Shown here one piece after another: positions 1 to 64,000 of a stretch of 64,000 bases of DNA. The number at the start of each line of letters is the position of its first letter. Position 1 is the stretch's first letter. A program made the translations under genes and the position numbers. Where the stretch lies: NCBI GenBank assembly GCA_024682455.1, contig JAIKZF010000097.1, forward strand, positions 25,767 to 89,766, given 5' to 3'. The notes under the pieces were generated by a model. That model was given only the letters and a program-made list of their open reading frames with translations, ran no database searches and was not told where the DNA came from. This DNA is from Ruminiclostridium sp. (GTDB taxonomy: Bacteria; Bacillota; Clostridia; Oscillospirales; Ruminococcaceae).

Positions 1-855
1 ATCCGCTCCCGTCTTACATTCCATATCTATCGTGGACGACGGACAGAACACATAGAACGGAACTCCGTAATGCTTCGCGAGCACCGCGACTCCGCTCGTT
101 CCGATCTTGTTCGCTGTATCGCCGTTTGCAGCAACTCTGTCACATCCGACAAAGCAGGCGTTGATCCTGCCCTGCTTCATCACTATGCTTGCCATATTGT
201 CGCAGATGAGCGTTACGTCTATGCCTGCCTTGTCAAGCTCATAGGCGGTCAGGCGCGCGCCCTGCAGGAGCGGTCTTGTCTCGTCGGTGTAAGCGTGGAA
301 TTTGTAGCCCTTTTCGGCACCCAGTATAAGCGTCCCGAGGCCTGTCCCGTACAGCGAGGTAGCCAGCGGACCCGCGTTGCAGTGCGTAAGAACGCCGTCG
401 CCGTCCTTAACGAGCGTCAGACCGTATTCCGATATGGCTCTGCACATTGCGATGTCCTCGTCCTGTATCGCTGTACATTCCTTACGCATAGCCGCGAGCA
501 TTCCCGCTGTATCTGTCCCGGGATACTCCATAGCAGCGCTCTCGACGCGCCGCAGGGCGTGGAAAAGGTTCACCGCCGTGGGACGCGAGGAATTGATATA
601 CGCCGCTATATGGTGCATCTCAGTGAGGAATTTCTCCCTGTCCGCGTCTCCGAGGCCATTCATCGTCACATATAGTCCCATTCCTGCGCAGATGCCTATC
701 GCGGGAGCTCCGCGGACTTTGAGCGCCTTTATCGCTTCATAGAAATCCTCAGGCGTAACAAGTGAAAGATATTCAAGCCTGTTCGGAAGCTGAGTCTGGT
801 CAATTATGACAACGCTTTTTCCGTCCTCGGACAGCACTACATTTTCGGGTCTCAT
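1..855 (-). CDS. mtnA: S-methyl-5-thioribose-1-phosphate isomerase, C-terminus cut by window edge
   Basis: This gene is not in the ORF track because its stop lies outside the window. Reading the complement from ATG at 855 gives about 285 codons with the MtnA/eIF2B-like signatures [15 protein letters not shown] (the Cys of the active site), [17 protein letters not shown] and [15 protein letters not shown] (the active-site Asp). The enzyme isomerises 5-methylthioribose-1-P to the ribulose form in methionine salvage; close paralogues act on 5-deoxyribose-1-P. It lies 15 bp downstream of the purine nucleoside phosphorylase gene and is probably cotranscribed. The usual VGADR motif reads VGCDR here. 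The family call is firm; the exact substrate is inferred. Confidence 0.9.
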
Positions 856-870
856 AGCTTTCCTTTCAGA

Positions 871-1701
871 TCAAAGTATTTCGTGTATATTCTTTATCGA
901 AGCTCTTATCAGCTTTTTGAACAGCGGAGCCGCCTTGTCGGAAGCCTCGATGACCTCCTGATGAGTCAGCGGGTTGTCCGTAAGCCCGCAGCCGAGGTTG
1001 CAGACGCAGGAAATACCTACCACTCTCATTCCGGCATGATTGGCGGCTATCGTTTCGCAGGCTGTGCTCATGCCTATCGCGTCGGCTCCGAGCAGACGGC
1101 ACATACGCACCTCGGCGGGGGTCTCGAAATTCGGTCCGGTGAGCTGGATATATACGCCCTGCTTAAGGTCGATGTCCAGCGCCTTTGCCGCCTTTATCAC
1201 CTGCTCACGGAGCTGCTTGTCATATATTTCGTGCATATCGGGGAAACGTGTGCCCAGCTCCTCGAAATTCGCGCCTATCAGCGGACTCGGAACAAAGTTC
1301 GCTATCTGATCGGTTATCAGCATGAAGTCGCCCGCGGTGAAGTCCGTGTTGCAGGAGCCGCTGGCGTTTGTAACGAACAGCACCTTCGCGCCCATGAGCT
1401 TCATCAGGCGTGTCGGAAGCACGACGTCCTGCATAGGGTAGCCCTCGTAGTAGTGGACTCTTCCCTGCATTATCACAACAGGAACTCCCTCCATATATCC
1501 GAACACGAACCTGCCCTTGTGACCGAATACCGTCGACTGCGGGAAGCCCTCTATATCCCTGTAATCGAGCACGGCCTTCACGTCTATCTCGTCGGCAAGG
1601 GCTCCGAGCCCCGAGCCGAGTATGAGCGCGACCTCCGGCTTGAAATCTATCTTTTCCTTAAAGCATTCATAGCATTTCCCGAGCTTTTCCTGTGGTGTCA
1701 T
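871..1701 (-). CDS. purine nucleoside phosphorylase (class II, PNP/MTAP family)
   Basis: The protein has 276 aa, the normal length for trimeric class II PNPs. Visible motifs are the phosphate-binding GSGLG near residue 30, GRVHYYEG, TNASGS, and GPNFETPAEVRM followed by ISCVCN. The Glu in NFETPAE and the Asn in ISCVCN are those that bind 6-oxopurines in PNP, so guanosine/inosine phosphorolysis is more likely than methylthioadenosine cleavage. It releases (deoxy)ribose-1-P, and the next gene is the sugar-1-P isomerase homologue mtnA, suggesting a nucleoside-salvage pair. An AGGAAAGG ribosome site precedes the ATG, and a consensus promoter lies upstream. Confidence 0.92.
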   Translation of the reverse strand: MTPQEKLGKCYECFKEKIDFKPEVALILGSGLGALADEIDVKAVLDYRDIEGFPQSTVFGHKGRFVFGYMEGVPVVIMQGRVHYYEGYPMQDVVLPTRLMKLMGAKVLFVTNASGSCNTDFTAGDFMLITDQIANFVPSPLIGANFEELGTRFPDMHEIYDKQLREQVIKAAKALDIDLKQGVYIQLTGPNFETPAEVRMCRLLGADAIGMSTACETIAANHAGMRVVGISCVCNLGCGLTDNPLTHQEVIEASDKAAPLFKKLIRASIKNIHEIL

Positions 1702-1762
1702 AGCGTTTGTTCCTTTCCTGATATATCAACTTTCTGTATCCGCCGAAGCTGATACAGAAATT

Positions 1763-1791
1763 ATTATACCATATTTTTCCTTTTTTTTCAA
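1763..1791 (-). promoter_or_regulatory. sigma-A-type promoter for pnp-mtnA
   Basis: On the minus strand TTGAAA (1786-1791) and TATAAT (1763-1768) are separated by 17 bp, about 60 bp before the pnp start codon. Confidence 0.8.
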
Positions 1792-1807
1792 TATCTTTGT
1801 GAACAAT

Positions 1808-1834
1808 AGTCCCGATTTTTGCAAAAACGGGACT
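1808..1834. promoter_or_regulatory. inverted repeat between divergent promoters
   Basis: AGTCCCG and CGGGACT flank the palindrome TTTTTGCAAAAA, giving a nearly perfect 27-bp dyad with one extra A. It lies between the -35 boxes of the two divergent promoters, with no converging gene end, so an operator for a dimeric regulator is more plausible than a terminator. The regulator is unknown. Confidence 0.45.
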
Positions 1835-1850
1835 ATAATTAAAAAAAGTC

Positions 1851-1879
1851 TTGAAATCGGAGAGTTTTTGTTATATAAT
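1851..1879 (+). promoter_or_regulatory. promoter for DUF1846-walJ-radical SAM operon
   Basis: TTGAAA (1851-1856), 17-bp spacer, TATAAT (1874-1879). It covers the ORF-track start of the next gene, showing that the start must lie further downstream. Confidence 0.85.
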
Positions 1880-1916
1880 AGATGTGTTATTGATTTTCTG
1901 CGGAAAGGATACTGAA

Positions 1917-3401
1917 ATGGAAGCTGACAAAAGAATCGGATTTGACAATGACCTTTATCTCAAGACCCAGTCGGAGCATATCCGCGAGAGGATATCACAC
2001 TTTGACGACAAGCTCTACCTTGAATTCGGCGGAAAGCTTTTCGACGACTATCACGCGTCGAGGGTACTGCCGGGCTTCATGCCGGACAGCAAACTGAAAA
2101 TGCTGCTCCAGCTGAAGGACGACGCGGAGATCGTTATAGTCATAAACTCCGGCGATATCGAGAAGAACAAGATACGCGGAGACCTCGGCATTACCTATGA
2201 TGTCGATGTGATAAGACTGATAAGCGTTTTCCGCAAGATCGGACTGTATGTGAGCAGCGTGGTGCTGACGCAGTACGAAAACCAGACATCGGCGGACGCT
2301 TTCGCCGAGCGTCTCAAAGCTCTCGGCGTGAAGGTGTACCACCACTACCGCATAAGCGGCTATCCGTCCAATCTGTCGCTGATAATGAGCGACGAGGGCT
2401 ACGGAAAGAACGACTACATCGAAACGACCCGCCACCTCGTCGTTATAACCGCTCCGGGCCCCGGAAGCGGCAAAATGGCTACCTGCCTCTCCCAGCTCTA
2501 CCACGAGCATAAGCGCGGGCTGAACGCGGGCTACGCGAAGTTCGAGACCTTCCCGATATGGAACCTGCCCCTTAAGCACCCGGTGAACATCGCGTATGAG
2601 GCTGCGACCTCCGACCTGAACGACGTCAATATGATCGACCCGTTCCACGTTGAGGCTTACGGCCAGACGACCGTTAACTATAACCGCGACGTTGAGATAT
2701 TCCCCGTGCTAAATGCCATGTTCGAGAGCATTTTCGGGAAATCGCCCTACAAGTCCCCGACGGACATGGGCGTAAATATGGCGGGCAACTGCATTATAAA
2801 CGACGATATCGTGAGAGAAGCCGCCAAGGAAGAGATCATAAGGCGCTACTACGTCGGACTCTGCGACCACCGCAAGGGGCTTATCTCCGACGATGAGGTA
2901 TATAAGCTGGAGCTGCTGATGCAGCAGGCGGGCGTTACCAAGGAAGACCGCCGCGTTGTCGCTCCAGCCCTCGCGAAGGAGCAGGCGACCGGAAATCCCG
3001 CGGCGGCTATGGAGCTGCCCGACGGTACGATAATCACCGGAAAGACCTCCAATCTGCTCGGAGCCTCCTCTGCCCTGCTGCTCAACGCCCTGAAATACTT
3101 CGGCGGGATAGACGACGAAAAGCTCCTCATGTCGCCGGTGGTCATCGAGCCTATTCAGGATCTTAAAGTCAATCATCTCGGCAACATCAACCCGAGACTG
3201 CATACCGACGAGACTCTTCTAGCGCTTTCGATATGCGCCACCACAAGCGAGGACGCGAAGAAGGCTATCGAGCAGCTTTCCAAGCTCCGCGGCTGCGACG
3301 TACATTCTACGGTCATACTTTCGGCGGTAGACGAACGCACATTCAAGCGCCTGGGTGTGAACCTAACCTGTGAGCCGAAATACGGCACACCCGAATCATA
3401 A
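1917..3401 (+). CDS. DUF1846 domain-containing protein
   Basis: I place the start at ATG 1917 (about 494 aa, the usual DUF1846 length), preceded by GGAAAGGA. The ORF-track start at 1851 lies inside the promoter. The sequence is full-length and typical: IGFDNDLYLKTQSEHI near the N-terminus, YDVDVIRL, a phosphate-loop-like TAPGPGSGKMATCLSQLYHE around residue 185, and an internal NMAGNCIINDDIVREA segment. DUF1846 proteins are widespread in Firmicutes and structurally NTP-binding-like, but no reaction is assigned. It is first in a three-gene operon with WalJ-like and radical-SAM genes; the gap to the next gene is 3 bp. Confidence 0.88.
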   Translation: MEADKRIGFDNDLYLKTQSEHIRERISHFDDKLYLEFGGKLFDDYHASRVLPGFMPDSKLKMLLQLKDDAEIVIVINSGDIEKNKIRGDLGITYDVDVIRLISVFRKIGLYVSSVVLTQYENQTSADAFAERLKALGVKVYHHYRISGYPSNLSLIMSDEGYGKNDYIETTRHLVVITAPGPGSGKMATCLSQLYHEHKRGLNAGYAKFETFPIWNLPLKHPVNIAYEAATSDLNDVNMIDPFHVEAYGQTTVNYNRDVEIFPVLNAMFESIFGKSPYKSPTDMGVNMAGNCIINDDIVREAAKEEIIRRYYVGLCDHRKGLISDDEVYKLELLMQQAGVTKEDRRVVAPALAKEQATGNPAAAMELPDGTIITGKTSNLLGASSALLLNALKYFGGIDDEKLLMSPVVIEPIQDLKVNHLGNINPRLHTDETLLALSICATTSEDAKKAIEQLSKLRGCDVHSTVILSAVDERTFKRLGVNLTCEPKYGTPES

Positions 3402-3404
3402 GCC

Positions 3405-4193
3405 ATGCGCGTAGTTTCCATATGCAGCTCCAGCAAGGCTAACTGCACCTACATAGAGAGCGGAGGCAAAGGCTTCATAGTCGATATCGGCTGCACATAC
3501 AAAGCCTTATGCAGCGGGCTGGCACTCGCCGGACGAAGCGTTGACGACATAAACGCGGTGTTCATCACTCACGAGCATTCCGACCACATCGACGGGCTGA
3601 ACGTGCTCACAAAGCACCTGAATGTTCCCGTCTACGCCTCCGAGGGAACGATGAACGCGATAATTAGCAAGGGAAAGGCAGCTCCCGGCGCCGATCTCCG
3701 ACTCGCGGACGAAGCCGTGAACGCTCCCGTGAACGTGAAGGCTCACGCCTTCCGCACACCCCATGACAGCGCAGAAAGCACCGACTACACGTTCTCCGAC
3801 GGCGAAAGCAGGATAGCGATATGCACCGACCTCGGGAAAGTAACCGACGAGGTGCGCGAAAACCTGCTCGGCTGCCGGTTCGTGCTGCTCGAATCGAACT
3901 ATGACCCGCAGATGCTCACGCGAAACCTTAATTACAGCTACCCGCTGAAGGAACGCATACGCTCGGACAGAGGACACCTTTCTAACGGCGACTGCGCGGC
4001 TTTCGCGAGAGAGCTTGTGAGCTCGGGAACGGTATCGCTTATGCTGGGACATCTGAGCCAGAACAACAATACCCCGGAGCTCGCGCTGTCCGTTACGGAA
4101 CGCGCGCTGTCCGCCGCGGGAGCCGTTCGCGGCAGGGACTATATCCTCGGCGCTGCGGCAGTAGTCGGAAACGGGAAAGCAATAGCGATATGA
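3405..4193 (+). CDS. MBL-fold metallohydrolase, WalJ/YycJ-like
   Basis: The 262-aa protein has the metallo-beta-lactamase metal site HEHSDHIDG near residue 50, an HDSAES segment, the conserved Asp in CTDLGKV and a final GHLSQNN motif. This pattern matches the YycJ/WalJ exonuclease-like family, cytoplasmic proteins often encoded next to the WalKR two-component system. Here no walK or walR is adjacent; instead it overlaps a radical-SAM gene by 4 bp (ATGA). A role in DNA-end processing is family knowledge, not shown by this sequence. Confidence 0.85.
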   Translation: MRVVSICSSSKANCTYIESGGKGFIVDIGCTYKALCSGLALAGRSVDDINAVFITHEHSDHIDGLNVLTKHLNVPVYASEGTMNAIISKGKAAPGADLRLADEAVNAPVNVKAHAFRTPHDSAESTDYTFSDGESRIAICTDLGKVTDEVRENLLGCRFVLLESNYDPQMLTRNLNYSYPLKERIRSDRGHLSNGDCAAFARELVSSGTVSLMLGHLSQNNNTPELALSVTERALSAAGAVRGRDYILGAAAVVGNGKAIAI

Positions 4194-5119
4194 ACGGATT
4201 TGCGTATTCTGACGACAACAAGCGCTACCATACGCTATATTACCACAATAAGCATACATACGGCCGACGGGTCGTGAAGGCGGTCATCGACGCGGGCTTT
4301 ACCTGCCCCAACATCGACGGCTCCCGCGGCACGGGCGGCTGTATTTTCTGTGACGGCGGGAGCGGCTATTTTACCGCAGAGCCCGCTGTTCCCGTCGCGG
4401 AGCAGATAAAAAGGGAAAAAGAGCGCATTTACGCCAAATACCCCGACGCGCTCATAAACGCCTATTTTCAGGCGCACACGAACACCTACGCGGATACAGA
4501 CACTCTCGGCAGACTGTACCGCGAAGCCATAAACGCCGGAGTTCACGGAATATCCGTAGCTACCCGCGCGGACTGTATCGACGACGAAAAAGCCGCGCTT
4601 CTTGCGGGACTCGGAGTGCCTGTGACCGTTGAGCTCGGATTGCAGACGATACACGACGAGACTGCGCAGAAAATGAACCGCTGTCACACCTGTGCGGAGT
4701 TTCTCGCGGGCTTTGAGCTGCTGAAACGGCACGGGCTCCGGGTGTGCGTGCATATCATTGACGGGCTGCCCGGTGAGACGCAGGATATGATGCTCGATAC
4801 CGCACGCGAGGTCGGCAGACTGCGGCCCGACGGTATAAAGATACACCTGCTGCACGTCATACGCGGAACCCAGCTCTGCGAGATGTACGAGCGCGGACTG
4901 TATGAGCCTATGAGCAGGGACGATTATATCGGGATCGTCGCCGGGCAGCTGCGGCTGATACCTCCGGAGACCGTGATCGAGCGCATTACGGGCGACGGCG
5001 ACAGGCGCACGCTTGCCGCGCCGCTCTGGAGCATCGACAAGATATCGGTGCTCGGCGGGATAGATAAATACATGAACGAGCATAATTTTTATCAGGGCGA
5101 CAGATACGAAAAAAAGTGA
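4190..5119 (+). CDS. TIGR01212 family radical SAM protein (YtqA/YhcC-like)
   Basis: The 309-aa protein has a long-spaced iron-sulfur motif near the N-terminus: CPNIDGSRGTGGCIFC supplies the three cysteines of the TIGR01212 radical-SAM family. It also has VELGLQT, HIIDGLPGET and a C-terminal ERITGDGDRR stretch typical of YhcC/YtqA. These enzymes cleave S-adenosylmethionine at a [4Fe-4S] cluster; a tRNA-modification role is often suggested but not settled. Translation is coupled to the preceding gene by an ATGA overlap, and the operon ends at the hairpin that follows. Confidence 0.87.
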   Translation: MNGFAYSDDNKRYHTLYYHNKHTYGRRVVKAVIDAGFTCPNIDGSRGTGGCIFCDGGSGYFTAEPAVPVAEQIKREKERIYAKYPDALINAYFQAHTNTYADTDTLGRLYREAINAGVHGISVATRADCIDDEKAALLAGLGVPVTVELGLQTIHDETAQKMNRCHTCAEFLAGFELLKRHGLRVCVHIIDGLPGETQDMMLDTAREVGRLRPDGIKIHLLHVIRGTQLCEMYERGLYEPMSRDDYIGIVAGQLRLIPPETVIERITGDGDRRTLAAPLWSIDKISVLGGIDKYMNEHNFYQGDRYEKK

Positions 5120-5150
5120 CCTTCCGCAAACCCGCGGAAGGTCGTTTTCA
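5118..5150. terminator. intrinsic terminator
   Basis: GACCTTCCGC and GCGGAAGGTC form a 10-bp stem followed by GTTTTC. The stem overlaps the last codon of the radical-SAM gene and also faces the 3' end of the convergent anti-sigma-like gene. Confidence 0.75.
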
Positions 5151-5173
5151 TATATGGAGGATAAGAATTGTTA

Positions 5174-7363
5174 TCAATCGTCCACGTTGTCCTCATCGAC
5201 ATCATCTACGGCTTCTTCATCGTCGTCGCAATCGTCTGTCACTTCATCAAGCTCTTCTTCCAGAGGCATAAACTCCGCCGTTTTGCTGGACGCGAGCAGC
5301 TTTTTCAGCTTCTCCGTAAAGCCGTCGGACATCTTGAAAGGTACCGCACGAAAATGTCTGAAATACAGGATATCATCTTTGCCGACTTTTATCTCCGACA
5401 TAAAGCTGTGAACGAAAATGTTGATATCGTCGATGTTCTGTACACCGCTTCCGGCCTTCTCCACAAGATATCTCGCTGTCGTGAATTCGGACTTTATCAG
5501 ATCATATATCGCTTTCAGTTCCTCAGCGTCTTTTATTTCAAACCAGCCCTTCTGACCGTCCTTCTCGCCCCTGAAGCTTACGAGCTCGGGAACGCTGAAA
5601 TACTTCGCGGCTTCGTATTCGGCAAGTGTATCAAATATCGGTATCGTCACATTGTTCGCAGCGCCTATCGCGTTAAGGGCGTTTATGATATCCCCGCGGG
5701 TGATGCCGAACCGATACATGGCGGATTTTCCGGTCTGCACGAAGCACATTCCGTCTAAACTCATGGTAATGTCAACTCTTGCGGAAGCCTTTGTGTAGAA
5801 CGATATCAGTATCTCGCCGTTCACGTCGTATACCGCGTTTTCATTGAGATTATCGTATACATTGTCGGAGGCGTGAGAAGCGAACAGGCTTTCGATATAG
5901 TCATAGCCTATCTTCGCGCTGCTCATCTGCGTGTCGTAGATGTAATTCACGCCAGCCCATGCCTGCGCGATATTGCCCGCGTTTATGCCGAGAGCCGCGG
6001 AGATGTCGCCGACCGTCTTTACCGTGTCGGGGATATAGAGCGAGGCGAGCTTGTCGAACAGCACCGCGCATTTCTGCGCGTCGTACTTAAAGTATGTGTT
6101 CGACGGCGTATACATTATTGTTTTTCCGGTCTCGGGGTCTTTCTCGAAACGGTCTATCTTCAATGTCACGAAGCCGTTCGCGTATACGTTCAACTGGCAG
6201 AGACCTTCATCGACGACATCATAATCGTCCTCGCTGTCCTCGTCTATCCATTCGTCAGCGGCATTGTCGATATCGTAAAAAAACGGATAACGCAGCCATG
6301 CCGAATTATTGTAGAAGCTCCTCGTCATATCATGGGGCTTTATTTGCTTATTGCCCAGATAAAGGACTATCATTGCGCCCTCGGGCTGAAAATCCTCGCT
6401 GACTGCGGAAGCGTCGCCGAGACCGTGCACGAATTCCTGAATGAAGCTGTAATCGGTAAGGAAGAAGTTCAGCGTTTCAGACGAAACGTTCTGAACTCCG
6501 TTCGGACAGTATGACGCGGAATAGGCATACAGCTCCTCATACGAACCGATATCATAATTGTTTTCGGCGAACTTTTCCACAACATCTCCCAGTCTGTCGC
6601 CGTCGTTCACCGGTATCTTTACTTCCTCATCGACCTGATAGTCGCCGCTGCCCGGATCTGTTATTACAGCGTCGTCACTATCGGCTTCATCGACCGAAAT
6701 GTCATCATCTTCAGACTCGGCGATCGACGGTTCAAGAGAGGTAACGATATCGTCATCAGAATCATCGTCCGTTTCGTTATCAACGGCTTCCTCCATGTCA
6801 TTCCCGTCCTGGCTTATCGGCGCAGGATCGCCGTTTCCCGTGTTGCTGTCGGTCACATCTGACGGCACTTCTTCCGTCGGGATAGCCTGTCCGGCATCGC
6901 TTACGGAGTTTTCGGTACCGGAGGACGGCAGGATCTCTTCACTCCCGTTGTCCGCGTCGGGCGTCGCTTCCGACGAGCCGGACGTTGTGCCGGAGACCTG
7001 ATCCTTCGCAGTTTCGCTGCTTGCGGGAGCTGTCGTACCGGGTGTCGTTACAGTCACGTCCGGCTCAGGGAGCTCGGTCGTTCCCACGGTCGCGGAGGTG
7101 TCAGCAGGAGGCCGGGTATCTACCCTGTTGTTCATCAGCGCGGGTATCAGTATCGCGCTGCCTATGGCTATGACCGCACAGGCCGCGGCTGCGAGATAGC
7201 CGGGTCTCAGCCACAGCGGACGACGGCTTTTGCGGATAAGCCCGTTCATTCTGTCCTCAAATTCCGGTGAGAACTTATAGCCCGTGTCATAAGCGTCGCG
7301 GAGCTCTTCCGAGTAAAGCGGAGTCAGAGCTTCCGACAAAGCCTTTTTAAGTATATTTTCCAT
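5174..7363 (-). CDS. large membrane-anchored protein, probable anti-sigma partner
   Basis: I prefer ATG 7363 (729 aa) because GAGG stands 7 bp before it; the ORF-track start is a TTG overlapping the sigma gene stop and lacks a ribosome site. A cytoplasmic N-terminus of about 55 residues is followed by one membrane helix (YLAAAACAVIAIGSAILIP), a Ser/Thr/Glu/Asp-rich linker of roughly 180 residues, then a folded C-terminal region of about 450 residues and an acidic tail. The gene directly follows an ECF-like sigma factor gene. By position and topology it is probably an anti-sigma factor or sensor, although no zinc anti-sigma motif is visible. The outer domain is not recognised. Confidence 0.6.
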   Translation of the reverse strand: MENILKKALSEALTPLYSEELRDAYDTGYKFSPEFEDRMNGLIRKSRRPLWLRPGYLAAAACAVIAIGSAILIPALMNNRVDTRPPADTSATVGTTELPEPDVTVTTPGTTAPASSETAKDQVSGTTSGSSEATPDADNGSEEILPSSGTENSVSDAGQAIPTEEVPSDVTDSNTGNGDPAPISQDGNDMEEAVDNETDDDSDDDIVTSLEPSIAESEDDDISVDEADSDDAVITDPGSGDYQVDEEVKIPVNDGDRLGDVVEKFAENNYDIGSYEELYAYSASYCPNGVQNVSSETLNFFLTDYSFIQEFVHGLGDASAVSEDFQPEGAMIVLYLGNKQIKPHDMTRSFYNNSAWLRYPFFYDIDNAADEWIDEDSEDDYDVVDEGLCQLNVYANGFVTLKIDRFEKDPETGKTIMYTPSNTYFKYDAQKCAVLFDKLASLYIPDTVKTVGDISAALGINAGNIAQAWAGVNYIYDTQMSSAKIGYDYIESLFASHASDNVYDNLNENAVYDVNGEILISFYTKASARVDITMSLDGMCFVQTGKSAMYRFGITRGDIINALNAIGAANNVTIPIFDTLAEYEAAKYFSVPELVSFRGEKDGQKGWFEIKDAEELKAIYDLIKSEFTTARYLVEKAGSGVQNIDDINIFVHSFMSEIKVGKDDILYFRHFRAVPFKMSDGFTEKLKKLLASSKTAEFMPLEEELDEVTDDCDDDEEAVDDVDEDNVDD

Positions 7364-7383
7364 ATTAAGCCTCTTTTCTGAAA

Positions 7384-7938
7384 TCAAACCGTGATACCCT
7401 GCTCGTCGAGTATCTCACGGAGTCTCGCGCGGGCACGTTCGAGCCGTTTTCTGATACCCGCGTCGGTCTCGCCTGTTATTTCGGCGATCTCTTTCGTCGG
7501 CAGTCCGGTCACACAGCGCATATAAAGCACCTGCGCGTACTGCTCCGGCAGAGAACGTATAGCGTCGACGATACGGCTGTACCCTATGTCCGACAGCGCT
7601 TCATCGGACACATCGGTGCTTTCGTCCTCGACCTCAAAACCGTCGTCATCGAGCGGTATCTCATTCCTGCTGTCTTTCTTGCGCAGAAGGTCGTATGAAC
7701 AGTTCTTCGTGACCACGCAGTAAAACGCCGCCCGCTCCTGCGGAGTACGCTCCCGAAGCTTGCCGAAATTACGTGCTATGGCGAAGAATGCGCTGCTCAC
7801 GGCTTCCTCCGCGTCGTGGTAATTGCCGGTGATCTTGTACGCTATCGAGAGCATTTTTCCTTTATATCTGTTGTATGCTTCCTCGAACTGCGCCTTATCC
7901 CCGGGCTCGTCCAGCATTGCCATATAAACCGATAACAT
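7384..7938 (-). CDS. RNA polymerase sigma factor, sigma-70/ECF family
   Basis: The start is set at ATG 7938 (about 184 aa), 10 bp after GAGGTG, rather than at the upstream GTG. Region 2 reads EAYNRYKGKMLSIAYKITGNYHDAEEAVSSAF; region 4 contains LPEQYAQVLYMRCVTGLPTKEIAEITGE followed by a helix-turn-helix and RKRLERARARLREIL. This is a compact two-domain ECF-type factor. It is directly followed by the membrane protein gene, the usual sigma/anti-sigma order, so it is probably held inactive at the membrane until an extracellular signal appears. The signal is unknown. Confidence 0.88.
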   Translation of the reverse strand: MLSVYMAMLDEPGDKAQFEEAYNRYKGKMLSIAYKITGNYHDAEEAVSSAFFAIARNFGKLRERTPQERAAFYCVVTKNCSYDLLRKKDSRNEIPLDDDGFEVEDESTDVSDEALSDIGYSRIVDAIRSLPEQYAQVLYMRCVTGLPTKEIAEITGETDAGIRKRLERARARLREILDEQGITV

Positions 7939-8105
7939 AATTATGCCGCACCTCACTCAGTTGATATTCTATCTCCGGGGCTCACATCTGCCCCTCTGTA
8001 ATATATAACGATCACCAAAGCCGATTTGTGACGTGTTTTCGCTAAAAATATCTCAATTTGTTATTCTGCACAAGGCCGCTCTCATATATTTGTCGCAAAT
8101 TACAA

Positions 8106-8139
8106 AAAAGGCATACGATCTGCAAGACTGTATGCCTTT
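8106..8139 (-). terminator. intrinsic terminator of prpC-prkC-rsgA operon
   Basis: On the minus strand AAAGGCATAC and GTATGCCTTT form a stem with a run of T immediately after it, a few bases past the rsgA stop codon. Confidence 0.85.
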
Positions 8140-8145
8140 ATAATA

Positions 8146-9021
8146 TCAATATTTCTTTTCGAGCTCCGCGGTCTCGGCGTATATCCGGGCGTAGCTTTCG
8201 TATCTTGACCGCGCTATCAGTCCGGCGTTCACGGCCTCGGTGACCGCACAGCCGCTCTCCTTCAGGTGAGCGCAGTCCGCGAATCTGCATTTCCCGATGT
8301 ACGGAACGAACTCCGGGAAGCACCCCGCCAGCTCAGCCTTCGGTATTCTCCCGTAACGCTCGATATCCACCGTCGAAAAGCCCGGAGTATCGGCTATATA
8401 TCCTCCACCGCCCAACGGGTACATACGTACCTCACGTGTGGTATGCCTGCCGCGCCCAAGCTTCTTGCTGATCTCTCCGGTCTCGGTATTCAGCTCCGGG
8501 AATATGCGGTTCATCAGGCTCGACTTACCGACTCCCGAGTTCCCTATCATCGCTGAGGTCTTACCCTCGGCGCAGGCGCGTATATCATCGGCTCCGCGCT
8601 CCGGATCCGTGAAGAAGCAACGGTATCCCGCCTTCTCGTATATCTCCGCGAGCCCTTTGACCTCGCGCATATCCGTCTTGGTGAATATGAGCGCAGTCTC
8701 TATCTCCTTGCTTTCAAATATGGATATCAGCTTGTCGATAATATAGGCGTTCGGCGAAGGCTCGCACGACGATACCACCAGCAGCACCATATCAAGGTTC
8801 GCCAGAGGGGGTCTGATCAGCAGGTTCTTCCTTTCGGCTATGCTCTCTATCTGCGGCTCGGCGTTATCCTCCGCCGACACCGTCACATTGTCGCCCGCCG
8901 CCGGAGATACAGACCTGTTCCTGAATATCCCCCTTGCCCGGCAGGCAAGCACGCCCTCGGACGTCTCGGTATAGTATATCCCCCCGACAGCCCGGATTAT
9001 CTTTCCGTCAAGTGTTTTCAT
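8146..9021 (-). CDS. rsgA: ribosome small subunit-dependent GTPase A
   Basis: The 291-aa protein has an N-terminal OB-like part, then a circularly permuted GTPase domain: the G4 motif TKTD comes before the P-loop GNSGVGKSS, followed by the DTPGFS G3 motif. A C-terminal zinc-binding segment carries C-x7-C-x4-C-like residues near GKCRFADCAHLKESGC. RsgA checks late 30S subunit maturation. Its ATG overlaps the prkC stop (TGATG), so translation is coupled; the prpC-prkC-rsgA order is the classical Firmicutes arrangement. Confidence 0.96.
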   Translation of the reverse strand: MKTLDGKIIRAVGGIYYTETSEGVLACRARGIFRNRSVSPAAGDNVTVSAEDNAEPQIESIAERKNLLIRPPLANLDMVLLVVSSCEPSPNAYIIDKLISIFESKEIETALIFTKTDMREVKGLAEIYEKAGYRCFFTDPERGADDIRACAEGKTSAMIGNSGVGKSSLMNRIFPELNTETGEISKKLGRGRHTTREVRMYPLGGGGYIADTPGFSTVDIERYGRIPKAELAGCFPEFVPYIGKCRFADCAHLKESGCAVTEAVNAGLIARSRYESYARIYAETAELEKKY

Positions 9022-11294
9022 CAGCCCTCGGCAATTATCTGCTCGTCATGGAACCCGGGCAGCGGATAGGTCTCGGCGGGCTGTTCGCCGCCCTCGCCGT
9101 TTTCTCCGTTCCCGCTGTTCTCACCTTCACCGCCGTTTTCCTCGTTTTCGCCGTTACCGCTCTCGCCGCCGCTCTCGCCGCCGTTCTCGCCGCCTTCCTC
9201 ATCAGAGGTGCCGGCAGGTGACGCGCTGAGAAGCTGCTTGAACACCTTGGGATTGAAGGTATCGCCGTAGTCCTTTGTGGGAGGATCTGTGGTGAAATCG
9301 ACCGTGCAGTTGAACAGCAGGCCCTCCGCGCCCGTATCTGTCGAGCGCACTCTTATCGCGTATTCGTGGACTCCGCTGTTGCTGAATGTCCACGTGAAAT
9401 TATCGAGCAGACTGAGGTTCTTGGTCTCGGTCTTGTCTGTCTGGAGAGTTCCGTCGATATAGTATTTGAAGTCGAACTCACCGGACGCGCTGCCGTTAAA
9501 GGAGAGCTTGATCGTGGCTTCACGCTCCTGAGCTCCGCCCGCGCTGACGACGATCTCAACGAGGGTATTCTTCTGAACTATCGTGGTAGGCTCGATATTC
9601 TGACGTATAACGTGACCCTCCTCGACCTCGTCGCTGGGTTCCTCGATGACCGTCAGCAGTATGTCATATTCCTTGGCGCGGAGCTGGGCGCTCGCGAGGG
9701 AAAGATTAATCAGCTGCGGCACGGCTGTGCTCTCGTCGCTGGGACCCGTGCTTACCAGACAGGTTATCGTGGAGCCGACCTGAACGAATTCACGCGCCGC
9801 GGGCGTTGTCCTTATAACGCAGTCCTTCGGTACTGTCTCATCCTCCGTCCATGTGAGGGAATATTTGAGCTCCTGCTTGCCGAGCATGGTTATAACGTCG
9901 TTTATCTGCTTGTTCGTGAAGTCCTCGACCTCAACGAGCTTCGGACCGTTGCTGACAGTTACCTCGATATTCTGGTTCTTTCTTATGGATCTGCCGGGCA
10001 TGACGCTCTGATTCATAACGACGTTCTTCGGATAATCGGAATCGTATTTCAGTACGGGAGTAAAGTTGAAATCGCTGTACTCCTCAAGCACCTCGTCCCA
10101 TGTCATATTCAGCAGGCTGGGCATTTTCGTCTCCTCGCCGGCCGCGACCTCGTTCTTATCTACCGTCGTGGTCACAACGTTATAAATGAGCCACGCTGTC
10201 ATTATCACGAACGCCGTAGCAAGAGCAAAGAGTATCGGAAGCACGGGAGAACGTCTCCGGCGCTCATAATAGAACTCGTCGTCGAAGTAATCCTCGTCGT
10301 CCTCTTCCTCGTCGAAGCTGTCATCATCGGCGTCGTCACCGGAAATATCCGCCGTATGCTTCCTGGTTCTGTGAGAGCTCTGGGCTTCGGCGCTCTCGGG
10401 AGTCACCTTGTCGAAATACTTTGTCGAGCCGTCCGTCGAGAAATATTTGTATTCAAACACTATACTTGGGTTCTTCTTGAACTCCTCGATGTCCTTTATC
10501 ATCTCGCCCGCGGTCTGATAACGCTTTGAAGGCTCCTTCTGCATTGCCTTCATCGTTATCTCCTCAAGCCCCTCGGGTATCGAGCTGTTTATCTCGGTCA
10601 TGGGCTTGGGCTGGGTCTGCATGTGTTTCAGGGCTATCGAAACGGGGTTGTCGCCGTCAAAGGGCTTCACGCCCGTGAGCATTTCGTAGAGCATTACGCC
10701 GACGGAATAGATATCGCTCTTTTCGTCGGTCATTTCTCCCCTCGCCTGCTCGGGGCTGATGTAATGCACGGAGCCTATCGCCTTTTCGGAGATGGTCTTG
10801 TCGGTCTCGCGGTTGAAATGCGCTATGCCGAAGTCCATGACCTTGATCGTGCCGTCCGCCATGAGCATTACGTTCTGCGACTTGATGTCGCGGTGCACTA
10901 TGCCCCTGTCGTGAGCGTGCTGGAGCGCGCGGAGTATCTGCGTGGTGAAATGCACGGCGTCGCGCCATTTGAGGACTCCCTGCCGCTCGATGTACTCCGT
11001 GAGGGTTATGCCGTCTATATATTCCATTACGATGTACTGGATCTTCTCGGTAAATCCGACATCATAGATCTTTACTATGTTCTTGTGCGAAAGAAGGGCT
11101 ATCGCCTTCGACTCGTTGCGGAAGCGGCGCTGGAAATCCTCGCTCTTGGCGAATTCGTTCTTCAGTATCTTCACAGCTACCGTACGGTTCTCGATGATAT
11201 CCGTGGCTTTATAGATATCCGCCATTCCGCCGACGCCGATGAGCTCAGTGAGCTCGTAACGGTTGTCGAGCTTCTTTCCTATGTTTTTGTCCAT
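9021..11294 (-). CDS. prkC: PASTA-domain serine/threonine protein kinase
   Basis: The start is placed at ATG 11294, about 10 bp after AAAGGAA; an ATG three codons earlier is too close to that site. Domains in order: a kinase (residues about 10-280) with GVGGMADIYKA, the catalytic HRDIKSQN and DFG; an acidic linker; one membrane helix near residues 350-375 (PILFALATAFVIMTAWLIY); three extracellular PASTA repeats; a further beta domain; and a low-complexity Gly/Glu/Asn/Ser tail. PASTA kinases sense muropeptides or lipid II and control cell-wall growth and, in some species, spore germination. PrpC upstream is its phosphatase and IreB at 32.2 kb is a probable substrate. Confidence 0.95.
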   Translation of the reverse strand: MDKNIGKKLDNRYELTELIGVGGMADIYKATDIIENRTVAVKILKNEFAKSEDFQRRFRNESKAIALLSHKNIVKIYDVGFTEKIQYIVMEYIDGITLTEYIERQGVLKWRDAVHFTTQILRALQHAHDRGIVHRDIKSQNVMLMADGTIKVMDFGIAHFNRETDKTISEKAIGSVHYISPEQARGEMTDEKSDIYSVGVMLYEMLTGVKPFDGDNPVSIALKHMQTQPKPMTEINSSIPEGLEEITMKAMQKEPSKRYQTAGEMIKDIEEFKKNPSIVFEYKYFSTDGSTKYFDKVTPESAEAQSSHRTRKHTADISGDDADDDSFDEEEDDEDYFDDEFYYERRRRSPVLPILFALATAFVIMTAWLIYNVVTTTVDKNEVAAGEETKMPSLLNMTWDEVLEEYSDFNFTPVLKYDSDYPKNVVMNQSVMPGRSIRKNQNIEVTVSNGPKLVEVEDFTNKQINDVITMLGKQELKYSLTWTEDETVPKDCVIRTTPAAREFVQVGSTITCLVSTGPSDESTAVPQLINLSLASAQLRAKEYDILLTVIEEPSDEVEEGHVIRQNIEPTTIVQKNTLVEIVVSAGGAQEREATIKLSFNGSASGEFDFKYYIDGTLQTDKTETKNLSLLDNFTWTFSNSGVHEYAIRVRSTDTGAEGLLFNCTVDFTTDPPTKDYGDTFNPKVFKQLLSASPAGTSDEEGGENGGESGGESGNGENEENGGEGENSGNGENGEGGEQPAETYPLPGFHDEQIIAEG

Positions 11295-11359
11295 TAGGTT
11301 CATTTCCTTTCAAAGGACTATCATATATTTATCTTCCGGTGTGAGTTTTTGCCTATGTT

Positions 11360-12088
11360 CTACACTTCCACTACCGCGACGGATACGTTGTCCCGCCCGC
11401 CGTTGCCGAGGGCGTAATCTATGAGGAGGTCGCAGGCGCGGTTTATGGGGTTGTTCACGATAATCTCCGCTATTTCCGCGTCGTCGCCGTAGGAATGGAG
11501 CCCGTCCGACGAGAAGAGAAGAATGTTCCCCTCCTCAAGATCTATCTCAAAATAATCGGGAGTTATGTTCCTCTCGGCGCCTACCGCTCTGGTTATGCGG
11601 TTCCTGTCGGGGTGGGTCTTACCCTCCTCCTCGGTTATCTCGCCGCGCTCTATAAGAGTTCTGATATAAGTATGATCCTTGGTGATCTGCTGTATGCTGT
11701 CGTCGAATATGTGATACGCGCGGCTGTCACCTACATTGATTATATAGGCTCTTCCGGCGTAGATTATACCCGCGACGCAGGTTGTGCCCATACCATACTT
11801 ATCCGCCTCACGCGAGGCACGGTCGTACACGAGGCTGTTCGCCGCCGTGACTGAGGTTATGAGCAGGTTTCTTATGAAATTACGGTTAATATTGCCGCGA
11901 AATCCTTTTCTTATCCTGTCGGACATGAACTCTACGGTCATCTCGCTGGCAACGCTGCCGGCGTTCTCGCCGCCCATACCGTCACACAGTATGACCGCTA
12001 CCGCGTCCTCCTCAAGCATATCCGTCCAGACTCTGTCCTGGTTCTCGCTCCTTTTCAGGCCTATATCGGTCTTGGAAAAGCACTTCAT
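11360..12088 (-). CDS. prpC: PP2C-family serine/threonine phosphatase
   Basis: The 242-aa protein carries the metal-binding PP2C motifs SENQDR near residue 15, CDGMGGENAGSVAS, GDSRAYHI and FSSDGLHSYG, ending in GGRDNVSVAVVEV. It is a soluble Mn/Mg-dependent phosphatase that removes phosphates placed by the PASTA kinase encoded next. The gene is first in the prpC-prkC-rsgA operon and has its own promoter, with a triple 11-bp repeat just upstream of the -35 box. Confidence 0.95.
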   Translation of the reverse strand: MKCFSKTDIGLKRSENQDRVWTDMLEEDAVAVILCDGMGGENAGSVASEMTVEFMSDRIRKGFRGNINRNFIRNLLITSVTAANSLVYDRASREADKYGMGTTCVAGIIYAGRAYIINVGDSRAYHIFDDSIQQITKDHTYIRTLIERGEITEEEGKTHPDRNRITRAVGAERNITPDYFEIDLEEGNILLFSSDGLHSYGDDAEIAEIIVNNPINRACDLLIDYALGNGGRDNVSVAVVEV

Positions 12089-12149
12089 TGATATCCCCTC
12101 TTCTCTGCGGGTATTTTTCGCTTCTTGTCAAAAAAGCTTTATCTTATCT

Positions 12150-12178
12150 ATTATACACTTTTTTTTCAAATAAATCAA
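12150..12178 (-). promoter_or_regulatory. promoter of prpC-prkC-rsgA
   Basis: Minus strand TTGATT (12173-12178), 17-bp spacer, TATAAT (12150-12155). Confidence 0.8.
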
Positions 12179-12188
12179 CTGTAAAATG

Positions 12189-12216
12189 GTTACAATTTTC
12201 TTACAATTCGGTTACA
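12189..12216 (-). promoter_or_regulatory. triple 11-bp direct repeat, WalR/PhoP-like box
   Basis: On the minus strand TGTAAC, TGTAAG and TGTAAC follow each other with an exact 11-bp period (five-base spacers), just upstream of the prpC -35 box. The WalR/PhoB-class response regulators bind TGTWAH-N5-TGTWAH direct repeats, so this is a good candidate site. The assignment is by pattern only. Confidence 0.5.
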
Positions 12217-12250
12217 ATATTTAATATTTTTATCAATTCTGACGAAATTT

Positions 12251-13282
12251 TCAGTTTTCGGCAAGATTTTCACGCCTCAGCTGTCCGCAGGCTGCGTTTA
12301 TGTCCGCGCCGAGTGTCCTTCGCACCGTCGCGTTTATGCCCCCGTCGGTGAGAAGCTTCTGAAATTCCCGCACCCTGCCGCTCCGACTGTACTCGCGCTC
12401 GCGTATCTCGTTCACGGGGATAAGGTTGACGTGGCACGGAGAAACGGGCTTCAGCAGACGTATCAGCTCCTTCGCGGTCTGCGCGTCGTCGTTCACGCCC
12501 GATATCAGCGCGAACTCGAAGCTTATGCGGCGCCCCGTTCTGTCAAAATAGTATCTGCACGCGTCGATGAGCTCCGCGGTGCCGTAGCGCTTATTGACCG
12601 GCATTATGGCGCTGCGCTTCTCGTCCGTGGGCGCGTGGAGCGATACCGAGAGCGTAAGCCCCAGCCCGAGTTCCGCAAGCTCCCGTATGCGCGGGACTAT
12701 GCCGCAGGTCGAGAGCGAGACGTGCCTAAGACTCATGTTCCTGCCCTTTTCCGAGGACAGGAGCGTAAGAAAACGCATAACATTGTCATAATTGTCAAGG
12801 GGCTCGCCTATGCCCATAAGGACGAGGCTTTCCACCTTCCTGCCGCTGTCGCGCTCGCTCTCGTATATCTGGAGCAGCATTTCCGAGGGCAGCAGGTCGC
12901 GGACATAGCCCGCCTTTGTCGAGGCGCAGAAGCTGCACCCCATTTTACAGCCCACCTGCGTAGAGATGCACAGGCTGTTGCCGTGCCTGTAGCTCATCAT
13001 TACCGTTTCGCAGCGCTCGCCGTCCGGGAACTCGAACAGGTACTTTATCGTACCGTCGAGCTTTGATTCGAGCTTACGCTTCACCGACGCGCGGCGTATC
13101 TCGTATTCCTCACCGAGCCGCGATATCAGCGTTTTCGGGAGATTCGAGCACTCCGCGAAGGACAGGGCGCGCTTGACGTGCAGCCAGTCATAGAGCTGCC
13201 CGGCGCGGAATTTCTTCTCCCCCAGCGCCGCGAGGTCGGATTCGAGCTCTGGGAGGGTCATAGATAGTATGTCTTTTTTCAT
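12251..13282 (-). CDS. rlmN: 23S rRNA (adenine2503-C2)/tRNA methyltransferase RlmN
   Basis: The 343-aa protein is full length. The radical-SAM motif CKMGCSFC follows STQVG, and the C-terminal ACGQLR supplies the mechanistic cysteine used for methyl transfer; MGIGEPLDNYDNV and SLHAPTDEKR are further family signatures. It methylates A2503 of 23S rRNA and A37 of some tRNAs. It is the last gene of the long remA-to-rlmN run; a weak ribosome site precedes its ATG. Confidence 0.95.
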   Translation of the reverse strand: MKKDILSMTLPELESDLAALGEKKFRAGQLYDWLHVKRALSFAECSNLPKTLISRLGEEYEIRRASVKRKLESKLDGTIKYLFEFPDGERCETVMMSYRHGNSLCISTQVGCKMGCSFCASTKAGYVRDLLPSEMLLQIYESERDSGRKVESLVLMGIGEPLDNYDNVMRFLTLLSSEKGRNMSLRHVSLSTCGIVPRIRELAELGLGLTLSVSLHAPTDEKRSAIMPVNKRYGTAELIDACRYYFDRTGRRISFEFALISGVNDDAQTAKELIRLLKPVSPCHVNLIPVNEIREREYSRSGRVREFQKLLTDGGINATVRRTLGADINAACGQLRRENLAEN

Positions 13283-13320
13283 TTTTCGTTTATACCGCCC
13301 GCTTTACAATGAGCGTCTTT

Positions 13321-13716
13321 CTACTGTATCCACCACTCAGGCGTGATCTCTCCGAGGGTGACCGTTCTGCCGGTCTTGCAGTCGGTCATTATCTCCACCG
13401 ACTTGTAGTCTCCCGCCATAAGCTGCACCATGAGCTCGCGGCAGGCTCCGCAGGGCGCCCCCGAGCTGCCGTCCGGCATTATCGCAAGCACGCGCTTTAT
13501 ACGGTACTCGCCGTTCGTTATCATATTGAATATCGCGCTGCGCTCGGCACAGATGCCAAGCGTCGAGCAGGTGTCTACGCATACGCCGGTATATATCTTT
13601 CCGCTCTCCGACAGCACAGCCGCCGCTACCTCGCCTGCGGTGACATATTCCGATATCTTTACTTCATGCTGTACCGCCTTTGCGGCATCGTACATCTTCT
13701 GCCATGTTTCGTCCAT
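13321..13716 (-). CDS. cytidine deaminase-like protein
   Basis: The 131-aa protein has the zinc site of the CDA fold: CAERSAIFNM with the catalytic Glu, and PCGACREL with the two other cysteine ligands. The length fits small homotetrameric cytidine deaminases; blasticidin-S-deaminase-like relatives look similar, so the exact substrate is open. It is inserted between rsmB and rlmN, where most Firmicutes have nothing, and has its own AAGGA ribosome site. Confidence 0.85.
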   Translation of the reverse strand: MDETWQKMYDAAKAVQHEVKISEYVTAGEVAAAVLSESGKIYTGVCVDTCSTLGICAERSAIFNMITNGEYRIKRVLAIMPDGSSGAPCGACRELMVQLMAGDYKSVEIMTDCKTGRTVTLGEITPEWWIQ

Positions 13717-13783
13717 TTTTATTCCTTATATCCCGGTTCAGGACCTTTATACCGCCGTTCTCACGTTTATGTATGCTTTCCAA

Positions 13784-15040
13784 CTACCGTTTCCTTTCAA
13801 AAAGAGCCGTGAAGAAGCCGTCGCCCCGGTTCTCGCCGGTCAGGTTCGTTCTCTTCTCTTTCAGCACGAAATCCGCGTTTTCCGAAGCGAACGCGTCGGC
13901 TATATCGTCGTTTTCGGCGCGGTCAAGCGTGCAGGTCGAATATACCAGAGTTCCGCCCGGTCTGACGTAATTCTTCGCGTTATCGAGTATCTTCCTCTGT
14001 ATCTCCGGGAGCCCGGCAAGCTCGTCCTTGCGCTTATAGCGGATCTCGGGCTTGCGGCGGATCACGCCCAGCCCGGAGCACGGTACGTCGCAGAGAACTC
14101 TGTCAGCCTGCGGGAGCTTTCCGGCGAATACGGACGCGTCACCGGTCTCCGCTGTTATTATGTCCAGCCCGAGCCTCTGCGCTCCCTGTTTTATCAGAGA
14201 TACGCGGCTTTCGTACAGATCGAATGACAGCACTCTGCCCTTGTTGCCCATAAGCTCCGCGATCGTGAAAGTCTTGCCTCCGGGAGCCGCGCACAGGTCG
14301 ATAACCGTCTCTCCGGGCTGCGGAGCAAGCAGCTCGCAGCAGCGCTGTGAGGATATATCCTGAACATGGAACAGACCGTTCTTATAGGCGCGCAGACCTT
14401 CTATCGCGCACTGCCCCGTTATCTCAACGCAGGTCTCCGAGACTGCCTCCGACTTCACCCCGTCCTCCGCGAGCTCGTATATCAGATCGTCCGCGTCGCA
14501 TACGGAGGTATTTACCCTCGCGTAGAGCGGAGGTCTCCCGAATGACGCGGCAAGCATCTGTTCGGTACGCTCAAATCCGTACTCTCCGACCCACATCTTT
14601 ACTATCCAGCGCGCGCAGGAATACTTCACCGACATACGAAGCAGCTTATCCTCTATGCCGTCGGTCTTTAACTGTCCGCCGTCACGGATAAACGCGCGGA
14701 GCACGGCGTTTATATAGCCCTTTGAGCGCTCGGGAGCGAGCTTTACGGTCTCGTTGACCGCGGCGCTTTCGGGGATATCCATATACATGAGCTGATACAG
14801 CCCCATGCGCAGAAGCAGGAGAGTATCGCCCTCGATATCGTCAAATTCTATCCTTGAATATGCTCTTATCACATGGTCGAGCGTCATGCGGCGTTCGGCG
14901 ACTCCGTAAAACAAAGCCGTCACAAAAGCTTTATCGGCGCTCTGCGACCTGTTCAGCGCGGAATCAAGCGCTATGTTGGAATACGCGCCGTCCTCCGCGG
15001 TCTTTTTCAGAAGCCCGAAAACCTGTTCTCTGCCTGTCAT
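13784..15040 (-). CDS. rsmB: 16S rRNA (cytosine967-C5)-methyltransferase RsmB
   Basis: The start is set at ATG 15040 (418 aa): it follows AAGGA and overlaps the yugP stop region, whereas the ORF-track start lies deep inside yugP. The N-terminal NusB-like helical domain (TGREQVFGLLKK onward) is followed by the Rossmann methyltransferase with DLCAAPGGKT, a DVPCSGLG motif IV and STCTL. The PCSG and STC cysteines are the catalytic pair. It methylates C967 of 16S rRNA. Confidence 0.95.
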   Translation of the reverse strand: MTGREQVFGLLKKTAEDGAYSNIALDSALNRSQSADKAFVTALFYGVAERRMTLDHVIRAYSRIEFDDIEGDTLLLLRMGLYQLMYMDIPESAAVNETVKLAPERSKGYINAVLRAFIRDGGQLKTDGIEDKLLRMSVKYSCARWIVKMWVGEYGFERTEQMLAASFGRPPLYARVNTSVCDADDLIYELAEDGVKSEAVSETCVEITGQCAIEGLRAYKNGLFHVQDISSQRCCELLAPQPGETVIDLCAAPGGKTFTIAELMGNKGRVLSFDLYESRVSLIKQGAQRLGLDIITAETGDASVFAGKLPQADRVLCDVPCSGLGVIRRKPEIRYKRKDELAGLPEIQRKILDNAKNYVRPGGTLVYSTCTLDRAENDDIADAFASENADFVLKEKRTNLTGENRGDGFFTALFERKR

Positions 15041-15041
15041 A

Positions 15042-15773
15042 TCAGCGTTTCCTTGAGAAGCGGAGCAGCAGCCTGATAAGCTGTATGAGCGACAGCAGGA
15101 AGCTCGCCACATAGGTCATTGCGGCGGCGCTGAGCACCTGCTTTGCTCCGTCGAGCTCGGTACCGACGAGTATCTCATTGGCATAGAGCGTATTCATGGC
15201 GCGTTTGCTCGCGTTGAACTCCACCGGGAGCGTAACGAGCTGAAAAACCACGACGAACATATAGAAAATTATGCCCACCTCGATGACCGGCATAAATTGA
15301 AGGAAAAGACCGACGGCAAGCACCCAGAACCACGCCCCGGAGCAGAACTGCACCGCCGGAGCGAGGGTATTGCGTACTTTTATCGGTCCGTAATTTCTCG
15401 CGTACTGGATAGCATGGCCGCATTCGTGCGCCGCCACGCCTATCGCGCTTATCGAATTTATGTTGTATGTCGAGTCGGACAGATACACGGTCTTGGTGCG
15501 GTCGTTATAATGATCGGTGAGAGCTCCCTCGTTATGGACCACCTGGACATTATAGAGACCGTTCATATCGAGTATCATTCTTGCGACCTCATTGCCGCGC
15601 AGACGGCTCTGCGGAGTTACCAGATTGTACTTGCCGAACGTGCTTTTTACTTTGAACTGACAGAACAAAGCAAACAGTATCATACCGATCAGCACGAAGC
15701 TGTAATACTTGCCCGCGAAAACATCAAAGATCAGATCAAATATGGCTCTTGACCGGCTTGCAAGCAATACCAT
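15042..15773 (-). CDS. YugP-like zinc metallopeptidase, membrane
   Basis: The 243-aa protein has a membrane helix at residues about 22-40, the HECGH zinc motif (AAHECGHAIQYA), two more C-terminal membrane segments and the conserved LPVEFNASKRA stretch of the YugP family (PF04298). The active site is predicted near the membrane. GGGGG stands 8 bp before ATG. The yugP-rsmB pairing in this cluster is common in Clostridia; substrates are unknown. Confidence 0.9.
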   Translation of the reverse strand: MVLLASRSRAIFDLIFDVFAGKYYSFVLIGMILFALFCQFKVKSTFGKYNLVTPQSRLRGNEVARMILDMNGLYNVQVVHNEGALTDHYNDRTKTVYLSDSTYNINSISAIGVAAHECGHAIQYARNYGPIKVRNTLAPAVQFCSGAWFWVLAVGLFLQFMPVIEVGIIFYMFVVVFQLVTLPVEFNASKRAMNTLYANEILVGTELDGAKQVLSAAAMTYVASFLLSLIQLIRLLLRFSRKR

Positions 15774-15791
15774 GTGAATGCCCCCCTTGTT

Positions 15792-16733
15792 TTACTCTCC
15801 GAATACGGTACCTGCGGGAACTTTTTTTCCGCGGAGGTATTCGTCCGCGGTCATACGCCTGCTTCCCTCGGGCTGAACGTCCGTCAGGCGCAGTACCAAG
15901 CCTCCGCACGAAATGCCCAGTCTGTCGTCCGCCGCCGTTCCCGCGGGAAGATCGGTACTGATGCCCGTCTTTTCAGCAAAATATACCTTAAGTCGCTTTC
16001 CCTCGAGCATAGTGAACGCGCAGGGGCTCGCGGACAGCCCGCGTATCATATCATACACCTTTTCCGCCGGCTGAGTGAAATCTATCCTGCACATCTCCTT
16101 CGTCAGCATGGAGGCGTAGCAGGTATCCTCGTCGGTCTGCGGTATGCGCGGAGCCGTGCCGTCCGCGACCCTCGCAAGAGTTTCGACTATCAGCTCAGCG
16201 CCCATTTCCGACAGGCGGTCGTGGAGCACGGACGCGGTCATTCTTTCGTCTATCGCTATCCTGTCAACAAGTATCATATCGCCGGTATCGAGACCCTCTG
16301 CCATATACATGGTCGTAACGCCGGTCTCCTTCTCGCCGTTTATGATGCAGTGCTGTATCGGAGCGGCTCCCCTGTAACGCGGCAGGAGCGACGCATGTAC
16401 GTTTATGCAGCCGTACTTCGGGATATCGAGGACTTCCTTCGGAAGTATCTGTCCGTAAGCGACCACAACTATACAGTCGGGCGCGATACTCTTAAGTTCA
16501 TCTATAGCCTGCGCGGCGTCAGCGCTTTTATTCCTGCGCAGAGAGACCGGCTGGAAAACCGGTATGCCGAGGGCTTCTGCGCACTCCTTGACAGGCGTGG
16601 GCATCATCTTATGTCCGCGGTTCTTCGGCTTGTCTGGCTGTGTGAACACGGCGGCTGTCTCATGCCCTGCTTTATTCAGCGCCGTAAGGCACGGCACAGC
16701 GAAATCGGGCGTTCCCATAAATACGAGCTTCAT
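15792..16733 (-). CDS. fmt: methionyl-tRNA formyltransferase
   Basis: The 313-aa protein is complete. The N-terminus MKLVFMGTPDFAVP, the formyl-donor-site HASLLPRYRGAAPIQ and the TGVTTMYMAEGLDTGD motif are diagnostic; the C-terminal OB-like domain binds tRNA. Fmt formylates initiator Met-tRNA with 10-formyl-tetrahydrofolate. It lies 11 bp downstream of def, which later removes the formyl group. Confidence 0.97.
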   Translation of the reverse strand: MKLVFMGTPDFAVPCLTALNKAGHETAAVFTQPDKPKNRGHKMMPTPVKECAEALGIPVFQPVSLRRNKSADAAQAIDELKSIAPDCIVVVAYGQILPKEVLDIPKYGCINVHASLLPRYRGAAPIQHCIINGEKETGVTTMYMAEGLDTGDMILVDRIAIDERMTASVLHDRLSEMGAELIVETLARVADGTAPRIPQTDEDTCYASMLTKEMCRIDFTQPAEKVYDMIRGLSASPCAFTMLEGKRLKVYFAEKTGISTDLPAGTAADDRLGISCGGLVLRLTDVQPEGSRRMTADEYLRGKKVPAGTVFGE

Positions 16734-16744
16734 ACCGTATCTCC

Positions 16745-17236
16745 TTATTTCTTATCGTTATGTTCCTTCTTTTCCTCAAGCTCCTCGGGGTCGACCATCT
16801 CGTCCGCGAGGTCGGTGAACAGTATGCCGTTGAGGTGGTCTATCTCATGGCACAGCGCGCGCGCAAGCAGCTCGGTGCCCTCGATCTTAAATTCCTTTCC
16901 GTAGCGGTTCTGCGCGGTGACCTTCACCTTCGCGGGTCTCTCGACATAGCCCCACTGATTGGGCGAGGAAAGGCAGCCCTCGACCTCGTGCTGCTTGCCG
17001 CGCACAGATGTAATGACGGGGTTCACGAGCTCTATCGGACCCTCGCCGACATCTATGACCGCGACACGGCGAAGTATACCGATCTGCGGCGCGGCAAGAC
17101 CCACCCCGTCGGAATTCTTCATCGTCTCGTACATATCGTCGAGCATGACCCACAGCTTGTCGTTGAACTCCGTCACCTCGCGGCATTTCTTTCTCAGTCT
17201 CTCGTCTCCGAATTTTACAATGTTCCTCAGTGCCAT
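16745..17236 (-). CDS. def: peptide deformylase
   Basis: I choose ATG 17236 (163 aa, [10 protein letters not shown]), preceded by AAAGGAAAC, over the longer ORF-track start. The three metal-site motifs are [17 protein letters not shown] (the Cys ligand) and HEIDHLNG (two His and the catalytic Glu). It removes N-formyl groups from nascent proteins. A short acidic/Lys-rich C-terminal tail follows the core. Confidence 0.96.
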
Positions 17237-17278
17237 TTTTTGTTTCCTTTCTTTATGTGAATGCAATTATAAACTTCA

Positions 17279-17974
17279 TCAGTACGGCTTTTTTCCGTCG
17301 AGCCAGCCCTTTTCCTTCCAGTAATCGGAATCCGTCCTGTTCCAGCCGTTCTTCTGCGTCATTCCGAACAAGCCGAATAAAAACCGTATTTTAAAGCCGG
17401 TCTTTTTTGCTTTCAGACTTCTTATGACTTTACGCGCTACACTCTTTACCTGCTTTTTTATCTTGTCCTTGTCCTTGTAATCTATGTAATTGCCGCCCAT
17501 TTTCATGGTCGTGACACCATAGCTGTGAACCCCCGATATCCCCCAGTAATTCATATTGCTTTTCAGCAGCTTCACAGTTGCTTTCACGCCCGAGCCTCCG
17601 GCGGAGGTTATTATAAGCCCCGTCTTGCCGAACATACTCTCTCTCGGACGATGCACCAGCCATATATACGCAAGATGATCCAGCAGAGCCTTCATCCCGC
17701 CTGTGCATGAACCGACAAATACCGGCGTTGCGAGAATAATGAGATCCGCCTTTTCCATACGCTCTAAAATCGGCGCGATCTTATGATAATGCGGGCACTT
17801 ATCCTCGCCGTGCAGTATACAGTTCGCACAGCCGCAGCAGAATTCATCAAAATCCTTCGGCAGTACAATTTCGTCTGTCTCCGCGCCCTCCGCACGGAAC
17901 TCATCGAGAAACAGATCTGTCACCGCGCGGGTATTCCCGTTGTGCGCGGTACCGATCACAGTTAATATCCTCAT
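17279..17974 (-). CDS. flavodoxin-fold NAD(P)H-dependent oxidoreductase (FMN reductase family)
   Basis: The 231-aa protein opens with MRILTVIGTAHNGNTRAVTD, the FMN phosphate loop, followed by CCGCANCILHGEDKCPHY (a cysteine cluster common in iron-sulfur flavoprotein-like members), ILATPVFVGSCTGGMKALLDH and a TSAGGSG loop. It should be a soluble FMN oxidoreductase of the NADPH-dependent FMN reductase family. The substrate is unknown. It begins 4 bp inside the end of priA and is not part of the classical cluster. Confidence 0.8.
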   Translation of the reverse strand: MRILTVIGTAHNGNTRAVTDLFLDEFRAEGAETDEIVLPKDFDEFCCGCANCILHGEDKCPHYHKIAPILERMEKADLIILATPVFVGSCTGGMKALLDHLAYIWLVHRPRESMFGKTGLIITSAGGSGVKATVKLLKSNMNYWGISGVHSYGVTTMKMGGNYIDYKDKDKIKKQVKSVARKVIRSLKAKKTGFKIRFLFGLFGMTQKNGWNRTDSDYWKEKGWLDGKKPY

Positions 17975-20406
17975 ATTATCTCTCCGTTGAAATCGGGATA
18001 GAAGCTGACTTTTTTAAATTCGGGCAGCTTGTATGCCGACATTATGACAAGCCTCAGCATATCGCGGAAGGCCTTTGTATTCCTGCATTTCACGATCAGC
18101 TTCGCGCGGAAGCTTCCGTTCAGGCGCCCGCTCGATGTGGGTCCGAGTATTATTACTGGCATTTCCCTGCCGAACTTCTTTGTCTGCTCTTCAAGCAATT
18201 CGCGGAACTTTTTTGACGCGATATCCACGGCTTTTTCCTCTGGAGAAGAAAAGGCTGTCATACAGATATCGCAGTACGGCGGGAATATCAGAGCCTCGCG
18301 CACCTGGGACTCCTGCGCGTAAAAGCCCTTGTAGTCCTGCTTCGCGGCAAGCTCCAGCACATAATGGTCGGGCGAGAAGGTCTGGAGATATGCCCTGCCC
18401 TTCTTTGAGCCTCGCCCCGAACGTCCGACTACCTGCGTTATCAGCGAGAACGTCCTCTCGAAGCCTAGATAATCGCCCGCGTAAAGCGACTTGTCGATCA
18501 GCAGCACTCCCACAAGCGTTACATTCTCGAAATTCAGCCCTTTTGCTATCATCTGCGTACCGACCATTATGTCATACTCATTGTTCGCGAATTCTGCAAA
18601 ACGCTTTTCGTATGAATACTTCGACATCGTGGTGTCCGCGTCCATGCGCAGGACACGTGCGGACGGAAAGAGCTGCTTTATCTCTTCCTCGATGCGCTGC
18701 GTGCCTGTGCCGCTCGAATATATGAACTTGCTGCCGCACTTTTCGCACGCCTCGGGCATAGACCTCCGGAAGCCGCAGTAGTGGCAGATAAGGCTGTTAT
18801 TCACCTTGTGATACGTCAGCGGTATGCCGCAGTTCGGACATTCCGCAACAGTGCCGCAGTTCACGCAGTTCACATAAGTGTGGAAGCCCCGGCGGTTGAG
18901 CAGGAGCATTGACTGCTCGCCACGTTCAAGATTGAGCGAGAGCTGCTCTATGAGCTCGCCGCTGAAATTGGAGCGGTTGCCCTTCTCGGCTTCGACGCGC
19001 ATATCTATCATCTTTACATCGGGCAGCACGGCGTCGCTGTACCGCTCGTTCATCTCGAAAAGCGAATACCGCCCGTTCAAAGCGTTGTAATAGCTGTCAA
19101 AAGACGGAGTCGCGGAAGCCAGCAGCAGCAGGGCGTTATGCCTGAAACAGCGCTGCTTGGCAATATCGCGGGCGTGATAGCGCGGCGAGCTCTCGGATTT
19201 ATAGGTATGCTCTCCCTCTTCGTCTATCACTACGATGCCGATGTTCTCCAGCGGCGCGAATATTGCGCTGCGGGTGCCTATCACGATACGCGCTTCTCCC
19301 GAGCGAATGCGCTTGTATTCGTCCGCGCGCATACCGAGAGACAGGCTGCTGTGGATTATCGCGACATTTCCTCCGAAAAGCCCGCGGAACTTGTTCACGG
19401 TCTGCGGCGTGAGTGAGATCTCGGGAATAAGCAGTATCGCGGTCTTTCCCATATTCACGCAGTATTCTATAAGCTTTATGAATACCGAGGTCTTGCCGCT
19501 GCCCGTGATACCGTGCAGAAGCGCGCATTTCGGCTCGTCGGTGTTCATCAGCTCCAGAAGTCTGTCATAGGTCTTCTGCTGGAGCGGCGAGAACCTGATA
19601 TCCGAAAGCTTTTCGGTCGCCTCGGCTCCGGCGCAGTCGCTGCGGTAGATCTCCGTATCGGAGATCACGAGCGCGTTCTTGTCGGCAAGACGCTTTATCA
19701 CGGACTCGGCGGCTCCGCTCAGATAGCTGAGTTCTTTCAGCGACGCCGCGCCGACCTCGGCGAGAGTGTCCAGCACGAGCTTCTGCTTCGGCGACAGCTT
19801 TATATCCTCGGGGAGCTCATCGACGGGAGTCACGGTCTTTTCCACCGCGTCGCCGACCTTTCTCCTCACGCTTTCATGCAGCATCAATATGCCCTTTTCC
19901 GTGAGGGTCTTTTTCGCCGCGGCATTCCCAGGAAGCTTCAGGAGCTCCTCGGCGGCAGCGTCTCCGGAGCAGCCGGAAAGCGCCTCAACAAGACTTTTCT
20001 CGTCGTCGGACAGCTCTCCGTCCGCCGCGGCGAGCCGCGCCCTGCTCACATTGAACGAGTGCTTTTCGCTTATATAGAGCGCCAGTCCCGGCGGGAGCAT
20101 GGTCCTCACGGCATCATAGTATGTACAGAACGTGCGCTCCCGCATGAACTCCGCGAGAGAGAGCATTTCGGGGCTTATTACGATACCGTCGTCAGCTGCC
20201 GCGTATATGCTCTTTATCCTGCCGGAGGGCTTTTCGTCCGACACGGAAAAAACCACGCCCACACGGTGCTTATCCGTTCTCCCGAAAGGCACAATAACAC
20301 GCATACCCGCGGTTATTGTCAAACCTGCGGGTATCTCGTATGTAAACAGCGCGTCAAACGCCGTTGTCGTCTTTTCGACCGCTACCGCGGCATACCGTGC
20401 GCTCAT
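17971..20406 (-). CDS. priA: primosomal protein N' (replication restart helicase PriA)
   Basis: The 811-aa protein has the N-terminal DNA-binding domain, Walker A GITGSGKT, the DEEGEH helicase box, QVVGRSGRG, and eight cysteines in four CxxC pairs (for example CVNCGTVAECPNC) that bind two zinc ions. PriA reloads the replisome at stalled forks. Its start overlaps the end of gmk by 4 bp. The usual rpoZ and coaBC genes between gmk and priA are absent here. Confidence 0.96.
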   Translation of the reverse strand: MSARYAAVAVEKTTTAFDALFTYEIPAGLTITAGMRVIVPFGRTDKHRVGVVFSVSDEKPSGRIKSIYAAADDGIVISPEMLSLAEFMRERTFCTYYDAVRTMLPPGLALYISEKHSFNVSRARLAAADGELSDDEKSLVEALSGCSGDAAAEELLKLPGNAAAKKTLTEKGILMLHESVRRKVGDAVEKTVTPVDELPEDIKLSPKQKLVLDTLAEVGAASLKELSYLSGAAESVIKRLADKNALVISDTEIYRSDCAGAEATEKLSDIRFSPLQQKTYDRLLELMNTDEPKCALLHGITGSGKTSVFIKLIEYCVNMGKTAILLIPEISLTPQTVNKFRGLFGGNVAIIHSSLSLGMRADEYKRIRSGEARIVIGTRSAIFAPLENIGIVVIDEEGEHTYKSESSPRYHARDIAKQRCFRHNALLLLASATPSFDSYYNALNGRYSLFEMNERYSDAVLPDVKMIDMRVEAEKGNRSNFSGELIEQLSLNLERGEQSMLLLNRRGFHTYVNCVNCGTVAECPNCGIPLTYHKVNNSLICHYCGFRRSMPEACEKCGSKFIYSSGTGTQRIEEEIKQLFPSARVLRMDADTTMSKYSYEKRFAEFANNEYDIMVGTQMIAKGLNFENVTLVGVLLIDKSLYAGDYLGFERTFSLITQVVGRSGRGSKKGRAYLQTFSPDHYVLELAAKQDYKGFYAQESQVREALIFPPYCDICMTAFSSPEEKAVDIASKKFRELLEEQTKKFGREMPVIILGPTSSGRLNGSFRAKLIVKCRNTKAFRDMLRLVIMSAYKLPEFKKVSFYPDFNGEII

Positions 20407-21008
20407 TCCGCAAGCAGTTCCCCGATAACGCCCTCACGGTTTGAGCGGCGGCATTTCTCCGCGCGCACAACGGCAAGGAAGTCGTCCACCGCGTCCTCAA
20501 GAGCCGCGTTGGTTATGAGATAATCGTAATTTCCGGCGAATTCGAGCTCTTTTCTCGCGGTCTCAAGGCGCTGCTTTATCACATCGTCGGTCTCGGTTCC
20601 GCGCTTGTGCAGACGTCTTTCGAGCTCCGCGAAGGACGGAGGCAGTATGAACACCAGCGTACAGTCAGGGAATATCCTGCGGACATTCGCCGCGCCCTCG
20701 ATCTCTATTTTCAGCACCACATCCTTGCCAGCGTCGAGCATATCGGTGACCGCTTTTTTCGGGGTCCCGTAGTAATTGCCCACATACTCGGTATACTCCA
20801 GCAGCTCGCCGTCAGCGATCATCTGCTCGAACTGCTCACGGGTCCTGAAATGGTAGCTCACCCCGTCGGTCTCTCCCGGACGCATCGCGCGGGAGGTCGC
20901 CGAGACCGAGTAATAAAGATTGCCGTTTGCCTTCAAAGCCTGTTCAAGTATCGTATCCTTGCCGCACCCGGCGGGAGCCGATACCACGATAAGTATTCCC
21001 TTTGACAT
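20403..21008 (-). CDS. gmk: guanylate kinase
   Basis: ATG 21008 (201 aa) is preceded by AGGTG at 6 bp and is the best start among a GTG/ATG/ATG cluster. The P-loop is SAPAGCGKDT, slightly unlike the common GPSGVGK form; SATSRAMRPGETDGVSYHF and the EIEGAANVRR segment bind GMP. It converts GMP to GDP. remA lies 45 bp upstream, matching the conserved remA-gmk pair. Confidence 0.96.
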   Translation of the reverse strand: MSKGILIVVSAPAGCGKDTILEQALKANGNLYYSVSATSRAMRPGETDGVSYHFRTREQFEQMIADGELLEYTEYVGNYYGTPKKAVTDMLDAGKDVVLKIEIEGAANVRRIFPDCTLVFILPPSFAELERRLHKRGTETDDVIKQRLETARKELEFAGNYDYLITNAALEDAVDDFLAVVRAEKCRRSNREGVIGELLAE

Positions 21009-21052
21009 GATCATCACCTGTATTTCTTTCCTGTTTTCCTGCGGTATGAACG

Positions 21053-21274
21053 TTATTCTCCGATAGCGGAGGGATCCTTCGCGGACATGACGATATGACC
21101 GCTGTCCATAACTATGACGGTCTTGGTCTTTTTGCCGCAGGTGGCGTCTATCGCCGTGAGTTTGTCCTTAGCGGCGGAGACTATGCGCTTCGCGGGGGCG
21201 GAATCTGCGCCTATGACCGCCACTATCCTGTCGCTGTTTATCCTGTTGCCGTAGCCTACGTCTATCAGCTTCAT
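21053..21274 (-). CDS. remA: RemA-family extracellular matrix regulator (DUF370)
   Basis: The 73-aa protein starts MKLIDVGYGNRINSDRIVA and contains SAPAKRI, typical of RemA/DUF370. In Bacillus, RemA oligomerises into a ring that bends DNA and activates matrix genes. It is the first gene of the long minus-strand block and has its own promoter, which overlaps the maf stop. Confidence 0.92.
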   Translation of the reverse strand: MKLIDVGYGNRINSDRIVAVIGADSAPAKRIVSAAKDKLTAIDATCGKKTKTVIVMDSGHIVMSAKDPSAIGE

Positions 21275-21307
21275 AATATCACCCGTCTATATAATATCGT
21301 ATCTTTT

Positions 21308-21336
21308 ATTATAACATTTTACAAAGAAAAAATCAA
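21308..21336 (-). promoter_or_regulatory. promoter for remA-gmk-priA block
   Basis: Minus strand TTGATT (21331-21336), 17-bp spacer, TATAAT (21308-21313); the -35 box overlaps the last codons of maf. Confidence 0.75.
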
Positions 21337-21884
21337 TACATATTTTTCAATTCTCTCGCAAGTCTTCCTACCGGCAGTCCCATAACATTGTAGTAATCCC
21401 CCGTTATGCCGCTGACGAGCAGAGCTCCGGCGTCTTGTATCCCGTACGCGCCCGCCTTGTCGAACGGCTCGCCCGTGGCGGTATAATCCTCTATCTCCTT
21501 ATCGGAGAGCTCAAAGAAGCGCACAGCCGTGTCCTCCGCGAAGCTTATCTTCTTTTCCGGGGAAATAACGTAGACTCCCGTATAAACATGGTGCTCTCTT
21601 CCGGAAAGCAGCCGCAGCATACGTTTCGCGTCGACGGCGTCCTTCGGCTTGCCGAGTATCTCACCGTTCACCGAGACCACGGTATCCGCGCCTATGACCG
21701 TATCGTTCGGATACTGCGCCGCTATCTCCTCAGCCTTGTGCCGCGCAAGCTCGCGCACATATTCGTCGGGCGGCAGGCTCTTATCGGCTCGCTCCTCCCC
21801 CACCGCCGGTATTATCCGGAAATCCGCGGTCATAAGCGACAAAAGCTCCTTCCGGCGCGGCGATTTGCTTGCAAGTATAAGCAT
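21333..21884 (-). CDS. maf: Maf-family nucleotide pyrophosphatase
   Basis: The start is ATG 21884 (183 aa, MLILASKSPRRKELL), preceded by GGAGGG; the ORF-track start reads through the leader. Motifs are SKSPRRKELL, the catalytic GADTVVSVNGEILGKP and SGREHHVYTGV. Maf proteins hydrolyse dTTP/UTP and modified nucleotides and are linked to septum control. A consensus promoter lies directly upstream, divergent from tmk. Confidence 0.93.
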   Translation of the reverse strand: MLILASKSPRRKELLSLMTADFRIIPAVGEERADKSLPPDEYVRELARHKAEEIAAQYPNDTVIGADTVVSVNGEILGKPKDAVDAKRMLRLLSGREHHVYTGVYVISPEKKISFAEDTAVRFFELSDKEIEDYTATGEPFDKAGAYGIQDAGALLVSGITGDYYNVMGLPVGRLARELKNMY

Positions 21885-21913
21885 ATCCCATTCCCTCCAA
21901 TCATAATATATCA

Positions 21914-21942
21914 ATTTTAGCATATTTTTGAGCGTATGTCAA
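21914..21942 (-). promoter_or_regulatory. maf promoter
   Basis: Minus strand TTGACA (21937-21942), 17-bp spacer, TAAAAT (21914-21919). Confidence 0.85.
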
Positions 21943-21950
21943 ATTACCTC

Positions 21951-21979
21951 TTGACGGAGCAGGCGAAATATGATAAAAT
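21951..21979 (+). promoter_or_regulatory. tmk promoter
   Basis: TTGACG (21951-21956), 17-bp spacer, TAAAAT (21974-21979), back to back with the maf promoter. It overlaps the ORF-track tmk start, so the true start is downstream. Confidence 0.8.
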
Positions 21980-22008
21980 ATATTGGAATATTATCAGCGG
22001 GAGGCATC

Positions 22009-22662
22009 ATGAAGAAGCTTATTGTGATAGAAGGGCTCGACGGAAGCGGGAAATCGACCCAGCTGGAGCTGATGAAAAGCAGATATGACGCGCATTTCAT
22101 AACTTTTCCATACTATGAGACCGACAGCGGAAGAATGATAAGCGCGTACCTGCGCGGAGACTTCAATGAGCCCGATCCGAAGGTAAGCGCGTATTCGGCA
22201 AGCATTATGTACGCCGCCGACCGTTACACAAGCTTCCGCACGCATTGGGGCCCGCTTTATGAGAGCGGTCTTCCCGTTATCTCGGCAAGATATGTCTCAT
22301 CAAACGCGATCTACCAGATGACCAAGCTGGACAGGAGCGAGTGGGACAGCTATCTCGACTGGCTGTGCGACCTTGAGTACGAAAAGCTCGGTATGCCGAG
22401 ACCCGACCTGACGATATTCCTCGATATGCCCGGCGATATTTCGCAGAAGCTTCTTCTTAAGCGCTACGGCGGAGACGAGTCTAAGAAGGATATCCACGAG
22501 CGTGATATCTCCTTCCAGCGCAGATGCAGAGAAGCCGCCCTGTATACGGCGGAAAGGTTCGGCTGGAAGCGTGTGCTCTGCGGAGAGAACGGCGAGCCGT
22601 TCAGAGCGGAAACTATCGGCTCCGCGATATCCGCGCTCATTGATGAAGAGCTGAAAAATTGA
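22009..22662 (+). CDS. tmk: thymidylate kinase
   Basis: The start is ATG 22009 (217 aa, MKKLIVIEGLDGSGKST), just after GGGAGG. The P-loop GLDGSGKST, the DRYTS segment and the RPDLTIFLDMP motif identify dTMP kinase. It makes dTDP from dTMP. The LID region is longer than usual. It heads a plus-strand run with a DJ-1 protein and 5-FCL. Confidence 0.92.
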   Translation: MKKLIVIEGLDGSGKSTQLELMKSRYDAHFITFPYYETDSGRMISAYLRGDFNEPDPKVSAYSASIMYAADRYTSFRTHWGPLYESGLPVISARYVSSNAIYQMTKLDRSEWDSYLDWLCDLEYEKLGMPRPDLTIFLDMPGDISQKLLLKRYGGDESKKDIHERDISFQRRCREAALYTAERFGWKRVLCGENGEPFRAETIGSAISALIDEELKN

Positions 22663-22681
22663 CCGAAAGGACTTTGATATT

Positions 22682-23224
22682 ATGATACTTGTATTTCTTG
22701 CGAACGGTTTTGAAGAGACAGAGGCTGTCGCACCCATAGACATACTCCGCAGGAACGGCAGAGATGTCGTCACGGTGGGCATCGGCGAGGAGATCATCAC
22801 AAGCGCCCACGGTTTGACGGTAGTTCCCGATGTGACGGAGGTCGACCTCGCATTGAGCGATGAGATAGAGATGATCGTGCTGCCCGGCGGTATGCCCGGT
22901 ACGCTCAACCTCGAAAAGTCCCGCACCGTTCAGGACGCCATAGACTATTGCAGCGCGAACGGCAAATATATAGCCGCTATATGCGCGGCTCCCTCGGTGA
23001 TAGGAAAGAAGGGGCTGCTGAAAGGAAAGAACGCTACCTGCTTCCCCGGCTTCGAGGAATTCCTTGAAGGCGCGAACTTCACGGGAGCTCCCGTTGAGGC
23101 GGACGGCAATATCGTCACCGCGAGAGGCGCGGGCGTAGCGCTCGAATTCGGGCTTAAGCTCGTCGAGGTGCTTTCCGGAAAGCCCGCCGCCGACAAGATA
23201 AAGGAAGCAATGCGCTGTGTCTGA
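22682..23224 (+). CDS. DJ-1/PfpI family protein
   Basis: The 180-aa protein has LANGFEETEAVAPIDILRR with the conserved Glu, and the nucleophile-elbow cysteine in AAICAAPSVIG, with LPGGMPG before it. DJ-1 family members act as protective deglycase/chaperone-like proteins; the exact role here is unknown. It overlaps the 5-FCL gene by 8 bp. Confidence 0.9.
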   Translation: MILVFLANGFEETEAVAPIDILRRNGRDVVTVGIGEEIITSAHGLTVVPDVTEVDLALSDEIEMIVLPGGMPGTLNLEKSRTVQDAIDYCSANGKYIAAICAAPSVIGKKGLLKGKNATCFPGFEEFLEGANFTGAPVEADGNIVTARGAGVALEFGLKLVEVLSGKPAADKIKEAMRCV

Positions 23225-23780
23225 GGACAAGAAGCTGCTGAGGCGCGAGCTTGTCGCGCTGCGCAGAGCTATGTCAGAAAATGTCAGGAAAGAACTTGAC
23301 GAAAGAATATATAATAATCTTGCGGAAAACGGCCGGGTGCGGTCATGCGGGACTTTTCTGGTCTATGCTTCATCACCGGACGAGGTCGATACAAGGCGCT
23401 TCATAAACGCGCTGCTTGCCGGAGGAAAGACCGTTGCCGTGCCGAAATGCACGGGAAAGGATATGGCGTTTCTCACGGTGAAGTCGCTCGGCTCGCTGAC
23501 AAGAAGCAGCTTCGGGGTAGACGAGCCCACGGACGGCACCGAGATCACGGAATTCCGGGATACGGTATGCGTCGTGCCCGGACTGCGTTTCGACAGGAAC
23601 GGATACAGGCTCGGCTGGGGCGGAGGCTTCTATGACAGGTTCCTGGCACGCTACTCCGGATACTCCGTGGGTATCTGCTATGAATGCTGCTGCGGAGATG
23701 TACCCGCGGATACATACGATGTGCCTGTTGACGCTGTAATCACGGAAAACGGTATTTTTCCGGAAAAACCAATGCTGTAA
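23217..23780 (+). CDS. 5-formyltetrahydrofolate cyclo-ligase
   Basis: The 187-aa protein starts with GTG, 8 bp after AAGGAAG inside the previous gene. KKLLRRELVALRR, the Lys/Arg nucleotide site and the C-terminal GWGGGFYDRFL are diagnostic of 5-FCL (YqgN/YgfA). It returns 5-formyl-THF to 5,10-methenyl-THF. Eight-base overlap with the DJ-1 gene suggests translational coupling, as the two are often neighbours. Confidence 0.92.
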   Translation: MSEDKKLLRRELVALRRAMSENVRKELDERIYNNLAENGRVRSCGTFLVYASSPDEVDTRRFINALLAGGKTVAVPKCTGKDMAFLTVKSLGSLTRSSFGVDEPTDGTEITEFRDTVCVVPGLRFDRNGYRLGWGGGFYDRFLARYSGYSVGICYECCCGDVPADTYDVPVDAVITENGIFPEKPML

Positions 23781-23794
23781 AGAGGTGAACCCGG

Positions 23795-25795
23795 TTGGAC
23801 GAAAACGAAGAAAAAGAATATAACGATATAGCCAGTCTCGCGGCATACCTTCACAGCGACAAGATGCAGGCCTTCAAGGCAGCCGAGGAACGCGCAGAGA
23901 AAGGACTCCCGCCGCTTGAGGACGAGCCGGAGCAGGACAGCTTTTCAAAGGACGTGCTGTTCACCTCGGACAGGCGCAGACCCGCTTCCGCGCCAAGGCG
24001 CAGGCCGTCGGCGAAACACTCCGCGGCAGCTGCACCCGTAAGCGAACCGGTGCCGAAAACTCAGCGTATCGACGAGCCGAAAACTCAGCGCATCGACGAG
24101 CCGAAAACTCAGCGCATTGATGAGCAGAAAACTCAGCGCATTGATGAGCAGAAAGCTGTCGAAGCACCGCCGAAGCCGGATGAGCACGCAAACTCCGAAC
24201 ATAACAGATACACGGACAGACCGAGAAAAAAGCACTCTGCCGCCGCTAAAACGGAAAAGCACGAATCCGCCGACGCACAGAACATTCCGGCTCTTTCCGA
24301 AAGCCTTTCCGAATCCCTGGGGCTCAGAGCAGCCGAGATAAACGAGCAGAACAGAAACGCGCTCCCGCCCGAGGATACCCCGGAGATATTCGATATCACG
24401 GAGGGCAGCGATCAGGAAAAGCAGTTCAACAACGCGGCCACAAGACTCATGAACGCGGTCAACGACCCCGTTTCCAGAAACGACGCAATGCGCGAGGATA
24501 TGGAGGCGGAGGAGGAAGAGATACGCGCCGAGAAAATGGAAGCCGCTATAATGAGGCGCAGATACGAGCGCCAGAAGCAGAGCACCAGAACTCTCGCGTA
24601 TATCCTTATCGCGCTGCTGCTGTGCACCGCGATAATCGGGGCTTCCGCTTACGCCTCGGCTCATATCGTGAAGTGGGCGCTCGACTTCACGGGGATCGCG
24701 GCGCAGGATTTCAAGATAGACGTTGAGATACCCGAGGACGCCTCGGTGGAGACCGTCGCGGCTATTCTTGCGGAAAACAACATAATCTCCGACGCGAAGT
24801 TCTTCAAGCTCTACGCAGATTTCGCGGATAAGCTCAAAGCAGATGAAAAGGATCGCAATACCGATTTCATCGGAGGCAAGTATACCGTAAGCTCCACTAT
24901 GTCGTACAGCACCCTGCTCTCTCTTTTCAGGACCGAAAAGACCCGCAAGGAAACCGTGTCCGTGCGTATCATCGAGGGTATGAACGCGCGTGAGATCGGC
25001 GACCTGCTGGAAAAGAACAATGTGTGCTACGCGGAGGATTTCGAGAAATACTACAAGGATATCCTCAACATCTATGATTTCGAGCGCAGAGTAAAGCAGA
25101 GCTCCTCAAAGATGTATCAGCTTGAGGGATATCTGTTCCCCGATACCTATGAGTTCTATGTCGTCAACGGCATGGCTGACGGCGGCGCTCCCGAAAGGGG
25201 CGAGACCGAGCAGGAAGCCAGGGAACGCATCAAAAAGGACTCGGAGGAGAACGCCCTCGTAGCCGCAAAGAAGATGTACTCGAACTTCAACGACAAGATG
25301 ACGATGAAGATGTACAAGAAAATGGGCGAGATGAATATGACCCTCGACGAGGTAGTGGCTCTCGCTTCTATCGTACAGAAGGAGGCAGGCTACACCGAGG
25401 ATATGGAAATGGTCGCTAGCGTATTCCTGAACAGAATACGTCATTCCGCCGAATTCCCCTATCTCCAGTCCGATGTCACTATCATGTATGTTGAGGACGT
25501 GATAAAGCCGAACTTCAAGGGCAGCGAGACCGCGAAAACACGTTTATGCAACGCCTACAACACGTACGTATGTCAGGGTATACCCGCGGGACCCGTGTGC
25601 AACCCCGGGCTCGACGCCATAAACGCCGTGCTGTACTCGGCGGAGTCACCGTACTTCTATTTCTGCGCGAATCCCGATACCGGCGAGATCTTCTACGCCG
25701 AGACCGAGGAAAAGCATAACGAGAACAAGATACTCGCCGGTCTGACCGGCACAGGACAGACAGCCGAAGAATACGGGGAGGGCGAAAATGGATAA
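23795..25795 (+). CDS. mltG: endolytic transglycosylase MltG
   Basis: TTG 23795 is a credible start, 6 bp after AGAGGTGA. The 666-aa protein has a long acidic cytoplasmic N-terminus (about 265 residues) with four tandem PKTQRIDE repeats, one membrane helix (LAYILIALLLCTAIIGASAYA), then the YceG/MltG domain with ALASIVQKEAG carrying the catalytic Glu, and SVFLNRI. MltG cuts nascent peptidoglycan and sets strand length. The cytoplasmic extension is much longer than in E. coli. The gene overlaps the U32 gene by 8 bp. Confidence 0.93.
   Translation: MDENEEKEYNDIASLAAYLHSDKMQAFKAAEERAEKGLPPLEDEPEQDSFSKDVLFTSDRRRPASAPRRRPSAKHSAAAAPVSEPVPKTQRIDEPKTQRIDEPKTQRIDEQKTQRIDEQKAVEAPPKPDEHANSEHNRYTDRPRKKHSAAAKTEKHESADAQNIPALSESLSESLGLRAAEINEQNRNALPPEDTPEIFDITEGSDQEKQFNNAATRLMNAVNDPVSRNDAMREDMEAEEEEIRAEKMEAAIMRRRYERQKQSTRTLAYILIALLLCTAIIGASAYASAHIVKWALDFTGIAAQDFKIDVEIPEDASVETVAAILAENNIISDAKFFKLYADFADKLKADEKDRNTDFIGGKYTVSSTMSYSTLLSLFRTEKTRKETVSVRIIEGMNAREIGDLLEKNNVCYAEDFEKYYKDILNIYDFERRVKQSSSKMYQLEGYLFPDTYEFYVVNGMADGGAPERGETEQEARERIKKDSEENALVAAKKMYSNFNDKMTMKMYKKMGEMNMTLDEVVALASIVQKEAGYTEDMEMVASVFLNRIRHSAEFPYLQSDVTIMYVEDVIKPNFKGSETAKTRLCNAYNTYVCQGIPAGPVCNPGLDAINAVLYSAESPYFYFCANPDTGEIFYAETEEKHNENKILAGLTGTGQTAEEYGEGENG
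24053..24148 (+). repeat. four tandem 24-bp repeats in mltG
   Basis: Four nearly identical 24-bp units encode PKTQRIDE (the last one QKTQRIDE). They form a charged, probably disordered segment of the cytoplasmic tail and are likely unstable in copy number. Confidence 0.9.
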
Positions 25796-27002
25796 TACAC
25801 CCGAGCTCCTCTCTCCCGCAGGCGACCGCGAATGCCTCGAAGCAGCGGTGGACTTCGGCTGTGACGCCGTGTATCTCGGAGGACAGAGCTTCGGTATGAG
25901 AGCCGGCCCCAAGAATTTCGATATGGAGGGTCTTGCGGACGCGGTGTTATACGCTCACGACAGAGGCGTGAAGGTCTACCTTACCTGCAATACCGTACCG
26001 ACCAACGATGAGGCGGCGGCTTTTCCCGCCTTCATCGCCGAAGCCCGGAAGACAGGCATAGACGCGGCGATCATCGCGGATATAGGCGTTATGGCAATGA
26101 CCGCGAAGTACGCGCCCGGTCTCGATATACATATGTCCACTCAGGTCGGCATAATGAACAGCGAGACCGCAAAGGAGCTGTACCGGCTCGGAGCTAAAAG
26201 GGTCGTGCTCGCCCGCGAGGTCGGGCTTGCGGATATAGCCCGTATAAGAAAGGATATCCCCGCCGATATGGATATCGAGGTGTTCGTCCACGGAGCTATG
26301 TGCGTTTCCTTCTCCGGAAGATGTCTGCTGTCGAAATATCTCGCAGGCAGAGACGCGAACCGGGGAGCCTGTGCGCAGCCGTGCCGCTGGAAATACTTCC
26401 TTACCGAGGAGACACGCCCCGGAGAGATGTACGAGATCACCGAGGATAACAAAGGCACCTACATCTTCAACGCCAGAGATCTGTGCATGATAGACCATAT
26501 CCCCGACCTTCTGGAGGCGGGAGTTTCCAGCCTTAAGATCGAGGGACGCGCCAAGTCAGCCTATTACTCGGCGGTAGTGACCAACGCCTATAAAAAGGCG
26601 ATAGAATACGCCGTTAAAGGCGAAAAGCTGCCCGAAGCCATAAGCGGGGAGGTATACAAGGTCAGCCACAGACCCTACTGCACCGGCTTCTTCTATGAAC
26701 ATTCCGACGCGGAACAGTATTATCCGAGCAGCGGATATTTCCGGGATTATGAGTTCGTCGGAACGGTAGATCGCTGGGAGAACGGCATACTGCATATCAC
26801 CCAGAGGAACTACTTCACCGTGGGCAGCGAGCTTGAGGTCCTCCCTCCGAAGGGTGAGCCCGCGACCTTTACCCCGGCGGAGATGTTCAACGTAAGCGGC
26901 GAGAGCGTCACGGCAGCCAACCACGCTATGGAAAAGCTCACAATTCCCTGCCCCGCGGAATTTCCTCCGAAATCGATAATCCGTATGAAAAAGAACAAAT
27001 AA
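25788..27002 (+). CDS. peptidase U32 family protein (TrhP/YrrO-like)
   Basis: The 404-aa protein shows ELLSPAGDRECLEAAVDFGCDAVYLGG at the N-terminus and the U32 signature EVFVHGAMCVSFSGRCLLS, followed by NRGACAQPCRWKY and ISSLKIEGR-like SSLKIEGRAKS. The two-cysteine pattern fits an iron-sulfur site. Family members YrrO/TrhP are needed for tRNA wobble-uridine 5-hydroxylation; others are called peptidases or collagenases. In Bacillus mltG (yrrL) also precedes yrrN-yrrO, which supports the tRNA role. Confidence 0.85.
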   Translation: MDNTPELLSPAGDRECLEAAVDFGCDAVYLGGQSFGMRAGPKNFDMEGLADAVLYAHDRGVKVYLTCNTVPTNDEAAAFPAFIAEARKTGIDAAIIADIGVMAMTAKYAPGLDIHMSTQVGIMNSETAKELYRLGAKRVVLAREVGLADIARIRKDIPADMDIEVFVHGAMCVSFSGRCLLSKYLAGRDANRGACAQPCRWKYFLTEETRPGEMYEITEDNKGTYIFNARDLCMIDHIPDLLEAGVSSLKIEGRAKSAYYSAVVTNAYKKAIEYAVKGEKLPEAISGEVYKVSHRPYCTGFFYEHSDAEQYYPSSGYFRDYEFVGTVDRWENGILHITQRNYFTVGSELEVLPPKGEPATFTPAEMFNVSGESVTAANHAMEKLTIPCPAEFPPKSIIRMKKNK

Positions 27003-27008
27003 TGAAAC

Positions 27009-27040
27009 AATGCTCCCGTTTACATACCGGGAGCATTTTA
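27009..27040 (+). terminator. intrinsic terminator
   Basis: AATGCTCCCG and CGGGAGCATT form a 10-bp stem with a 9-base loop followed by TTAT, directly after the U32 stop and 13 bp before rsmA. Confidence 0.75.
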
Positions 27041-27052
27041 TAAGGAAAACGA

Positions 27053-27910
27053 ATGGAACTTACCGATATAAACACCATAAAAGACCTACTGAGCCGGAAC
27101 GGCTTTTCCTTCTCGAAGGCGCTTGGGCAGAACTTTCTGACAAACCCCACGGTATGTCCGAGGATCGCCGAAATGGGCGGCTGCCGCAGGGGGACTGCCG
27201 CGATAGAGATAGGAACGGGTATAGGAGTGCTGACAAAGGAGCTTGCTCTTCGCTGCGACAAGGTGGTCGCTGTGGAGATAGACAAGAGACTGAAACCGAT
27301 ACTCGACGAAACGCTGGAGGGCTTCGGCAATATCGAGATCGTGTTCGCGGACGTGCTTAAGACCGATCTGAGCGCTCTGATACGCGAAAAGCTCGGCGGA
27401 TATGAGGACATATACGTCTGCGCCAATCTGCCCTATTACATCACGTCGCCGGTCATTATGAAGCTTCTCGAAGAGCGGCTCCCGATAAAGGCGGTGACGG
27501 TAATGGTACAGAGGGAAGCAGCCGAAAGGCTGTGCGCCGAAGTCGGGACCCGCGAGTGCGGAGCCGTCACGGTGGCTGTCAGATATTACAGCGTGCCGGA
27601 GCTTTTGTTCAGAGTGAACCGCGGCAGCTTCATGCCAAGCCCCAACGTCGACAGCGCGGTGATACGGCTCGATACGGGCGGAGCCGCACGGTACAGCGTT
27701 TCCGACGAGAAGCTTTTCTTCAGGATCGTGCGCGCTTCGTTCTCGCAGCGAAGAAAGCAGATGCTGAACCCGCTGAGCGCGGCTCTCGGGATCGACAAGG
27801 CCGTACTGTCGGATATGTTCGTACAATGCGGGATAAAGCCGACCGCGCGCCCCGAGGAACTGAAAATGGAGGAATTTGTCGCACTCTGCGAACGAATTTC
27901 CGCGAAATAG
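27053..27910 (+). CDS. rsmA: 16S rRNA dimethyladenosine transferase
   Basis: The 285-aa protein has SKALGQNFLTNP, the SAM-binding EIGTGIGVLTKEL, and the catalytic NLPYYITSPV. It dimethylates A1518 and A1519 of 16S rRNA (KsgA family). The gene sits between a terminator and spoIIE; rsmA lies near spore or germination genes in many Firmicutes. Confidence 0.96.
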   Translation: MELTDINTIKDLLSRNGFSFSKALGQNFLTNPTVCPRIAEMGGCRRGTAAIEIGTGIGVLTKELALRCDKVVAVEIDKRLKPILDETLEGFGNIEIVFADVLKTDLSALIREKLGGYEDIYVCANLPYYITSPVIMKLLEERLPIKAVTVMVQREAAERLCAEVGTRECGAVTVAVRYYSVPELLFRVNRGSFMPSPNVDSAVIRLDTGGAARYSVSDEKLFFRIVRASFSQRRKQMLNPLSAALGIDKAVLSDMFVQCGIKPTARPEELKMEEFVALCERISAK

Positions 27911-27989
27911 AATAATACACCCTTTTTCCGACAACATTTTCGTGTGATCTGTGATATCATCTATCCAAAAACACGAAAGGATGTTAAAA

Positions 27990-30272
27990 ATGGAACGAAG
28001 CATCATTGCCGAGGAGTCTGCCGGAAAGAGGGATATTTTTTTGCTCAGGGGAGCCGCGTTCTTCGCTTCGGGACTTATACTCGCGCTGACCAGACTTTTC
28101 GGCTGTCCGGCGCCGTTCGCAGCCGCAGGGCTTTTCGCCGCGAACGGGACCGAGAGCATATTCATGTTCTCGGGAGCGGTCATCGGCTATATGATAAACG
28201 GCGGATTCGGCGTCTGTGTACCATACATAGCCTCAATGGGCATTATACTGCTGATACGGTACGCCGTGGGTTTCTTCCTGCCGAGGTCAAAGTCCGTATT
28301 CGTCCGCGCTGTCTGCTCAGTTGCCGCCGGAACAGCCGTATTTGCGGCGAACCTGTTCATAGCCGAGGACGTTTACGGGATATTCGTTTCTGCGGTATTC
28401 GGGATACTTTCGGCAGGTGCCGCATACTGCGCGGACAAGCTGAGGACGACTGCCGTGAGCGAGATATTCTCCGCGCGCGGCGGCGGGACTGCGGCGGCTG
28501 CCGGGGTGCTTTTCGTGATGCTTACGGCGGCGCTTACGAGCTTACAGATCGGCGTGATTAATATCGGAGTCTTACTGTCGGCTGCGGCGGTGCTTTACGC
28601 TTCCGATATACGTGCCGACAGCAGCGCGGCGGTATGCGCAGTTCTGTCCTCTGCGGGAGTTGCCGCCGGGAACGGTGAGCTTGCGGCTTCGTGCATTATG
28701 ATCTCGGTCTCCGCTCCGGTAATCATACTTATCGGGAAACGCGGCAGGATCACAAGAGCCTGTGTGTTCATCGCGGTGACAGGGCTCGGGCTGATAATCA
28801 CGGGACCGACGGTGATAAGCGCCTCCGCGGCGATATCCGCTGTGGCTGCCGCTGTGCTGTATATGGCGCTGCCGGACAAGATTTCCGAGCTCCTCAGATC
28901 GGCGGACACAGCCGGGATAACCGGAGCGCCGAGACCATACGCAGCCTTCGGGCGCAAGCTCGAAAATATGGGCGCGGCGATAGACGAGATGAAAAAAGCG
29001 GTGATACATACCGCAAAGGCTCTCGAACAGGAGAATATCCGCGATATCTCGTGGGTATACAGCAAGACCGCCGACAAGGTCTGCAAGAGCTGTCCGGCGA
29101 ATATGACCTGCTGGGGACAGATGTACGGCGACACCGCGGACATTATGAACAAGGCGGTCGACAAGCTGCGGAAGGGCTGCTTTCTGACCGGGGATATGCT
29201 GGGAGGCCACATCGCCTCGAACTGTCCGGACAAGGCAAGGCTCGCGGAGACCCTGAACAGACAGTATGCCGCCTACTGCTCGGCGGAAAGCTCCTCCCGC
29301 AAGGTCGAGGAGATGAGGAGCGTACTTACCAATCAGCTCGGAGCTACCGAAAGCATGCTGAAAAAGCTGGGCGAGGAGCTGGAGCAGAACAACACCTACG
29401 ACGAGACCTCCGCCGCCGCAGCGGAGAAGCTGTTCTCCGAGCTCGGGCTGGTCAAGCCGTCCGTGATAGCCATGCGGCTAAACGGCAAGCTTTGTATAGA
29501 CGCGTACGGCACGGGAAATCTGTCCTACCCTCCCGAGGAGATAGCGGACAGGCTGTCCGTTGAGCTCCGCTGTGAGCTCGACCTGCCGATGATAAGCTTC
29601 ACGGACGGGAAATTCCACATCACGGTATCGGAACGGGCAAGATATGACACGGAGATCCGCGTTTTCAGGAAGAACAAGTCCGGGAGCCGCCACAGCGGTG
29701 ACTGCTCGGAGTGCTTCAACGACGGTCAGGGAAACGTATATATGATCCTTTCCGACGGTATGGGAAGCGGCAGCAGAGCAAGGATAGACAGCGCGTTCTC
29801 ATGCAGTATGCTGGAGCGGCTGCTGAAGGCGGGCATCGACCTGGAATCCTCGCTTGAGATGCTCAATACCTCGCTTCTTGTGAAGTCGTCGGACGAGAGC
29901 TTCGCGACTCTGGATATATGCAGGATCGACCTTAATTCCGGTGACGTGCTGCTCTGCAAGGCGGGCGGAGCCTCGACATACGTGCGCTGCGGGGATTCCT
30001 TCCGCGAGATAAAGGAAGAGGGAATGCCGCTCGGGGTAGGCTTCGAGGCAAACTACCGCGGGAAGCTTTTCAGACTGTCGGAGGGGGACGCTATAATAAT
30101 GACCAGCGACGGCGCGGATCCCGACAAGGCATGGCTGGAGCAGCTGATGATACGGGACAGGCGGCTCGATCTCTCCTCCGTTATAGATACTCTCGGCGAG
30201 GCTCTGAGGCTTTCCGGCGGCAAGGATAACGAGGACGATGTGACGGTGATAGGCGTTAAACTGATAAAATAA
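27990..30272 (+). CDS. spoIIE: stage II sporulation protein E-like serine phosphatase
   Basis: ATG 27990 (760 aa) is preceded by AAAGGATG. About ten hydrophobic segments fill the first 320 residues, then a coiled central region (about 330-540), then a C-terminal PP2C domain with LSDGMGSGSRA and MTSDGADP metal-site motifs. Length and order match SpoIIE, which dephosphorylates SpoIIAA to activate sigma-F in the forespore. This is the strongest sign of a sporulation lineage. Upstream, TTCCGACA on the complement (TGTCGGAA) resembles a Spo0A box with one mismatch; the site is weak. Confidence 0.88.
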   Translation: MERSIIAEESAGKRDIFLLRGAAFFASGLILALTRLFGCPAPFAAAGLFAANGTESIFMFSGAVIGYMINGGFGVCVPYIASMGIILLIRYAVGFFLPRSKSVFVRAVCSVAAGTAVFAANLFIAEDVYGIFVSAVFGILSAGAAYCADKLRTTAVSEIFSARGGGTAAAAGVLFVMLTAALTSLQIGVINIGVLLSAAAVLYASDIRADSSAAVCAVLSSAGVAAGNGELAASCIMISVSAPVIILIGKRGRITRACVFIAVTGLGLIITGPTVISASAAISAVAAAVLYMALPDKISELLRSADTAGITGAPRPYAAFGRKLENMGAAIDEMKKAVIHTAKALEQENIRDISWVYSKTADKVCKSCPANMTCWGQMYGDTADIMNKAVDKLRKGCFLTGDMLGGHIASNCPDKARLAETLNRQYAAYCSAESSSRKVEEMRSVLTNQLGATESMLKKLGEELEQNNTYDETSAAAAEKLFSELGLVKPSVIAMRLNGKLCIDAYGTGNLSYPPEEIADRLSVELRCELDLPMISFTDGKFHITVSERARYDTEIRVFRKNKSGSRHSGDCSECFNDGQGNVYMILSDGMGSGSRARIDSAFSCSMLERLLKAGIDLESSLEMLNTSLLVKSSDESFATLDICRIDLNSGDVLLCKAGGASTYVRCGDSFREIKEEGMPLGVGFEANYRGKLFRLSEGDAIIMTSDGADPDKAWLEQLMIRDRRLDLSSVIDTLGEALRLSGGKDNEDDVTVIGVKLIK

Positions 30273-30320
30273 GGATTTACCGACTTTTTTATCCCATTCC
30301 GGAAAAATTTTGAATATCTA

Positions 30321-30349
30321 TTGCATTATACGGCATTTTATGGTATAAT
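30321..30349 (+). promoter_or_regulatory. promoter of repeat-protein operon
   Basis: TTGCAT (30321-30326), 17-bp spacer, TATAAT (30344-30349), about 100 bp before the predicted start codon. Confidence 0.75.
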
Positions 30350-30456
30350 GTATAAATGATAATATGCCATATAGCGTTTAAACAGTGGAAAACGATATTT
30401 TCCGCGCTTGAATCAGGCATATTTCGGTATTTGATATGAAACGGGGTGAGTATCGG

Positions 30457-31335
30457 GTGAAAAACTGCGGTTGGTATCTGTGGCTTAACGGCCGAAAGAT
30501 ATACAATATACGTGATCTCCGCGAAAACTTCGATACCGCCGTGCTTTCGGGGTATTTTCTCGGCGGCAGCCTGATGAAATGGCTGTCGGACCTCGGCGAA
30601 AACTCGATAATCAAGCGGCTCGGCTCCGTTGATATGAACAGCGACATAGGGTCTCAGCTCGAATTCGCGTTCGGCGTCTCCCCTGACATAAAGTCCGCAC
30701 ACAGCGGCGAAATAAAGCCTCAGAACCCACCTACCGAGCTTCCGGTCAAAGCCTCCGAGCTCGGTATAGGCGACACCGCCGTGTTCTGCTTCGGCAGGGC
30801 AAGCTCCTTCTCCGCATACAGCGAGGCAGCTTCGAGCTTCGGCGCAGCAGGCTCGTTCTACGGATTCGCGGAGAGCTCATTCTATGGCTTCGCGGAAAGC
30901 TCATTCTACGGATTTGCCGAAAGCTCGTTCTATTCCATAGCCGGGACGGAGTCGAGCTTCGGGCTCGCGAGCTCATACGCGGCTTTCGTTTCCGTACAGG
31001 CAGTCAATATGATACAATCCTCCGGCAGCAGCTTTCGCAGACTGTTCGCATCCTCGGAGATATTCGGAACGGCAGGGTCGTTCAGAGGCTTTTTGTCCGG
31101 CTCATATAAAGGCTTTTACGCAGGCTCCTACCTTCTGTCGCTGTTTGGTGGCTCGTTCTTGATTTCTTCCGGCATGTACGGATCGTTCCTGCGGCTTTCC
31201 GGAGCTCTCGGAGAAGGCAGCTTCGTATATATCAATAACGGCATAACCGTCACCGCGGAGGAATTCCGCAGAACACTTATTAACCTTTCGTCCTGCCCGC
31301 TCAACGCTTACGGGTACGGCATAAACCTTGTATGA
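30457..31335 (+). CDS. Ser/Phe/Gly octapeptide-repeat protein, unknown function
   Basis: GTG 30457 (292 aa) has GGGGTGA 7 bp upstream; the ORF-track ATG seven codons earlier has no ribosome site. Three parts are visible: an N-terminal domain (about 1-75, WYLWLNGRKIYNIRDLRENF then WLSDLGENSIIKRL) that resembles small recurrent adaptor domains of Firmicutes; a repeat region (about 100-260) where SF or SY recurs about every eight residues, as in three near-perfect SFYGFAES copies; and a C-terminal NLSSCPLNAYGYGINLV block. There is no signal peptide or membrane helix. It overlaps the next gene by 8 bp. A beta-solenoid or modified peptide substrate is possible; no function is assigned. Confidence 0.75.
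   Translation: MKNCGWYLWLNGRKIYNIRDLRENFDTAVLSGYFLGGSLMKWLSDLGENSIIKRLGSVDMNSDIGSQLEFAFGVSPDIKSAHSGEIKPQNPPTELPVKASELGIGDTAVFCFGRASSFSAYSEAASSFGAAGSFYGFAESSFYGFAESSFYGFAESSFYSIAGTESSFGLASSYAAFVSVQAVNMIQSSGSSFRRLFASSEIFGTAGSFRGFLSGSYKGFYAGSYLLSLFGGSFLISSGMYGSFLRLSGALGEGSFVYINNGITVTAEEFRRTLINLSSCPLNAYGYGINLV
30853..30924 (+). repeat. three tandem 24-bp repeats encoding SFYGFAES
   Basis: Three 24-bp units differ almost only at third codon positions while keeping SFYGFAES, so the peptide repeat has been under selection rather than freshly duplicated. Degenerate SF/SY units continue on both sides. Confidence 0.85.
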
Positions 31336-32176
31336 TATGAACGGGATACACGTAAACTCAACAGCACCGTTTTTTGTACGGCATCCGGGCGCGGAATATA
31401 CGGCAGAGGACTTCAGTCTTTACTGTACGGTCATATCCGCGCTTCAATGGCGCAAAAAAAACGGTGCTGTCTTCATGGTGACAGACCGCGCCGCGGCTGA
31501 ATATTACCGTAAAAACGGCATCGACAAGGCATGGGACAGCGTTCTGGAGCTTATCCCGGAGGATATCGAGGGTATTGATCCGGAGATGTTCTGGGCAGCG
31601 GGCAAGCTTATCGCACTGCGCGATATCCCGCAGAACGCCGCGCTCATCGACGAAGATCTTATCGTATGGAACAAAACGGAGCTTTCCGGCAAGGCTGTGA
31701 CCGTTGCGCACCGCGAATATCTGTCCCCCGATATCTACCCCGATCCGAGACTGTTCGGAGTCAGGGGCTTTCCGCTGCTGGACAGGCTGGATTTCGGTGT
31801 GCTGCCTTGCAATACCGCGTTCCTCCATATACCAGACGATTCCTTTCGTATGTTCTATGCCGGTCAGTCGATAGCGTTCATGAAAGCCGCGTCAGAGAAC
31901 AAATGCGGCGACAGGCTTTGCAGAATGGTATTCGCGGAACAGCGGCTGCTGGCTATGCTGTGCGAGCTTACAGGTACGGATATAGTGCCGCTCATGGATA
32001 TGGACAGGCTGTTCATAGCGCAGGAAAATTATACTCACCTTTGGGGCGCGAAGCAGGCTATGCGGGACAATGAGGGGCTGCGCGCGGGTTTTGTCAATCG
32101 CTGCCGGGAGCGCATAAGGAACGACTTCCCCGATCACGCGGATCTCATCGGCGCGATAGACGAGTGTACAAAATAA
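31328..32176 (+). CDS. DUF6734-like protein, possible glycosyltransferase
   Basis: The 282-aa protein overlaps the repeat-protein gene by 8 bp, so the two are coupled. Its middle resembles the DUF6734 family with a GT-A-like layout: FSLYCTVISALQWRKKNGAVFMVTDRAAAEYY, then PEMFWAAGKLIALRDI and IDEDLIVWNK, where an acidic DxD-like site would be expected. I recognise this by pattern, not by search. It has no membrane segment and would act in the cytoplasm. A role in modifying the Ser-rich partner is inferred from the gene overlap only. Confidence 0.6.
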   Translation: MYDMNGIHVNSTAPFFVRHPGAEYTAEDFSLYCTVISALQWRKKNGAVFMVTDRAAAEYYRKNGIDKAWDSVLELIPEDIEGIDPEMFWAAGKLIALRDIPQNAALIDEDLIVWNKTELSGKAVTVAHREYLSPDIYPDPRLFGVRGFPLLDRLDFGVLPCNTAFLHIPDDSFRMFYAGQSIAFMKAASENKCGDRLCRMVFAEQRLLAMLCELTGTDIVPLMDMDRLFIAQENYTHLWGAKQAMRDNEGLRAGFVNRCRERIRNDFPDHADLIGAIDECTK

Positions 32177-32210
32177 GGCTCCGCAGGCAATATGCCCACG
32201 GAGCCTTCGT
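32175..32210. terminator. bidirectional terminator
   Basis: AAGGCTCCG and CGGAGCCTT form the stem, with GGC/GCC extending it inside. It lies between two convergent gene ends (31328-32176 and ireB). Confidence 0.75.
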
Positions 32211-32221
32211 CCTTATTCCGT

Positions 32222-32467
32222 TCATTCACCGAGATAGCTCTTCACCAGCGCCTGAAGCAGCTCATCACGGTCGATGCGTCTGATAAGGCTTCTGGCGTTG
32301 TTGTAGGTCGTTATGTAGGTGGGGTCTTCCGACAGGATATACCCGACAAGCTGATTTATGGGATTATATCCCTTTTCGTTGAGAGCCTGATAGACAGTTG
32401 TGAGTATCTCCTTCATTTCATGATCACGTTCGTCCTTAACGGAGAATGTCATTGTTTTATCCTGCAT
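32222..32467 (-). CDS. ireB: IreB family regulatory phosphoprotein
   Basis: The 81-aa protein is a full-length UPF0297/IreB homologue with [30 protein letters not shown]-type core and [12 protein letters not shown]. The N-terminal Thr residues (KTMTFS) match the region phosphorylated by the PASTA kinase IreK in Enterococcus faecalis. It usually precedes ruvX and yrzB, but here it stands alone. A TTGTAA/TATAAT promoter with a 16-bp spacer lies at about 32531-32558 on the minus strand. Confidence 0.93.
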
Positions 32468-32631
32468 ATCCTATACCTTCCTTTATTATTGATATAAAGC
32501 TCTGATTTCAAATCATTATCTCTCTATTCTATTATACACATTTTCGTAAAAATTACAATACTTTTTCTGAAAAAAATCAAATTTCTTTGAATAGATAAAA
32601 AAATATTGTGCATTTTTATCAATTATTACTA

Positions 32632-32660
32632 TTGAAAGTAAGATACTGTTTTGCTATAAT
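32632..32660 (+). promoter_or_regulatory. promoter of DivIVA-like gene
   Basis: TTGAAA (32632-32637), 17-bp spacer, TATAAT (32655-32660). A leader of about 85 bases follows; I see no clear element in it. Confidence 0.85.
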
Positions 32661-32753
32661 ATAAATATTAGGGAACTGTGTCCCGTATTTTGTGTTGTTC
32701 AAATATCAGCGGCACAACCGGGATAACGGTACGAACTATGGAGGTAGCTTTTT

Positions 32754-35126
32754 ATGGCAGACGCTAAACAGGATAAGAACAAGCAGAAGGATATCACTAG
32801 CGAAGGCACCGGGTTTAAGACCGTCATGGGCGGCTTCGATAAAAACGAGGTCAACCTATATATCAATAAACTGAAGAGACAGATGAAGGAACAGCAGGAG
32901 GAGCTCGAAAGAAGGATCGCTAACCTGCAGACAAACCTTGAGGACGCTCATAAGGAAAGCGCTGAGGCAAAGACCGCCGCCAAGAACGCGGCTACCGCAG
33001 CAGCCGTTCCCCCGCCCAAGGATAATTCCGCGGAAACAAATAAGATAATTGACCAGCTCAAAGCGGAAAACGAAAAGAATAATTCGAAGATCATGGAGCT
33101 CCGAAAGAGCGTACTCGACGAGCGCAGAAATGTCGCGAAATTCGACAAGGAATGCGCTATGGCGAAGATGTCCGAGAAGAAGGTCCGTGAGGAATTCGAA
33201 AAGCTTAAGGCTAAATACCTCGACCTGAAAAAGAAGGGCGGCGGAGGCGGAGGCGCCGTAAATGCCGTTACGACCACCAACGCGGAAGAGGTCCTCGGCG
33301 AGGCGGAAGCCTACGCAAAGGAGATCATCGCTGCCGCCAAGAGCTACGCCGATGAGACCGTAAAGGCTGCCAACAAGTACAAGACCGATGTCGAAAGCGA
33401 GCTCAAGACCCGCGCAGACACTCTGAACGGTATCAAGAAGAAGCTCGACGATCAGATCAAAAAGACAAATGAGGAGCAGGCAAAGTCCGCAGCAAGATCA
33501 AAGGAGATCACAAGCAAGATCGGCGCGGTCACCGCTTTGTTCGATAATTTCGCAAACCAGTTCAACTCCGTGAACTCGCAGATAAACGATGTTACAGGCA
33601 AGATAGACACTATCTGCAAGCAGTTCAACGAGTCCTCCGGACAGATAACCTCCGCGGCAAAGCAGATCACCGAGACTACCAATCAGATAAGCTCGGTATC
33701 CAAGCAGATTAACGAGACCACAAGCCAGATAGACACAGTCTCCAAGCAGATTAATGAGACCACAAGCCAGATAGACACAGTCTCCAAGCAGATAAACGAG
33801 ACTACAAGCCAGATAGACAGCTTCACAAAGACGATCAACGAGACCACCGACAAGATCAATCAGGCTTCCAGGGCGATGAACGCTACCACCACCAAGATAA
33901 GCGAAACATCGAAGAAGATGAACGAGACGTCGGGTATGATCTCCGAAGCGTCGAAGAAGATGAACGAGACTACCGGTCAGATAAACGAAGCCTCCAAGAA
34001 GATGGCGGAGACCACCAGCCAGATCAATACGGCTTCCGCGCAGATGAGCGGCTTCAACGATTCTCTGAAGAGCGCGAAGAGCGGCTTCGAGAACGTTACA
34101 AAGCTTGTGGACGGTACAAAGCTTGGAGTCATCGGCGCGAAGTCCGAGGTCGACAGCGCTCACAAGGCCGCAAGCGCGCAGCTTGAAGCCGCTGACCTCT
34201 CTCCTATCGCGAAGATCGGCGAAGAGATCGCCGCTGCTGTCGGTGAGATCAAGGCTAAGCTTGTTCTGCCGACGTTTGATGAAAGCAAGTTCAGCGAAGC
34301 AAGATTCAACGAGATCAAGAAGAAATTCAAGGTCGAGACCACCTATGAGAATACCGGTGATGCCGGTGATGCCGGTGCAGCCGAAGACGATGAGTTCGAG
34401 GACAGCGATATTATCTCCTCGATGCAGATCGACAGCCCCGACACCGATACCGGCGATATGAGCTCCGATCTCTCCAGCGCTCCCGTATTTGAAGAAACAA
34501 AGCCCGCAGCGAATAAGTCCGCTTCCTCCGACGTTTCCCCTGCAAAGAAGGATAAGGGCGACAGACCCGGTCTTGACGCAGACTTTGAGGACTTCTTCGC
34601 AAAGCCTCCCAAGGACGATGACCTTTCCGGCGAAATGCCTCTCATCAATATGGAGGGCGTCGGCGCTATCGACGACTTCTCACTCGACAGCTCTCCGGAT
34701 CCCGTAGGTTCCGATTTCGAGATCACACCCAACGATCTTACAAAGAAAGCTGATAAGGGCAGCGACCTCGGCGAGGATATCTTCGATATAGCTATCAATC
34801 CGAGCAGCACGGACGATGACACTCTCGCCAATATGATGGCTGACGCCGCCGCCGCGGAAAAGGCCGCGAATAAGGACTTCACTCCCTCGGACTTCAACTT
34901 TGACGAGGACAATACCAAGCCCAGCAGCACGTCCGATGATTTCGGCGATTTTGCCGATCTCTTCGCTCAGGGCTCGACTCAGACCGATATCTCCTCCGCA
35001 AAGAAGCACGAAAAGCCCGATTTCAGAAAGCCCCCGAGCGATGACCCGTGGAGCTTCGGAGGCGATGACGGCTCCGATGATTCGGATCTTTCGTCCAACA
35101 CCGATATTTCGGATCTTCTTATATGA
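32754..35126 (+). CDS. DivIVA-like coiled-coil protein with acidic tail
   Basis: The 790-aa protein starts at ATG 32754 after GGAGGT. Near residue 22, TGFKTVMGGFDKNEVNLYINKL resembles the DivIVA N-terminal lipid-binding motif. A charged coiled coil follows, then a Gly-rich hinge and a second coiled coil with at least five 14-residue units (QINETTSQIDTVSK), similar to the helical hairpins of methyl-accepting proteins. The last 270 residues are Asp/Ser/Lys-rich and probably disordered. No membrane helix is present. It may be a large pole or septum scaffold. It overlaps the fumarase-beta gene by 4 bp. Confidence 0.7.
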   Translation: MADAKQDKNKQKDITSEGTGFKTVMGGFDKNEVNLYINKLKRQMKEQQEELERRIANLQTNLEDAHKESAEAKTAAKNAATAAAVPPPKDNSAETNKIIDQLKAENEKNNSKIMELRKSVLDERRNVAKFDKECAMAKMSEKKVREEFEKLKAKYLDLKKKGGGGGGAVNAVTTTNAEEVLGEAEAYAKEIIAAAKSYADETVKAANKYKTDVESELKTRADTLNGIKKKLDDQIKKTNEEQAKSAARSKEITSKIGAVTALFDNFANQFNSVNSQINDVTGKIDTICKQFNESSGQITSAAKQITETTNQISSVSKQINETTSQIDTVSKQINETTSQIDTVSKQINETTSQIDSFTKTINETTDKINQASRAMNATTTKISETSKKMNETSGMISEASKKMNETTGQINEASKKMAETTSQINTASAQMSGFNDSLKSAKSGFENVTKLVDGTKLGVIGAKSEVDSAHKAASAQLEAADLSPIAKIGEEIAAAVGEIKAKLVLPTFDESKFSEARFNEIKKKFKVETTYENTGDAGDAGAAEDDEFEDSDIISSMQIDSPDTDTGDMSSDLSSAPVFEETKPAANKSASSDVSPAKKDKGDRPGLDADFEDFFAKPPKDDDLSGEMPLINMEGVGAIDDFSLDSSPDPVGSDFEITPNDLTKKADKGSDLGEDIFDIAINPSSTDDDTLANMMADAAAAEKAANKDFTPSDFNFDEDNTKPSSTSDDFGDFADLFAQGSTQTDISSAKKHEKPDFRKPPSDDPWSFGGDDGSDDSDLSSNTDISDLLI
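33618..33827 (+). repeat. five 42-bp tandem repeats in the DivIVA-like gene
   Basis: Five consecutive 42-bp units encode 14-residue coiled-coil steps. The units at 33702 and 33744 are almost identical; those on either side have drifted. The 14-residue length is two heptads, so copy changes keep the coiled-coil register. Confidence 0.85.
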
Positions 35127-35671
35127 AACAGATCAACGTACAGCAATTAAGAACCTTATCTCCGACGCTGAACGCCGGAGATAAGGTTCTGCTTTCGGGA
35201 ACGGTATATACCTCCCGTGACGCGGCTCACAAAAGGATAACAGAGCTCCTTGAAGCCGGAGAGCCTGTCCCCTACCCTATCGACGGAGCTGTGATATACT
35301 ACGCGGGTCCTACCGGGACCAAAGAAGGTATGGTCATAGGCTCGTGCGGCCCCACCACATCGGGACGTATGGATAAGTATTCCCCCGCTTTCCTCGATCT
35401 GGGTCTGGCGGCTATGATAGGAAAGGGCGAAAGAGATCAGTCTGTCATTGACGCGATAGAGCGCAACAAGGCTGTTTATTTCTGCGCCATAGGCGGCGCC
35501 GGAGCCCTCGCCTGCAAATGTATAAAGAGCTGCGAGGTCATTGCCTTCGAGGATCTGGGCTGCGAAAGCGTTAAAAAGCTCCTTATCGAGGACTTCCCCC
35601 TTACCGTCGCTATTGATTGTCACGGCGGCAATATTTTCTCCGAGGGCAGAAAAAAATACTGCCGACTTTAA
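35123..35671 (+). CDS. class I fumarase/tartrate dehydratase beta subunit-type protein
   Basis: The 182-aa protein matches the C-terminal (beta) part of Fe-S hydro-lyases: GDKVLLSGTVYTSRDAAHKR, YYAGPTGTKEG, GSCGPTTSGRMDKY and AIGGAGALACKCI. The alpha subunit carrying the 4Fe-4S ligands normally lies next to it, but none is present in the window. Instead it overlaps the DivIVA-like gene by ATGA. The partner may be encoded elsewhere, or the protein may act alone. Fumarate/malate interconversion is the family role. Confidence 0.87.
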   Translation: MKQINVQQLRTLSPTLNAGDKVLLSGTVYTSRDAAHKRITELLEAGEPVPYPIDGAVIYYAGPTGTKEGMVIGSCGPTTSGRMDKYSPAFLDLGLAAMIGKGERDQSVIDAIERNKAVYFCAIGGAGALACKCIKSCEVIAFEDLGCESVKKLLIEDFPLTVAIDCHGGNIFSEGRKKYCRL

Positions 35672-35689
35672 AAAATTGCAGGAATTTTG

Positions 35690-35718
35690 TTGACAATGTG
35701 AATATTTAGTGATATAAT
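35690..35718 (+). promoter_or_regulatory. promoter of sigma factor/zinc ribbon operon
   Basis: TTGACA (35690-35695), 17-bp spacer, TATAAT (35713-35718). Confidence 0.9.
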
Positions 35719-35747
35719 CAGTTTATTGAGTATGGAGGGTCAGCGCT

Positions 35748-36296
35748 ATGAAGGTAACCGATGAAGAGCTTGTCGGTATCATCAGGACTCAGCCCGACCC
35801 CTTGCAAAGCGGCGAGACCGCCCTGCTCATCTCGCGCTACTCCCCCGTTATCCGGCTGAAAGCCGCTAAGCTGCGCAATAAGGATATCGAGTCCGAGGAT
35901 CTCTGCCAGGAGGGTTATCTTGCTCTCTTCGACGCTATCAGAGCTTATGACAGCACAAAGGGCACCTTCTCCGCGTTTGCGGGCAGATGTATCTCCAACC
36001 GCATGATAAATTCAGCGGCAAAAGCCCGCGGCAGACTCGAAAAAGCCGATAACTTCGATTTCACTCTTGTTCCGGACAGCGCCGCTCCGACAGACGACTA
36101 CCTTATCTCCAAGGAGGACGATACCGCAGTCACGGAAAAGATGCTGACGCTTCTTTCAAAAAAGGAATATAATGTCTTCAGGCTGCATCTTGACGGATAC
36201 TCATACAGGCAGATAGCCGAAAAGCTGGGTATCCCGCCGAAATCAGCCGATAACGCGCTCTCACGTGCCAAGAAAAAGCTCAAGGAGCTTTTATGA
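35748..36296 (+). CDS. RNA polymerase sigma factor, sigma-70 family (SigH-like)
   Basis: The 182-aa protein has region 2 (RNKDIESEDLCQEGYLALFDAIRAYDSTKGTFSAFA) and region 4 (LLSKKEYNVFRLHLDGYSYRQIAEKLGI followed by KSADNALSRAKKKLKELL). It lacks region 3, as in SigH and related alternative factors; a sporulation or stress role is possible but cannot be read from the sequence. The promoter is near-consensus and GGAGGG precedes ATG. No anti-sigma gene is adjacent. Confidence 0.88.
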   Translation: MKVTDEELVGIIRTQPDPLQSGETALLISRYSPVIRLKAAKLRNKDIESEDLCQEGYLALFDAIRAYDSTKGTFSAFAGRCISNRMINSAAKARGRLEKADNFDFTLVPDSAAPTDDYLISKEDDTAVTEKMLTLLSKKEYNVFRLHLDGYSYRQIAEKLGIPPKSADNALSRAKKKLKELL

Positions 36297-36367
36297 CCGG
36301 TGCGACAAGGCTTCGCGGTGCAAATCCGCAAACGGTCAATATTTTATTTTATGGCGAGGTATATCGT

Positions 36368-36640
36368 ATGTACACAGACAAGACGCTTGTATGCAAGGAC
36401 TGCGGAAATGAGTTCGTATTCACCGCCGGTGAACAGGAATTCTATGCTGAAAAGGGCTTTACCAATGAGCCGCAGCGCTGCAAGCAGTGCAGAGATGCGA
36501 AGAAGAACGCATCGAGAAACAGAGAAATGTTCACAGCCATTTGCGCAAGCTGCGGAAAGGAAGCTATCATTCCTTTCAAGCCGCGTGATGACAGGCCTGT
36601 TTACTGCAGCGAGTGTTTCGCGAAGCAGAAGGGTGAATGA
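36368..36640 (+). CDS. zinc-ribbon domain protein
   Basis: The start is ATG 36368 (90 aa), 7 bp after GAGGT; the ORF-track start is too far upstream. Three CxxC pairs are visible: CKDCGNEF, CKQCRDAKK and CASCGKEA, plus a final CSECF. The LVCKDCGNEFVFTAGEQEFYA sequence is typical of a small zinc-ribbon family common in Firmicutes. It should bind zinc and perhaps nucleic acid. It sits 71 bp after the sigma factor gene in the same operon. Confidence 0.85.
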   Translation: MYTDKTLVCKDCGNEFVFTAGEQEFYAEKGFTNEPQRCKQCRDAKKNASRNREMFTAICASCGKEAIIPFKPRDDRPVYCSECFAKQKGE

Positions 36641-36735
36641 TTTCCCGGAACATCATTGACGTATGCGATATATGCTCCGCATCAGGCTCAGTTATTTCGT
36701 ATTGATCCAATGACATTTGTTTCAGGCACAAAGTC

Positions 36736-36807
36736 TCCCGACTATCGGAAGTTTTCTTTCCGGAAAACGTCCTTATGACCTCCGTGTCATAGTCGGGAAT
36801 TTTTTTG
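36736..36807 (+). ncRNA. branched hairpin with U-tract, terminator or structured RNA
   Basis: A perfect 10-bp outer stem (TCCCGACTAT with ATAGTCGGGA) encloses two inner hairpins, CGGAA/TTCCG and ATGAC/GTCAT. The second inner hairpin shares bases with the outer stem, so the folds could compete. Seven T residues follow. It ends the sigma/zinc-ribbon transcript but is larger than an ordinary terminator. Confidence 0.5.
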
Positions 36808-37019
36808 CGCAAAAAAAGCAGCCTATAACCGTACTTCGGCTACGGGGTAAAGTTTTTACGGACAGAAGAAAACCGGCGGTTATAATAATTCAGGTCTTCC
36901 ATACTCTTTGAACGATAACAAATAAATTATAACAAAAAAGAATAACAAAGAACTTTGACCTTGGACCTCTCACAGTCTGTAAATAAAGAAAACCGGTACT
37001 TCTGTCCGACGGAACATAT
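36808..37019. other. AT-rich intergenic stretch with long-range inverted repeat
   Basis: No credible gene. A short hairpin CCGTA/TACGG lies near 36829-36845. CGGACAGAAG (36859-36868) and CTTCTGTCCG (36999-37008) are complementary, and the motif GAAAACCGG occurs beside both. On the minus strand this is the 3' end of the 37020-37532 transcript. Confidence 0.5.
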
Positions 37020-37532
37020 TCAGATCTCGATCTCAAACTCGACGGTATTGTTTACCGTATCGAGCGCTGTCTGCCCCTTCGCGAGAAGGTCGGATATCTC
37101 GTTATAATCCTTCTCCGCCTCAGCGATATCATAATTCGCGTAGGTATAGTCGATTATGTTAATATTGGTGGCTCTTATGCTGCGCTCGGCTCTTGTCTTG
37201 GGGAGCACGGATCTCATCTCATCGAGCTTGTCGCGCTGCCTGCAAAGCTGCGGCAGATAAACGAGCATCTGGTCTATCGTCATATCGAAGCCCGGAACGG
37301 TCTGACGAACGTTGAAAAGGTTTATTTCGTGCTTGAGCTTTCTTATCTTCGTCTCGATATTTTCGATAGCCTTCTGGGTAGCAGCGTAGTCATAAGCCGG
37401 TCTTACCGACTCGATATCCTCGCCTACCGCGGCGTTGAAGCTGCTGCTCCTGCTTTCCGCGGAAGCTATGGAATTGCGCTCGTCAACGAGCTTTCTCAGC
37501 AGCTTTGCTGCCTGTGCGGATGTAACTTTCAT
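37020..37532 (-). CDS. conserved helical protein, unknown function (DUF6847-like)
   Basis: The 170-aa protein begins MKVTSAQAAKLLRKL and contains VGEDIESVRPAYDYAATQ, an alpha-helical KIRKLKHEINLFN stretch and PGFDMTIDQMLVYLPQL. I recognise it as a small conserved family often seen near tRNA genes in Clostridia and Ruminococcaceae; the DUF number is from memory. It is soluble and mostly coiled coil. The function is unknown. A good GGAGGAAAAC ribosome site precedes ATG. It lies just downstream of the tRNA cluster on the same strand. Confidence 0.75.
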   Translation of the reverse strand: MKVTSAQAAKLLRKLVDERNSIASAESRSSSFNAAVGEDIESVRPAYDYAATQKAIENIETKIRKLKHEINLFNVRQTVPGFDMTIDQMLVYLPQLCRQRDKLDEMRSVLPKTRAERSIRATNINIIDYTYANYDIAEAEKDYNEISDLLAKGQTALDTVNNTVEFEIEI

Positions 37533-37560
37533 AATGTTTTCCTCCTTTTTCAGACAAAAA

Positions 37561-37593
37561 ATACCGCATAGATACGACCTCTATACGGTATTG
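37561..37593 (-). terminator. intrinsic terminator of tRNA operon
   Basis: Minus strand ATACCGTATAGA pairs with TCTATGCGGTAT (one mismatch), followed by TTTTTTG, just after the tRNA-Gly gene. Confidence 0.8.
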
Positions 37594-37598
37594 CAGTA

Positions 37599-37674
37599 TG
37601 GAGCGGATTACGAGGCTCGAACTCGCTACCTCCACCTTGGCAAGGTGGCGCTCTACCAGATGAGCTAAATCCGC
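37599..37674 (-). tRNA. tRNA-Gly (GCC)
   Basis: Cloverleaf on the minus strand with acceptor GCGGATT/AATCCGC, anticodon loop TTGCCAA (GCC), T-loop TTCGAGC and encoded CCA. Confidence 0.97.
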
Positions 37675-37698
37675 ATCTCCGATCATATAGACCGAAGT

Positions 37699-37774
37699 TG
37701 GTGCTTCCGGTCGGAATCGAACCAACGACACGGGGATTTTCAGTCCCCTGCTCTACCAACTGAGCTACAGAAGC
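37699..37774 (-). tRNA. tRNA-Phe (GAA)
   Basis: Minus strand; acceptor GCTTCTG/CGGAAGC, anticodon arm GGGGA-CTGAAAA-TCCCC (GAA), T-loop TTCGATT, encoded CCA. Confidence 0.97.
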
Positions 37775-37827
37775 ATATCCCGGAACAGTCAAGCGTACTG
37801 TCCGGAAAACCGATCAGCGCAATGCGC

Positions 37828-37904
37828 TGGCGACCCGAATGGGGCTCGAACCCATGACCTCTAGCGTGACAGGCTAGCGTTCTAACCAGCTGAACTACCG
37901 GGCC
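37828..37904 (-). tRNA. tRNA-Asp (GTC)
   Basis: Minus strand; anticodon arm CTAGC-CTGTCAC-GCTAG (GTC), T-loop TTCGAGC, G discriminator, encoded CCA. Confidence 0.97.
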
Positions 37905-37952
37905 GTATATCGCTTACGCGCAAAAGCGCTGTATCCGCCGAATGATCGCGGA

Positions 37953-38028
37953 TGGTGGGAGTTACAGGGCTCGAACCTGTGACCCTCTGCTTGTAGGGCA
38001 GACGCTCTCCCAGCTGAGCTAAACTCCC
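37953..38028 (-). tRNA. tRNA-Val (TAC), with C at position 33
   Basis: Minus strand; acceptor GGGAGTT/AACTCCC, D-arm GCTC/GAGC, anticodon arm TCTGC-CCTACAA-GCAGA with TAC at 34-36, T-loop TTCGAGC and encoded CCA. The loop has C at position 33, where nearly all elongator tRNAs have U. All other positions look functional. Confidence 0.93.
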
Positions 38029-38048
38029 GTCCTGTAAGCGACTAGTTT

Positions 38049-38077
38049 ATTATACACTACTTGTCCCGATTTGTCAA
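38049..38077 (-). promoter_or_regulatory. promoter of tRNA operon
   Basis: Perfect TTGACA (38072-38077), 17-bp spacer, perfect TATAAT (38049-38054) on the minus strand, about 20 bp before tRNA-Val. Confidence 0.92.
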
Positions 38078-38132
38078 GTGTTTTTTCAAATATTTTCAAA
38101 AAAATTTATAATGCCCTGTTTTTGCGGCATAA

Positions 38133-39536
38133 TCAGATACTGTCCATGCTTCTGAATACCATATCGGTGATATCACTGCATATCTTATAGATACCGTTTT
38201 CGTCGCGCTTATGGCTCGCGCCCGTAGTAAAGACTACGACCACGTTTTTTGTCTCGGGGTCATAAGAAGCCAGAGCTATTACTCCGTAGGCGTTACCGGT
38301 ATGGTAATATACGCCCTTGGTGCCGTACAGCCCCTTCATATAGCGCACGGCAAGCGCCTGCCTGAACGTGCCGCCGTATTCAGAAGCCTTCACATACTTC
38401 TTCTCCAGCAGCTCGACGGACTCGGGCGAAAGTATCTGCTCACCGGCGTAGCTGCCGTCGTTGGCAAGCATATAGAACATCTTGGCTACATCGCGCGCGG
38501 AGCCCGTAAGCCCGCCTATGTAATTGCCCGCGTTCACGGCGAGCTCACCGTCGGGGAGAAGGCACTTCGCCTCGGACACCGTGAGCTCCAGCCCGTGATC
38601 CTCCTCATAGAGCGTGGCGAGCTTGGAGGTGTTTCCCAGCCTCCCCGCAAAGAAGGACATATCCACTCCCATGGGAGCAAAGATATTCTCATGCGCGTAA
38701 TCCTCAAGTATCGTGCCCGAAGCAAGCTCAAGCGTTGCCGCGGCTATGGAGGAGGCATAGTTGTTATACCCCCACACATCACGCGTCCCGACCGTACCGT
38801 CCAGATAGTGCTTCGCATCAAGAAGCTGCTCCAGAAGAGCCTCCTTGCCCGACTTCAGCGCAAGGTACTGAAGAGTCGAGGTATGGGTGAACAGGGTCGT
38901 GAGCGAGATGCCCTTCGGAAGCTTCGCGCCCCAGTACTTATCTATGCGCTTGTTCATGCCGACTATATCCTGCTCCTGCATTTTAAGTGCGCATATAGCG
39001 ACCGCGACCTTGCTTATTGACGCGGCACGGAATTTCGTATTCTTTTTGACCTCCTTCGAGCCCCATTTCGAATAGCCGTAGGTCCAGTCGAATATCCTGC
39101 CGTCGCTGCCGCGTATGGCAGCCACCTGGACGCCGATAGCCTTCGCGTCATACGCCGTATCCGCTATAAAGCTTCTTACATCGGAATACAGGGTCCCGTC
39201 GTTCTTGTATTTTATGCGTCCGTATTTCGGCTTGGCGGATTTCTTGTAGTAGCGGCGGGAGACATTGCTTGACACCCACCCCGTAAATCCCTTTGAATCG
39301 CGCACCTTGTACCACAGTATGTCCATATTGTCGAACTGAGCTCCGAGATATTCCAGAGAGACCGGAGCTCCGGTATATCCCTTTATGTCATAGTCAGCTC
39401 CGGGACCCTCGCGGAGGTTGACGTTCTTGTTCGGGATATAGATATAGTAGTCCGTATCGGCATACGCCGCAGGAACACAGGTAAGCATTATCGCAAAGAC
39501 GGCAAACAGCGCCGCGATCCTTCTCAGCATTTTCAT
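38133..39536 (-). CDS. secreted SH3-domain serine hydrolase (beta-lactamase/D-Ala carboxypeptidase family)
   Basis: The 467-aa protein has a signal peptide (residues 1-26, cut after AYA), a bacterial SH3 domain (about 35-95, VNLREGPGADYDIKG) that would bind the cell wall, then a class C beta-lactamase-like domain with the nucleophile motif SISK at 173-176, YNN near 265 and HTG near 415. It is probably a wall-linked peptidase or esterase; activity on beta-lactams is not implied. It has its own promoter (39568-39596) and no operon partners. Confidence 0.85.
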   Translation of the reverse strand: MKMLRRIAALFAVFAIMLTCVPAAYADTDYYIYIPNKNVNLREGPGADYDIKGYTGAPVSLEYLGAQFDNMDILWYKVRDSKGFTGWVSSNVSRRYYKKSAKPKYGRIKYKNDGTLYSDVRSFIADTAYDAKAIGVQVAAIRGSDGRIFDWTYGYSKWGSKEVKKNTKFRAASISKVAVAICALKMQEQDIVGMNKRIDKYWGAKLPKGISLTTLFTHTSTLQYLALKSGKEALLEQLLDAKHYLDGTVGTRDVWGYNNYASSIAAATLELASGTILEDYAHENIFAPMGVDMSFFAGRLGNTSKLATLYEEDHGLELTVSEAKCLLPDGELAVNAGNYIGGLTGSARDVAKMFYMLANDGSYAGEQILSPESVELLEKKYVKASEYGGTFRQALAVRYMKGLYGTKGVYYHTGNAYGVIALASYDPETKNVVVVFTTGASHKRDENGIYKICSDITDMVFRSMDSI

Positions 39537-39567
39537 ATTATCACCTTTTCGTACTTCTTATTTATTC

Positions 39568-39596
39568 ATTTTATCATTTTCCGTCCAAAAAGTCAA
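39568..39596 (-). promoter_or_regulatory. promoter of serine hydrolase gene
   Basis: Minus strand TTGACT (39591-39596), 17-bp spacer, TAAAAT (39568-39573). Confidence 0.75.
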
Positions 39597-39610
39597 TATT
39601 AAAATAGGTA

Positions 39611-39639
39611 TTGACATTAACAGGAAAATATGATATAAT
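39611..39639 (+). promoter_or_regulatory. promoter of putative B12 uptake operon
   Basis: Perfect TTGACA (39611-39616), 17-bp spacer, perfect TATAAT (39634-39639). Transcription should begin near 39646, leaving a leader of about 230 bases that holds the riboswitch. Confidence 0.9.
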
Positions 39640-39649
39640 TCATTTGATA

Positions 39650-39827
39650 AAAATAACAGCTTCGGGAACAGGAGAAGTACGGTGAGAATCCGTCGCAGCA
39701 GTCACTACCGTCACAGTCGGGCCGCTTGTCCTGAGGTTCGGTAGAACGCATTTTTGGGCAGTGAAAAGTGCAGCCGGCGGGGACGGCCTCCCCTGACGCG
39801 CTTTCTCGCCCGCGAGAAAGCTTTTTT
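39650..39827 (+). promoter_or_regulatory. probable cobalamin riboswitch (divergent) with terminator
   Basis: The leader contains GGGAA followed by ACGGTGAGAATCCGT, close to the cobalamin-riboswitch core GGTGAGAATCC, and then ACCGTCACAGT, which resembles the conserved CCGCCACTGT with two changes. The 3' B12-box is not clear, so this may be a shortened or divergent class. A strong intrinsic terminator ends the leader 48 bp before the first gene. Downstream genes are DUF4430 proteins and an ECF transporter, which fits corrinoid control. Confidence 0.6.
39800..39827 (+). terminator. riboswitch-linked attenuator
   Basis: GCTTTCTCG and CGAGAAAGC form a perfect 9-bp stem with a 4-base loop, followed by six T. 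It stands between the leader structure and the first gene, so it probably stops transcription when ligand is bound. Confidence 0.85.
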
Positions 39828-39874
39828 GATGTGTTTGACTGTTTTTATCAATGAAAGAAAAGGAAGGATATACA

Positions 39875-40795
39875 ATGAAAAAACTTATTTCGGCAGCCGC
39901 TGTGATCGCGGCTATGGGTGTGCTCACAGTCTCCGCTTATGCGGACGTTTATGTGACTATCGCGGATGAAAACGGAAACCTTGCTGTTGCGCTGGAGCCC
40001 GTCGAGCTTTCAGACGCCGACGGCGACGGTGCTATTACCGTCAACGACGCTCTCATTCTCGCGCATGACAAGTGCTACGACGGCGGCGCAGAGAGCGGCT
40101 ACGGCTATGCCGAGGGCGATTACGGCCTTATGATGACAAAGCTCTGGGGCGTTGAAAACGGCGGCAGCTACGGCTACTATGTAAACAACACGGCAGCAAT
40201 GAGCCTTGCGGACGAGGTCAAGGACGGATGCATCGTGAACGCTTTCGTTTATACCGATCTGACCGCTTGGAGCGATACATACTGCTACTTCGACTCGACA
40301 TTCGGCGGCATAGAAGACTGCGGTTATGATACTATACCCGAGTTTCGCCTCAACCTTACGGCTGCTGCGTTCGACGAGAACTGGGCTCCGATCAGTGTTC
40401 CCGTAGCAGATGCCACGATCACCGTCAACGGCGAGAAGACCGACTTTGTGACCGATGAGAACGGTGATGTTACAGTCCAGCTCCCGCAAGAGGACGGAAA
40501 GTATGTAATAAGTGCAGTCTCCGATACACAGACCCTCGCCCCCCCCGTATGCATTCTCTCGGTTTCTATGCTTAAAGACGAAAATCTCGCTCTCGATGCA
40601 GAGGAAGAAGCAGCAGTTGAGGAAGCTCCTGCTGAAGAGCCTGCAGCCGAGACAGCTCCCGCTGCCGGCGATGTTGCCGCAGCATCTGAAAGCTCGAAAG
40701 GCTCGCCCGATACCGGTATTGCCGATACCGCTGCCGTTGCCGGTCTCGCGGTAATTGCTGCCGGTGCCTTCATTATCTCCAAGAAGAGAAAGTAA
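39875..40795 (+). CDS. exported DUF4430-like protein with PDTG anchor
   Basis: ATG 39875 (306 aa) has GGAAGGA upstream; the ORF-track start is eight codons too early. A signal peptide (MKKLISAAAVIAAMGVLTVSAYA) precedes a domain with VNDALILAHDK and GSYGYYVNNTAAMSLADEVKDG, which resembles the DUF4430/transcobalamin beta domain pattern. A second Ig-like part (about 160-225, DATITVNGEKTDFVTDENG) follows, then an Ala/Glu/Pro-rich stalk and SPDTG, a membrane helix and KKRK, typical of wall or membrane anchoring. Likely a surface corrinoid-binding or docking protein. Its stop overlaps the next start by 1 bp (TAATG). Confidence 0.7.
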   Translation: MKKLISAAAVIAAMGVLTVSAYADVYVTIADENGNLAVALEPVELSDADGDGAITVNDALILAHDKCYDGGAESGYGYAEGDYGLMMTKLWGVENGGSYGYYVNNTAAMSLADEVKDGCIVNAFVYTDLTAWSDTYCYFDSTFGGIEDCGYDTIPEFRLNLTAAAFDENWAPISVPVADATITVNGEKTDFVTDENGDVTVQLPQEDGKYVISAVSDTQTLAPPVCILSVSMLKDENLALDAEEEAAVEEAPAEEPAAETAPAAGDVAAASESSKGSPDTGIADTAAVAGLAVIAAGAFIISKKRK

Positions 40796-42432
40796 TGAAG
40801 CTGAGAAAAAAGATCGTATCTTTATTTATGGTATCCGCCGTGCTGATGTCATTTCTCGCGGCGGATATCTCCGCATTATACGAAAAGACCGTCGGTGAAG
40901 CCGAAAGCATCATCGGCGGGATTCTTGATTTTGAACTCGAAAAAAACGGCTGCGCCGATGCGCAGGAATGGATAAACGGCAGCATTACGGCAAACGCCGG
41001 ACAAAGCTCGGAATGGTACGCGATAATACTCTCGAAAAGCGGGGACTATGATCTTTCGGGCTACCGTGACGCGCTGAAAAAGTATATCGCGGAAAACAAG
41101 ATCAATTCCGCGACATCACGAATGAAGAACGCCCTTGCCCTGCTTGCGGCAGGAGAACCTCCCGAAACGCTCGGCGATACCGCGGAAAGCTCGGTAGGTG
41201 AACAGGGCATAATGAGCATGATCTACGGGCTTCACCTGCTGAACAACGGCTGCGAGTGCAGCAGATACACCGCCGGGACGCTCGCCGCTGAGCTGCTGTC
41301 CATGCAGTTCGCTGACGGAGGCTGGGCCGTTATGGGCGAGAACGGCGACATCGACGTCACCGCTATGGCTGTGCAGGCTCTCGCGCCGCACAATGACGAT
41401 CCCGCTGCCGCAAAGGCGATAGATTCCGCGCTTGCGTTTCTGTCGGAAAGACAGCTCGACAACGGCGGCTACAAGAGCTTCGGCACCGAGAACCCCGAAA
41501 GCGCCGCGCAGGTGCTTATCGCTATGGCTCAGCTCGGTATCGCGGCGGACGACGAGAGATTCGTAAAAAACGGAAACACGATCATCGACGGGATAACAAG
41601 GTTCAGACAGAGCGACGGCAGCTTCTCGCATACATTGGACGGCGATACCAACGAGACCGCCACAACTCAGGTCTGGCTCGCGATGACGGCATACACCGCA
41701 GCCCGGAGCGACGGCGAAAAGCTGTATATATTCGAGCGCAGGGAGCCCGCCGAACGATCCGAGCCCGAAGTCTCCGTGACAGCGGCACCGGAGCCGGTCC
41801 CGGAGACCTCTGCGGTCTCCCCTGCCCCCGCCGTCGCCGACACAGCGCGGGAGGTATCCGAAAGCGGCTCCGGTTACAAGCCTGTCGCTTATATCGTTAT
41901 CGGGGCGGCGGCTCTGACGGGATGCGTTATATTGTTCGTCCTGAAAAAGCGCAGAGCCTCGAATTTTATCGCGGTGCTCATCGTCGCGGGAGCGGCTGCG
42001 GCTTTCGTATTCTTCACGGAATTCAGAAGCACCGAGGAATATTACAGCGGAACGGACGACAGCTCTTCCGGGACAGCGGGGACAGTTACCCTCTCGATAC
42101 GCTGCGATACTATTGTCGGCAGGTACGATTCCCCATACGTCCCCGCAGACGGCATAATACTCGATACGACGGAATTCGGCATCTCCGAGGGAGAGACCGT
42201 ATATGATATACTCACGCGCGCGGCGCGGAAATACAATATCCAGCTTCAGGCGGGTGCCAACGGATATATCTCCGGTATCGGATATCTGTACGAATTCGAC
42301 TGTGGGGATCTGTCGGGCTGGATATACCACGTAAACGGCGATACGCCGTTCATGATGTGCTCGGAATATAAGCTGTCCGACGGCGACAGGGTGGAATGGC
42401 TATATACCTGCGACCTCGGAAATGATCTGTAA
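40795..42432 (+). CDS. membrane-tethered intrinsic-factor-like protein (alpha/alpha barrel plus DUF4430)
   Basis: The 545-aa protein has a signal peptide or N-terminal anchor (LFMVSAVLMSFLAADISA), then an alpha/alpha-toroid of prenyltransferase-like repeats (about 90-300: QFADGGWAVM, QLDNGGYKSFG, RQSDGSFSHTL, each followed by a helical pair), a Pro-rich linker, two membrane helices near 363-382 and 389-407, and a C-terminal DUF4430 domain with VYDILTRAARKYNIQLQ and SGWIYHVNGDTPFMM. This alpha-barrel plus beta-domain order is that of intrinsic factor and transcobalamin. Both domains would face outward, clamping a corrinoid next to the ECF transporter encoded next. Ligand not shown by sequence. 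Confidence 0.75.
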   Translation: MKLRKKIVSLFMVSAVLMSFLAADISALYEKTVGEAESIIGGILDFELEKNGCADAQEWINGSITANAGQSSEWYAIILSKSGDYDLSGYRDALKKYIAENKINSATSRMKNALALLAAGEPPETLGDTAESSVGEQGIMSMIYGLHLLNNGCECSRYTAGTLAAELLSMQFADGGWAVMGENGDIDVTAMAVQALAPHNDDPAAAKAIDSALAFLSERQLDNGGYKSFGTENPESAAQVLIAMAQLGIAADDERFVKNGNTIIDGITRFRQSDGSFSHTLDGDTNETATTQVWLAMTAYTAARSDGEKLYIFERREPAERSEPEVSVTAAPEPVPETSAVSPAPAVADTAREVSESGSGYKPVAYIVIGAAALTGCVILFVLKKRRASNFIAVLIVAGAAAAFVFFTEFRSTEEYYSGTDDSSSGTAGTVTLSIRCDTIVGRYDSPYVPADGIILDTTEFGISEGETVYDILTRAARKYNIQLQAGANGYISGIGYLYEFDCGDLSGWIYHVNGDTPFMMCSEYKLSDGDRVEWLYTCDLGNDL

Positions 42433-42446
42433 GGGAGTGAGAAGCG

Positions 42447-43325
42447 GTGCGCGGCTTTGAGGAACTTAACCCGGCTGTCCTGATGACATACTATCTGTGC
42501 GTCATAGGAACGGCTATGTTCTGCATGGATCCCGTGGTCATCGGAATATCGCTTGCAGGCGCCTGCGCGCTGTTTATCACTCTGGACGGAAAACGCGGCG
42601 CAAGAACGCATCTGTCGTTCTTCCTGCTTTTTCTCGTTATGTCGCTGATAAACCCGATATGGTATCATAACGGCGTGACTGTGCTGTTCGTGGTGAACGA
42701 CAGCCCGATAACGCTGGAGGCTCTCGCGTACGGCGTATGCGCCTCCGCTATGATCGTGTCGGTGCTGTACAGGCTCAGGACATTCACAATGATAATATCC
42801 GCGGACAAGCTGCTGTACGTATTCGGCAGGCTTTCGCCGCAGCTTTCGCTGGTGCTCTCGATGGCGCTGCGGTTTGTGCCGCTGATACGCGCGCAGACAA
42901 CGAAGGTGCGCAGCTCTCAGAAGGCTCTCGGCATATACCGCGGAGACAATATCGCCGACACGCTGAAAGGCGAAGCGCGTATATTCTCGATAACAGCAAC
43001 ATGGGCGCTGGAGAACGGTATAATAACCTCCGACAGTATGGAGGCGCGCGGCTACGGCGAGCACAGGAGAACGAGCTTTTCGGTGTTCCGGTTCACACGG
43101 GGAGACGCGCTGTTCCTTGCGCTGTGTCTTGTACCGTCAGCGGTATTCATCGCAGCGGCAGCCACGGGTGAAATGTCGTTCACGTTCTACCCCGCCATGT
43201 CCGGGATATCGCTCACTCCGCTGTCCGCGGCAGGCTACGCGTCTTACGGTTTCCTTTCACTGCTGCCCTGCATTCTTGAATGGAAGGAGGATATCCGTTG
43301 GAGATACTTGATATCAAGGATCTGA
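42447..43325 (+). CDS. ECF transporter T component (EcfT/CbiQ family)
   Basis: GTG 42447 (292 aa) is preceded by AAGGGAGTGAG. Five to six hydrophobic helices and the coupling motif SMEARGYG in the cytoplasmic loop identify EcfT; the related LSPQLSLVLSMALRFVPLI helix precedes it. It links the two ATPase domains encoded next to the substrate-binding S component. It overlaps the ATPase gene by 28 bp. Confidence 0.88.
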   Translation: MRGFEELNPAVLMTYYLCVIGTAMFCMDPVVIGISLAGACALFITLDGKRGARTHLSFFLLFLVMSLINPIWYHNGVTVLFVVNDSPITLEALAYGVCASAMIVSVLYRLRTFTMIISADKLLYVFGRLSPQLSLVLSMALRFVPLIRAQTTKVRSSQKALGIYRGDNIADTLKGEARIFSITATWALENGIITSDSMEARGYGEHRRTSFSVFRFTRGDALFLALCLVPSAVFIAAAATGEMSFTFYPAMSGISLTPLSAAGYASYGFLSLLPCILEWKEDIRWRYLISRI

Positions 43326-44917
43326 GCTTTACATATAACGAAGCGAACTCACCGACTCTTAAAGATATCTCCCTGTCCGTGAACGAGGGCCAGTTCGTCG
43401 TTCTGTGCGGAGCCACGGGAAGCGGCAAGTCTACCCTGCTGCGTCTGCTGAAGCCCCAGCTCTCGCCCTACGGAAAAAGCACGGGAACGATAAGCTTCCG
43501 CGAAAAGCCCATAGGCGAGTGCGCAAGCGCCGCAGATATCGGTTTTGTGACCCAGAGACCCGAACAGCAGATAGTCACGGACAAGGTTTGGCATGAGCTT
43601 GCGTTCGGGCTGGAAAATATGGGTGTAAAGCAGCAGGACACGGCTCGAAGAACAGCCGAGATGGCAAGCTACTTCGGCATTGAGGATAAATTCGATAAGA
43701 GTACGGCGGAGCTTTCCGGCGGACAGAAACAGCTCATAAATCTCGCCGCAGTCATGGTCACCGAGCCGAAGCTGCTGATACTTGACGAGCCCACCGCGCA
43801 GCTCGACCCGATCACAGCGTCGGAATTCATAAACACCGTGAAAAAGCTGAACCGTGATCTTTCGCTGACCGTCATCATAGCCGAGCACAGGCTTGAGGAG
43901 GTCATACCGATCTGCGATAATCTCGTGATCATAGATAAAGGCCGTATCATAGCCTCCGGCGATCCGCGAGAAGTCATTTCCCGCATATACGGAAACAGCG
44001 GGATAATGCTCGGTATGCCCGCGGCTGCGCGTATCTCCGCGTATCTCGGCGAGCGTGACTGCGCACTGAGCGTCAGAGAAGGCCGCGAGCTTGTCAGACG
44101 ATTCGGAAATACCGAGACTCTCCCCGATAACGCCGTAAGCACGGATAACAAAAAAACCGTCCTTGAATTCAGGGACGTGTATTTCAGATATGAACGCGCT
44201 CTTCCCGATGTGCTGAAAGGGCTCAGCTTCACCGTGACCGAGGGCGAGATATTCTGTATACTCGGCGGGAACGGTTCCGGCAAAACGACCGCGCTCGGCA
44301 CCGCCGCGGGTATACTTAAGCCCTACGCGGGGAACATTCTTGTATTCGGGAAAAAGCTTAAGGAATACAAAAACCAGAGCCTTTACAGAGAATGTCTTGC
44401 TCTTATGCCGCAGGATATACAGACCGTTTTTCTCCGCAATACCGTGCGTGAGGAAATGGAGGACGCCGGAGCGGATATATCGTCTCTGCCCTACGACCTG
44501 ACGCCGCTGCTGGATATGCATCCTTACGATCTTTCGGGGGGCGAACAGCAGCTTGCGGCTCTCGCGAAGGTCCTCGCGCTCAAACCGAGATTACTGCTGC
44601 TGGACGAGCCCACAAAGGGGCTTGACGCGGCTTCAAAGGACAGGATAAGGAAGCTTATGCGGGAGCTCGCACATTCCGGCATCACGATAGTCGCGGTCAC
44701 TCACGATGTTGAGTTCGCGGCGGAATGTGCGGACAGATGCGCGCTGTTCTTCCGCGGGGAGATAGTGTCGACTGCTCCGCCGGAGGAATTCTTCTCCGCA
44801 AACAGCTTCTACACCACCGCCGCGAGCCGCATAACCCGCGGGCATTTCGAGCGCGCGGTCACTGCCGAAAAAGCCGCCGCCCTGTGCAGACTCAACGGCA
44901 GAAGGGCGGGTATGTGA
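43298..44917 (+). CDS. ECF transporter ATPase, fused A and A' domains
   Basis: I place the start at TTG 43298 (539 aa): a perfect AGGAGG stands 7 bp before it, while the ORF-track ATG 43280 has none. Two complete ABC domains are present: Walker A GATGSGKST with signature LSGGQKQLI and LLILDEPTAQLD, then GGNGSGKTT with LSGGEQQLA and LLLLDEPTKGLD. This is the fused EcfA-EcfA' form common in dedicated (group I) ECF systems such as those for cobalamin. ATP hydrolysis drives uptake through the T and S components. Confidence 0.92.
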   Translation: MEILDIKDLSFTYNEANSPTLKDISLSVNEGQFVVLCGATGSGKSTLLRLLKPQLSPYGKSTGTISFREKPIGECASAADIGFVTQRPEQQIVTDKVWHELAFGLENMGVKQQDTARRTAEMASYFGIEDKFDKSTAELSGGQKQLINLAAVMVTEPKLLILDEPTAQLDPITASEFINTVKKLNRDLSLTVIIAEHRLEEVIPICDNLVIIDKGRIIASGDPREVISRIYGNSGIMLGMPAAARISAYLGERDCALSVREGRELVRRFGNTETLPDNAVSTDNKKTVLEFRDVYFRYERALPDVLKGLSFTVTEGEIFCILGGNGSGKTTALGTAAGILKPYAGNILVFGKKLKEYKNQSLYRECLALMPQDIQTVFLRNTVREEMEDAGADISSLPYDLTPLLDMHPYDLSGGEQQLAALAKVLALKPRLLLLDEPTKGLDAASKDRIRKLMRELAHSGITIVAVTHDVEFAAECADRCALFFRGEIVSTAPPEEFFSANSFYTTAASRITRGHFERAVTAEKAAALCRLNGRRAGM

Positions 44918-45603
44918 TGTTACTGATAAAAAACAGGAATCTACGCGCCTTCATCGTCAGGGCGTTCCCGTTCGTACTGATACCTGCCGCAGCGATACTC
45001 GGCGCCGTGGTATTCGACAACAGCCGGCACCTGATAATCTCGCTCGCTGTGGCTGTGATGACGCTTCTGGTGTTCGCAGCCGGCTACGAAAAGAAGAAGG
45101 TCGGCACCTGGCGCATGGTGATAGCCTCCGTGATGACGGCGCTGTGCGTATTCGGCAGGTTCATACCGCTGTTCAAGCCGATAACCGCGATAACGATCAT
45201 CACGGGAATGTACATAGGCAGCGAGACCGGCTTTTTGGTAGGCGCCATGTCCGCACTCATATCCAACATCTATATGGGACAGGGGCCGTGGACGGCTTTC
45301 CAGATGCTCGCGTGGGGGCTTATCGGATATATCGCCGGTATCATCGCCGAGCCGCTGAAAAGGCACAGGTGGCTGCTGCTCTTTTACGGCGTGGTCACGG
45401 GTATCGCTTACTCGTTCATAATGGATATCTGGACGACTCTGTGGTACAGCGGAGGCTTCGATATCGGCGTTTATCTGTCTGCTCTCATTACCGCGATCCC
45501 ATATACCGTGAGCTACGCCGTATCCAATCTGATCTTTCTGCTGTTCCTCGCGAAGCCTTTCGGTGAAAAGCTTGAACGAATACGAAAAAAATACGGACTA
45601 TAA
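44917..45603 (+). CDS. ECF transporter S component (substrate-binding), probable corrinoid
   Basis: The true start is ATG 44917 (228 aa), overlapping the ATPase stop (TGATG); the ORF-track start lies inside the ATPase gene. Six membrane helices are visible; the loop SETGFLVGAMSALISNIYMGQGPWTAFQM matches the S-component pattern with the conserved small residues for EcfT packing. The substrate is inferred as cobalamin or another corrinoid from the riboswitch and DUF4430 neighbours; the family could also carry other vitamins. Its TAA stop is directly abutted by a MITE. Confidence 0.82.
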   Translation: MLLIKNRNLRAFIVRAFPFVLIPAAAILGAVVFDNSRHLIISLAVAVMTLLVFAAGYEKKKVGTWRMVIASVMTALCVFGRFIPLFKPITAITIITGMYIGSETGFLVGAMSALISNIYMGQGPWTAFQMLAWGLIGYIAGIIAEPLKRHRWLLLFYGVVTGIAYSFIMDIWTTLWYSGGFDIGVYLSALITAIPYTVSYAVSNLIFLLFLAKPFGEKLERIRKKYGL

Positions 45604-45760
45604 TACTAAATTCAGTCCTATCTATAGACATCTTGACGGCTATAATTTCGTCAAACTTCGTCACCCTCCCTTGACTTGCGAAAGCAAGCCTGCGGTCGGG
45701 TTCCTTGTTTGGCGAAATTCTATCTCGCCAATATGTCCACAGATAGAACTGAAATTAGTA
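45604..45760. mobile_element. 157-bp MITE, copy 1
   Basis: TACTAA and TTAGTA mark the ends of about 27-bp imperfect terminal inverted repeats (5' end TACTAAATTCAGTCCTATCT). It is flanked by TAA on both sides (45601-45603, 45761-45763), a 3-bp target duplication; the left TAA is the stop codon of the ECF S gene. The core contains a GTCGGGTTCCTTG block present, inverted, in copy 2 at 60925. No coding capacity. Confidence 0.85.
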
Positions 45761-45761
45761 T

Positions 45762-45790
45762 AAAAAGGAACCGAAGTCGGTTCCTTTTTT
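45762..45790. terminator. bidirectional terminator
   Basis: AAAAAGGAACCGA and TCGGTTCCTTTTT form a 13-bp stem with T runs on both strands. It serves the ECF operon and the convergent ohrR gene, and lies directly past the MITE. Confidence 0.9.
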
Positions 45791-45841
45791 ATATCAGCGA
45801 AACAGCGGACCTGCCGCCAAATAGATTTACCCGGTCACCTG

Positions 45842-46273
45842 TCATATCCCGCCGAGCACCTTGTACAGCAGCCTGTGGAGCTCTGCCGCCTCATCAGGTT
45901 CGAGCGAGACGCAGCAGGCTATCTTCGGCGGTATCTCCGCCGCGCGTTCCTCCAGCCTGTCGCCCTCGGGAGTGATATCCACGATCAGCACGCGCTCATC
46001 CTCAGCGGAACGGGTCCTCGTCACAAAGCCTTTGGCTTCAAGGCTTTTCAGCACCGGGGTAAGAGTGCCGGAATCAAGATAAAGCCGTTCCCCGAGACGC
46101 TTTACGCTTATCCTCCTGTCCTCCCACATCACGAGCATTACTATGTACTGCGTATAGGTGAGACCAAGCTCCTCCAGAAGCGGATTATACTTTTTCACTA
46201 TCTCGCGGGAACAGGCGTAAAGCGGGAAGCAGAGCTGATTTCCGAGCCTCAGCATTTCATTTTTCTTTTTCAT
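45842..46273 (-). CDS. MarR-family regulator, OhrR-like
   Basis: The 143-aa protein has the OhrR pattern LRLGNQLCFPLYACSREI with a conserved N-terminal Cys (about residue 15) that senses organic peroxides in OhrR, then winged-helix segments LDSGTLTPVLKSLEAKGFVTR. Two further Cys occur near the C-terminus, so a two-Cys mechanism is possible. It should repress genes in response to thiol oxidation. It lies 12 bp after the TSCPD gene and probably regulates its own operon through the inverted repeat at 46569. Confidence 0.85.
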   Translation of the reverse strand: MKKKNEMLRLGNQLCFPLYACSREIVKKYNPLLEELGLTYTQYIVMLVMWEDRRISVKRLGERLYLDSGTLTPVLKSLEAKGFVTRTRSAEDERVLIVDITPEGDRLEERAAEIPPKIACCVSLEPDEAAELHRLLYKVLGGI

Positions 46274-46285
46274 TCCGCGGCACCG

Positions 46286-46549
46286 TCAGACAGCACTTCT
46301 GCTTTCGTCGTACGCCTGACGCACAGCCTTCGCGAGCTGATCCGCGCAGGACGTGGGCTTGGTGTTGCAGGTGTTTCCGCCGAGTATGCTTTCTATCTGC
46401 TCCACGGTCATTCCGTCAACGAGCTTTGACACGGCCTTAAGGTTCCCGTTGCAGCCTCCCGTGAACGATACGTTGGTCACCCTGTCGTCATCGAGCGTAA
46501 ATCTGATCTCGGTCGCACAGACCATTCTTGTCTTGTATCTGTAATCCAT
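46286..46549 (-). CDS. TSCPD domain protein (TIGR03905 family)
   Basis: The 87-aa protein has the Cys-rich SFTGGCNGNLKAVSKLVDGM segment and the signature PTSCADQLAKAV. These small proteins share the domain found at the C-terminus of some class II ribonucleotide reductases; the role of the free form is unknown. It is the first gene of an operon with ohrR, and its cysteines suggest a link to redox state. Confidence 0.88.
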   Translation of the reverse strand: MDYRYKTRMVCATEIRFTLDDDRVTNVSFTGGCNGNLKAVSKLVDGMTVEQIESILGGNTCNTKPTSCADQLAKAVRQAYDESRSAV

Positions 46550-46568
46550 ATCTTGTACTCCTTTCGGC

Positions 46569-46585
46569 GCTCAATTTCATTGAGC
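46569..46585. promoter_or_regulatory. operator-like palindrome before TSCPD-ohrR
   Basis: GCTCAAT-TTC-ATTGAGC, a perfect 7-bp dyad placed just past the predicted transcription start on the minus strand. A MarR-type dimer bound here would block transcription, so autorepression by OhrR is likely. Confidence 0.5.
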
Positions 46586-46593
46586 ACAATTTG

Positions 46594-46622
46594 ATTATAT
46601 CCCATTTATCCCGTTTTGTCAA
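46594..46622 (-). promoter_or_regulatory. promoter of TSCPD-ohrR
   Basis: Minus strand perfect TTGACA (46617-46622), 17-bp spacer, perfect TATAAT (46594-46599). Confidence 0.88.
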
Positions 46623-46660
46623 CAGTTTTCCGGAAATTTGCCTCAATTTCGTTATTATTG

Positions 46661-46689
46661 TTGACATTTGACCCCGACAGCGGTATAAT
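46661..46689 (+). promoter_or_regulatory. promoter of recD2 operon
   Basis: Perfect TTGACA (46661-46666), 17-bp spacer, perfect TATAAT (46684-46689). Divergent from the TSCPD promoter. Confidence 0.88.
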
Positions 46690-46778
46690 GTTATTCGGGT
46701 ATGTATAAGTTTCCGGGCGGCAGAAAAACGCTCACGCGCATATAATAAAGCACCACAGGTTTCGAGGGAGGTGCTTCC

Positions 46779-46919
46779 ATGAACGTTATATGCTGCTTTC
46801 TTGCGCTTTTCTGCGGTATATTCGGAGCTTATATGATCGTCTGTATGATATACGACCGGACGATATCTTTTTTTCAACGGAGGAAGATCAGGGAATGCCG
46901 TCACCAACGGAAGAGATAA
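46779..46919 (+). CDS. 46-aa single-pass membrane peptide, overlaps recD2
   Basis: Too short for the ORF track. ATG 46779 follows GGGAGGTGCTTCC, a better ribosome site than that of recD2. The product begins MNVICCFLALFCGIFGAYMI, a hydrophobic helix with four Cys, followed by an Arg/Lys-rich tail (RRKIRECRHQRKR). It ends 25 bp inside recD2 in another frame, so its translation may carry ribosomes to the recD2 start. The function is unknown; it may be only a coupling leader. Confidence 0.6.
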   Translation: MNVICCFLALFCGIFGAYMIVCMIYDRTISFFQRRKIRECRHQRKR

Positions 46920-49123
46920 TAACAATAAGCGGAACAGCCGAAGAGATAATATTCAAAAACCCCGACAACGGATATATCGTAGTGATGATGGATATCAACG
47001 GCTCGCCGGAGACCGCGGTGGGCAACCTCGGCGATATAGCCGAGGGCGAGTCTCTGATACTTCGCGGAAACTACATCGAAAGCGCCAAATACGGCAGGCA
47101 GTTCAAGGCTGTCACCTGCGAACGAAAGCTGCCTACCACTCCCGAGGAGATAAAAAAATACCTGGGAAGCGGCATAATCAAGGGGCTCGGCCCCTCTATC
47201 GCGAGAAAGATCGTTGCCGCTTTCGGCGACAGGTCACTTGAGATCATCGAGAACGATCCCACTCAGCTTACCTGTATCAAGGGTCTGACAAATGATAAGG
47301 CTCTGTATATCGGCAGAGAGTTCAGGAACCTGTGCGGCGTGCGCACCATTATCGAATTCCTCGGCAGCTATGAGATAAGCCCGCTGACCGCCTCGCTGGT
47401 CTGGAAGGCTCACGAGGGCAGGAGCATGGGACTTGTGCGGAAAAACCCGTACATTCTCTGCGACAGCGCGTTCAATGTGGAATTCGGCACCGCCGACAGG
47501 ATAGCGTACGACCTGGGGCTCCCGATGTCGAACCATGACCGCATAAAGGCTGCGATAACCTACGTTCTCAGGCGCAACGCGAACGCCGGACATACCTGCG
47601 TACCGCGCAGCGAGCTTTGCAAGGTCGTGTGTCCGCTCATACGCGTAGACGAGGACGAATATGACAAGGCTCTTTTCGAGGGCGCCGAGGAGGGTCAGTT
47701 CGCGCTGTACGAGACCTCAAGGCGGGAATATGTCTACCTCGCCGAATACTTTGCGGCGGAAAAATATATATCGAAGAAAATAAGCGAGATGCTGAAGCTT
47801 TCGATACATACGGACAAGGATCACTCCGAGGAAATAAAGATCATCGAATGGGAGCAGAACATAACGTATGAGGGGCTTCAGAAGGCTGCAATAAACGCCG
47901 CGCTCGGCAACAGCGTCTTTATCCTCACGGGCGGTCCCGGCACCGGTAAGACCACGGCTCTGAACGCCGTCATCAGACTTTTCGAGAACAGGAAGAAAAA
48001 GCTCCTGCTCGCGGCTCCGACCGGACGCGCCGCAAAGAGAATGAGCGACCTTACCGGCAGACCCGCGCGTACCATACACAGACTGCTTGAAACGGAATTC
48101 TCCGAGCAGACCGGACGTCATACCTTCAAGCACAACGAAAGCAATCCCCTGCGAGCCGACATCATCATCATCGACGAGATGTCCATGGTGGACACGCTGC
48201 TTTTCGAATCGCTGCTGAAAGCGATCAAAACTGACTGCAAGCTGATAATGGTCGGCGACACGAACCAGCTCCCGAGCGTAGGAGCCGGCAACGTGCTGAG
48301 AGATCTTATCGCCACAAGACTGATACCGACGATCGAGCTTAAGGAGATATTCAGGCAGGCTGCGGAAAGCCTTATAATCACGAACGCTCACAGAATCGTG
48401 CACGGCGAATACCCGGAGCTCGACGAACGAAAGAAGGATTTCTTCTTTATGCCGACCTCCGGCGACGAGGAAACGGCGGAGCTGGTCATAAGCCTCGCAA
48501 AGACGCGTCTGCCGAACAGATACGGATATTCCCCTATCGACGACATACAGGTGCTCTCCCCCACCAAAATGAGCCCCGCAGGTACAAAGGAGCTCAACGC
48601 CTCGCTCCAGCTCGCGCTCAATCCGCCTTCGTTCAGGAAGAAGGAGCTTCGCTTTTTCGACAGCGTGTTCCGTATGGGCGACAAGGTGATGCAGATAAAA
48701 AACGACTACGATATCGTGTGGAAACGCGGTCCTGACAGCGGTACAGGCATTTTCAACGGTGATATCGGCATCATATATGAGGTCGACGTAAACGGCTCTC
48801 TGCTGTATATAGATTTTGACGGGCGCAAAGCCGTATACACACATGAAATGCTGAACAAGCTTGAGCTTGCGTACGCTGTCACCATACACAAAAGTCAGGG
48901 CAGCGAATACAAGGCGGTCATAATGCCGCTCACGATGTACTCCGACCAGCTGCTTTACCGCAATCTGCTCTATACGGGCGTTACGCGCGCAAAGGAGATC
49001 CTGATAATCGTCGGGAGCCGGGAAGCTGTCATGAGAATGGTCGATAACGACAAAAAGACCAACCGCTTCTCATGTATGCGGGATATGCTTGAAATATATT
49101 ACACACAGGACGGTACGAACTGA
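46895..49123 (+). CDS. recD2: ATP-dependent RecD-like DNA helicase RecD2
   Basis: ATG 46895 gives 742 aa, the usual length; the ORF-track start is upstream of the ribosome site. An N-terminal OB fold (ISGTAEEIIFKNPDNGYIVV) and tandem helix-hairpin-helix region (GSGIIKGLGPSIARKIV) precede the SF1B helicase: Walker A TGGPGTGKTT, DEMSMVD, GDTNQLPSVG and the C-terminal AVTIHKSQGSEY. RecD2 acts in DNA repair and replication-fork maintenance without RecBC. Its stop overlaps pepV by TGATG. Confidence 0.95.
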   Translation: MPSPTEEIITISGTAEEIIFKNPDNGYIVVMMDINGSPETAVGNLGDIAEGESLILRGNYIESAKYGRQFKAVTCERKLPTTPEEIKKYLGSGIIKGLGPSIARKIVAAFGDRSLEIIENDPTQLTCIKGLTNDKALYIGREFRNLCGVRTIIEFLGSYEISPLTASLVWKAHEGRSMGLVRKNPYILCDSAFNVEFGTADRIAYDLGLPMSNHDRIKAAITYVLRRNANAGHTCVPRSELCKVVCPLIRVDEDEYDKALFEGAEEGQFALYETSRREYVYLAEYFAAEKYISKKISEMLKLSIHTDKDHSEEIKIIEWEQNITYEGLQKAAINAALGNSVFILTGGPGTGKTTALNAVIRLFENRKKKLLLAAPTGRAAKRMSDLTGRPARTIHRLLETEFSEQTGRHTFKHNESNPLRADIIIIDEMSMVDTLLFESLLKAIKTDCKLIMVGDTNQLPSVGAGNVLRDLIATRLIPTIELKEIFRQAAESLIITNAHRIVHGEYPELDERKKDFFFMPTSGDEETAELVISLAKTRLPNRYGYSPIDDIQVLSPTKMSPAGTKELNASLQLALNPPSFRKKELRFFDSVFRMGDKVMQIKNDYDIVWKRGPDSGTGIFNGDIGIIYEVDVNGSLLYIDFDGRKAVYTHEMLNKLELAYAVTIHKSQGSEYKAVIMPLTMYSDQLLYRNLLYTGVTRAKEILIIVGSREAVMRMVDNDKKTNRFSCMRDMLEIYYTQDGTN

Positions 49124-50514
49124 TGCACGAAAAGATAAAGGAATATATATACTCCAACCGCCAGAGGCTCCTGTCGGTGCTCGACGAGCTTGTAGCGGTG
49201 AAGAGCGTCAAGGGCGAGCCTGCTCCGGGCGCGCCGTTCGGCAGAGGACCCAGAGCGGCGCTCGACAAGATGCTCGGTATATGCAGGAGCGCGGGGTTTG
49301 ACACAAAGCTGTACTACGACGTTATCGGCACCGCGGATCTGTGCCCCGAGGACGACTTCCCCGAGCTCGGGATACTGTGCCACCTCGACGTGGTACCGGC
49401 CGAGGGACAGACAGGTTGGAAGACCGATCCGTTCAAGATGTCCGAAAAGGACGGCATACTGTACGGACGCGGGGTGATCGACGACAAAGGCCCCCTCGCG
49501 GCGGCGTTCATCGCTATGAAGTGCATAAAGGATCTCGGCATACCGCTGAAAAAGGGCGTAAGGCTGATATTCGGCACGGACGAGGAGAACGGGTCGCAAG
49601 ACCTTGAACTGTATACCGCGAAGAACAGGCTCCCCGACCATATTTTCACTCCGGACGCGGCTTTCCCGGTCATAAATATCGAAAAGGGAATGATGCGCTC
49701 GAAGTTTTCGGGGTCTTACCGCGGAGGGAGCATAATAAAATTCCGCGGAGGCAGCATACCGAACGCTGTGCCGGATTACGCGGAATGTGAGCTGAGCGGT
49801 ATCTCCCTGCCGCTCATCAGGCAGGAAACCAACCTTGACCGCAGCGGAGCCGTATTCACGGTTATCGACGCGGGAAAGAGCGTTATGATCGAGTGCAGCG
49901 GGCGCTCCGCTCACGCCTCGACTCCGGAAAGCGGGATAAACGCGGTCACGGCGCTTATCGCCGTGCTTAACAGGCTGCCGCTCGCGGAAGGAAAGCAGAA
50001 GGAGATCATAAAGGGGCTCGGCAGCATATTCCCGTTCGGCGAGACGGACGGAACGAACGCGGGACTGAAATGCACCTACGACAGCTCCGGTGCTCTCACG
50101 CTCGTTTTCAGCATATTCAATATGGAAAACGGCAAGTGCGGCGGTACGATCGACGTGAGATTTCCTGCGTGTATGTCGCTGGCGGAGGTCGAGAACGGTG
50201 AAAAGACAGCTCTCGCGGCAGCGGGCTGCGTCTTTGACGGATATATGGGCGACGAGCCCCATGTGACCGACAGCAGCAGCGACTTCGTGAAAAAGCTCCT
50301 TGCCGCGTACGAGCGCGTCGAGGGAACTAAGGGCGAATGTATCGCCGTCGGAGGCAATACCTACGTCCATAACATAAAAGGAGGCGTGGCGTTCGGCGTA
50401 GAGCGCGACGGCACCGACTACAATATGCACGGGGCAAACGAATATATAACGATCGAAGAGCTCCTTAAGGACGCGCAGATATTCGCGGAAGCTATCGCGG
50501 AAATATGCTGCTGA
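49123..50514 (+). CDS. pepV: Sapep family Mn-dependent dipeptidase (M20)
   Basis: The 463-aa protein has M20 metal motifs: CHLDVVPAE (first His/Asp), GRGVIDDKGPLAAAF, GTDEENGS (Glu/Glu) and a C-terminal HGANEYI. Order and length match PepV/Sapep dipeptidases. It would cleave short peptides in the cytoplasm. It is coupled to recD2 by a 1-bp overlap and is followed 24 bp later by ychF. Confidence 0.93.
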   Translation: MHEKIKEYIYSNRQRLLSVLDELVAVKSVKGEPAPGAPFGRGPRAALDKMLGICRSAGFDTKLYYDVIGTADLCPEDDFPELGILCHLDVVPAEGQTGWKTDPFKMSEKDGILYGRGVIDDKGPLAAAFIAMKCIKDLGIPLKKGVRLIFGTDEENGSQDLELYTAKNRLPDHIFTPDAAFPVINIEKGMMRSKFSGSYRGGSIIKFRGGSIPNAVPDYAECELSGISLPLIRQETNLDRSGAVFTVIDAGKSVMIECSGRSAHASTPESGINAVTALIAVLNRLPLAEGKQKEIIKGLGSIFPFGETDGTNAGLKCTYDSSGALTLVFSIFNMENGKCGGTIDVRFPACMSLAEVENGEKTALAAAGCVFDGYMGDEPHVTDSSSDFVKKLLAAYERVEGTKGECIAVGGNTYVHNIKGGVAFGVERDGTDYNMHGANEYITIEELLKDAQIFAEAIAEICC

Positions 50515-50538
50515 AAGAAAAGAAAGGAACAGACAGAA

Positions 50539-51633
50539 ATGAAACTCGGTATGGTAGGACTCCCGAATGTCGGGAAAAGCACTTTATTCAACGCACTCAC
50601 GAACGCGGGAGCCGAATCGGCTAACTATCCGTTCTGCACCATTGAGCCTAATGTAGGCGTGGTATCGGTGCCGGACGAACGGCTCGACAAGCTCGCGGAA
50701 ATGTACAAGCCCGAAAAATTCACACCGGCTATGCTTGAATTCGTAGATATAGCGGGACTGGTCAAGGGCGCGTCCAACGGCGAAGGACTGGGCAACAAAT
50801 TCCTCGCGAATATCCGTGAGGTGGACGCGATAATCCACGTAGTGCGGTGCTTCGAGAACGATAATATCGTACACGTCGACGGAAGCATCGGAGCAAAGCG
50901 TGATATCGAAACTATAAATCTCGAACTGATATTCAGCGACATCGAGATACTCGGCAGACGTATCGACCGCGAGAAAAAGCTCGTAAAGGGCGACAAGTCG
51001 CTCCAGAAGGAAATAGACTTTCTTGAGAAGCTCATGGCGCATCTCGAAGAGGGCAGATCGGCGAGATCCTTCGACTTCACGGAGGACGAGGCCGAGATAA
51101 TAAAATCCACTCCCCTGCTCTCCAACAAGCCTGTCATTTACGCGGCGAACCTCAGCGAGGACGACTTCCGCAGCAATTATGAGAACAACGAGCAGTACAA
51201 GGCGGTAAAAGCGATCGCCGAGGAGGAGAACAGCGCCGTTCTCCCTATCTGTGCACAGATAGAGGCTGATATCGCGGATATGGACGCGGAGGAAAAGGAG
51301 CTGTTCCTGTCAGATCTCAACCTGACCGAATCGGGACTTTCAAGAATAATCAAGACCGGCTACTCGCTGCTCGGACTTATATCGTTCCTCACCGCGGGTC
51401 CGCAGGAGGTACGCGCGTGGACTATCACAAAGGGTACAAAGGCTCCGCAGGCTGCCGGCAAGATACACACGGACTTTGAGAAGGGCTTCATAAGAGCGGA
51501 GGTCGTTTCCTTCGACGATCTCGTAAGCTGCGGCGGCATGACCGGAGCCAAGGAAAAGGGACTTGTACGGCTCGAAGGAAAAGACTACGTCATGCAGGAC
51601 GGAGATGTCGTTCTGTTCAGGTTCAATGTATAA
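50539..51633 (+). CDS. ychF: redox-regulated ATPase YchF
   Basis: The 364-aa protein starts MKLGMVGLPNVGKST, the modified P-loop of YchF, followed by the DIAGLVKGAS G3-like region and the C-terminal TGS domain with KIHTDFEKGFIRAEV. YchF hydrolyses ATP rather than GTP and associates with ribosomes. A good AAAGGAAC ribosome site precedes it. It overlaps the NERD gene by 1 bp. Confidence 0.97.
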   Translation: MKLGMVGLPNVGKSTLFNALTNAGAESANYPFCTIEPNVGVVSVPDERLDKLAEMYKPEKFTPAMLEFVDIAGLVKGASNGEGLGNKFLANIREVDAIIHVVRCFENDNIVHVDGSIGAKRDIETINLELIFSDIEILGRRIDREKKLVKGDKSLQKEIDFLEKLMAHLEEGRSARSFDFTEDEAEIIKSTPLLSNKPVIYAANLSEDDFRSNYENNEQYKAVKAIAEEENSAVLPICAQIEADIADMDAEEKELFLSDLNLTESGLSRIIKTGYSLLGLISFLTAGPQEVRAWTITKGTKAPQAAGKIHTDFEKGFIRAEVVSFDDLVSCGGMTGAKEKGLVRLEGKDYVMQDGDVVLFRFNV

Positions 51634-52400
51634 TGAAGATCTATAAAAGCAGGAATCCCAACAAGATAAGGATAGGCGTACTGTTCGCGCTGCAGGTCAT
51701 ATTCGGGGCGCTGCCGGCGATACTGTTCGTTATCTTCGCGGTGGACAATATGCGCTTCGCAAACTCGAACCCGGAGAGCATCGCGGCATCGACCAATTTC
51801 ATCGGCGCCTATGTTTCGGCGGCGGCTATCGTTCTGTGCGCTCTCGCATACTTTATTCTCGCGAGAAGATACAACATACTGCTCTCGGGCATCAAGGGCG
51901 AGCGCTCGCTGGCAAAGATCGCGAAACGCCACAGGAACCATTACGACATCTTCATCAACTACCCCATTCAGTATAAGCGCAACCGTTCGGAGATAGACAT
52001 GATACTCGTGGGCAAGGACGGTCTCATCATCATAGAGGTCAAGAACCACTCGGGTACTGTCTGCGGCTCCGACAGCGATGAAAAGTGGTGTCAGTACAAG
52101 CACTACAAGGACGGCAGGAATACCGAAGCGGAGATGAAGAACCCTATCAAGCAGATCACAAGGCAGCGCGATATACTGAAAAGCATACTGCATGCCAACG
52201 GCGTTGACGCGTGGATCGACGGTATCGTGTATTTCTCGAACCCTATGATAAGACTGAAACTCTCCCTGAAAAACAAGAGCAGCATAGTCTGTGCGGGTGA
52301 AAAGGAGCTTGACAAGTTCCTCACGAACTACACGTCTCCCAGACCGCTGAAAAAAGAGGATACCGAAAAGATACTTGAAGCCCTGCGTTCGCAGATGTAA
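51633..52400 (+). CDS. NERD domain membrane protein
   Basis: The 255-aa protein has two N-terminal membrane helices (about 17-36 and 60-76) and a cytoplasmic NERD domain with GERSLAKIAKR, the acidic residue in EIDMILVG and EVKNHSG, the E-D-EVK pattern of the PD-(D/E)XK-like nuclease fold. A C-terminal helical part follows. NERD proteins are thought to act in DNA processing, but activity is rarely tested. It is coupled to ychF by a TAATG overlap. Confidence 0.85.
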   Translation: MKIYKSRNPNKIRIGVLFALQVIFGALPAILFVIFAVDNMRFANSNPESIAASTNFIGAYVSAAAIVLCALAYFILARRYNILLSGIKGERSLAKIAKRHRNHYDIFINYPIQYKRNRSEIDMILVGKDGLIIIEVKNHSGTVCGSDSDEKWCQYKHYKDGRNTEAEMKNPIKQITRQRDILKSILHANGVDAWIDGIVYFSNPMIRLKLSLKNKSSIVCAGEKELDKFLTNYTSPRPLKKEDTEKILEALRSQM

Positions 52401-52525
52401 CGTTCCGGAGCGGTTTTATGTAACCGTTCTGCAAGCCTTGGTGGTAACCTTTTACAATTTTGTGACGGGCTTTTTGTAATAATGTATAAATTTTCGCTTT
52501 TTGTTAACTTTTTTTGTATATGTTA

Positions 52526-52554
52526 TTGACAAAAAGTTAAATAAGCGTTATAAT
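52526..52554 (+). promoter_or_regulatory. promoter of candidate sRNA
   Basis: Perfect TTGACA (52526-52531), 17-bp spacer, perfect TATAAT (52549-52554), with no gene behind it, only a structured 144-base region ending in a terminator. Confidence 0.88.
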
Positions 52555-52559
52555 GCAAT

Positions 52560-52703
52560 TGTAAGAAGAGGTCAGCAGCGGCTGCCTGTTCTTACAGAAG
52601 ATTGTTTTGACTTTTCGTTTTGTTTTAGTTGTCTCCTTTCTTTTGTTCTACACATTATACATTATTTCAGTTTGAGAACCGGTTTTCGGTTCTCTCTTTT
52701 TTT
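52560..52703 (+). ncRNA. candidate trans-acting sRNA with anti-Shine-Dalgarno stretch
   Basis: From a consensus promoter, the predicted transcript starts with hairpin TGTAAGAA/TTCTTACA (inner GCAGC/GCTGC), continues with a U/C-rich single strand containing GTCTCCTTTCTTTTG, complementary to AAAGAAAGGAG-type ribosome sites common in this window, and ends with terminator GAGAACCG/CGGTTCTC plus a T run. This layout is typical of Firmicutes regulatory RNAs. The ORF 52501-52815 across it has no ribosome site and starts upstream of the promoter. The 120 bp after it contain nothing I recognise. Confidence 0.65.
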
Positions 52704-52787
52704 GTCCGGATCATTATTTTTTTATCGAGCTCGCGCCGCCGTTAATATCCCGGAGAGCTTTGCGCGAATTTTATTTTCCTTCTCCTA

Positions 52788-52816
52788 TTGCCTTTTTCTT
52801 CTATATGTGGTATAAT
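52788..52816 (+). promoter_or_regulatory. aminotransferase promoter
   Basis: TTGCCT (52788-52793), 17-bp spacer, TATAAT (52811-52816). Confidence 0.78.
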
Positions 52817-52857
52817 ATATTATTGTTTAAATAACAACAAGAAAGGAATTTACAATT

Positions 52858-54045
52858 ATGAATGCTTTTTCGGACAGAATACGCAGACTTCAGCCCTCCG
52901 CGATACGTGAGATACTGAAATTCACCTCCTACCCCGATGTTATAAGCTTTGCAGGCGGAAATCCCGCGCCGGAGGCTTTCCCAGTACAGGAAGTCAAGGA
53001 GATAATGAACGACATTATGGACAACGACCCCATTACAGCTCTCCAGTATTCGGTGTCCGAAGGATATACTCCCCTGCGCGACTGGCTCAAGGACGATCTC
53101 GCCAACAAGGGCATCTTCAACTGGAACAACGACGATCTCATCATAACCGCCGGTGCTCAGCAGGTAATGGAAATGACCTCGAAGGTCATCTGCAACGAGG
53201 GTGATGCAATAATCTGCGAGGAGCCCAGCTTCATCGGCTCGCTCAACTCCTTCCGCTCCTATAACGCGAGACTTCTCGGCGTGCCTATGGACGATGAGGG
53301 CATTGATATCGAAAAGCTCGACGAGACCCTGCGCAACAACAGACGCACAGCTTTCATCTACCTGATACCCAATTTCCAGAACCCCACCGGCAGAACAATG
53401 AGCCTCGAAAGAAGAAAGCAGGTGCTTGAGCTCGCTTATAAGTACAATGTCTACATCATCGAGGACAACCCCTACGGCGACCTGAGATTTTCGGGAGACG
53501 ACGTTCCGAGCTTACGCTCCATGGATACAAAGGGTCTCGTGATCTACGCGGGAACATTCTCAAAGACCGTAGCTCCTGGACTGCGCGTGGGCTATATGGT
53601 AGCCGAGAAGAGCGTCATCTCCAAGGCGATCTGCGCTCTCCAGGTATCGACCGTTCATACGAGCATCCTTTCGCAGATGATAGTACATCGCTTCATCACA
53701 AAGTACGACTACCCCGCTCACCTCGAAAAGATACGCGGCATTTACGGTCACAAGTGCGACCTCATGCTCACCAACCTTAAGCTCAAAATGCCGTCCTCGA
53801 TAAAGTTCACCGAGCCCGACGGAGGTCTGTTCATCTGGGGCACTCTGCCGAGCGGAGATATGGATTACTTCGTGAAAAAGGCTATCGAACGCAAGGTTGC
53901 GATAGTCACCGGCAAGGCGTTCCTCGTTGACGAGAACAAGCCCTGTATGTCGTTCAGACTCAACTACTCCACCCCGAGAGACGATCAGATCGAAAAGGGC
54001 GTGGATATCCTCGCCGAGGTCGCAAAGTCGATCTACAAAGCATAA
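52858..54045 (+). CDS. PLP-dependent aminotransferase, class I/II (LysN/2-aminoadipate-like)
   Basis: The 395-aa protein has VISFAGGNPAPEAFP near the N-terminus, TAGAQQVMEM, NFQNPTG, EDNPYGDLRF and the Schiff-base lysine in TFSKTVAPGLRVGYM. The pattern is that of the MocR/LysN group of fold type I transferases without the DNA-binding domain. Aromatic or 2-aminoadipate transamination is likely; the substrate is not fixed. trpS follows 27 bp later. Confidence 0.88.
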   Translation: MNAFSDRIRRLQPSAIREILKFTSYPDVISFAGGNPAPEAFPVQEVKEIMNDIMDNDPITALQYSVSEGYTPLRDWLKDDLANKGIFNWNNDDLIITAGAQQVMEMTSKVICNEGDAIICEEPSFIGSLNSFRSYNARLLGVPMDDEGIDIEKLDETLRNNRRTAFIYLIPNFQNPTGRTMSLERRKQVLELAYKYNVYIIEDNPYGDLRFSGDDVPSLRSMDTKGLVIYAGTFSKTVAPGLRVGYMVAEKSVISKAICALQVSTVHTSILSQMIVHRFITKYDYPAHLEKIRGIYGHKCDLMLTNLKLKMPSSIKFTEPDGGLFIWGTLPSGDMDYFVKKAIERKVAIVTGKAFLVDENKPCMSFRLNYSTPRDDQIEKGVDILAEVAKSIYKA

Positions 54046-54072
54046 AGCCTATAATATTTCTGGAGGAAGAAC

Positions 54073-55173
54073 ATGAAAAATATAATTCTCACCGGCGACC
54101 GTCCCACGGGACGCCTGCACCTCGGTCATTATGTGGGCTCGCTCAAAAGAAGAGTCGAGCTCCAGAATTCCGGAAAGTTCGATGAGATCAACATTCTTAT
54201 CGCGGACGATCAGGCTCTTACCGACAACGCGGACGATCCCGGCAAAATTCGCGACAATATAGTTAATGTCGTTCTCGATTATCTTTCGGTGGGCATTGAC
54301 CCCGCAAAGACGACTGTCTGTGTGCAGTCGGCGCTTCCGGCTCTCCACGCCCTGACCTTCTACTACCTCAACCTCGTCACTACCGCAAGACTTTCCCGCA
54401 ACCCCACGATAAAGGCCGAGATACAGATGAGAGGCTTCTCCGAAGAGGGTCTGCCGGCAGGCTTTTTCACTTATCCCGTTTCGCAGACCGCCGATATCAC
54501 AGCCTTCGACGCGAATGTCGTTCCCGTCGGAGAGGATCAGCTCCCCATGCTCGAACAGGCAAGAGAGATAGTCGAGAAATTCAACAAGATATACGGAGAA
54601 ACACTTGTACTGCCCACAGCAATGATACCCGAGAACGCTGTTCAGCGCAGACTTCCCGGGGTCGACGGCAAAGCCAAGATGAGCAAGTCCCTCGGGAACT
54701 GCATCTACTTGTCCGATACCGCCGCCGCGGTCAAGAAGCAGGTCAACGGTAAAATGTACACAGACCCCCTGCACTTACAGATCAGCGACCCCGGTCACAC
54801 CGAGGGCAACGTTGTATTCACATACCTCGACGCGCTGTGCACAGACGCTCATTTCGCGGAATACCTGCCGGACTACGCGAATCTGGACGAAATGAAGGAG
54901 CATTACCGCCGCGGAGGTCTCGGAGACGGCGTTTGCAAGAAGTTCCTCATAAACGTGCTTGAAGAGACTCTCAGCCCTATCAGGACGGAACGCGCCAAAT
55001 GGGAAAACGACATCGGCTCCGTTTACGATATCATTTCTGCGGGAACCGCAAAGGCTGTCGAAAGAACGAACGAAACTCTTGCCCGCGTCCGCAGAGCCAT
55101 GAGGATCAATTACTTTGAAGACCGCTCCATAATCAAGGAATGGGAGCAGCTTCTCAGGAACGCGGGACAGTAA
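54073..55173 (+). CDS. trpS: tryptophanyl-tRNA synthetase
   Basis: The 366-aa protein has the class Ic motifs GRLHLGHYVGSL (HIGH region) and KMSKSLGN (KMSKS), with an insert-rich middle and ADDQALTD. It is longer than the classical 330-aa form and resembles the second type of bacterial TrpS. A GGAGGAAGAAC ribosome site precedes ATG. Its stop overlaps the next start (TAATG). Confidence 0.95.
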   Translation: MKNIILTGDRPTGRLHLGHYVGSLKRRVELQNSGKFDEINILIADDQALTDNADDPGKIRDNIVNVVLDYLSVGIDPAKTTVCVQSALPALHALTFYYLNLVTTARLSRNPTIKAEIQMRGFSEEGLPAGFFTYPVSQTADITAFDANVVPVGEDQLPMLEQAREIVEKFNKIYGETLVLPTAMIPENAVQRRLPGVDGKAKMSKSLGNCIYLSDTAAAVKKQVNGKMYTDPLHLQISDPGHTEGNVVFTYLDALCTDAHFAEYLPDYANLDEMKEHYRRGGLGDGVCKKFLINVLEETLSPIRTERAKWENDIGSVYDIISAGTAKAVERTNETLARVRRAMRINYFEDRSIIKEWEQLLRNAGQ

Positions 55174-55991
55174 TGAAAAGAAAAACCTTTATCGCTGTCT
55201 CCGCCGTTCTCACCGCTCTTGCAGTCGCAATACCCTTCTCATGCAGCGAAAAGCTCTGCGAGCGCTACTATACGTTCAGCTCCGGAAAACTCACAGCCCC
55301 TCTTAAGATAGCGTTTCTGTCCGACGTACACAATACGCCCTACGGCGAGGATATGTCGGAGCTGACTGAGGCTGTGGATAAATTCGGACCCGACGCCGTT
55401 GTCTTCGGCGGTGATCTTTTCGATCACTTTCCCGATGAGAAGAATTCCTTGCTGCTCGTCGACATTCTCGCCAAAAAGTACCCCTGCTACTACGCACTCG
55501 GCAACCATGAGCTCAGACACGGTTTTCAGGCGAAAATACGCAGTACCGTAGCCGAGCGCGGCGTGACCGTGCTCTCGATGAAAAACAATCACGCCGATCT
55601 CACAGTCGGCAATGACACCGTGAGATTTCTCGGTATCGACGGTATTCTGTACTCCGATCAGTACGAACGCGCCAAGGAAGCGATATCGGATAAATACTAC
55701 AATATCCTGATCGACCATTTTCCCGAAGAATACCCGCACATTTCCGCGGACGGCTTCGAGCTTATACTGGCCGGACACACACACGGCGGTCAGGTCAGGA
55801 TACCTTTCCTGCTGAACGGTCTCTACGCTCCTAATCAGGGATTGTTCCCAAAATACGGCGGCGGAGTATACAGCGAGAACGGCTCGGATATGGTAGTGAG
55901 CCGCGGGCTTATGAGGTGCGCGTACGATATCATCGTACCGAGAGTATTCAACAGACCCGAGATCGTATTTGTAACCGTACTTCCAAAATAA
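55173..55991 (+). CDS. membrane-anchored metallophosphoesterase
   Basis: The start is ATG 55173 (272 aa), not the ORF-track site inside trpS. A single N-terminal membrane helix (FIAVSAVLTALAVAIPFSC) precedes a YkuE/YaeI-like phosphoesterase domain with all metal blocks: FLSDVHN, GGDLFDH, GNHELRHG, DHFPEE and GHTHGGQ. It acts outside the cytoplasmic membrane, perhaps on lipid-A-unrelated phosphodiesters. It is coupled to trpS by a 1-bp overlap. Confidence 0.9.
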   Translation: MKRKTFIAVSAVLTALAVAIPFSCSEKLCERYYTFSSGKLTAPLKIAFLSDVHNTPYGEDMSELTEAVDKFGPDAVVFGGDLFDHFPDEKNSLLLVDILAKKYPCYYALGNHELRHGFQAKIRSTVAERGVTVLSMKNNHADLTVGNDTVRFLGIDGILYSDQYERAKEAISDKYYNILIDHFPEEYPHISADGFELILAGHTHGGQVRIPFLLNGLYAPNQGLFPKYGGGVYSENGSDMVVSRGLMRCAYDIIVPRVFNRPEIVFVTVLPK

Positions 55992-56022
55992 AAAACGGTA
56001 TCGCACGAGCGATACCGTTTTT
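55991..56022. terminator. bidirectional terminator
   Basis: AAAAACGGTATCGC and GCGATACCGTTTTT form a perfect 14-bp stem with a 4-base loop between two convergent genes (phosphoesterase and metK). Confidence 0.93.
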
Positions 56023-56034
56023 GTTTGCCTGTTA

Positions 56035-57204
56035 TTACAGAGCAGCCTTGAGAGCCTCTGTCTTGTCTGTCTTTTCCCACGCAACTCCGAGCTCCTCGCG
56101 TCCGAGGTGACCGTAAGCCGCAAGAGCCTTATACTGAGGCTTTCTGAGGTCGAGCATCTTAATGATGCCTGCGGGGCGAAGGTCGAACACCTTGTTCACA
56201 GCCTCGCTTATCTGTTCGTCGCTGTACTTGCCTGTGCCGAACGTATCAACAAGCACCGATACGGGCTTTGCCACACCGATAGCGTATGCGAGCTCTACCT
56301 CGCACTTATCCGCGAGACCTGCCGCTACGATGTTCTTCGCCACGTATCTTGCCGCGTATGCACCGGAGCGGTCGACCTTTGTCGGGTCCTTGCCGGAGAA
56401 TGCGCCGCCTCCGTGACGGGAATATCCGCCGTATGTATCAACGATTATCTTTCTGCCTGTAAGTCCGCTGTCGCCCTGGGGACCGCCGACTACGAAGCGG
56501 CCTGTCGGGTTCACGAAATACTTTGTGTTCTCATCGAGAAGCTCAGCGGGAATAGTGGGCTTGATTATCTTCTCGATAACGTCCTTTCTGATCTGTTCGA
56601 GACCGGCACTTGCCTTGTGCTGCGAGGAGATGACTACCGTATCTACTCTCGCGGGCTTGCCGTCGATGTATTCTACCGTTACCTGAGACTTTCCGTCCGG
56701 GAGAAGGTAATCTATCTCGCCGTTCTTACGAGCCTCGGTAAGGCGCTTTGTGAGCCTGTGCGCGAGCGATATCGGCAGAGGCATGAGCTCGGGGGTCTCG
56801 TTGCAGGCGAAGCCGAACATCATACCCTGATCGCCGGCTCCAATGTCCATAGCGTTCTCTTCCCTGCCCTCAAGCGCGTTGTCGACGCCCATTGCAATAT
56901 CGGGGGACTGCTTGTCGAGCGTGGTCATTACCGCGCAGGTATTGCAGTCAAAGCCGTACTCGGCGTTGTCATAACCGATCTCCCTTACTGTCTGGCGAAC
57001 GATAGCGGGGATATCGACCACAGCCTTTGTGGTGATCTCGCCCATGACCATTACGAGACCGGTCGTTGTGCAGGTCTCGCACGCCACTCTGGACATAGGA
57101 TCCTGCTCAAGCATCGCGTCGAGGATGCTGTCGGAGATCTTGTCGCAGATCTTATCGGGATGTCCCTCGGTCACACTCTCGGATGTGAATAAAAATCTTG
57201 CCAT
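56035..57204 (-). CDS. metK: S-adenosylmethionine synthetase
   Basis: The 389-aa protein has [32 protein letters not shown] and the phosphate-binding [15 protein letters not shown]. It makes SAM from methionine and ATP. Expression should be limited by the SAM-I riboswitch in its leader. GGAAAGG precedes ATG. It is monocistronic between two terminators. Confidence 0.98.
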
Positions 57205-57241
57205 TTGTTTTTTCCTTTCCTGTATACATTTTTATTTCAAC

Positions 57242-57405
57242 AAAAAAGACTCCTTCGGCGCTTCGCCGTACGGGAGCCTAAATCCTCTTTACACTCCCTC
57301 ATCTTCCACCTCTTACGGTGCGGGAATTGGCACCTTTGCTCTCACGCAGGTTGCCGCGGCTTCATCGGACCCGTTTCCTCCGCCGCTCTTGATAAGGATA
57401 TTTTT
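57242..57405 (-). promoter_or_regulatory. SAM-I (S-box) riboswitch with terminator
   Basis: On the minus strand the leader has CTTATCAAGAG, GATGAAGCCGCGGCAACC and GGTGCCAATTCC, the S-box signatures, closed by a P1 stem (AAATATCCT with AGGATTT). It is followed by a terminator stem (57248-57278, GGCTCC...GGAGTC with inner CGGCG/CGCCG) and six T residues. SAM binding should favour the terminator and reduce metK. Confidence 0.96.
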
Positions 57406-57417
57406 GTCGATAAAAGT

Positions 57418-57446
57418 ATTCTATCATATTTTATAGGATTTGTCAA
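57418..57446 (-). promoter_or_regulatory. metK promoter
   Basis: Minus strand TTGACA (57441-57446), 17-bp spacer, TAGAAT (57418-57423). Confidence 0.85.
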
Positions 57447-57472
57447 TAGTATTCTGTAATTTTGCACAAAAT

Positions 57473-57982
57473 CTATTTGAGAAAAGTATTATCGTCGTAC
57501 TTATTGAGTCCGAAGGTCTCCAGCAGCGAACAATACTTATCCGCGGCGCAGACCAGCCAGCTCTCACGGTATTTCGGGATTTTCGTCAGGGTCAGAGGCC
57601 ACATATGCTTGCGGATTATATCGAGCTCGCGTTTATTGAGCCTGAAATCACGCACGGCGTTCTTCGATGCCGTGGCAGGGTGAGCGAAGCCGTGGAGCCC
57701 GTCGCCGACATTTATGATCTTATGCCAGTCATAGAGGAAGAAGTCGTGCAGCATTGCTCCGCGTATCAGACTGCGTTTGTCGCAGGATATGCCGAGCTTC
57801 TTCGCGAGCTTTACGCTGTAATACGCTACCGCCACGGAATGTGCGAATACCGATACGCTGCCGTGCTGAGTGAGCTTCCGCGTCTTCTGCATATTCTTAT
57901 GCTCCGCTATCGTCGCCGCGACGCTTCTGAAATAATCGAGCTCACGCGTCAGAGCTTTCTTCATCGGTCTGTGAATTGCCAT
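57473..57982 (-). CDS. HD domain hydrolase
   Basis: ATG 57982 (169 aa) follows GAGGAAAACT and is preferred to the ORF-track site 13 codons upstream. The protein has H at SVFAHSVAVAYYS, the LHDFFLYDWHK metal motif and a final AADKYCSL, the usual HD-superfamily layout of small phosphohydrolases. The substrate is unknown. The start lies inside the CmpB-like gene (41-bp overlap). Confidence 0.85.
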   Translation of the reverse strand: MAIHRPMKKALTRELDYFRSVAATIAEHKNMQKTRKLTQHGSVSVFAHSVAVAYYSVKLAKKLGISCDKRSLIRGAMLHDFFLYDWHKIINVGDGLHGFAHPATASKNAVRDFRLNKRELDIIRKHMWPLTLTKIPKYRESWLVCAADKYCSLLETFGLNKYDDNTFLK

Positions 57983-58673
57983 AGTTTTCCTCAAAATCCT
58001 CGTCCTCGTCGGTAGATTCAACGCTGAGCTTCATCTTTGAAAGCAGCATATTGAAGCGTTCACGTCTCTTCGCCACCGCGCCGCCGAGCTGGATGAACTT
58101 CTCCGTCATCAGCTGTCTTGCCTTGTCATAGGGCAGGCTCTTAAGCTTCTCCCGGAAGGATATCTGTCCGGATATGCTTATTACCGTGTCAACGCTCATC
58201 GCTATCGTCATAGCGATATCGTACGCCAGTATGAACTTGGGATCGAACACGGTAACTAGAGTGTCCATTATACCGTAAAGGATATATACCATAAACAGCG
58301 ACAGCAGTCCCCAGAACAGCGAGGACAGCAGCGATATGCGGTTCTTGTACGTGAACCGGAGCATACTGTAATCCCAGAACTGCTTATGGAACAGAGTTTC
58401 CATGAGCCAGCCGACGAAATACTCCAGCACGGTACAGCTCAGCATACCCACGAAATACACCGCGAACCCGTTTTCTCTGTATGGCATACATACCAGCAGC
58501 ATCGTCATTCCGCCGATACCGTATATAGGTATGTACGGTCCCTTCAGGAACCCGCGGTTTATCAGTCTTCTATGATATATCGACTCGATTATGGATTCCT
58601 GCACCCAGCCATAATTGCAGAAAACGAAAAACATGAACCACAGCTGAGTATAGTTATAATTCATCATTATCAT
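57942..58673 (-). CDS. CmpB-like putative ABC transporter permease family membrane protein
   Basis: The 243-aa protein has four to five membrane helices and the family motifs NYGWVQESIIESIYHRRLINRGFLKGP and LEYFVGWLMETLFHKQFWDYS. The Pfam name (ABC-transporter type IV, CmpB) is historic; function is unknown. An AGAGGA site 7-8 bp before the first of three close ATGs supports the ORF-track start. The C-terminal tail is acidic and disordered. It is the middle gene of a three-gene minus-strand operon with the HD hydrolase. Confidence 0.85.
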   Translation of the reverse strand: MIMMNYNYTQLWFMFFVFCNYGWVQESIIESIYHRRLINRGFLKGPYIPIYGIGGMTMLLVCMPYRENGFAVYFVGMLSCTVLEYFVGWLMETLFHKQFWDYSMLRFTYKNRISLLSSLFWGLLSLFMVYILYGIMDTLVTVFDPKFILAYDIAMTIAMSVDTVISISGQISFREKLKSLPYDKARQLMTEKFIQLGGAVAKRRERFNMLLSKMKLSVESTDEDEDFEENYGNSQTDEESSDA

Positions 58674-58715
58674 ACAGTATTCCTCTTCCGTTCCTCCTAT
58701 GCGTTATGATCGCGT

Positions 58716-59708
58716 TCAGGGTTTCGAGCCCGACGGACCCTCCTGCTCCGATGTAATGTTCTTGTTTATCACGGCGCAGTCTACCTTCTGCCACTTCGGC
58801 GCGTTTATCTGTATCTCACGGTCTGCGTCGTAGATACTGTCGGAATGGTTCTTCAGCTGACTCGCCTGTATACGCTTCTTGCTGTCTTCGCTCAGTTTCA
58901 GCTGAAGATAAGCCTCGCTGTTTTCATCTATCGTGTAGTACAAATATATATATGTGGGGTTGTCATGCTCCACCACCACACGGTAGATATCCATTTTATC
59001 CACTCCGTGGTAGCTTGTAAGCCCATAGAGCATACATTCATCGGAAAGCTCACGGTTCCACACATAAGCCCTGTACACGTAGAAATCCGTATTGGGGCTG
59101 AGCTTGCTGTTTACGGCGTTTGCAGCCTTTATGGCGAACTGCTCGTTTCCGGACTTGATGACGTCGGTAAACATCAGCAGACATACGCAGAAACCAAGAG
59201 CTGCGGCCACTACGGCGGCTACGACCGTTATGATGCGGGAAAGGAGCACGGGATCGACAGGCTTCTTTTCCTTCTTCGGCTTTTCTTTCTTCTCCTTCGG
59301 CTGCTTTTCCTTTTTCTTCTTCTTTCCGTTATCTGCCGGAGCGCTGTTTTCATCGGACTCGGGCTGCATCTCCGCGGCGAGACCCTCGCGCAGCTTGTCG
59401 GCGATCATATCGTCCTCATCGCGCGGAGGCTCGGGCTCCGGTTTTTCCTCGGGGACCTCGGGAGCGGGTGCTTCGGATACGCTTTCCGTGTTCTGACCCT
59501 CTCCGGGAGGCACGCTGTTATTTATTGCGAGCATTGCCTCTATCTGAGCCTGAGAGAGCTTTCCTGCCCCGGCGGTAAGCTGTGTTCCTGCGGACGATGA
59601 TTCCTGGTTCTCTGACGGAGATGCTCCGACCTGTTTCTGGGCAGCGTTCAGCATAGAATTGAATCGTTCGTTTTCAGCCTCGTCCACCATATTCTCGTTA
59701 TCGTCCAA
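58716..59708 (-). CDS. single-pass membrane protein with acidic/Lys-rich cytoplasmic arm, unknown
   Basis: TTG 59708 (330 aa) lies 5 bp after AGAGGTGA, the same arrangement as mltG; the ORF-track GTG three codons earlier sits on the ribosome site. A disordered cytoplasmic part contains KLSQAQIEAMLA, similar to the LSQ-x-EIDALL peptide at the start of FliM/FliN, then Glu/Pro- and Lys-rich blocks. One membrane helix (about 163-185, VVAAVVAAALGFCVCLLMF) leads to an outer domain of about 140 residues with no family I recognise. First gene of the operon with CmpB and HD genes. Confidence 0.65.
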   Translation of the reverse strand: MDDNENMVDEAENERFNSMLNAAQKQVGASPSENQESSSAGTQLTAGAGKLSQAQIEAMLAINNSVPPGEGQNTESVSEAPAPEVPEEKPEPEPPRDEDDMIADKLREGLAAEMQPESDENSAPADNGKKKKKEKQPKEKKEKPKKEKKPVDPVLLSRIITVVAAVVAAALGFCVCLLMFTDVIKSGNEQFAIKAANAVNSKLSPNTDFYVYRAYVWNRELSDECMLYGLTSYHGVDKMDIYRVVVEHDNPTYIYLYYTIDENSEAYLQLKLSEDSKKRIQASQLKNHSDSIYDADREIQINAPKWQKVDCAVINKNITSEQEGPSGSKP

Positions 59709-59761
59709 ATCACTCACCTCTTAATGCTTACGCGCGGGAGCGCATAGTTATAATTATATGT

Positions 59762-59790
59762 ATTATATCATAATCTGTCGGGAAATGCAA
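59762..59790 (-). promoter_or_regulatory. promoter of membrane protein-CmpB-HD operon
   Basis: Minus strand TTGCAT (59785-59790), 17-bp spacer, TATAAT (59762-59767). Confidence 0.78.
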
Positions 59791-59827
59791 TAGTTTTTAA
59801 TTATTTTGATAAAATTAAAAAAAACAC

Positions 59828-59856
59828 TTGACAAAATCAACTCCGTCTGATATAAT
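59828..59856 (+). promoter_or_regulatory. cysK promoter
   Basis: Perfect TTGACA (59828-59833), 17-bp spacer, perfect TATAAT (59851-59856); the leader of about 135 bases contains a tiny ORF. Confidence 0.9.
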
Positions 59857-59891
59857 ATAAGCATATCATACAGATAGGAATTATAAGAGTT

Positions 59892-59918
59892 ATGAACACT
59901 ATTCTTAAACGATGTTGA
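59892..59918 (+). CDS. possible 8-aa leader peptide MNTILKRC before cysK
   Basis: ATG 59892 follows AAGAG and encodes eight residues ending in a Cys codon directly before TGA. It lies in the cysK leader, where ribosome stalling at a Cys codon could sense cysteinyl-tRNA. No clear competing hairpins are visible, and a single Cys codon is weak support. Confidence 0.3.
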   Translation: MNTILKRC

Positions 59919-59997
59919 CCCGGACAGTTTCCCCGCAGAACACCAAAAGCATATAATAATTATAATATGAATAAATTCATTTAAGGAGAATATCATC

Positions 59998-60924
59998 ATG
60001 AAAATCAACAAGAAGATCAGCGACCTCATCGGAAGAACTCCCCTGCTCGAACTCGGAAACATCGAAGAAAAATTCGGACTCGGCGCAAAGCTCGTCGTGA
60101 AGCTCGAATACTTCAACCCCGCGGGAAGCGTAAAGGATCGTATAGCAAAAGGAATGATAGATGACGCGGAGGCAAGCGGCAAGCTTAAGCCCGGCAGCGT
60201 AATGATCGAACCCACCAGCGGAAATACCGGCATAGGCCTCGCTTCCGTTGCCGCCGCGAGAGGCTACAGACTGATAATCACTATGCCCGAAACTATGAGC
60301 ATAGAGCGCAGAAAGCTTATGAAGGCATACGGCGCCGAGCTCGTCCTCACCGAGGGCGCAAAGGGTATGAAGGGCGCTATCGAAAAGGCTAACGAGCTTG
60401 CTAAGGAGATACCGGACAGCTTTATCCCCTCTCAGTTCACCAATCCCGCCAACCCCTCCACTCACGAAAAGACGACCGGCCCCGAGATCTGGGAGGATAC
60501 CGACGGTACGGTAGATATATTCGTAGCGGGCGTAGGCACCGGCGGTACTATCTCCGGCATAGGCAAATATCTCAAATCCAAGAAGCCCGAGGTCAAGGTC
60601 GTGGCGGTAGAGCCTAAGGACTCGCCCGTTCTCTCCGAGGGCAGATCCGGTCCCCACAAGATACAGGGTATAGGCGCAGGCTTCGTTCCCGATACGCTGG
60701 ACACCAAGATATATGACGAGATAATCCCCGTAGCAAATGAGGACGCCTTCGAGACAGGCAGACTTATCGCACAGAACGAGGGCGTGCTTGTCGGAATATC
60801 CTCCGGAGCCGCTCTGTTCGCGGCTATCCAGCTTGCAAAGCGCCCGGAGAACAAGGGCAAGACCATAGTCGCCCTGCTCCCCGATACGGGCGAAAGATAC
60901 CTTTCTTCCACAATGTTTGAATAA
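59998..60924 (+). CDS. cysK: cysteine synthase A (O-acetylserine sulfhydrylase)
   Basis: The 308-aa protein has the PLP lysine in [11 protein letters not shown], the substrate loop [21 protein letters not shown] for the cofactor phosphate and ISSGAAL. It makes cysteine from O-acetylserine and sulfide. AAGGAGAATAT precedes ATG. The TAA stop is directly followed by a MITE. The C-terminus YLSS(T)MF is normal. Confidence 0.97.
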
Positions 60925-61082
60925 TACTAATTCCTGTTCAAAATGTGAAAAATATGGCGAGATAAAATTTCGTCAGACAAGGAACCCGACCGCAGGCTTG
61001 CTGGTGCAAGTCAAGGGAGAGTGACGTAGTATGACGGAATTTTAGCCGTCAGATTTTTCATTATTTTGATCAGGTGTTAGTA
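60925..61082. mobile_element. 158-bp MITE, copy 2
   Basis: Ends TACTAA/TTAGTA with about 29-bp imperfect terminal repeats (5' end TACTAATTCCTGTTCAAAAT). TAA flanks both sides (60922-60924 and 61083-61085); the left one is the cysK stop. The internal block CAAGGAACCCGACCGCAGGC matches copy 1 at 45604 on the opposite strand, while the terminal repeats have diverged. No coding capacity. Confidence 0.85.
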
Positions 61083-61095
61083 TAATACATCAGAG

Positions 61096-61135
61096 CCGCG
61101 GCGCTTCCCTGTTCGGGCAAGTGCCGCGGTTTTTT
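61096..61135 (+). terminator. intrinsic terminator after cysK
   Basis: CCGCGGC and GCCGCGG with an inner stem and six T. It lies past the MITE, so the element lengthens the cysK 3' leader. Confidence 0.8.
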
Positions 61136-61136
61136 G

Positions 61137-61165
61137 TTGACAAAGCTCTCGTTTTGTTGTATAAT
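61137..61165 (+). promoter_or_regulatory. promoter of esterase/sensor kinase genes
   Basis: Perfect TTGACA (61137-61142), 17-bp spacer, perfect TATAAT (61160-61165), directly after the cysK terminator. Confidence 0.9.
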
Positions 61166-61200
61166 TCTGATATTGAAGATAACAAGGAGAATCCGTCCCC

Positions 61201-62757
61201 ATGAGAAAAAGCTTGTGTTTTTTGGCTATCCTTTCTTTACTGACCGTGACAGGCTCCTGCGGCACGGGAAACGAAAAAAACGTGACAGCTGCCGTTACCT
61301 CGGAACGCGTATCGGAGACAATGACAGTAACCGAGGAACGCGCGCCGGAAACAACGACATCGGTCTCAACGGTCACAGAGACCGCCGAAAGCGTTGCCGA
61401 GGCTCCAAAGCCTCAGTCGTCCGCCGCGAAGCTCACTAACAAAATGACGGAATTTGAGCGCGCGTATATAACAAAGCGCGGTCTCACGCTTACAGACGGT
61501 CTTAACGATACGCCCGATGTCAGGCTTGAAAACGTGATCGTCACTAAAGAAGCCTCAGAGGTGCTCTACCGGAATATGCTAAAAAAAGGTGTCCTGACCG
61601 AGGAAGAGTATCGGCAGTACATAGCTGACGCAGTCGGATATTCCTATAACGAGGTCATGATAAACGGCGTGATATACGACGGCTTCACGCCCCCCGAGAA
61701 CTATGACGGCGGCAGGCTCGATTACGCTTACTTTGACGAGCTTACCTTCGAAAACAAGGAGGAATACTATGACTGGCTGCTTGACTATTATCTGAGGGAG
61801 CGCAGCCCGGTAATGTCCGAAGCGGAAAACTACCTTGAACAGACAAAGGCTGTATTTGACGCGGTCATAAACGGTACATACACCGTGATGCCGGACAGAT
61901 ATGAGTCCTTTGAACGGTTATCGTTCGTATCCGACCCGCTCGCCGATCTCAGCTTTACGTGGGAATACGACAAAGACGCTCTTGAAAGCATAAGAGACCG
62001 TATCGAGGAGTACAGCGTCTATGACGAACAGCTCGGGGTCGAATTCATCGTACACGTGACTCTGCCGCCGCATTATGACAGCACAAAGACCTATCCTGTC
62101 TTTTTCATGACAGACGGAGTATGGAGACTGAACGATCACGCGGCATTGTATAAGGCTATGGAACGCGGCGAGGCTGCCGATGTCATTCTCGTCAGTCTCG
62201 GCTTCAACTACAATATCAAAAACACCGATAACTTTGTTCGCTTCGAGCTCTTTATCTCACACAGAGCAGGACTGCTTGACTTCATCACCGACGACCTGAT
62301 GCCGTTTCTCTGCGAAAATTACAGGATCGACTGCACATCCTCTGCCCTGTTCGGACATTCAATGGGAGGCGTATTCTCTCATTACGCGCTTTTCTGCTCA
62401 GACAAGTATGAGAATCAGCCGTTCGGCAGGTATATCATCGGCAGCCCGGCGCTGTTCAATCTATATGACTCATATCTGGATCTCGGTGCGGAGGACGCGG
62501 TCAACGACTATGGTTATTTCGACAGACATGACAGCCTTGACAAGAAGGTATTCCTCTGCGGCGGCTCGATGGAGGATCCCGATTACGCGGATCAGTACAA
62601 CGGACACGACAGCACGCTGGAAGGGCTCAGAAAAATGAATGACCGCCTTGCAGAGCATAATGCCGACCTCACATACAGACTTTATGAGTCTCATCACTAT
62701 CAGTATATTCCCGATATGCTCATGGAATATCTTAAGGAAGCATATCCCGCGGACTGA
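61201..62757 (+). CDS. lipoprotein with esterase-D-type alpha/beta hydrolase domain
   Basis: The 518-aa protein begins with a lipoprotein signal (LLTVTGSCG, lipobox Cys about residue 20), a Thr/Ser/Glu-rich spacer, a region of about 160 residues without recognised motifs, then a putative-esterase domain with the nucleophile elbow GHSMGG near residue 384 and a C-terminal HHY (catalytic His). This family includes feruloyl/acetyl-xylan esterase-like and siderophore esterases; the substrate is unknown. It is anchored outside the cell. The sensor kinase gene follows 32 bp later. Confidence 0.82.
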   Translation: MRKSLCFLAILSLLTVTGSCGTGNEKNVTAAVTSERVSETMTVTEERAPETTTSVSTVTETAESVAEAPKPQSSAAKLTNKMTEFERAYITKRGLTLTDGLNDTPDVRLENVIVTKEASEVLYRNMLKKGVLTEEEYRQYIADAVGYSYNEVMINGVIYDGFTPPENYDGGRLDYAYFDELTFENKEEYYDWLLDYYLRERSPVMSEAENYLEQTKAVFDAVINGTYTVMPDRYESFERLSFVSDPLADLSFTWEYDKDALESIRDRIEEYSVYDEQLGVEFIVHVTLPPHYDSTKTYPVFFMTDGVWRLNDHAALYKAMERGEAADVILVSLGFNYNIKNTDNFVRFELFISHRAGLLDFITDDLMPFLCENYRIDCTSSALFGHSMGGVFSHYALFCSDKYENQPFGRYIIGSPALFNLYDSYLDLGAEDAVNDYGYFDRHDSLDKKVFLCGGSMEDPDYADQYNGHDSTLEGLRKMNDRLAEHNADLTYRLYESHHYQYIPDMLMEYLKEAYPAD

Positions 62758-62789
62758 CATACTATGTCCCAAGAACCGAGGAAACAGCC

Positions 62790-64000
62790 ATGATTAAAAA
62801 AATTCGCAGAAGCTTTATCACGACCGCAATGCTGTCTGTGACCATTGTTCTCGCGGTCATCGTCGCGGTACTGAATATCGCCAACTACATAAACTCCGAC
62901 AATGAGGCCGAGCAGCTCCTTCGTTTCCTTGCGGGAAACGGCGGCAGCTTCGCCATGCCTCCGGACGAGTTCCGTGAGATGCCCGAGGGTGAGACGCCGC
63001 CGGAGAAGCCGGACGGCTCGGAAAAGCACCACTCCGATGAAGAGCTACGCTTCGACCCGCAGGCAGCCAATATGTTCGTCGGTATGTGGGGACGGGGTTT
63101 CATGACCGAGGAGACTCCATACGAAACACGCTTTTTCACAGTTCTTATGGGCTCCGACGGCAAAGCCGCTGAGACAAACACCGGTAAAATAGCCGCCGTG
63201 ACCAACGATGAGGCTGCCGGTATAGCCGCGGAACTCATGAGTGCGGGAAAAAAGTCCGGTTATTACGGAAATTACAGATTTCTTGCGTCCGACAAGGATA
63301 ACGGCATACTGTATATCTTCGTTGACCGTACACAATCTCTCCGCTCCGTGTCCGATATCATGCTGATAAGCATTCTTGTGGCGGTCGGAGCGGCAGCGGC
63401 GATATTTCTGCTCGTCATAGTATTCTCACGTATTTTCATTAAGCCTATCGCCGAAAGCTATGAAAAGCAGACAATATTCATCACGAACGCCGGTCATGAG
63501 CTTAAAACTCCCCTCGCCGTTATAAATTCCTGCAACGAGGTCATAGAGCTCGAACAGGGCGAAACCAAGTGGACGCAAAGTATCGCCGCACAGACGGAAA
63601 AGCTCTCCGCGCTGACGAACGAGCTCGTCGCTCTCGCAAGAATGGACGAGGGCACCGTGCTGACAAAGGAGGAATTCCCGCTGTCGGAAACGGCGGAGGA
63701 GATACTCGACCCGTATGTGCTCATGGCTGAAAGAAAGGGGCTCACGCTTACCTCGGACATACAGCCGGACATTATGTACAAGGGCGACAGGAACATGATC
63801 GCCAGACTCTTCTCCGTTCTCGCGGACAACGCTCTGAAATATACCCCCGACGGCGGCAGCATAAGCTTCAGGCTTTCGGCAAAGAACAAAAAAATAACGT
63901 TCCGTACCGAAAACACGGCACAAAACGTTGAGAAAGGCGATCACCCGGAGCTTTTCGACCGTTTCCGGCGCGGTGACGCCTCGCATAACGGCGCTATACC
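62790..64000 (+). CDS. sensor histidine kinase, C-terminus beyond window
   Basis: Not in the ORF track because no stop is reached. ATG 62790 follows GAGGAAACAGCC. About 404 codons are seen: membrane helix (about 10-32), an extracellular part (about 35-190) with a Pro/Glu-rich segment, a second helix (about 192-214), then the dimerisation domain with the phospho-acceptor NAGHELKTPLAV and the ATPase N-box LADNALKYTPDGG. No HAMP domain is evident. A response regulator is not in the window and may lie further on. It is probably cotranscribed with the esterase. Confidence 0.92.
   Translation, partial: MIKKIRRSFITTAMLSVTIVLAVIVAVLNIANYINSDNEAEQLLRFLAGNGGSFAMPPDEFREMPEGETPPEKPDGSEKHHSDEELRFDPQAANMFVGMWGRGFMTEETPYETRFFTVLMGSDGKAAETNTGKIAAVTNDEAAGIAAELMSAGKKSGYYGNYRFLASDKDNGILYIFVDRTQSLRSVSDIMLISILVAVGAAAAIFLLVIVFSRIFIKPIAESYEKQTIFITNAGHELKTPLAVINSCNEVIELEQGETKWTQSIAAQTEKLSALTNELVALARMDEGTVLTKEEFPLSETAEEILDPYVLMAERKGLTLTSDIQPDIMYKGDRNMIARLFSVLADNALKYTPDGGSISFRLSAKNKKITFRTENTAQNVEKGDHPELFDRFRRGDASHNGAI

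Follow-up and report, generated by a model that had tools for sequence, protein, structure and literature searches.

A candidate regulatory RNA of Ruminococcaceae and phages with an invariant core that includes an anti-Shine-Dalgarno motif

The csRNAs of streptococci are multi-copy small RNAs (sRNAs) under the control of CiaR. The RNA gene analyzed here resembles them in its intrinsic terminator and in its short stand-alone product, in which a stretch complementary to the Shine-Dalgarno (SD) sequence is left unpaired, whereas it is usually present in a single copy and matched no such family in an Rfam scan. RsaE/RoxS, sRNAs of the Firmicutes Staphylococcus and Bacillus, pair with SD sequences through C-rich regions (PMC4409812). 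The present RNA is likewise a predicted stand-alone Firmicutes sRNA, with pyrimidine-rich regions that are unpaired and complementary to SD, and shares with RsaE/RoxS the strong conservation across genera while targets differ (PMC4409812). Unlike them, it has one long invariant CUCCUUUCUUUUGUUC core instead of several short C-rich regions, and it belongs to another bacterial family. None of the 4227 models of Rfam 15 matched above the gathering score, the RsaE covariance model gave no match at the gathering threshold or up to E = 10, and a relaxed threshold for Rfam yielded nothing credible. Phage genomes are also described as carriers of regulatory RNAs, including E. coli prophage-encoded sRNAs and other phage-derived sRNAs (PMC13192938, PMC12197685). 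The phage copies found in this study agree with these in being phage-borne, but differ in that their core is identical to that of a core-genome sRNA in the presumed hosts and in that they adjoin initiator-like tRNAs. A literature search for Ruminococcus sRNAs found nothing relevant, and Ruminococcus was unmentioned in the main text of a large human-microbiome survey of candidate RNAs (PMC8040213), the supplements of which may contain an earlier computational listing of the RNA. We regard the RNA as a new sRNA family, not an RsaE member by Rfam, with a putative RsaE/RoxS-like working, distinguished by its unusual, invariant core and by its copies in phages.

The window, a 64,000-nt stretch of Ruminiclostridium sp. 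DNA, carries the gene at 52526-52703 on the forward strand, in the intergenic region between a NERD gene (51633-52400) and an aminotransferase gene (52858-54045). The sequence-only reading had placed here a stand-alone transcript with a perfect promoter, a 5' hairpin, an unpaired C/U-rich stretch and a strong terminator, and these four elements were borne out by the comparison of copies. The sigma-A promoter (52526-52554) matched the consensus at 12/12 positions, with TTGACA at 52526-52531, a 17-nt spacer and TATAAT at 52549-52554. Transcription was predicted to start at about 52561, where the 5' hairpin (about 52560-52596) begins in the RNA fold. The unpaired core GUUGUCUCCUUUCUUUUGUUCUACACA, including the anti-SD motif CUCCUUUCU, occupies 52628-52654 and is followed by an A/U-rich linker (52655-52673), conserved in the alignment of near relatives only, and by an intrinsic terminator (52674-52703) recognized from its sequence pattern, consisting of a 9-bp stem (52674-52694) with a 3-nt loop and a U-tract. 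The predicted RNA is about 143-144 nt long at this locus, and copies elsewhere are mostly 100-140 nt. Folding of the 144-nt RNA gave a minimum free energy of -37.7 kcal/mol (z = -3.86), and none of 200 shuffles was that low. Pattern scans of a single genome are weak evidence taken alone; the scan for terminator-like sites found 2, when compared to 2.1 expected by shuffling. The gene was judged to be real because conservation decides where such scans stay weak. An AT-rich block 5' of the promoter at 52450-52500 (AATTTTGTGAC...TTTTTGT...TGTATAAA) was conserved in near relatives and is a possible candidate for a regulator site. Elsewhere in the window, a SAM riboswitch (57296-57398) and four clustered tRNA genes (37602-38028) were located on the reverse strand.

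Among the 156 distinct copies from hosts, 143 had a promoter that agreed with the consensus at 11 or more of the 12 positions, which held for none of 172 shuffled upstreams, and the predicted 5' ends of the host copies start at the hairpin. Covariance of homologues, which had been proposed as a check, agreed with the 5' hairpin: the covariation of the outer stem in 24 distinct stems was 0.519 compared with 0.269 for shuffled ones, with 0/500 shuffles as high and slid registers reaching 0.152 at most. The proportion of paired cells in these stems was 91.7%, against 78.7% when shuffled, a value that leans high because the register was picked by script for maximal pairing and the loop was replaced with a fixed linker. 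The cells changed on both sides of the stem are safer evidence than this percentage, and such compensated changes (AGUG/CACU, GAUG/CAUC and GGUG/CACC) occurred in the outer stem of the Ruminococcus-type copies. The core was unpaired in most predicted folds, and most complete copies had a terminator of differing sequence at the same place. The neighbors in the genus of the window were NERD plus an aminotransferase or an M16-like peptidase, the latter named by eye from its sequence. In Ruminococcus-type genomes (L063-L182), the sRNA was often divergent from pyruvate:ferredoxin oxidoreductase (PFOR), with 41 loci found, and the flanking genes change between genera. The element might act in cis as a leader of the aminotransferase gene, which is the next gene in the window on the same strand; this is very improbable, as the terminator lies between the two, and the gene downstream is not the same in all genomes and, for 38 of 162 copies, lies on the other strand. 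Since promoter, hairpin, core and terminator were conserved amid different gene neighborhoods, the assignment as a stand-alone trans-acting sRNA, with its own promoter and terminator independent of the neighboring genes and a conserved RNA structure with an exposed seed, is well supported at the level of sequence comparison. A genuine role of the RNA in regulating protein synthesis is very probable.

When a 221-base query was used, relatives turned up in 57 of 119 genomes, almost all belonging to the same genus, with the matches centered on the core. The exact core 22-mer was present on at least 120 genome contigs, including, among the matches listed, those of Ruminococcus flavefaciens, R. albus 8, Ruminococcus sp. 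YE71 and Anaerotruncus sp. MC2020; one listed match was an Alistipes-labelled MAG, possibly a mis-binned contig. When 298 sampled genomes of the family were searched for the 21-mer GTTGTCTCCTTTCTTTTGTTC with up to two mismatches, it was detected in 123 genomes representing 29 of 95 genera. The exact 21-mer, with core positions 1-21 all identical, occurred in 120 of these 123, in one copy each as counted from the results table, and exact core matches were confined to the own family in the 394 genomes of the order that were searched. One copy per genome was the usual number; G028, outside the 298-genome sample, had two full core copies (L024). The run of 21-23 contiguous bases was invariant across the 29 genera and the phage copies described below. 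Judged from these alignments, the 21-nt core is under exceptional constraint, and its invariance across the family and in phages, a feature beyond a single-sequence view, is the most important one of this RNA. At L023, L025 and L045 (genomes G040 and G066), partial copies occurred in tandem, with the GC-rich repeat GGCGTCCCCGACGCCCCG taking the place of the 5' portion of the core. A second anti-SD motif, GACCUCC, was observed 5' of the core in some species (L013, L015, L021, L022, L026, L029 and L030).

The frame TTG-TCT-CCT-TTC-TTT-TGT-TCT-ACA is open across the core and has ATG or GTG as the first codon in some phage copies, which could point to a short coding gene. Nevertheless, the core was judged not to be coding because synonymous change in it was absent from the 120 genomes. 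The frame had no SD on its 5' side, its start codon was lost in L050 and G537 with the remainder kept, and indels disrupt it in L264 and L265. A coding function is scarcely credible, and the conserved coding frame that the sequence-only reading had named as contrary evidence did not run through the core.

The core 22-mer was also detected on 23 IMG/VR contigs (L183-L205), which are partly non-independent, with several pairs and triplets having near-identical flanks and other flanks differing widely. A search for an exact pattern is biased against variants. With four or three internal positions unspecified, the same bases were retained in all 23 contigs. A relaxed search gave three further matches, two in an unrelated sequence context and one real variant (L434), in which CTCT replaces CTCC and the anti-SD is altered to CUCUUUUCU with the remainder intact. 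In most phage copies, the core was flanked by hairpins on its 5' and 3' sides, the same layout as in the host sRNA, and in L190/L191 an 11/12 promoter ended just 5' of the core and a terminator of its own was present. L204 was marked as phage by terminase, portal and major head proteins and L200 by terminase, and L186 and L205 encode a phage-type SSB. Most of the 23 contigs had a tRNA close to the core, as detected with ARAGORN; its anticodon was usually CAT, and the core was usually just upstream of this CAT tRNA (for example L204:2040-2205). The adjoining CAT tRNAs had a mismatch of A72 with G1 or C1, a feature of initiator tRNAs, and we infer from it that they are initiator tRNAs. The phage core was mostly flanked by replication/methylase genes and packaging genes. 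A role as the phage attachment site (attP) was rejected, as the inspected contigs place the core between replication and packaging genes with the hairpins kept. Among phage GenBank records, none covered 80% of the core and the matches were of low significance, and a search for self-targets of the core in the phages gave none that was convincing. The phages bearing the core would probably steer translation with it, either that of the host or their own.

The 16S tail of G014 ends with CACCUCCUUUCU, and the core has the identical CUCCUUUCU and then diverges. The core is therefore able to pair with typical ribosome sites. The idea that the core was copied from the pre-16S 3' trailer was rejected, the trailer differing beyond CUCCUUUCU. 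The complementarity behind the anti-SD seed of the sequence-only reading was thus real, but 8 of 59 window genes had at least 7 nt of complementarity at the ribosome site, and the mean duplex energy of the window genes (-10.7 kcal/mol) showed no excess over that of a control with the anti-SD kept and the flanks shuffled (-10.4 +/- 0.4 kcal/mol). When 211-556 5' UTRs were analyzed, clear enrichment was limited to the SD-like portion of the core complement, and AGAAAGGA-type ribosome sites were common in the genus (24/211 5' UTRs). This frequency, the identity of CUCCUUUCU with the 16S tail and the initiator-like tRNAs adjoining the phage copies would be consistent with a broad anti-SD mimic, an RNA with no dedicated targets that competes with the 16S tail at numerous ribosome sites and, under some condition, lowers initiation globally. 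We consider such a mimic improbable, as the bases outside the anti-SD, needless for it, are equally invariant, and the phage copy L434 has a changed anti-SD with the rest intact.

The further claim, that many mRNAs could be repressed, was examined with the extended complement AGAACAAAAGAAAGGA. With up to one mismatch and leaving out the sRNA itself, it occurred at 58 sites in 42 genus genomes, compared with 23 and 29 in two permuted-upstream controls that keep AGAAAGGA; outside the genus, 11 sites were found against 8 and 9. The about two-fold enrichment in the genus, obtained from related genomes with two controls only and, like the other genome-wide target statistics, by pattern searches, is suggestive only as a sign of many mRNA targets. 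Forty-six of 59 inspected AGAACAAAAGAAAGGA-type sites were ribosome sites 5' of a start codon, and the genes at those sites, identified by eye, included feoA, DegV, yajC, metA, hfq, an HPr-like gene, pucR, groEL and clpB. However, the extended pairing was species-specific and not conserved in the orthologues of feoA, hfq and pucR, with usable starts for only some of the hfq loci. The divergent PFOR in Ruminococcus had no higher complementarity than shuffles. The anti-SD reading of the core is plausible but unproven. Because the pairing in the window does not exceed the anti-SD-preserving control, the invariant flanking bases need another reason, and SD pairing leaves the fixation of every core base unexplained because it tolerates substitutions.

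A near-perfect partner RNA (24-mer, up to three mismatches) was searched in the own genome, about 86% complete, and nothing was found beyond the sRNA locus; complementarity to the core in the 16S/23S operon (rrn of G014) was not above that of shuffled cores. These results, the invariance of the contiguous bases in hosts and phages and the display of the core as a U-rich single strand between hairpins would fit a protein-binding RNA, in which the core is the site for a conserved RNA-binding protein or the translation initiation machinery, the sRNA titrates or carries the factor like CsrB, 6S or an Hfq sponge, and the phage copies titrate the same factor. We hold this possibility only tentatively, as about 21 fixed bases are seldom needed by proteins, and the anti-SD block and the genus-specific enrichment at ribosome sites would be coincidental. 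It is rather unlikely that a dedicated translation-initiation factor or ribosome-associated complex of this bacterial family recognizes the invariant core, and that phages copy the core along with an initiator-like tRNA and so seize control of initiation during infection.

We lean slightly towards a trans-acting sRNA with an RsaE/RoxS-like mode, pairing through the core with SD-containing 5' UTRs. The hairpins would stabilize the RNA and present the core, which would pair through CUCCUUUCU plus flanking bases with these 5' UTRs and block 30S binding in the fashion of RsaE/RoxS. Hfq, encoded in 40 of the 42 genus genomes, perhaps assists the pairing. The extra invariant bases would point to an additional constraint: different parts of the core might serve several targets, or a protein might bind it.

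Little has been recorded on the regulatory RNAs of fibre-degrading gut Ruminococcaceae, and the literature search found none. The core either controls many mRNAs via one fixed seed or binds something conserved, and both options are directly testable, as the carriers R. albus and R. flavefaciens are culturable. Through the phage copies beside initiator-like tRNAs, the control that phages exert over host translation could be approached independently.
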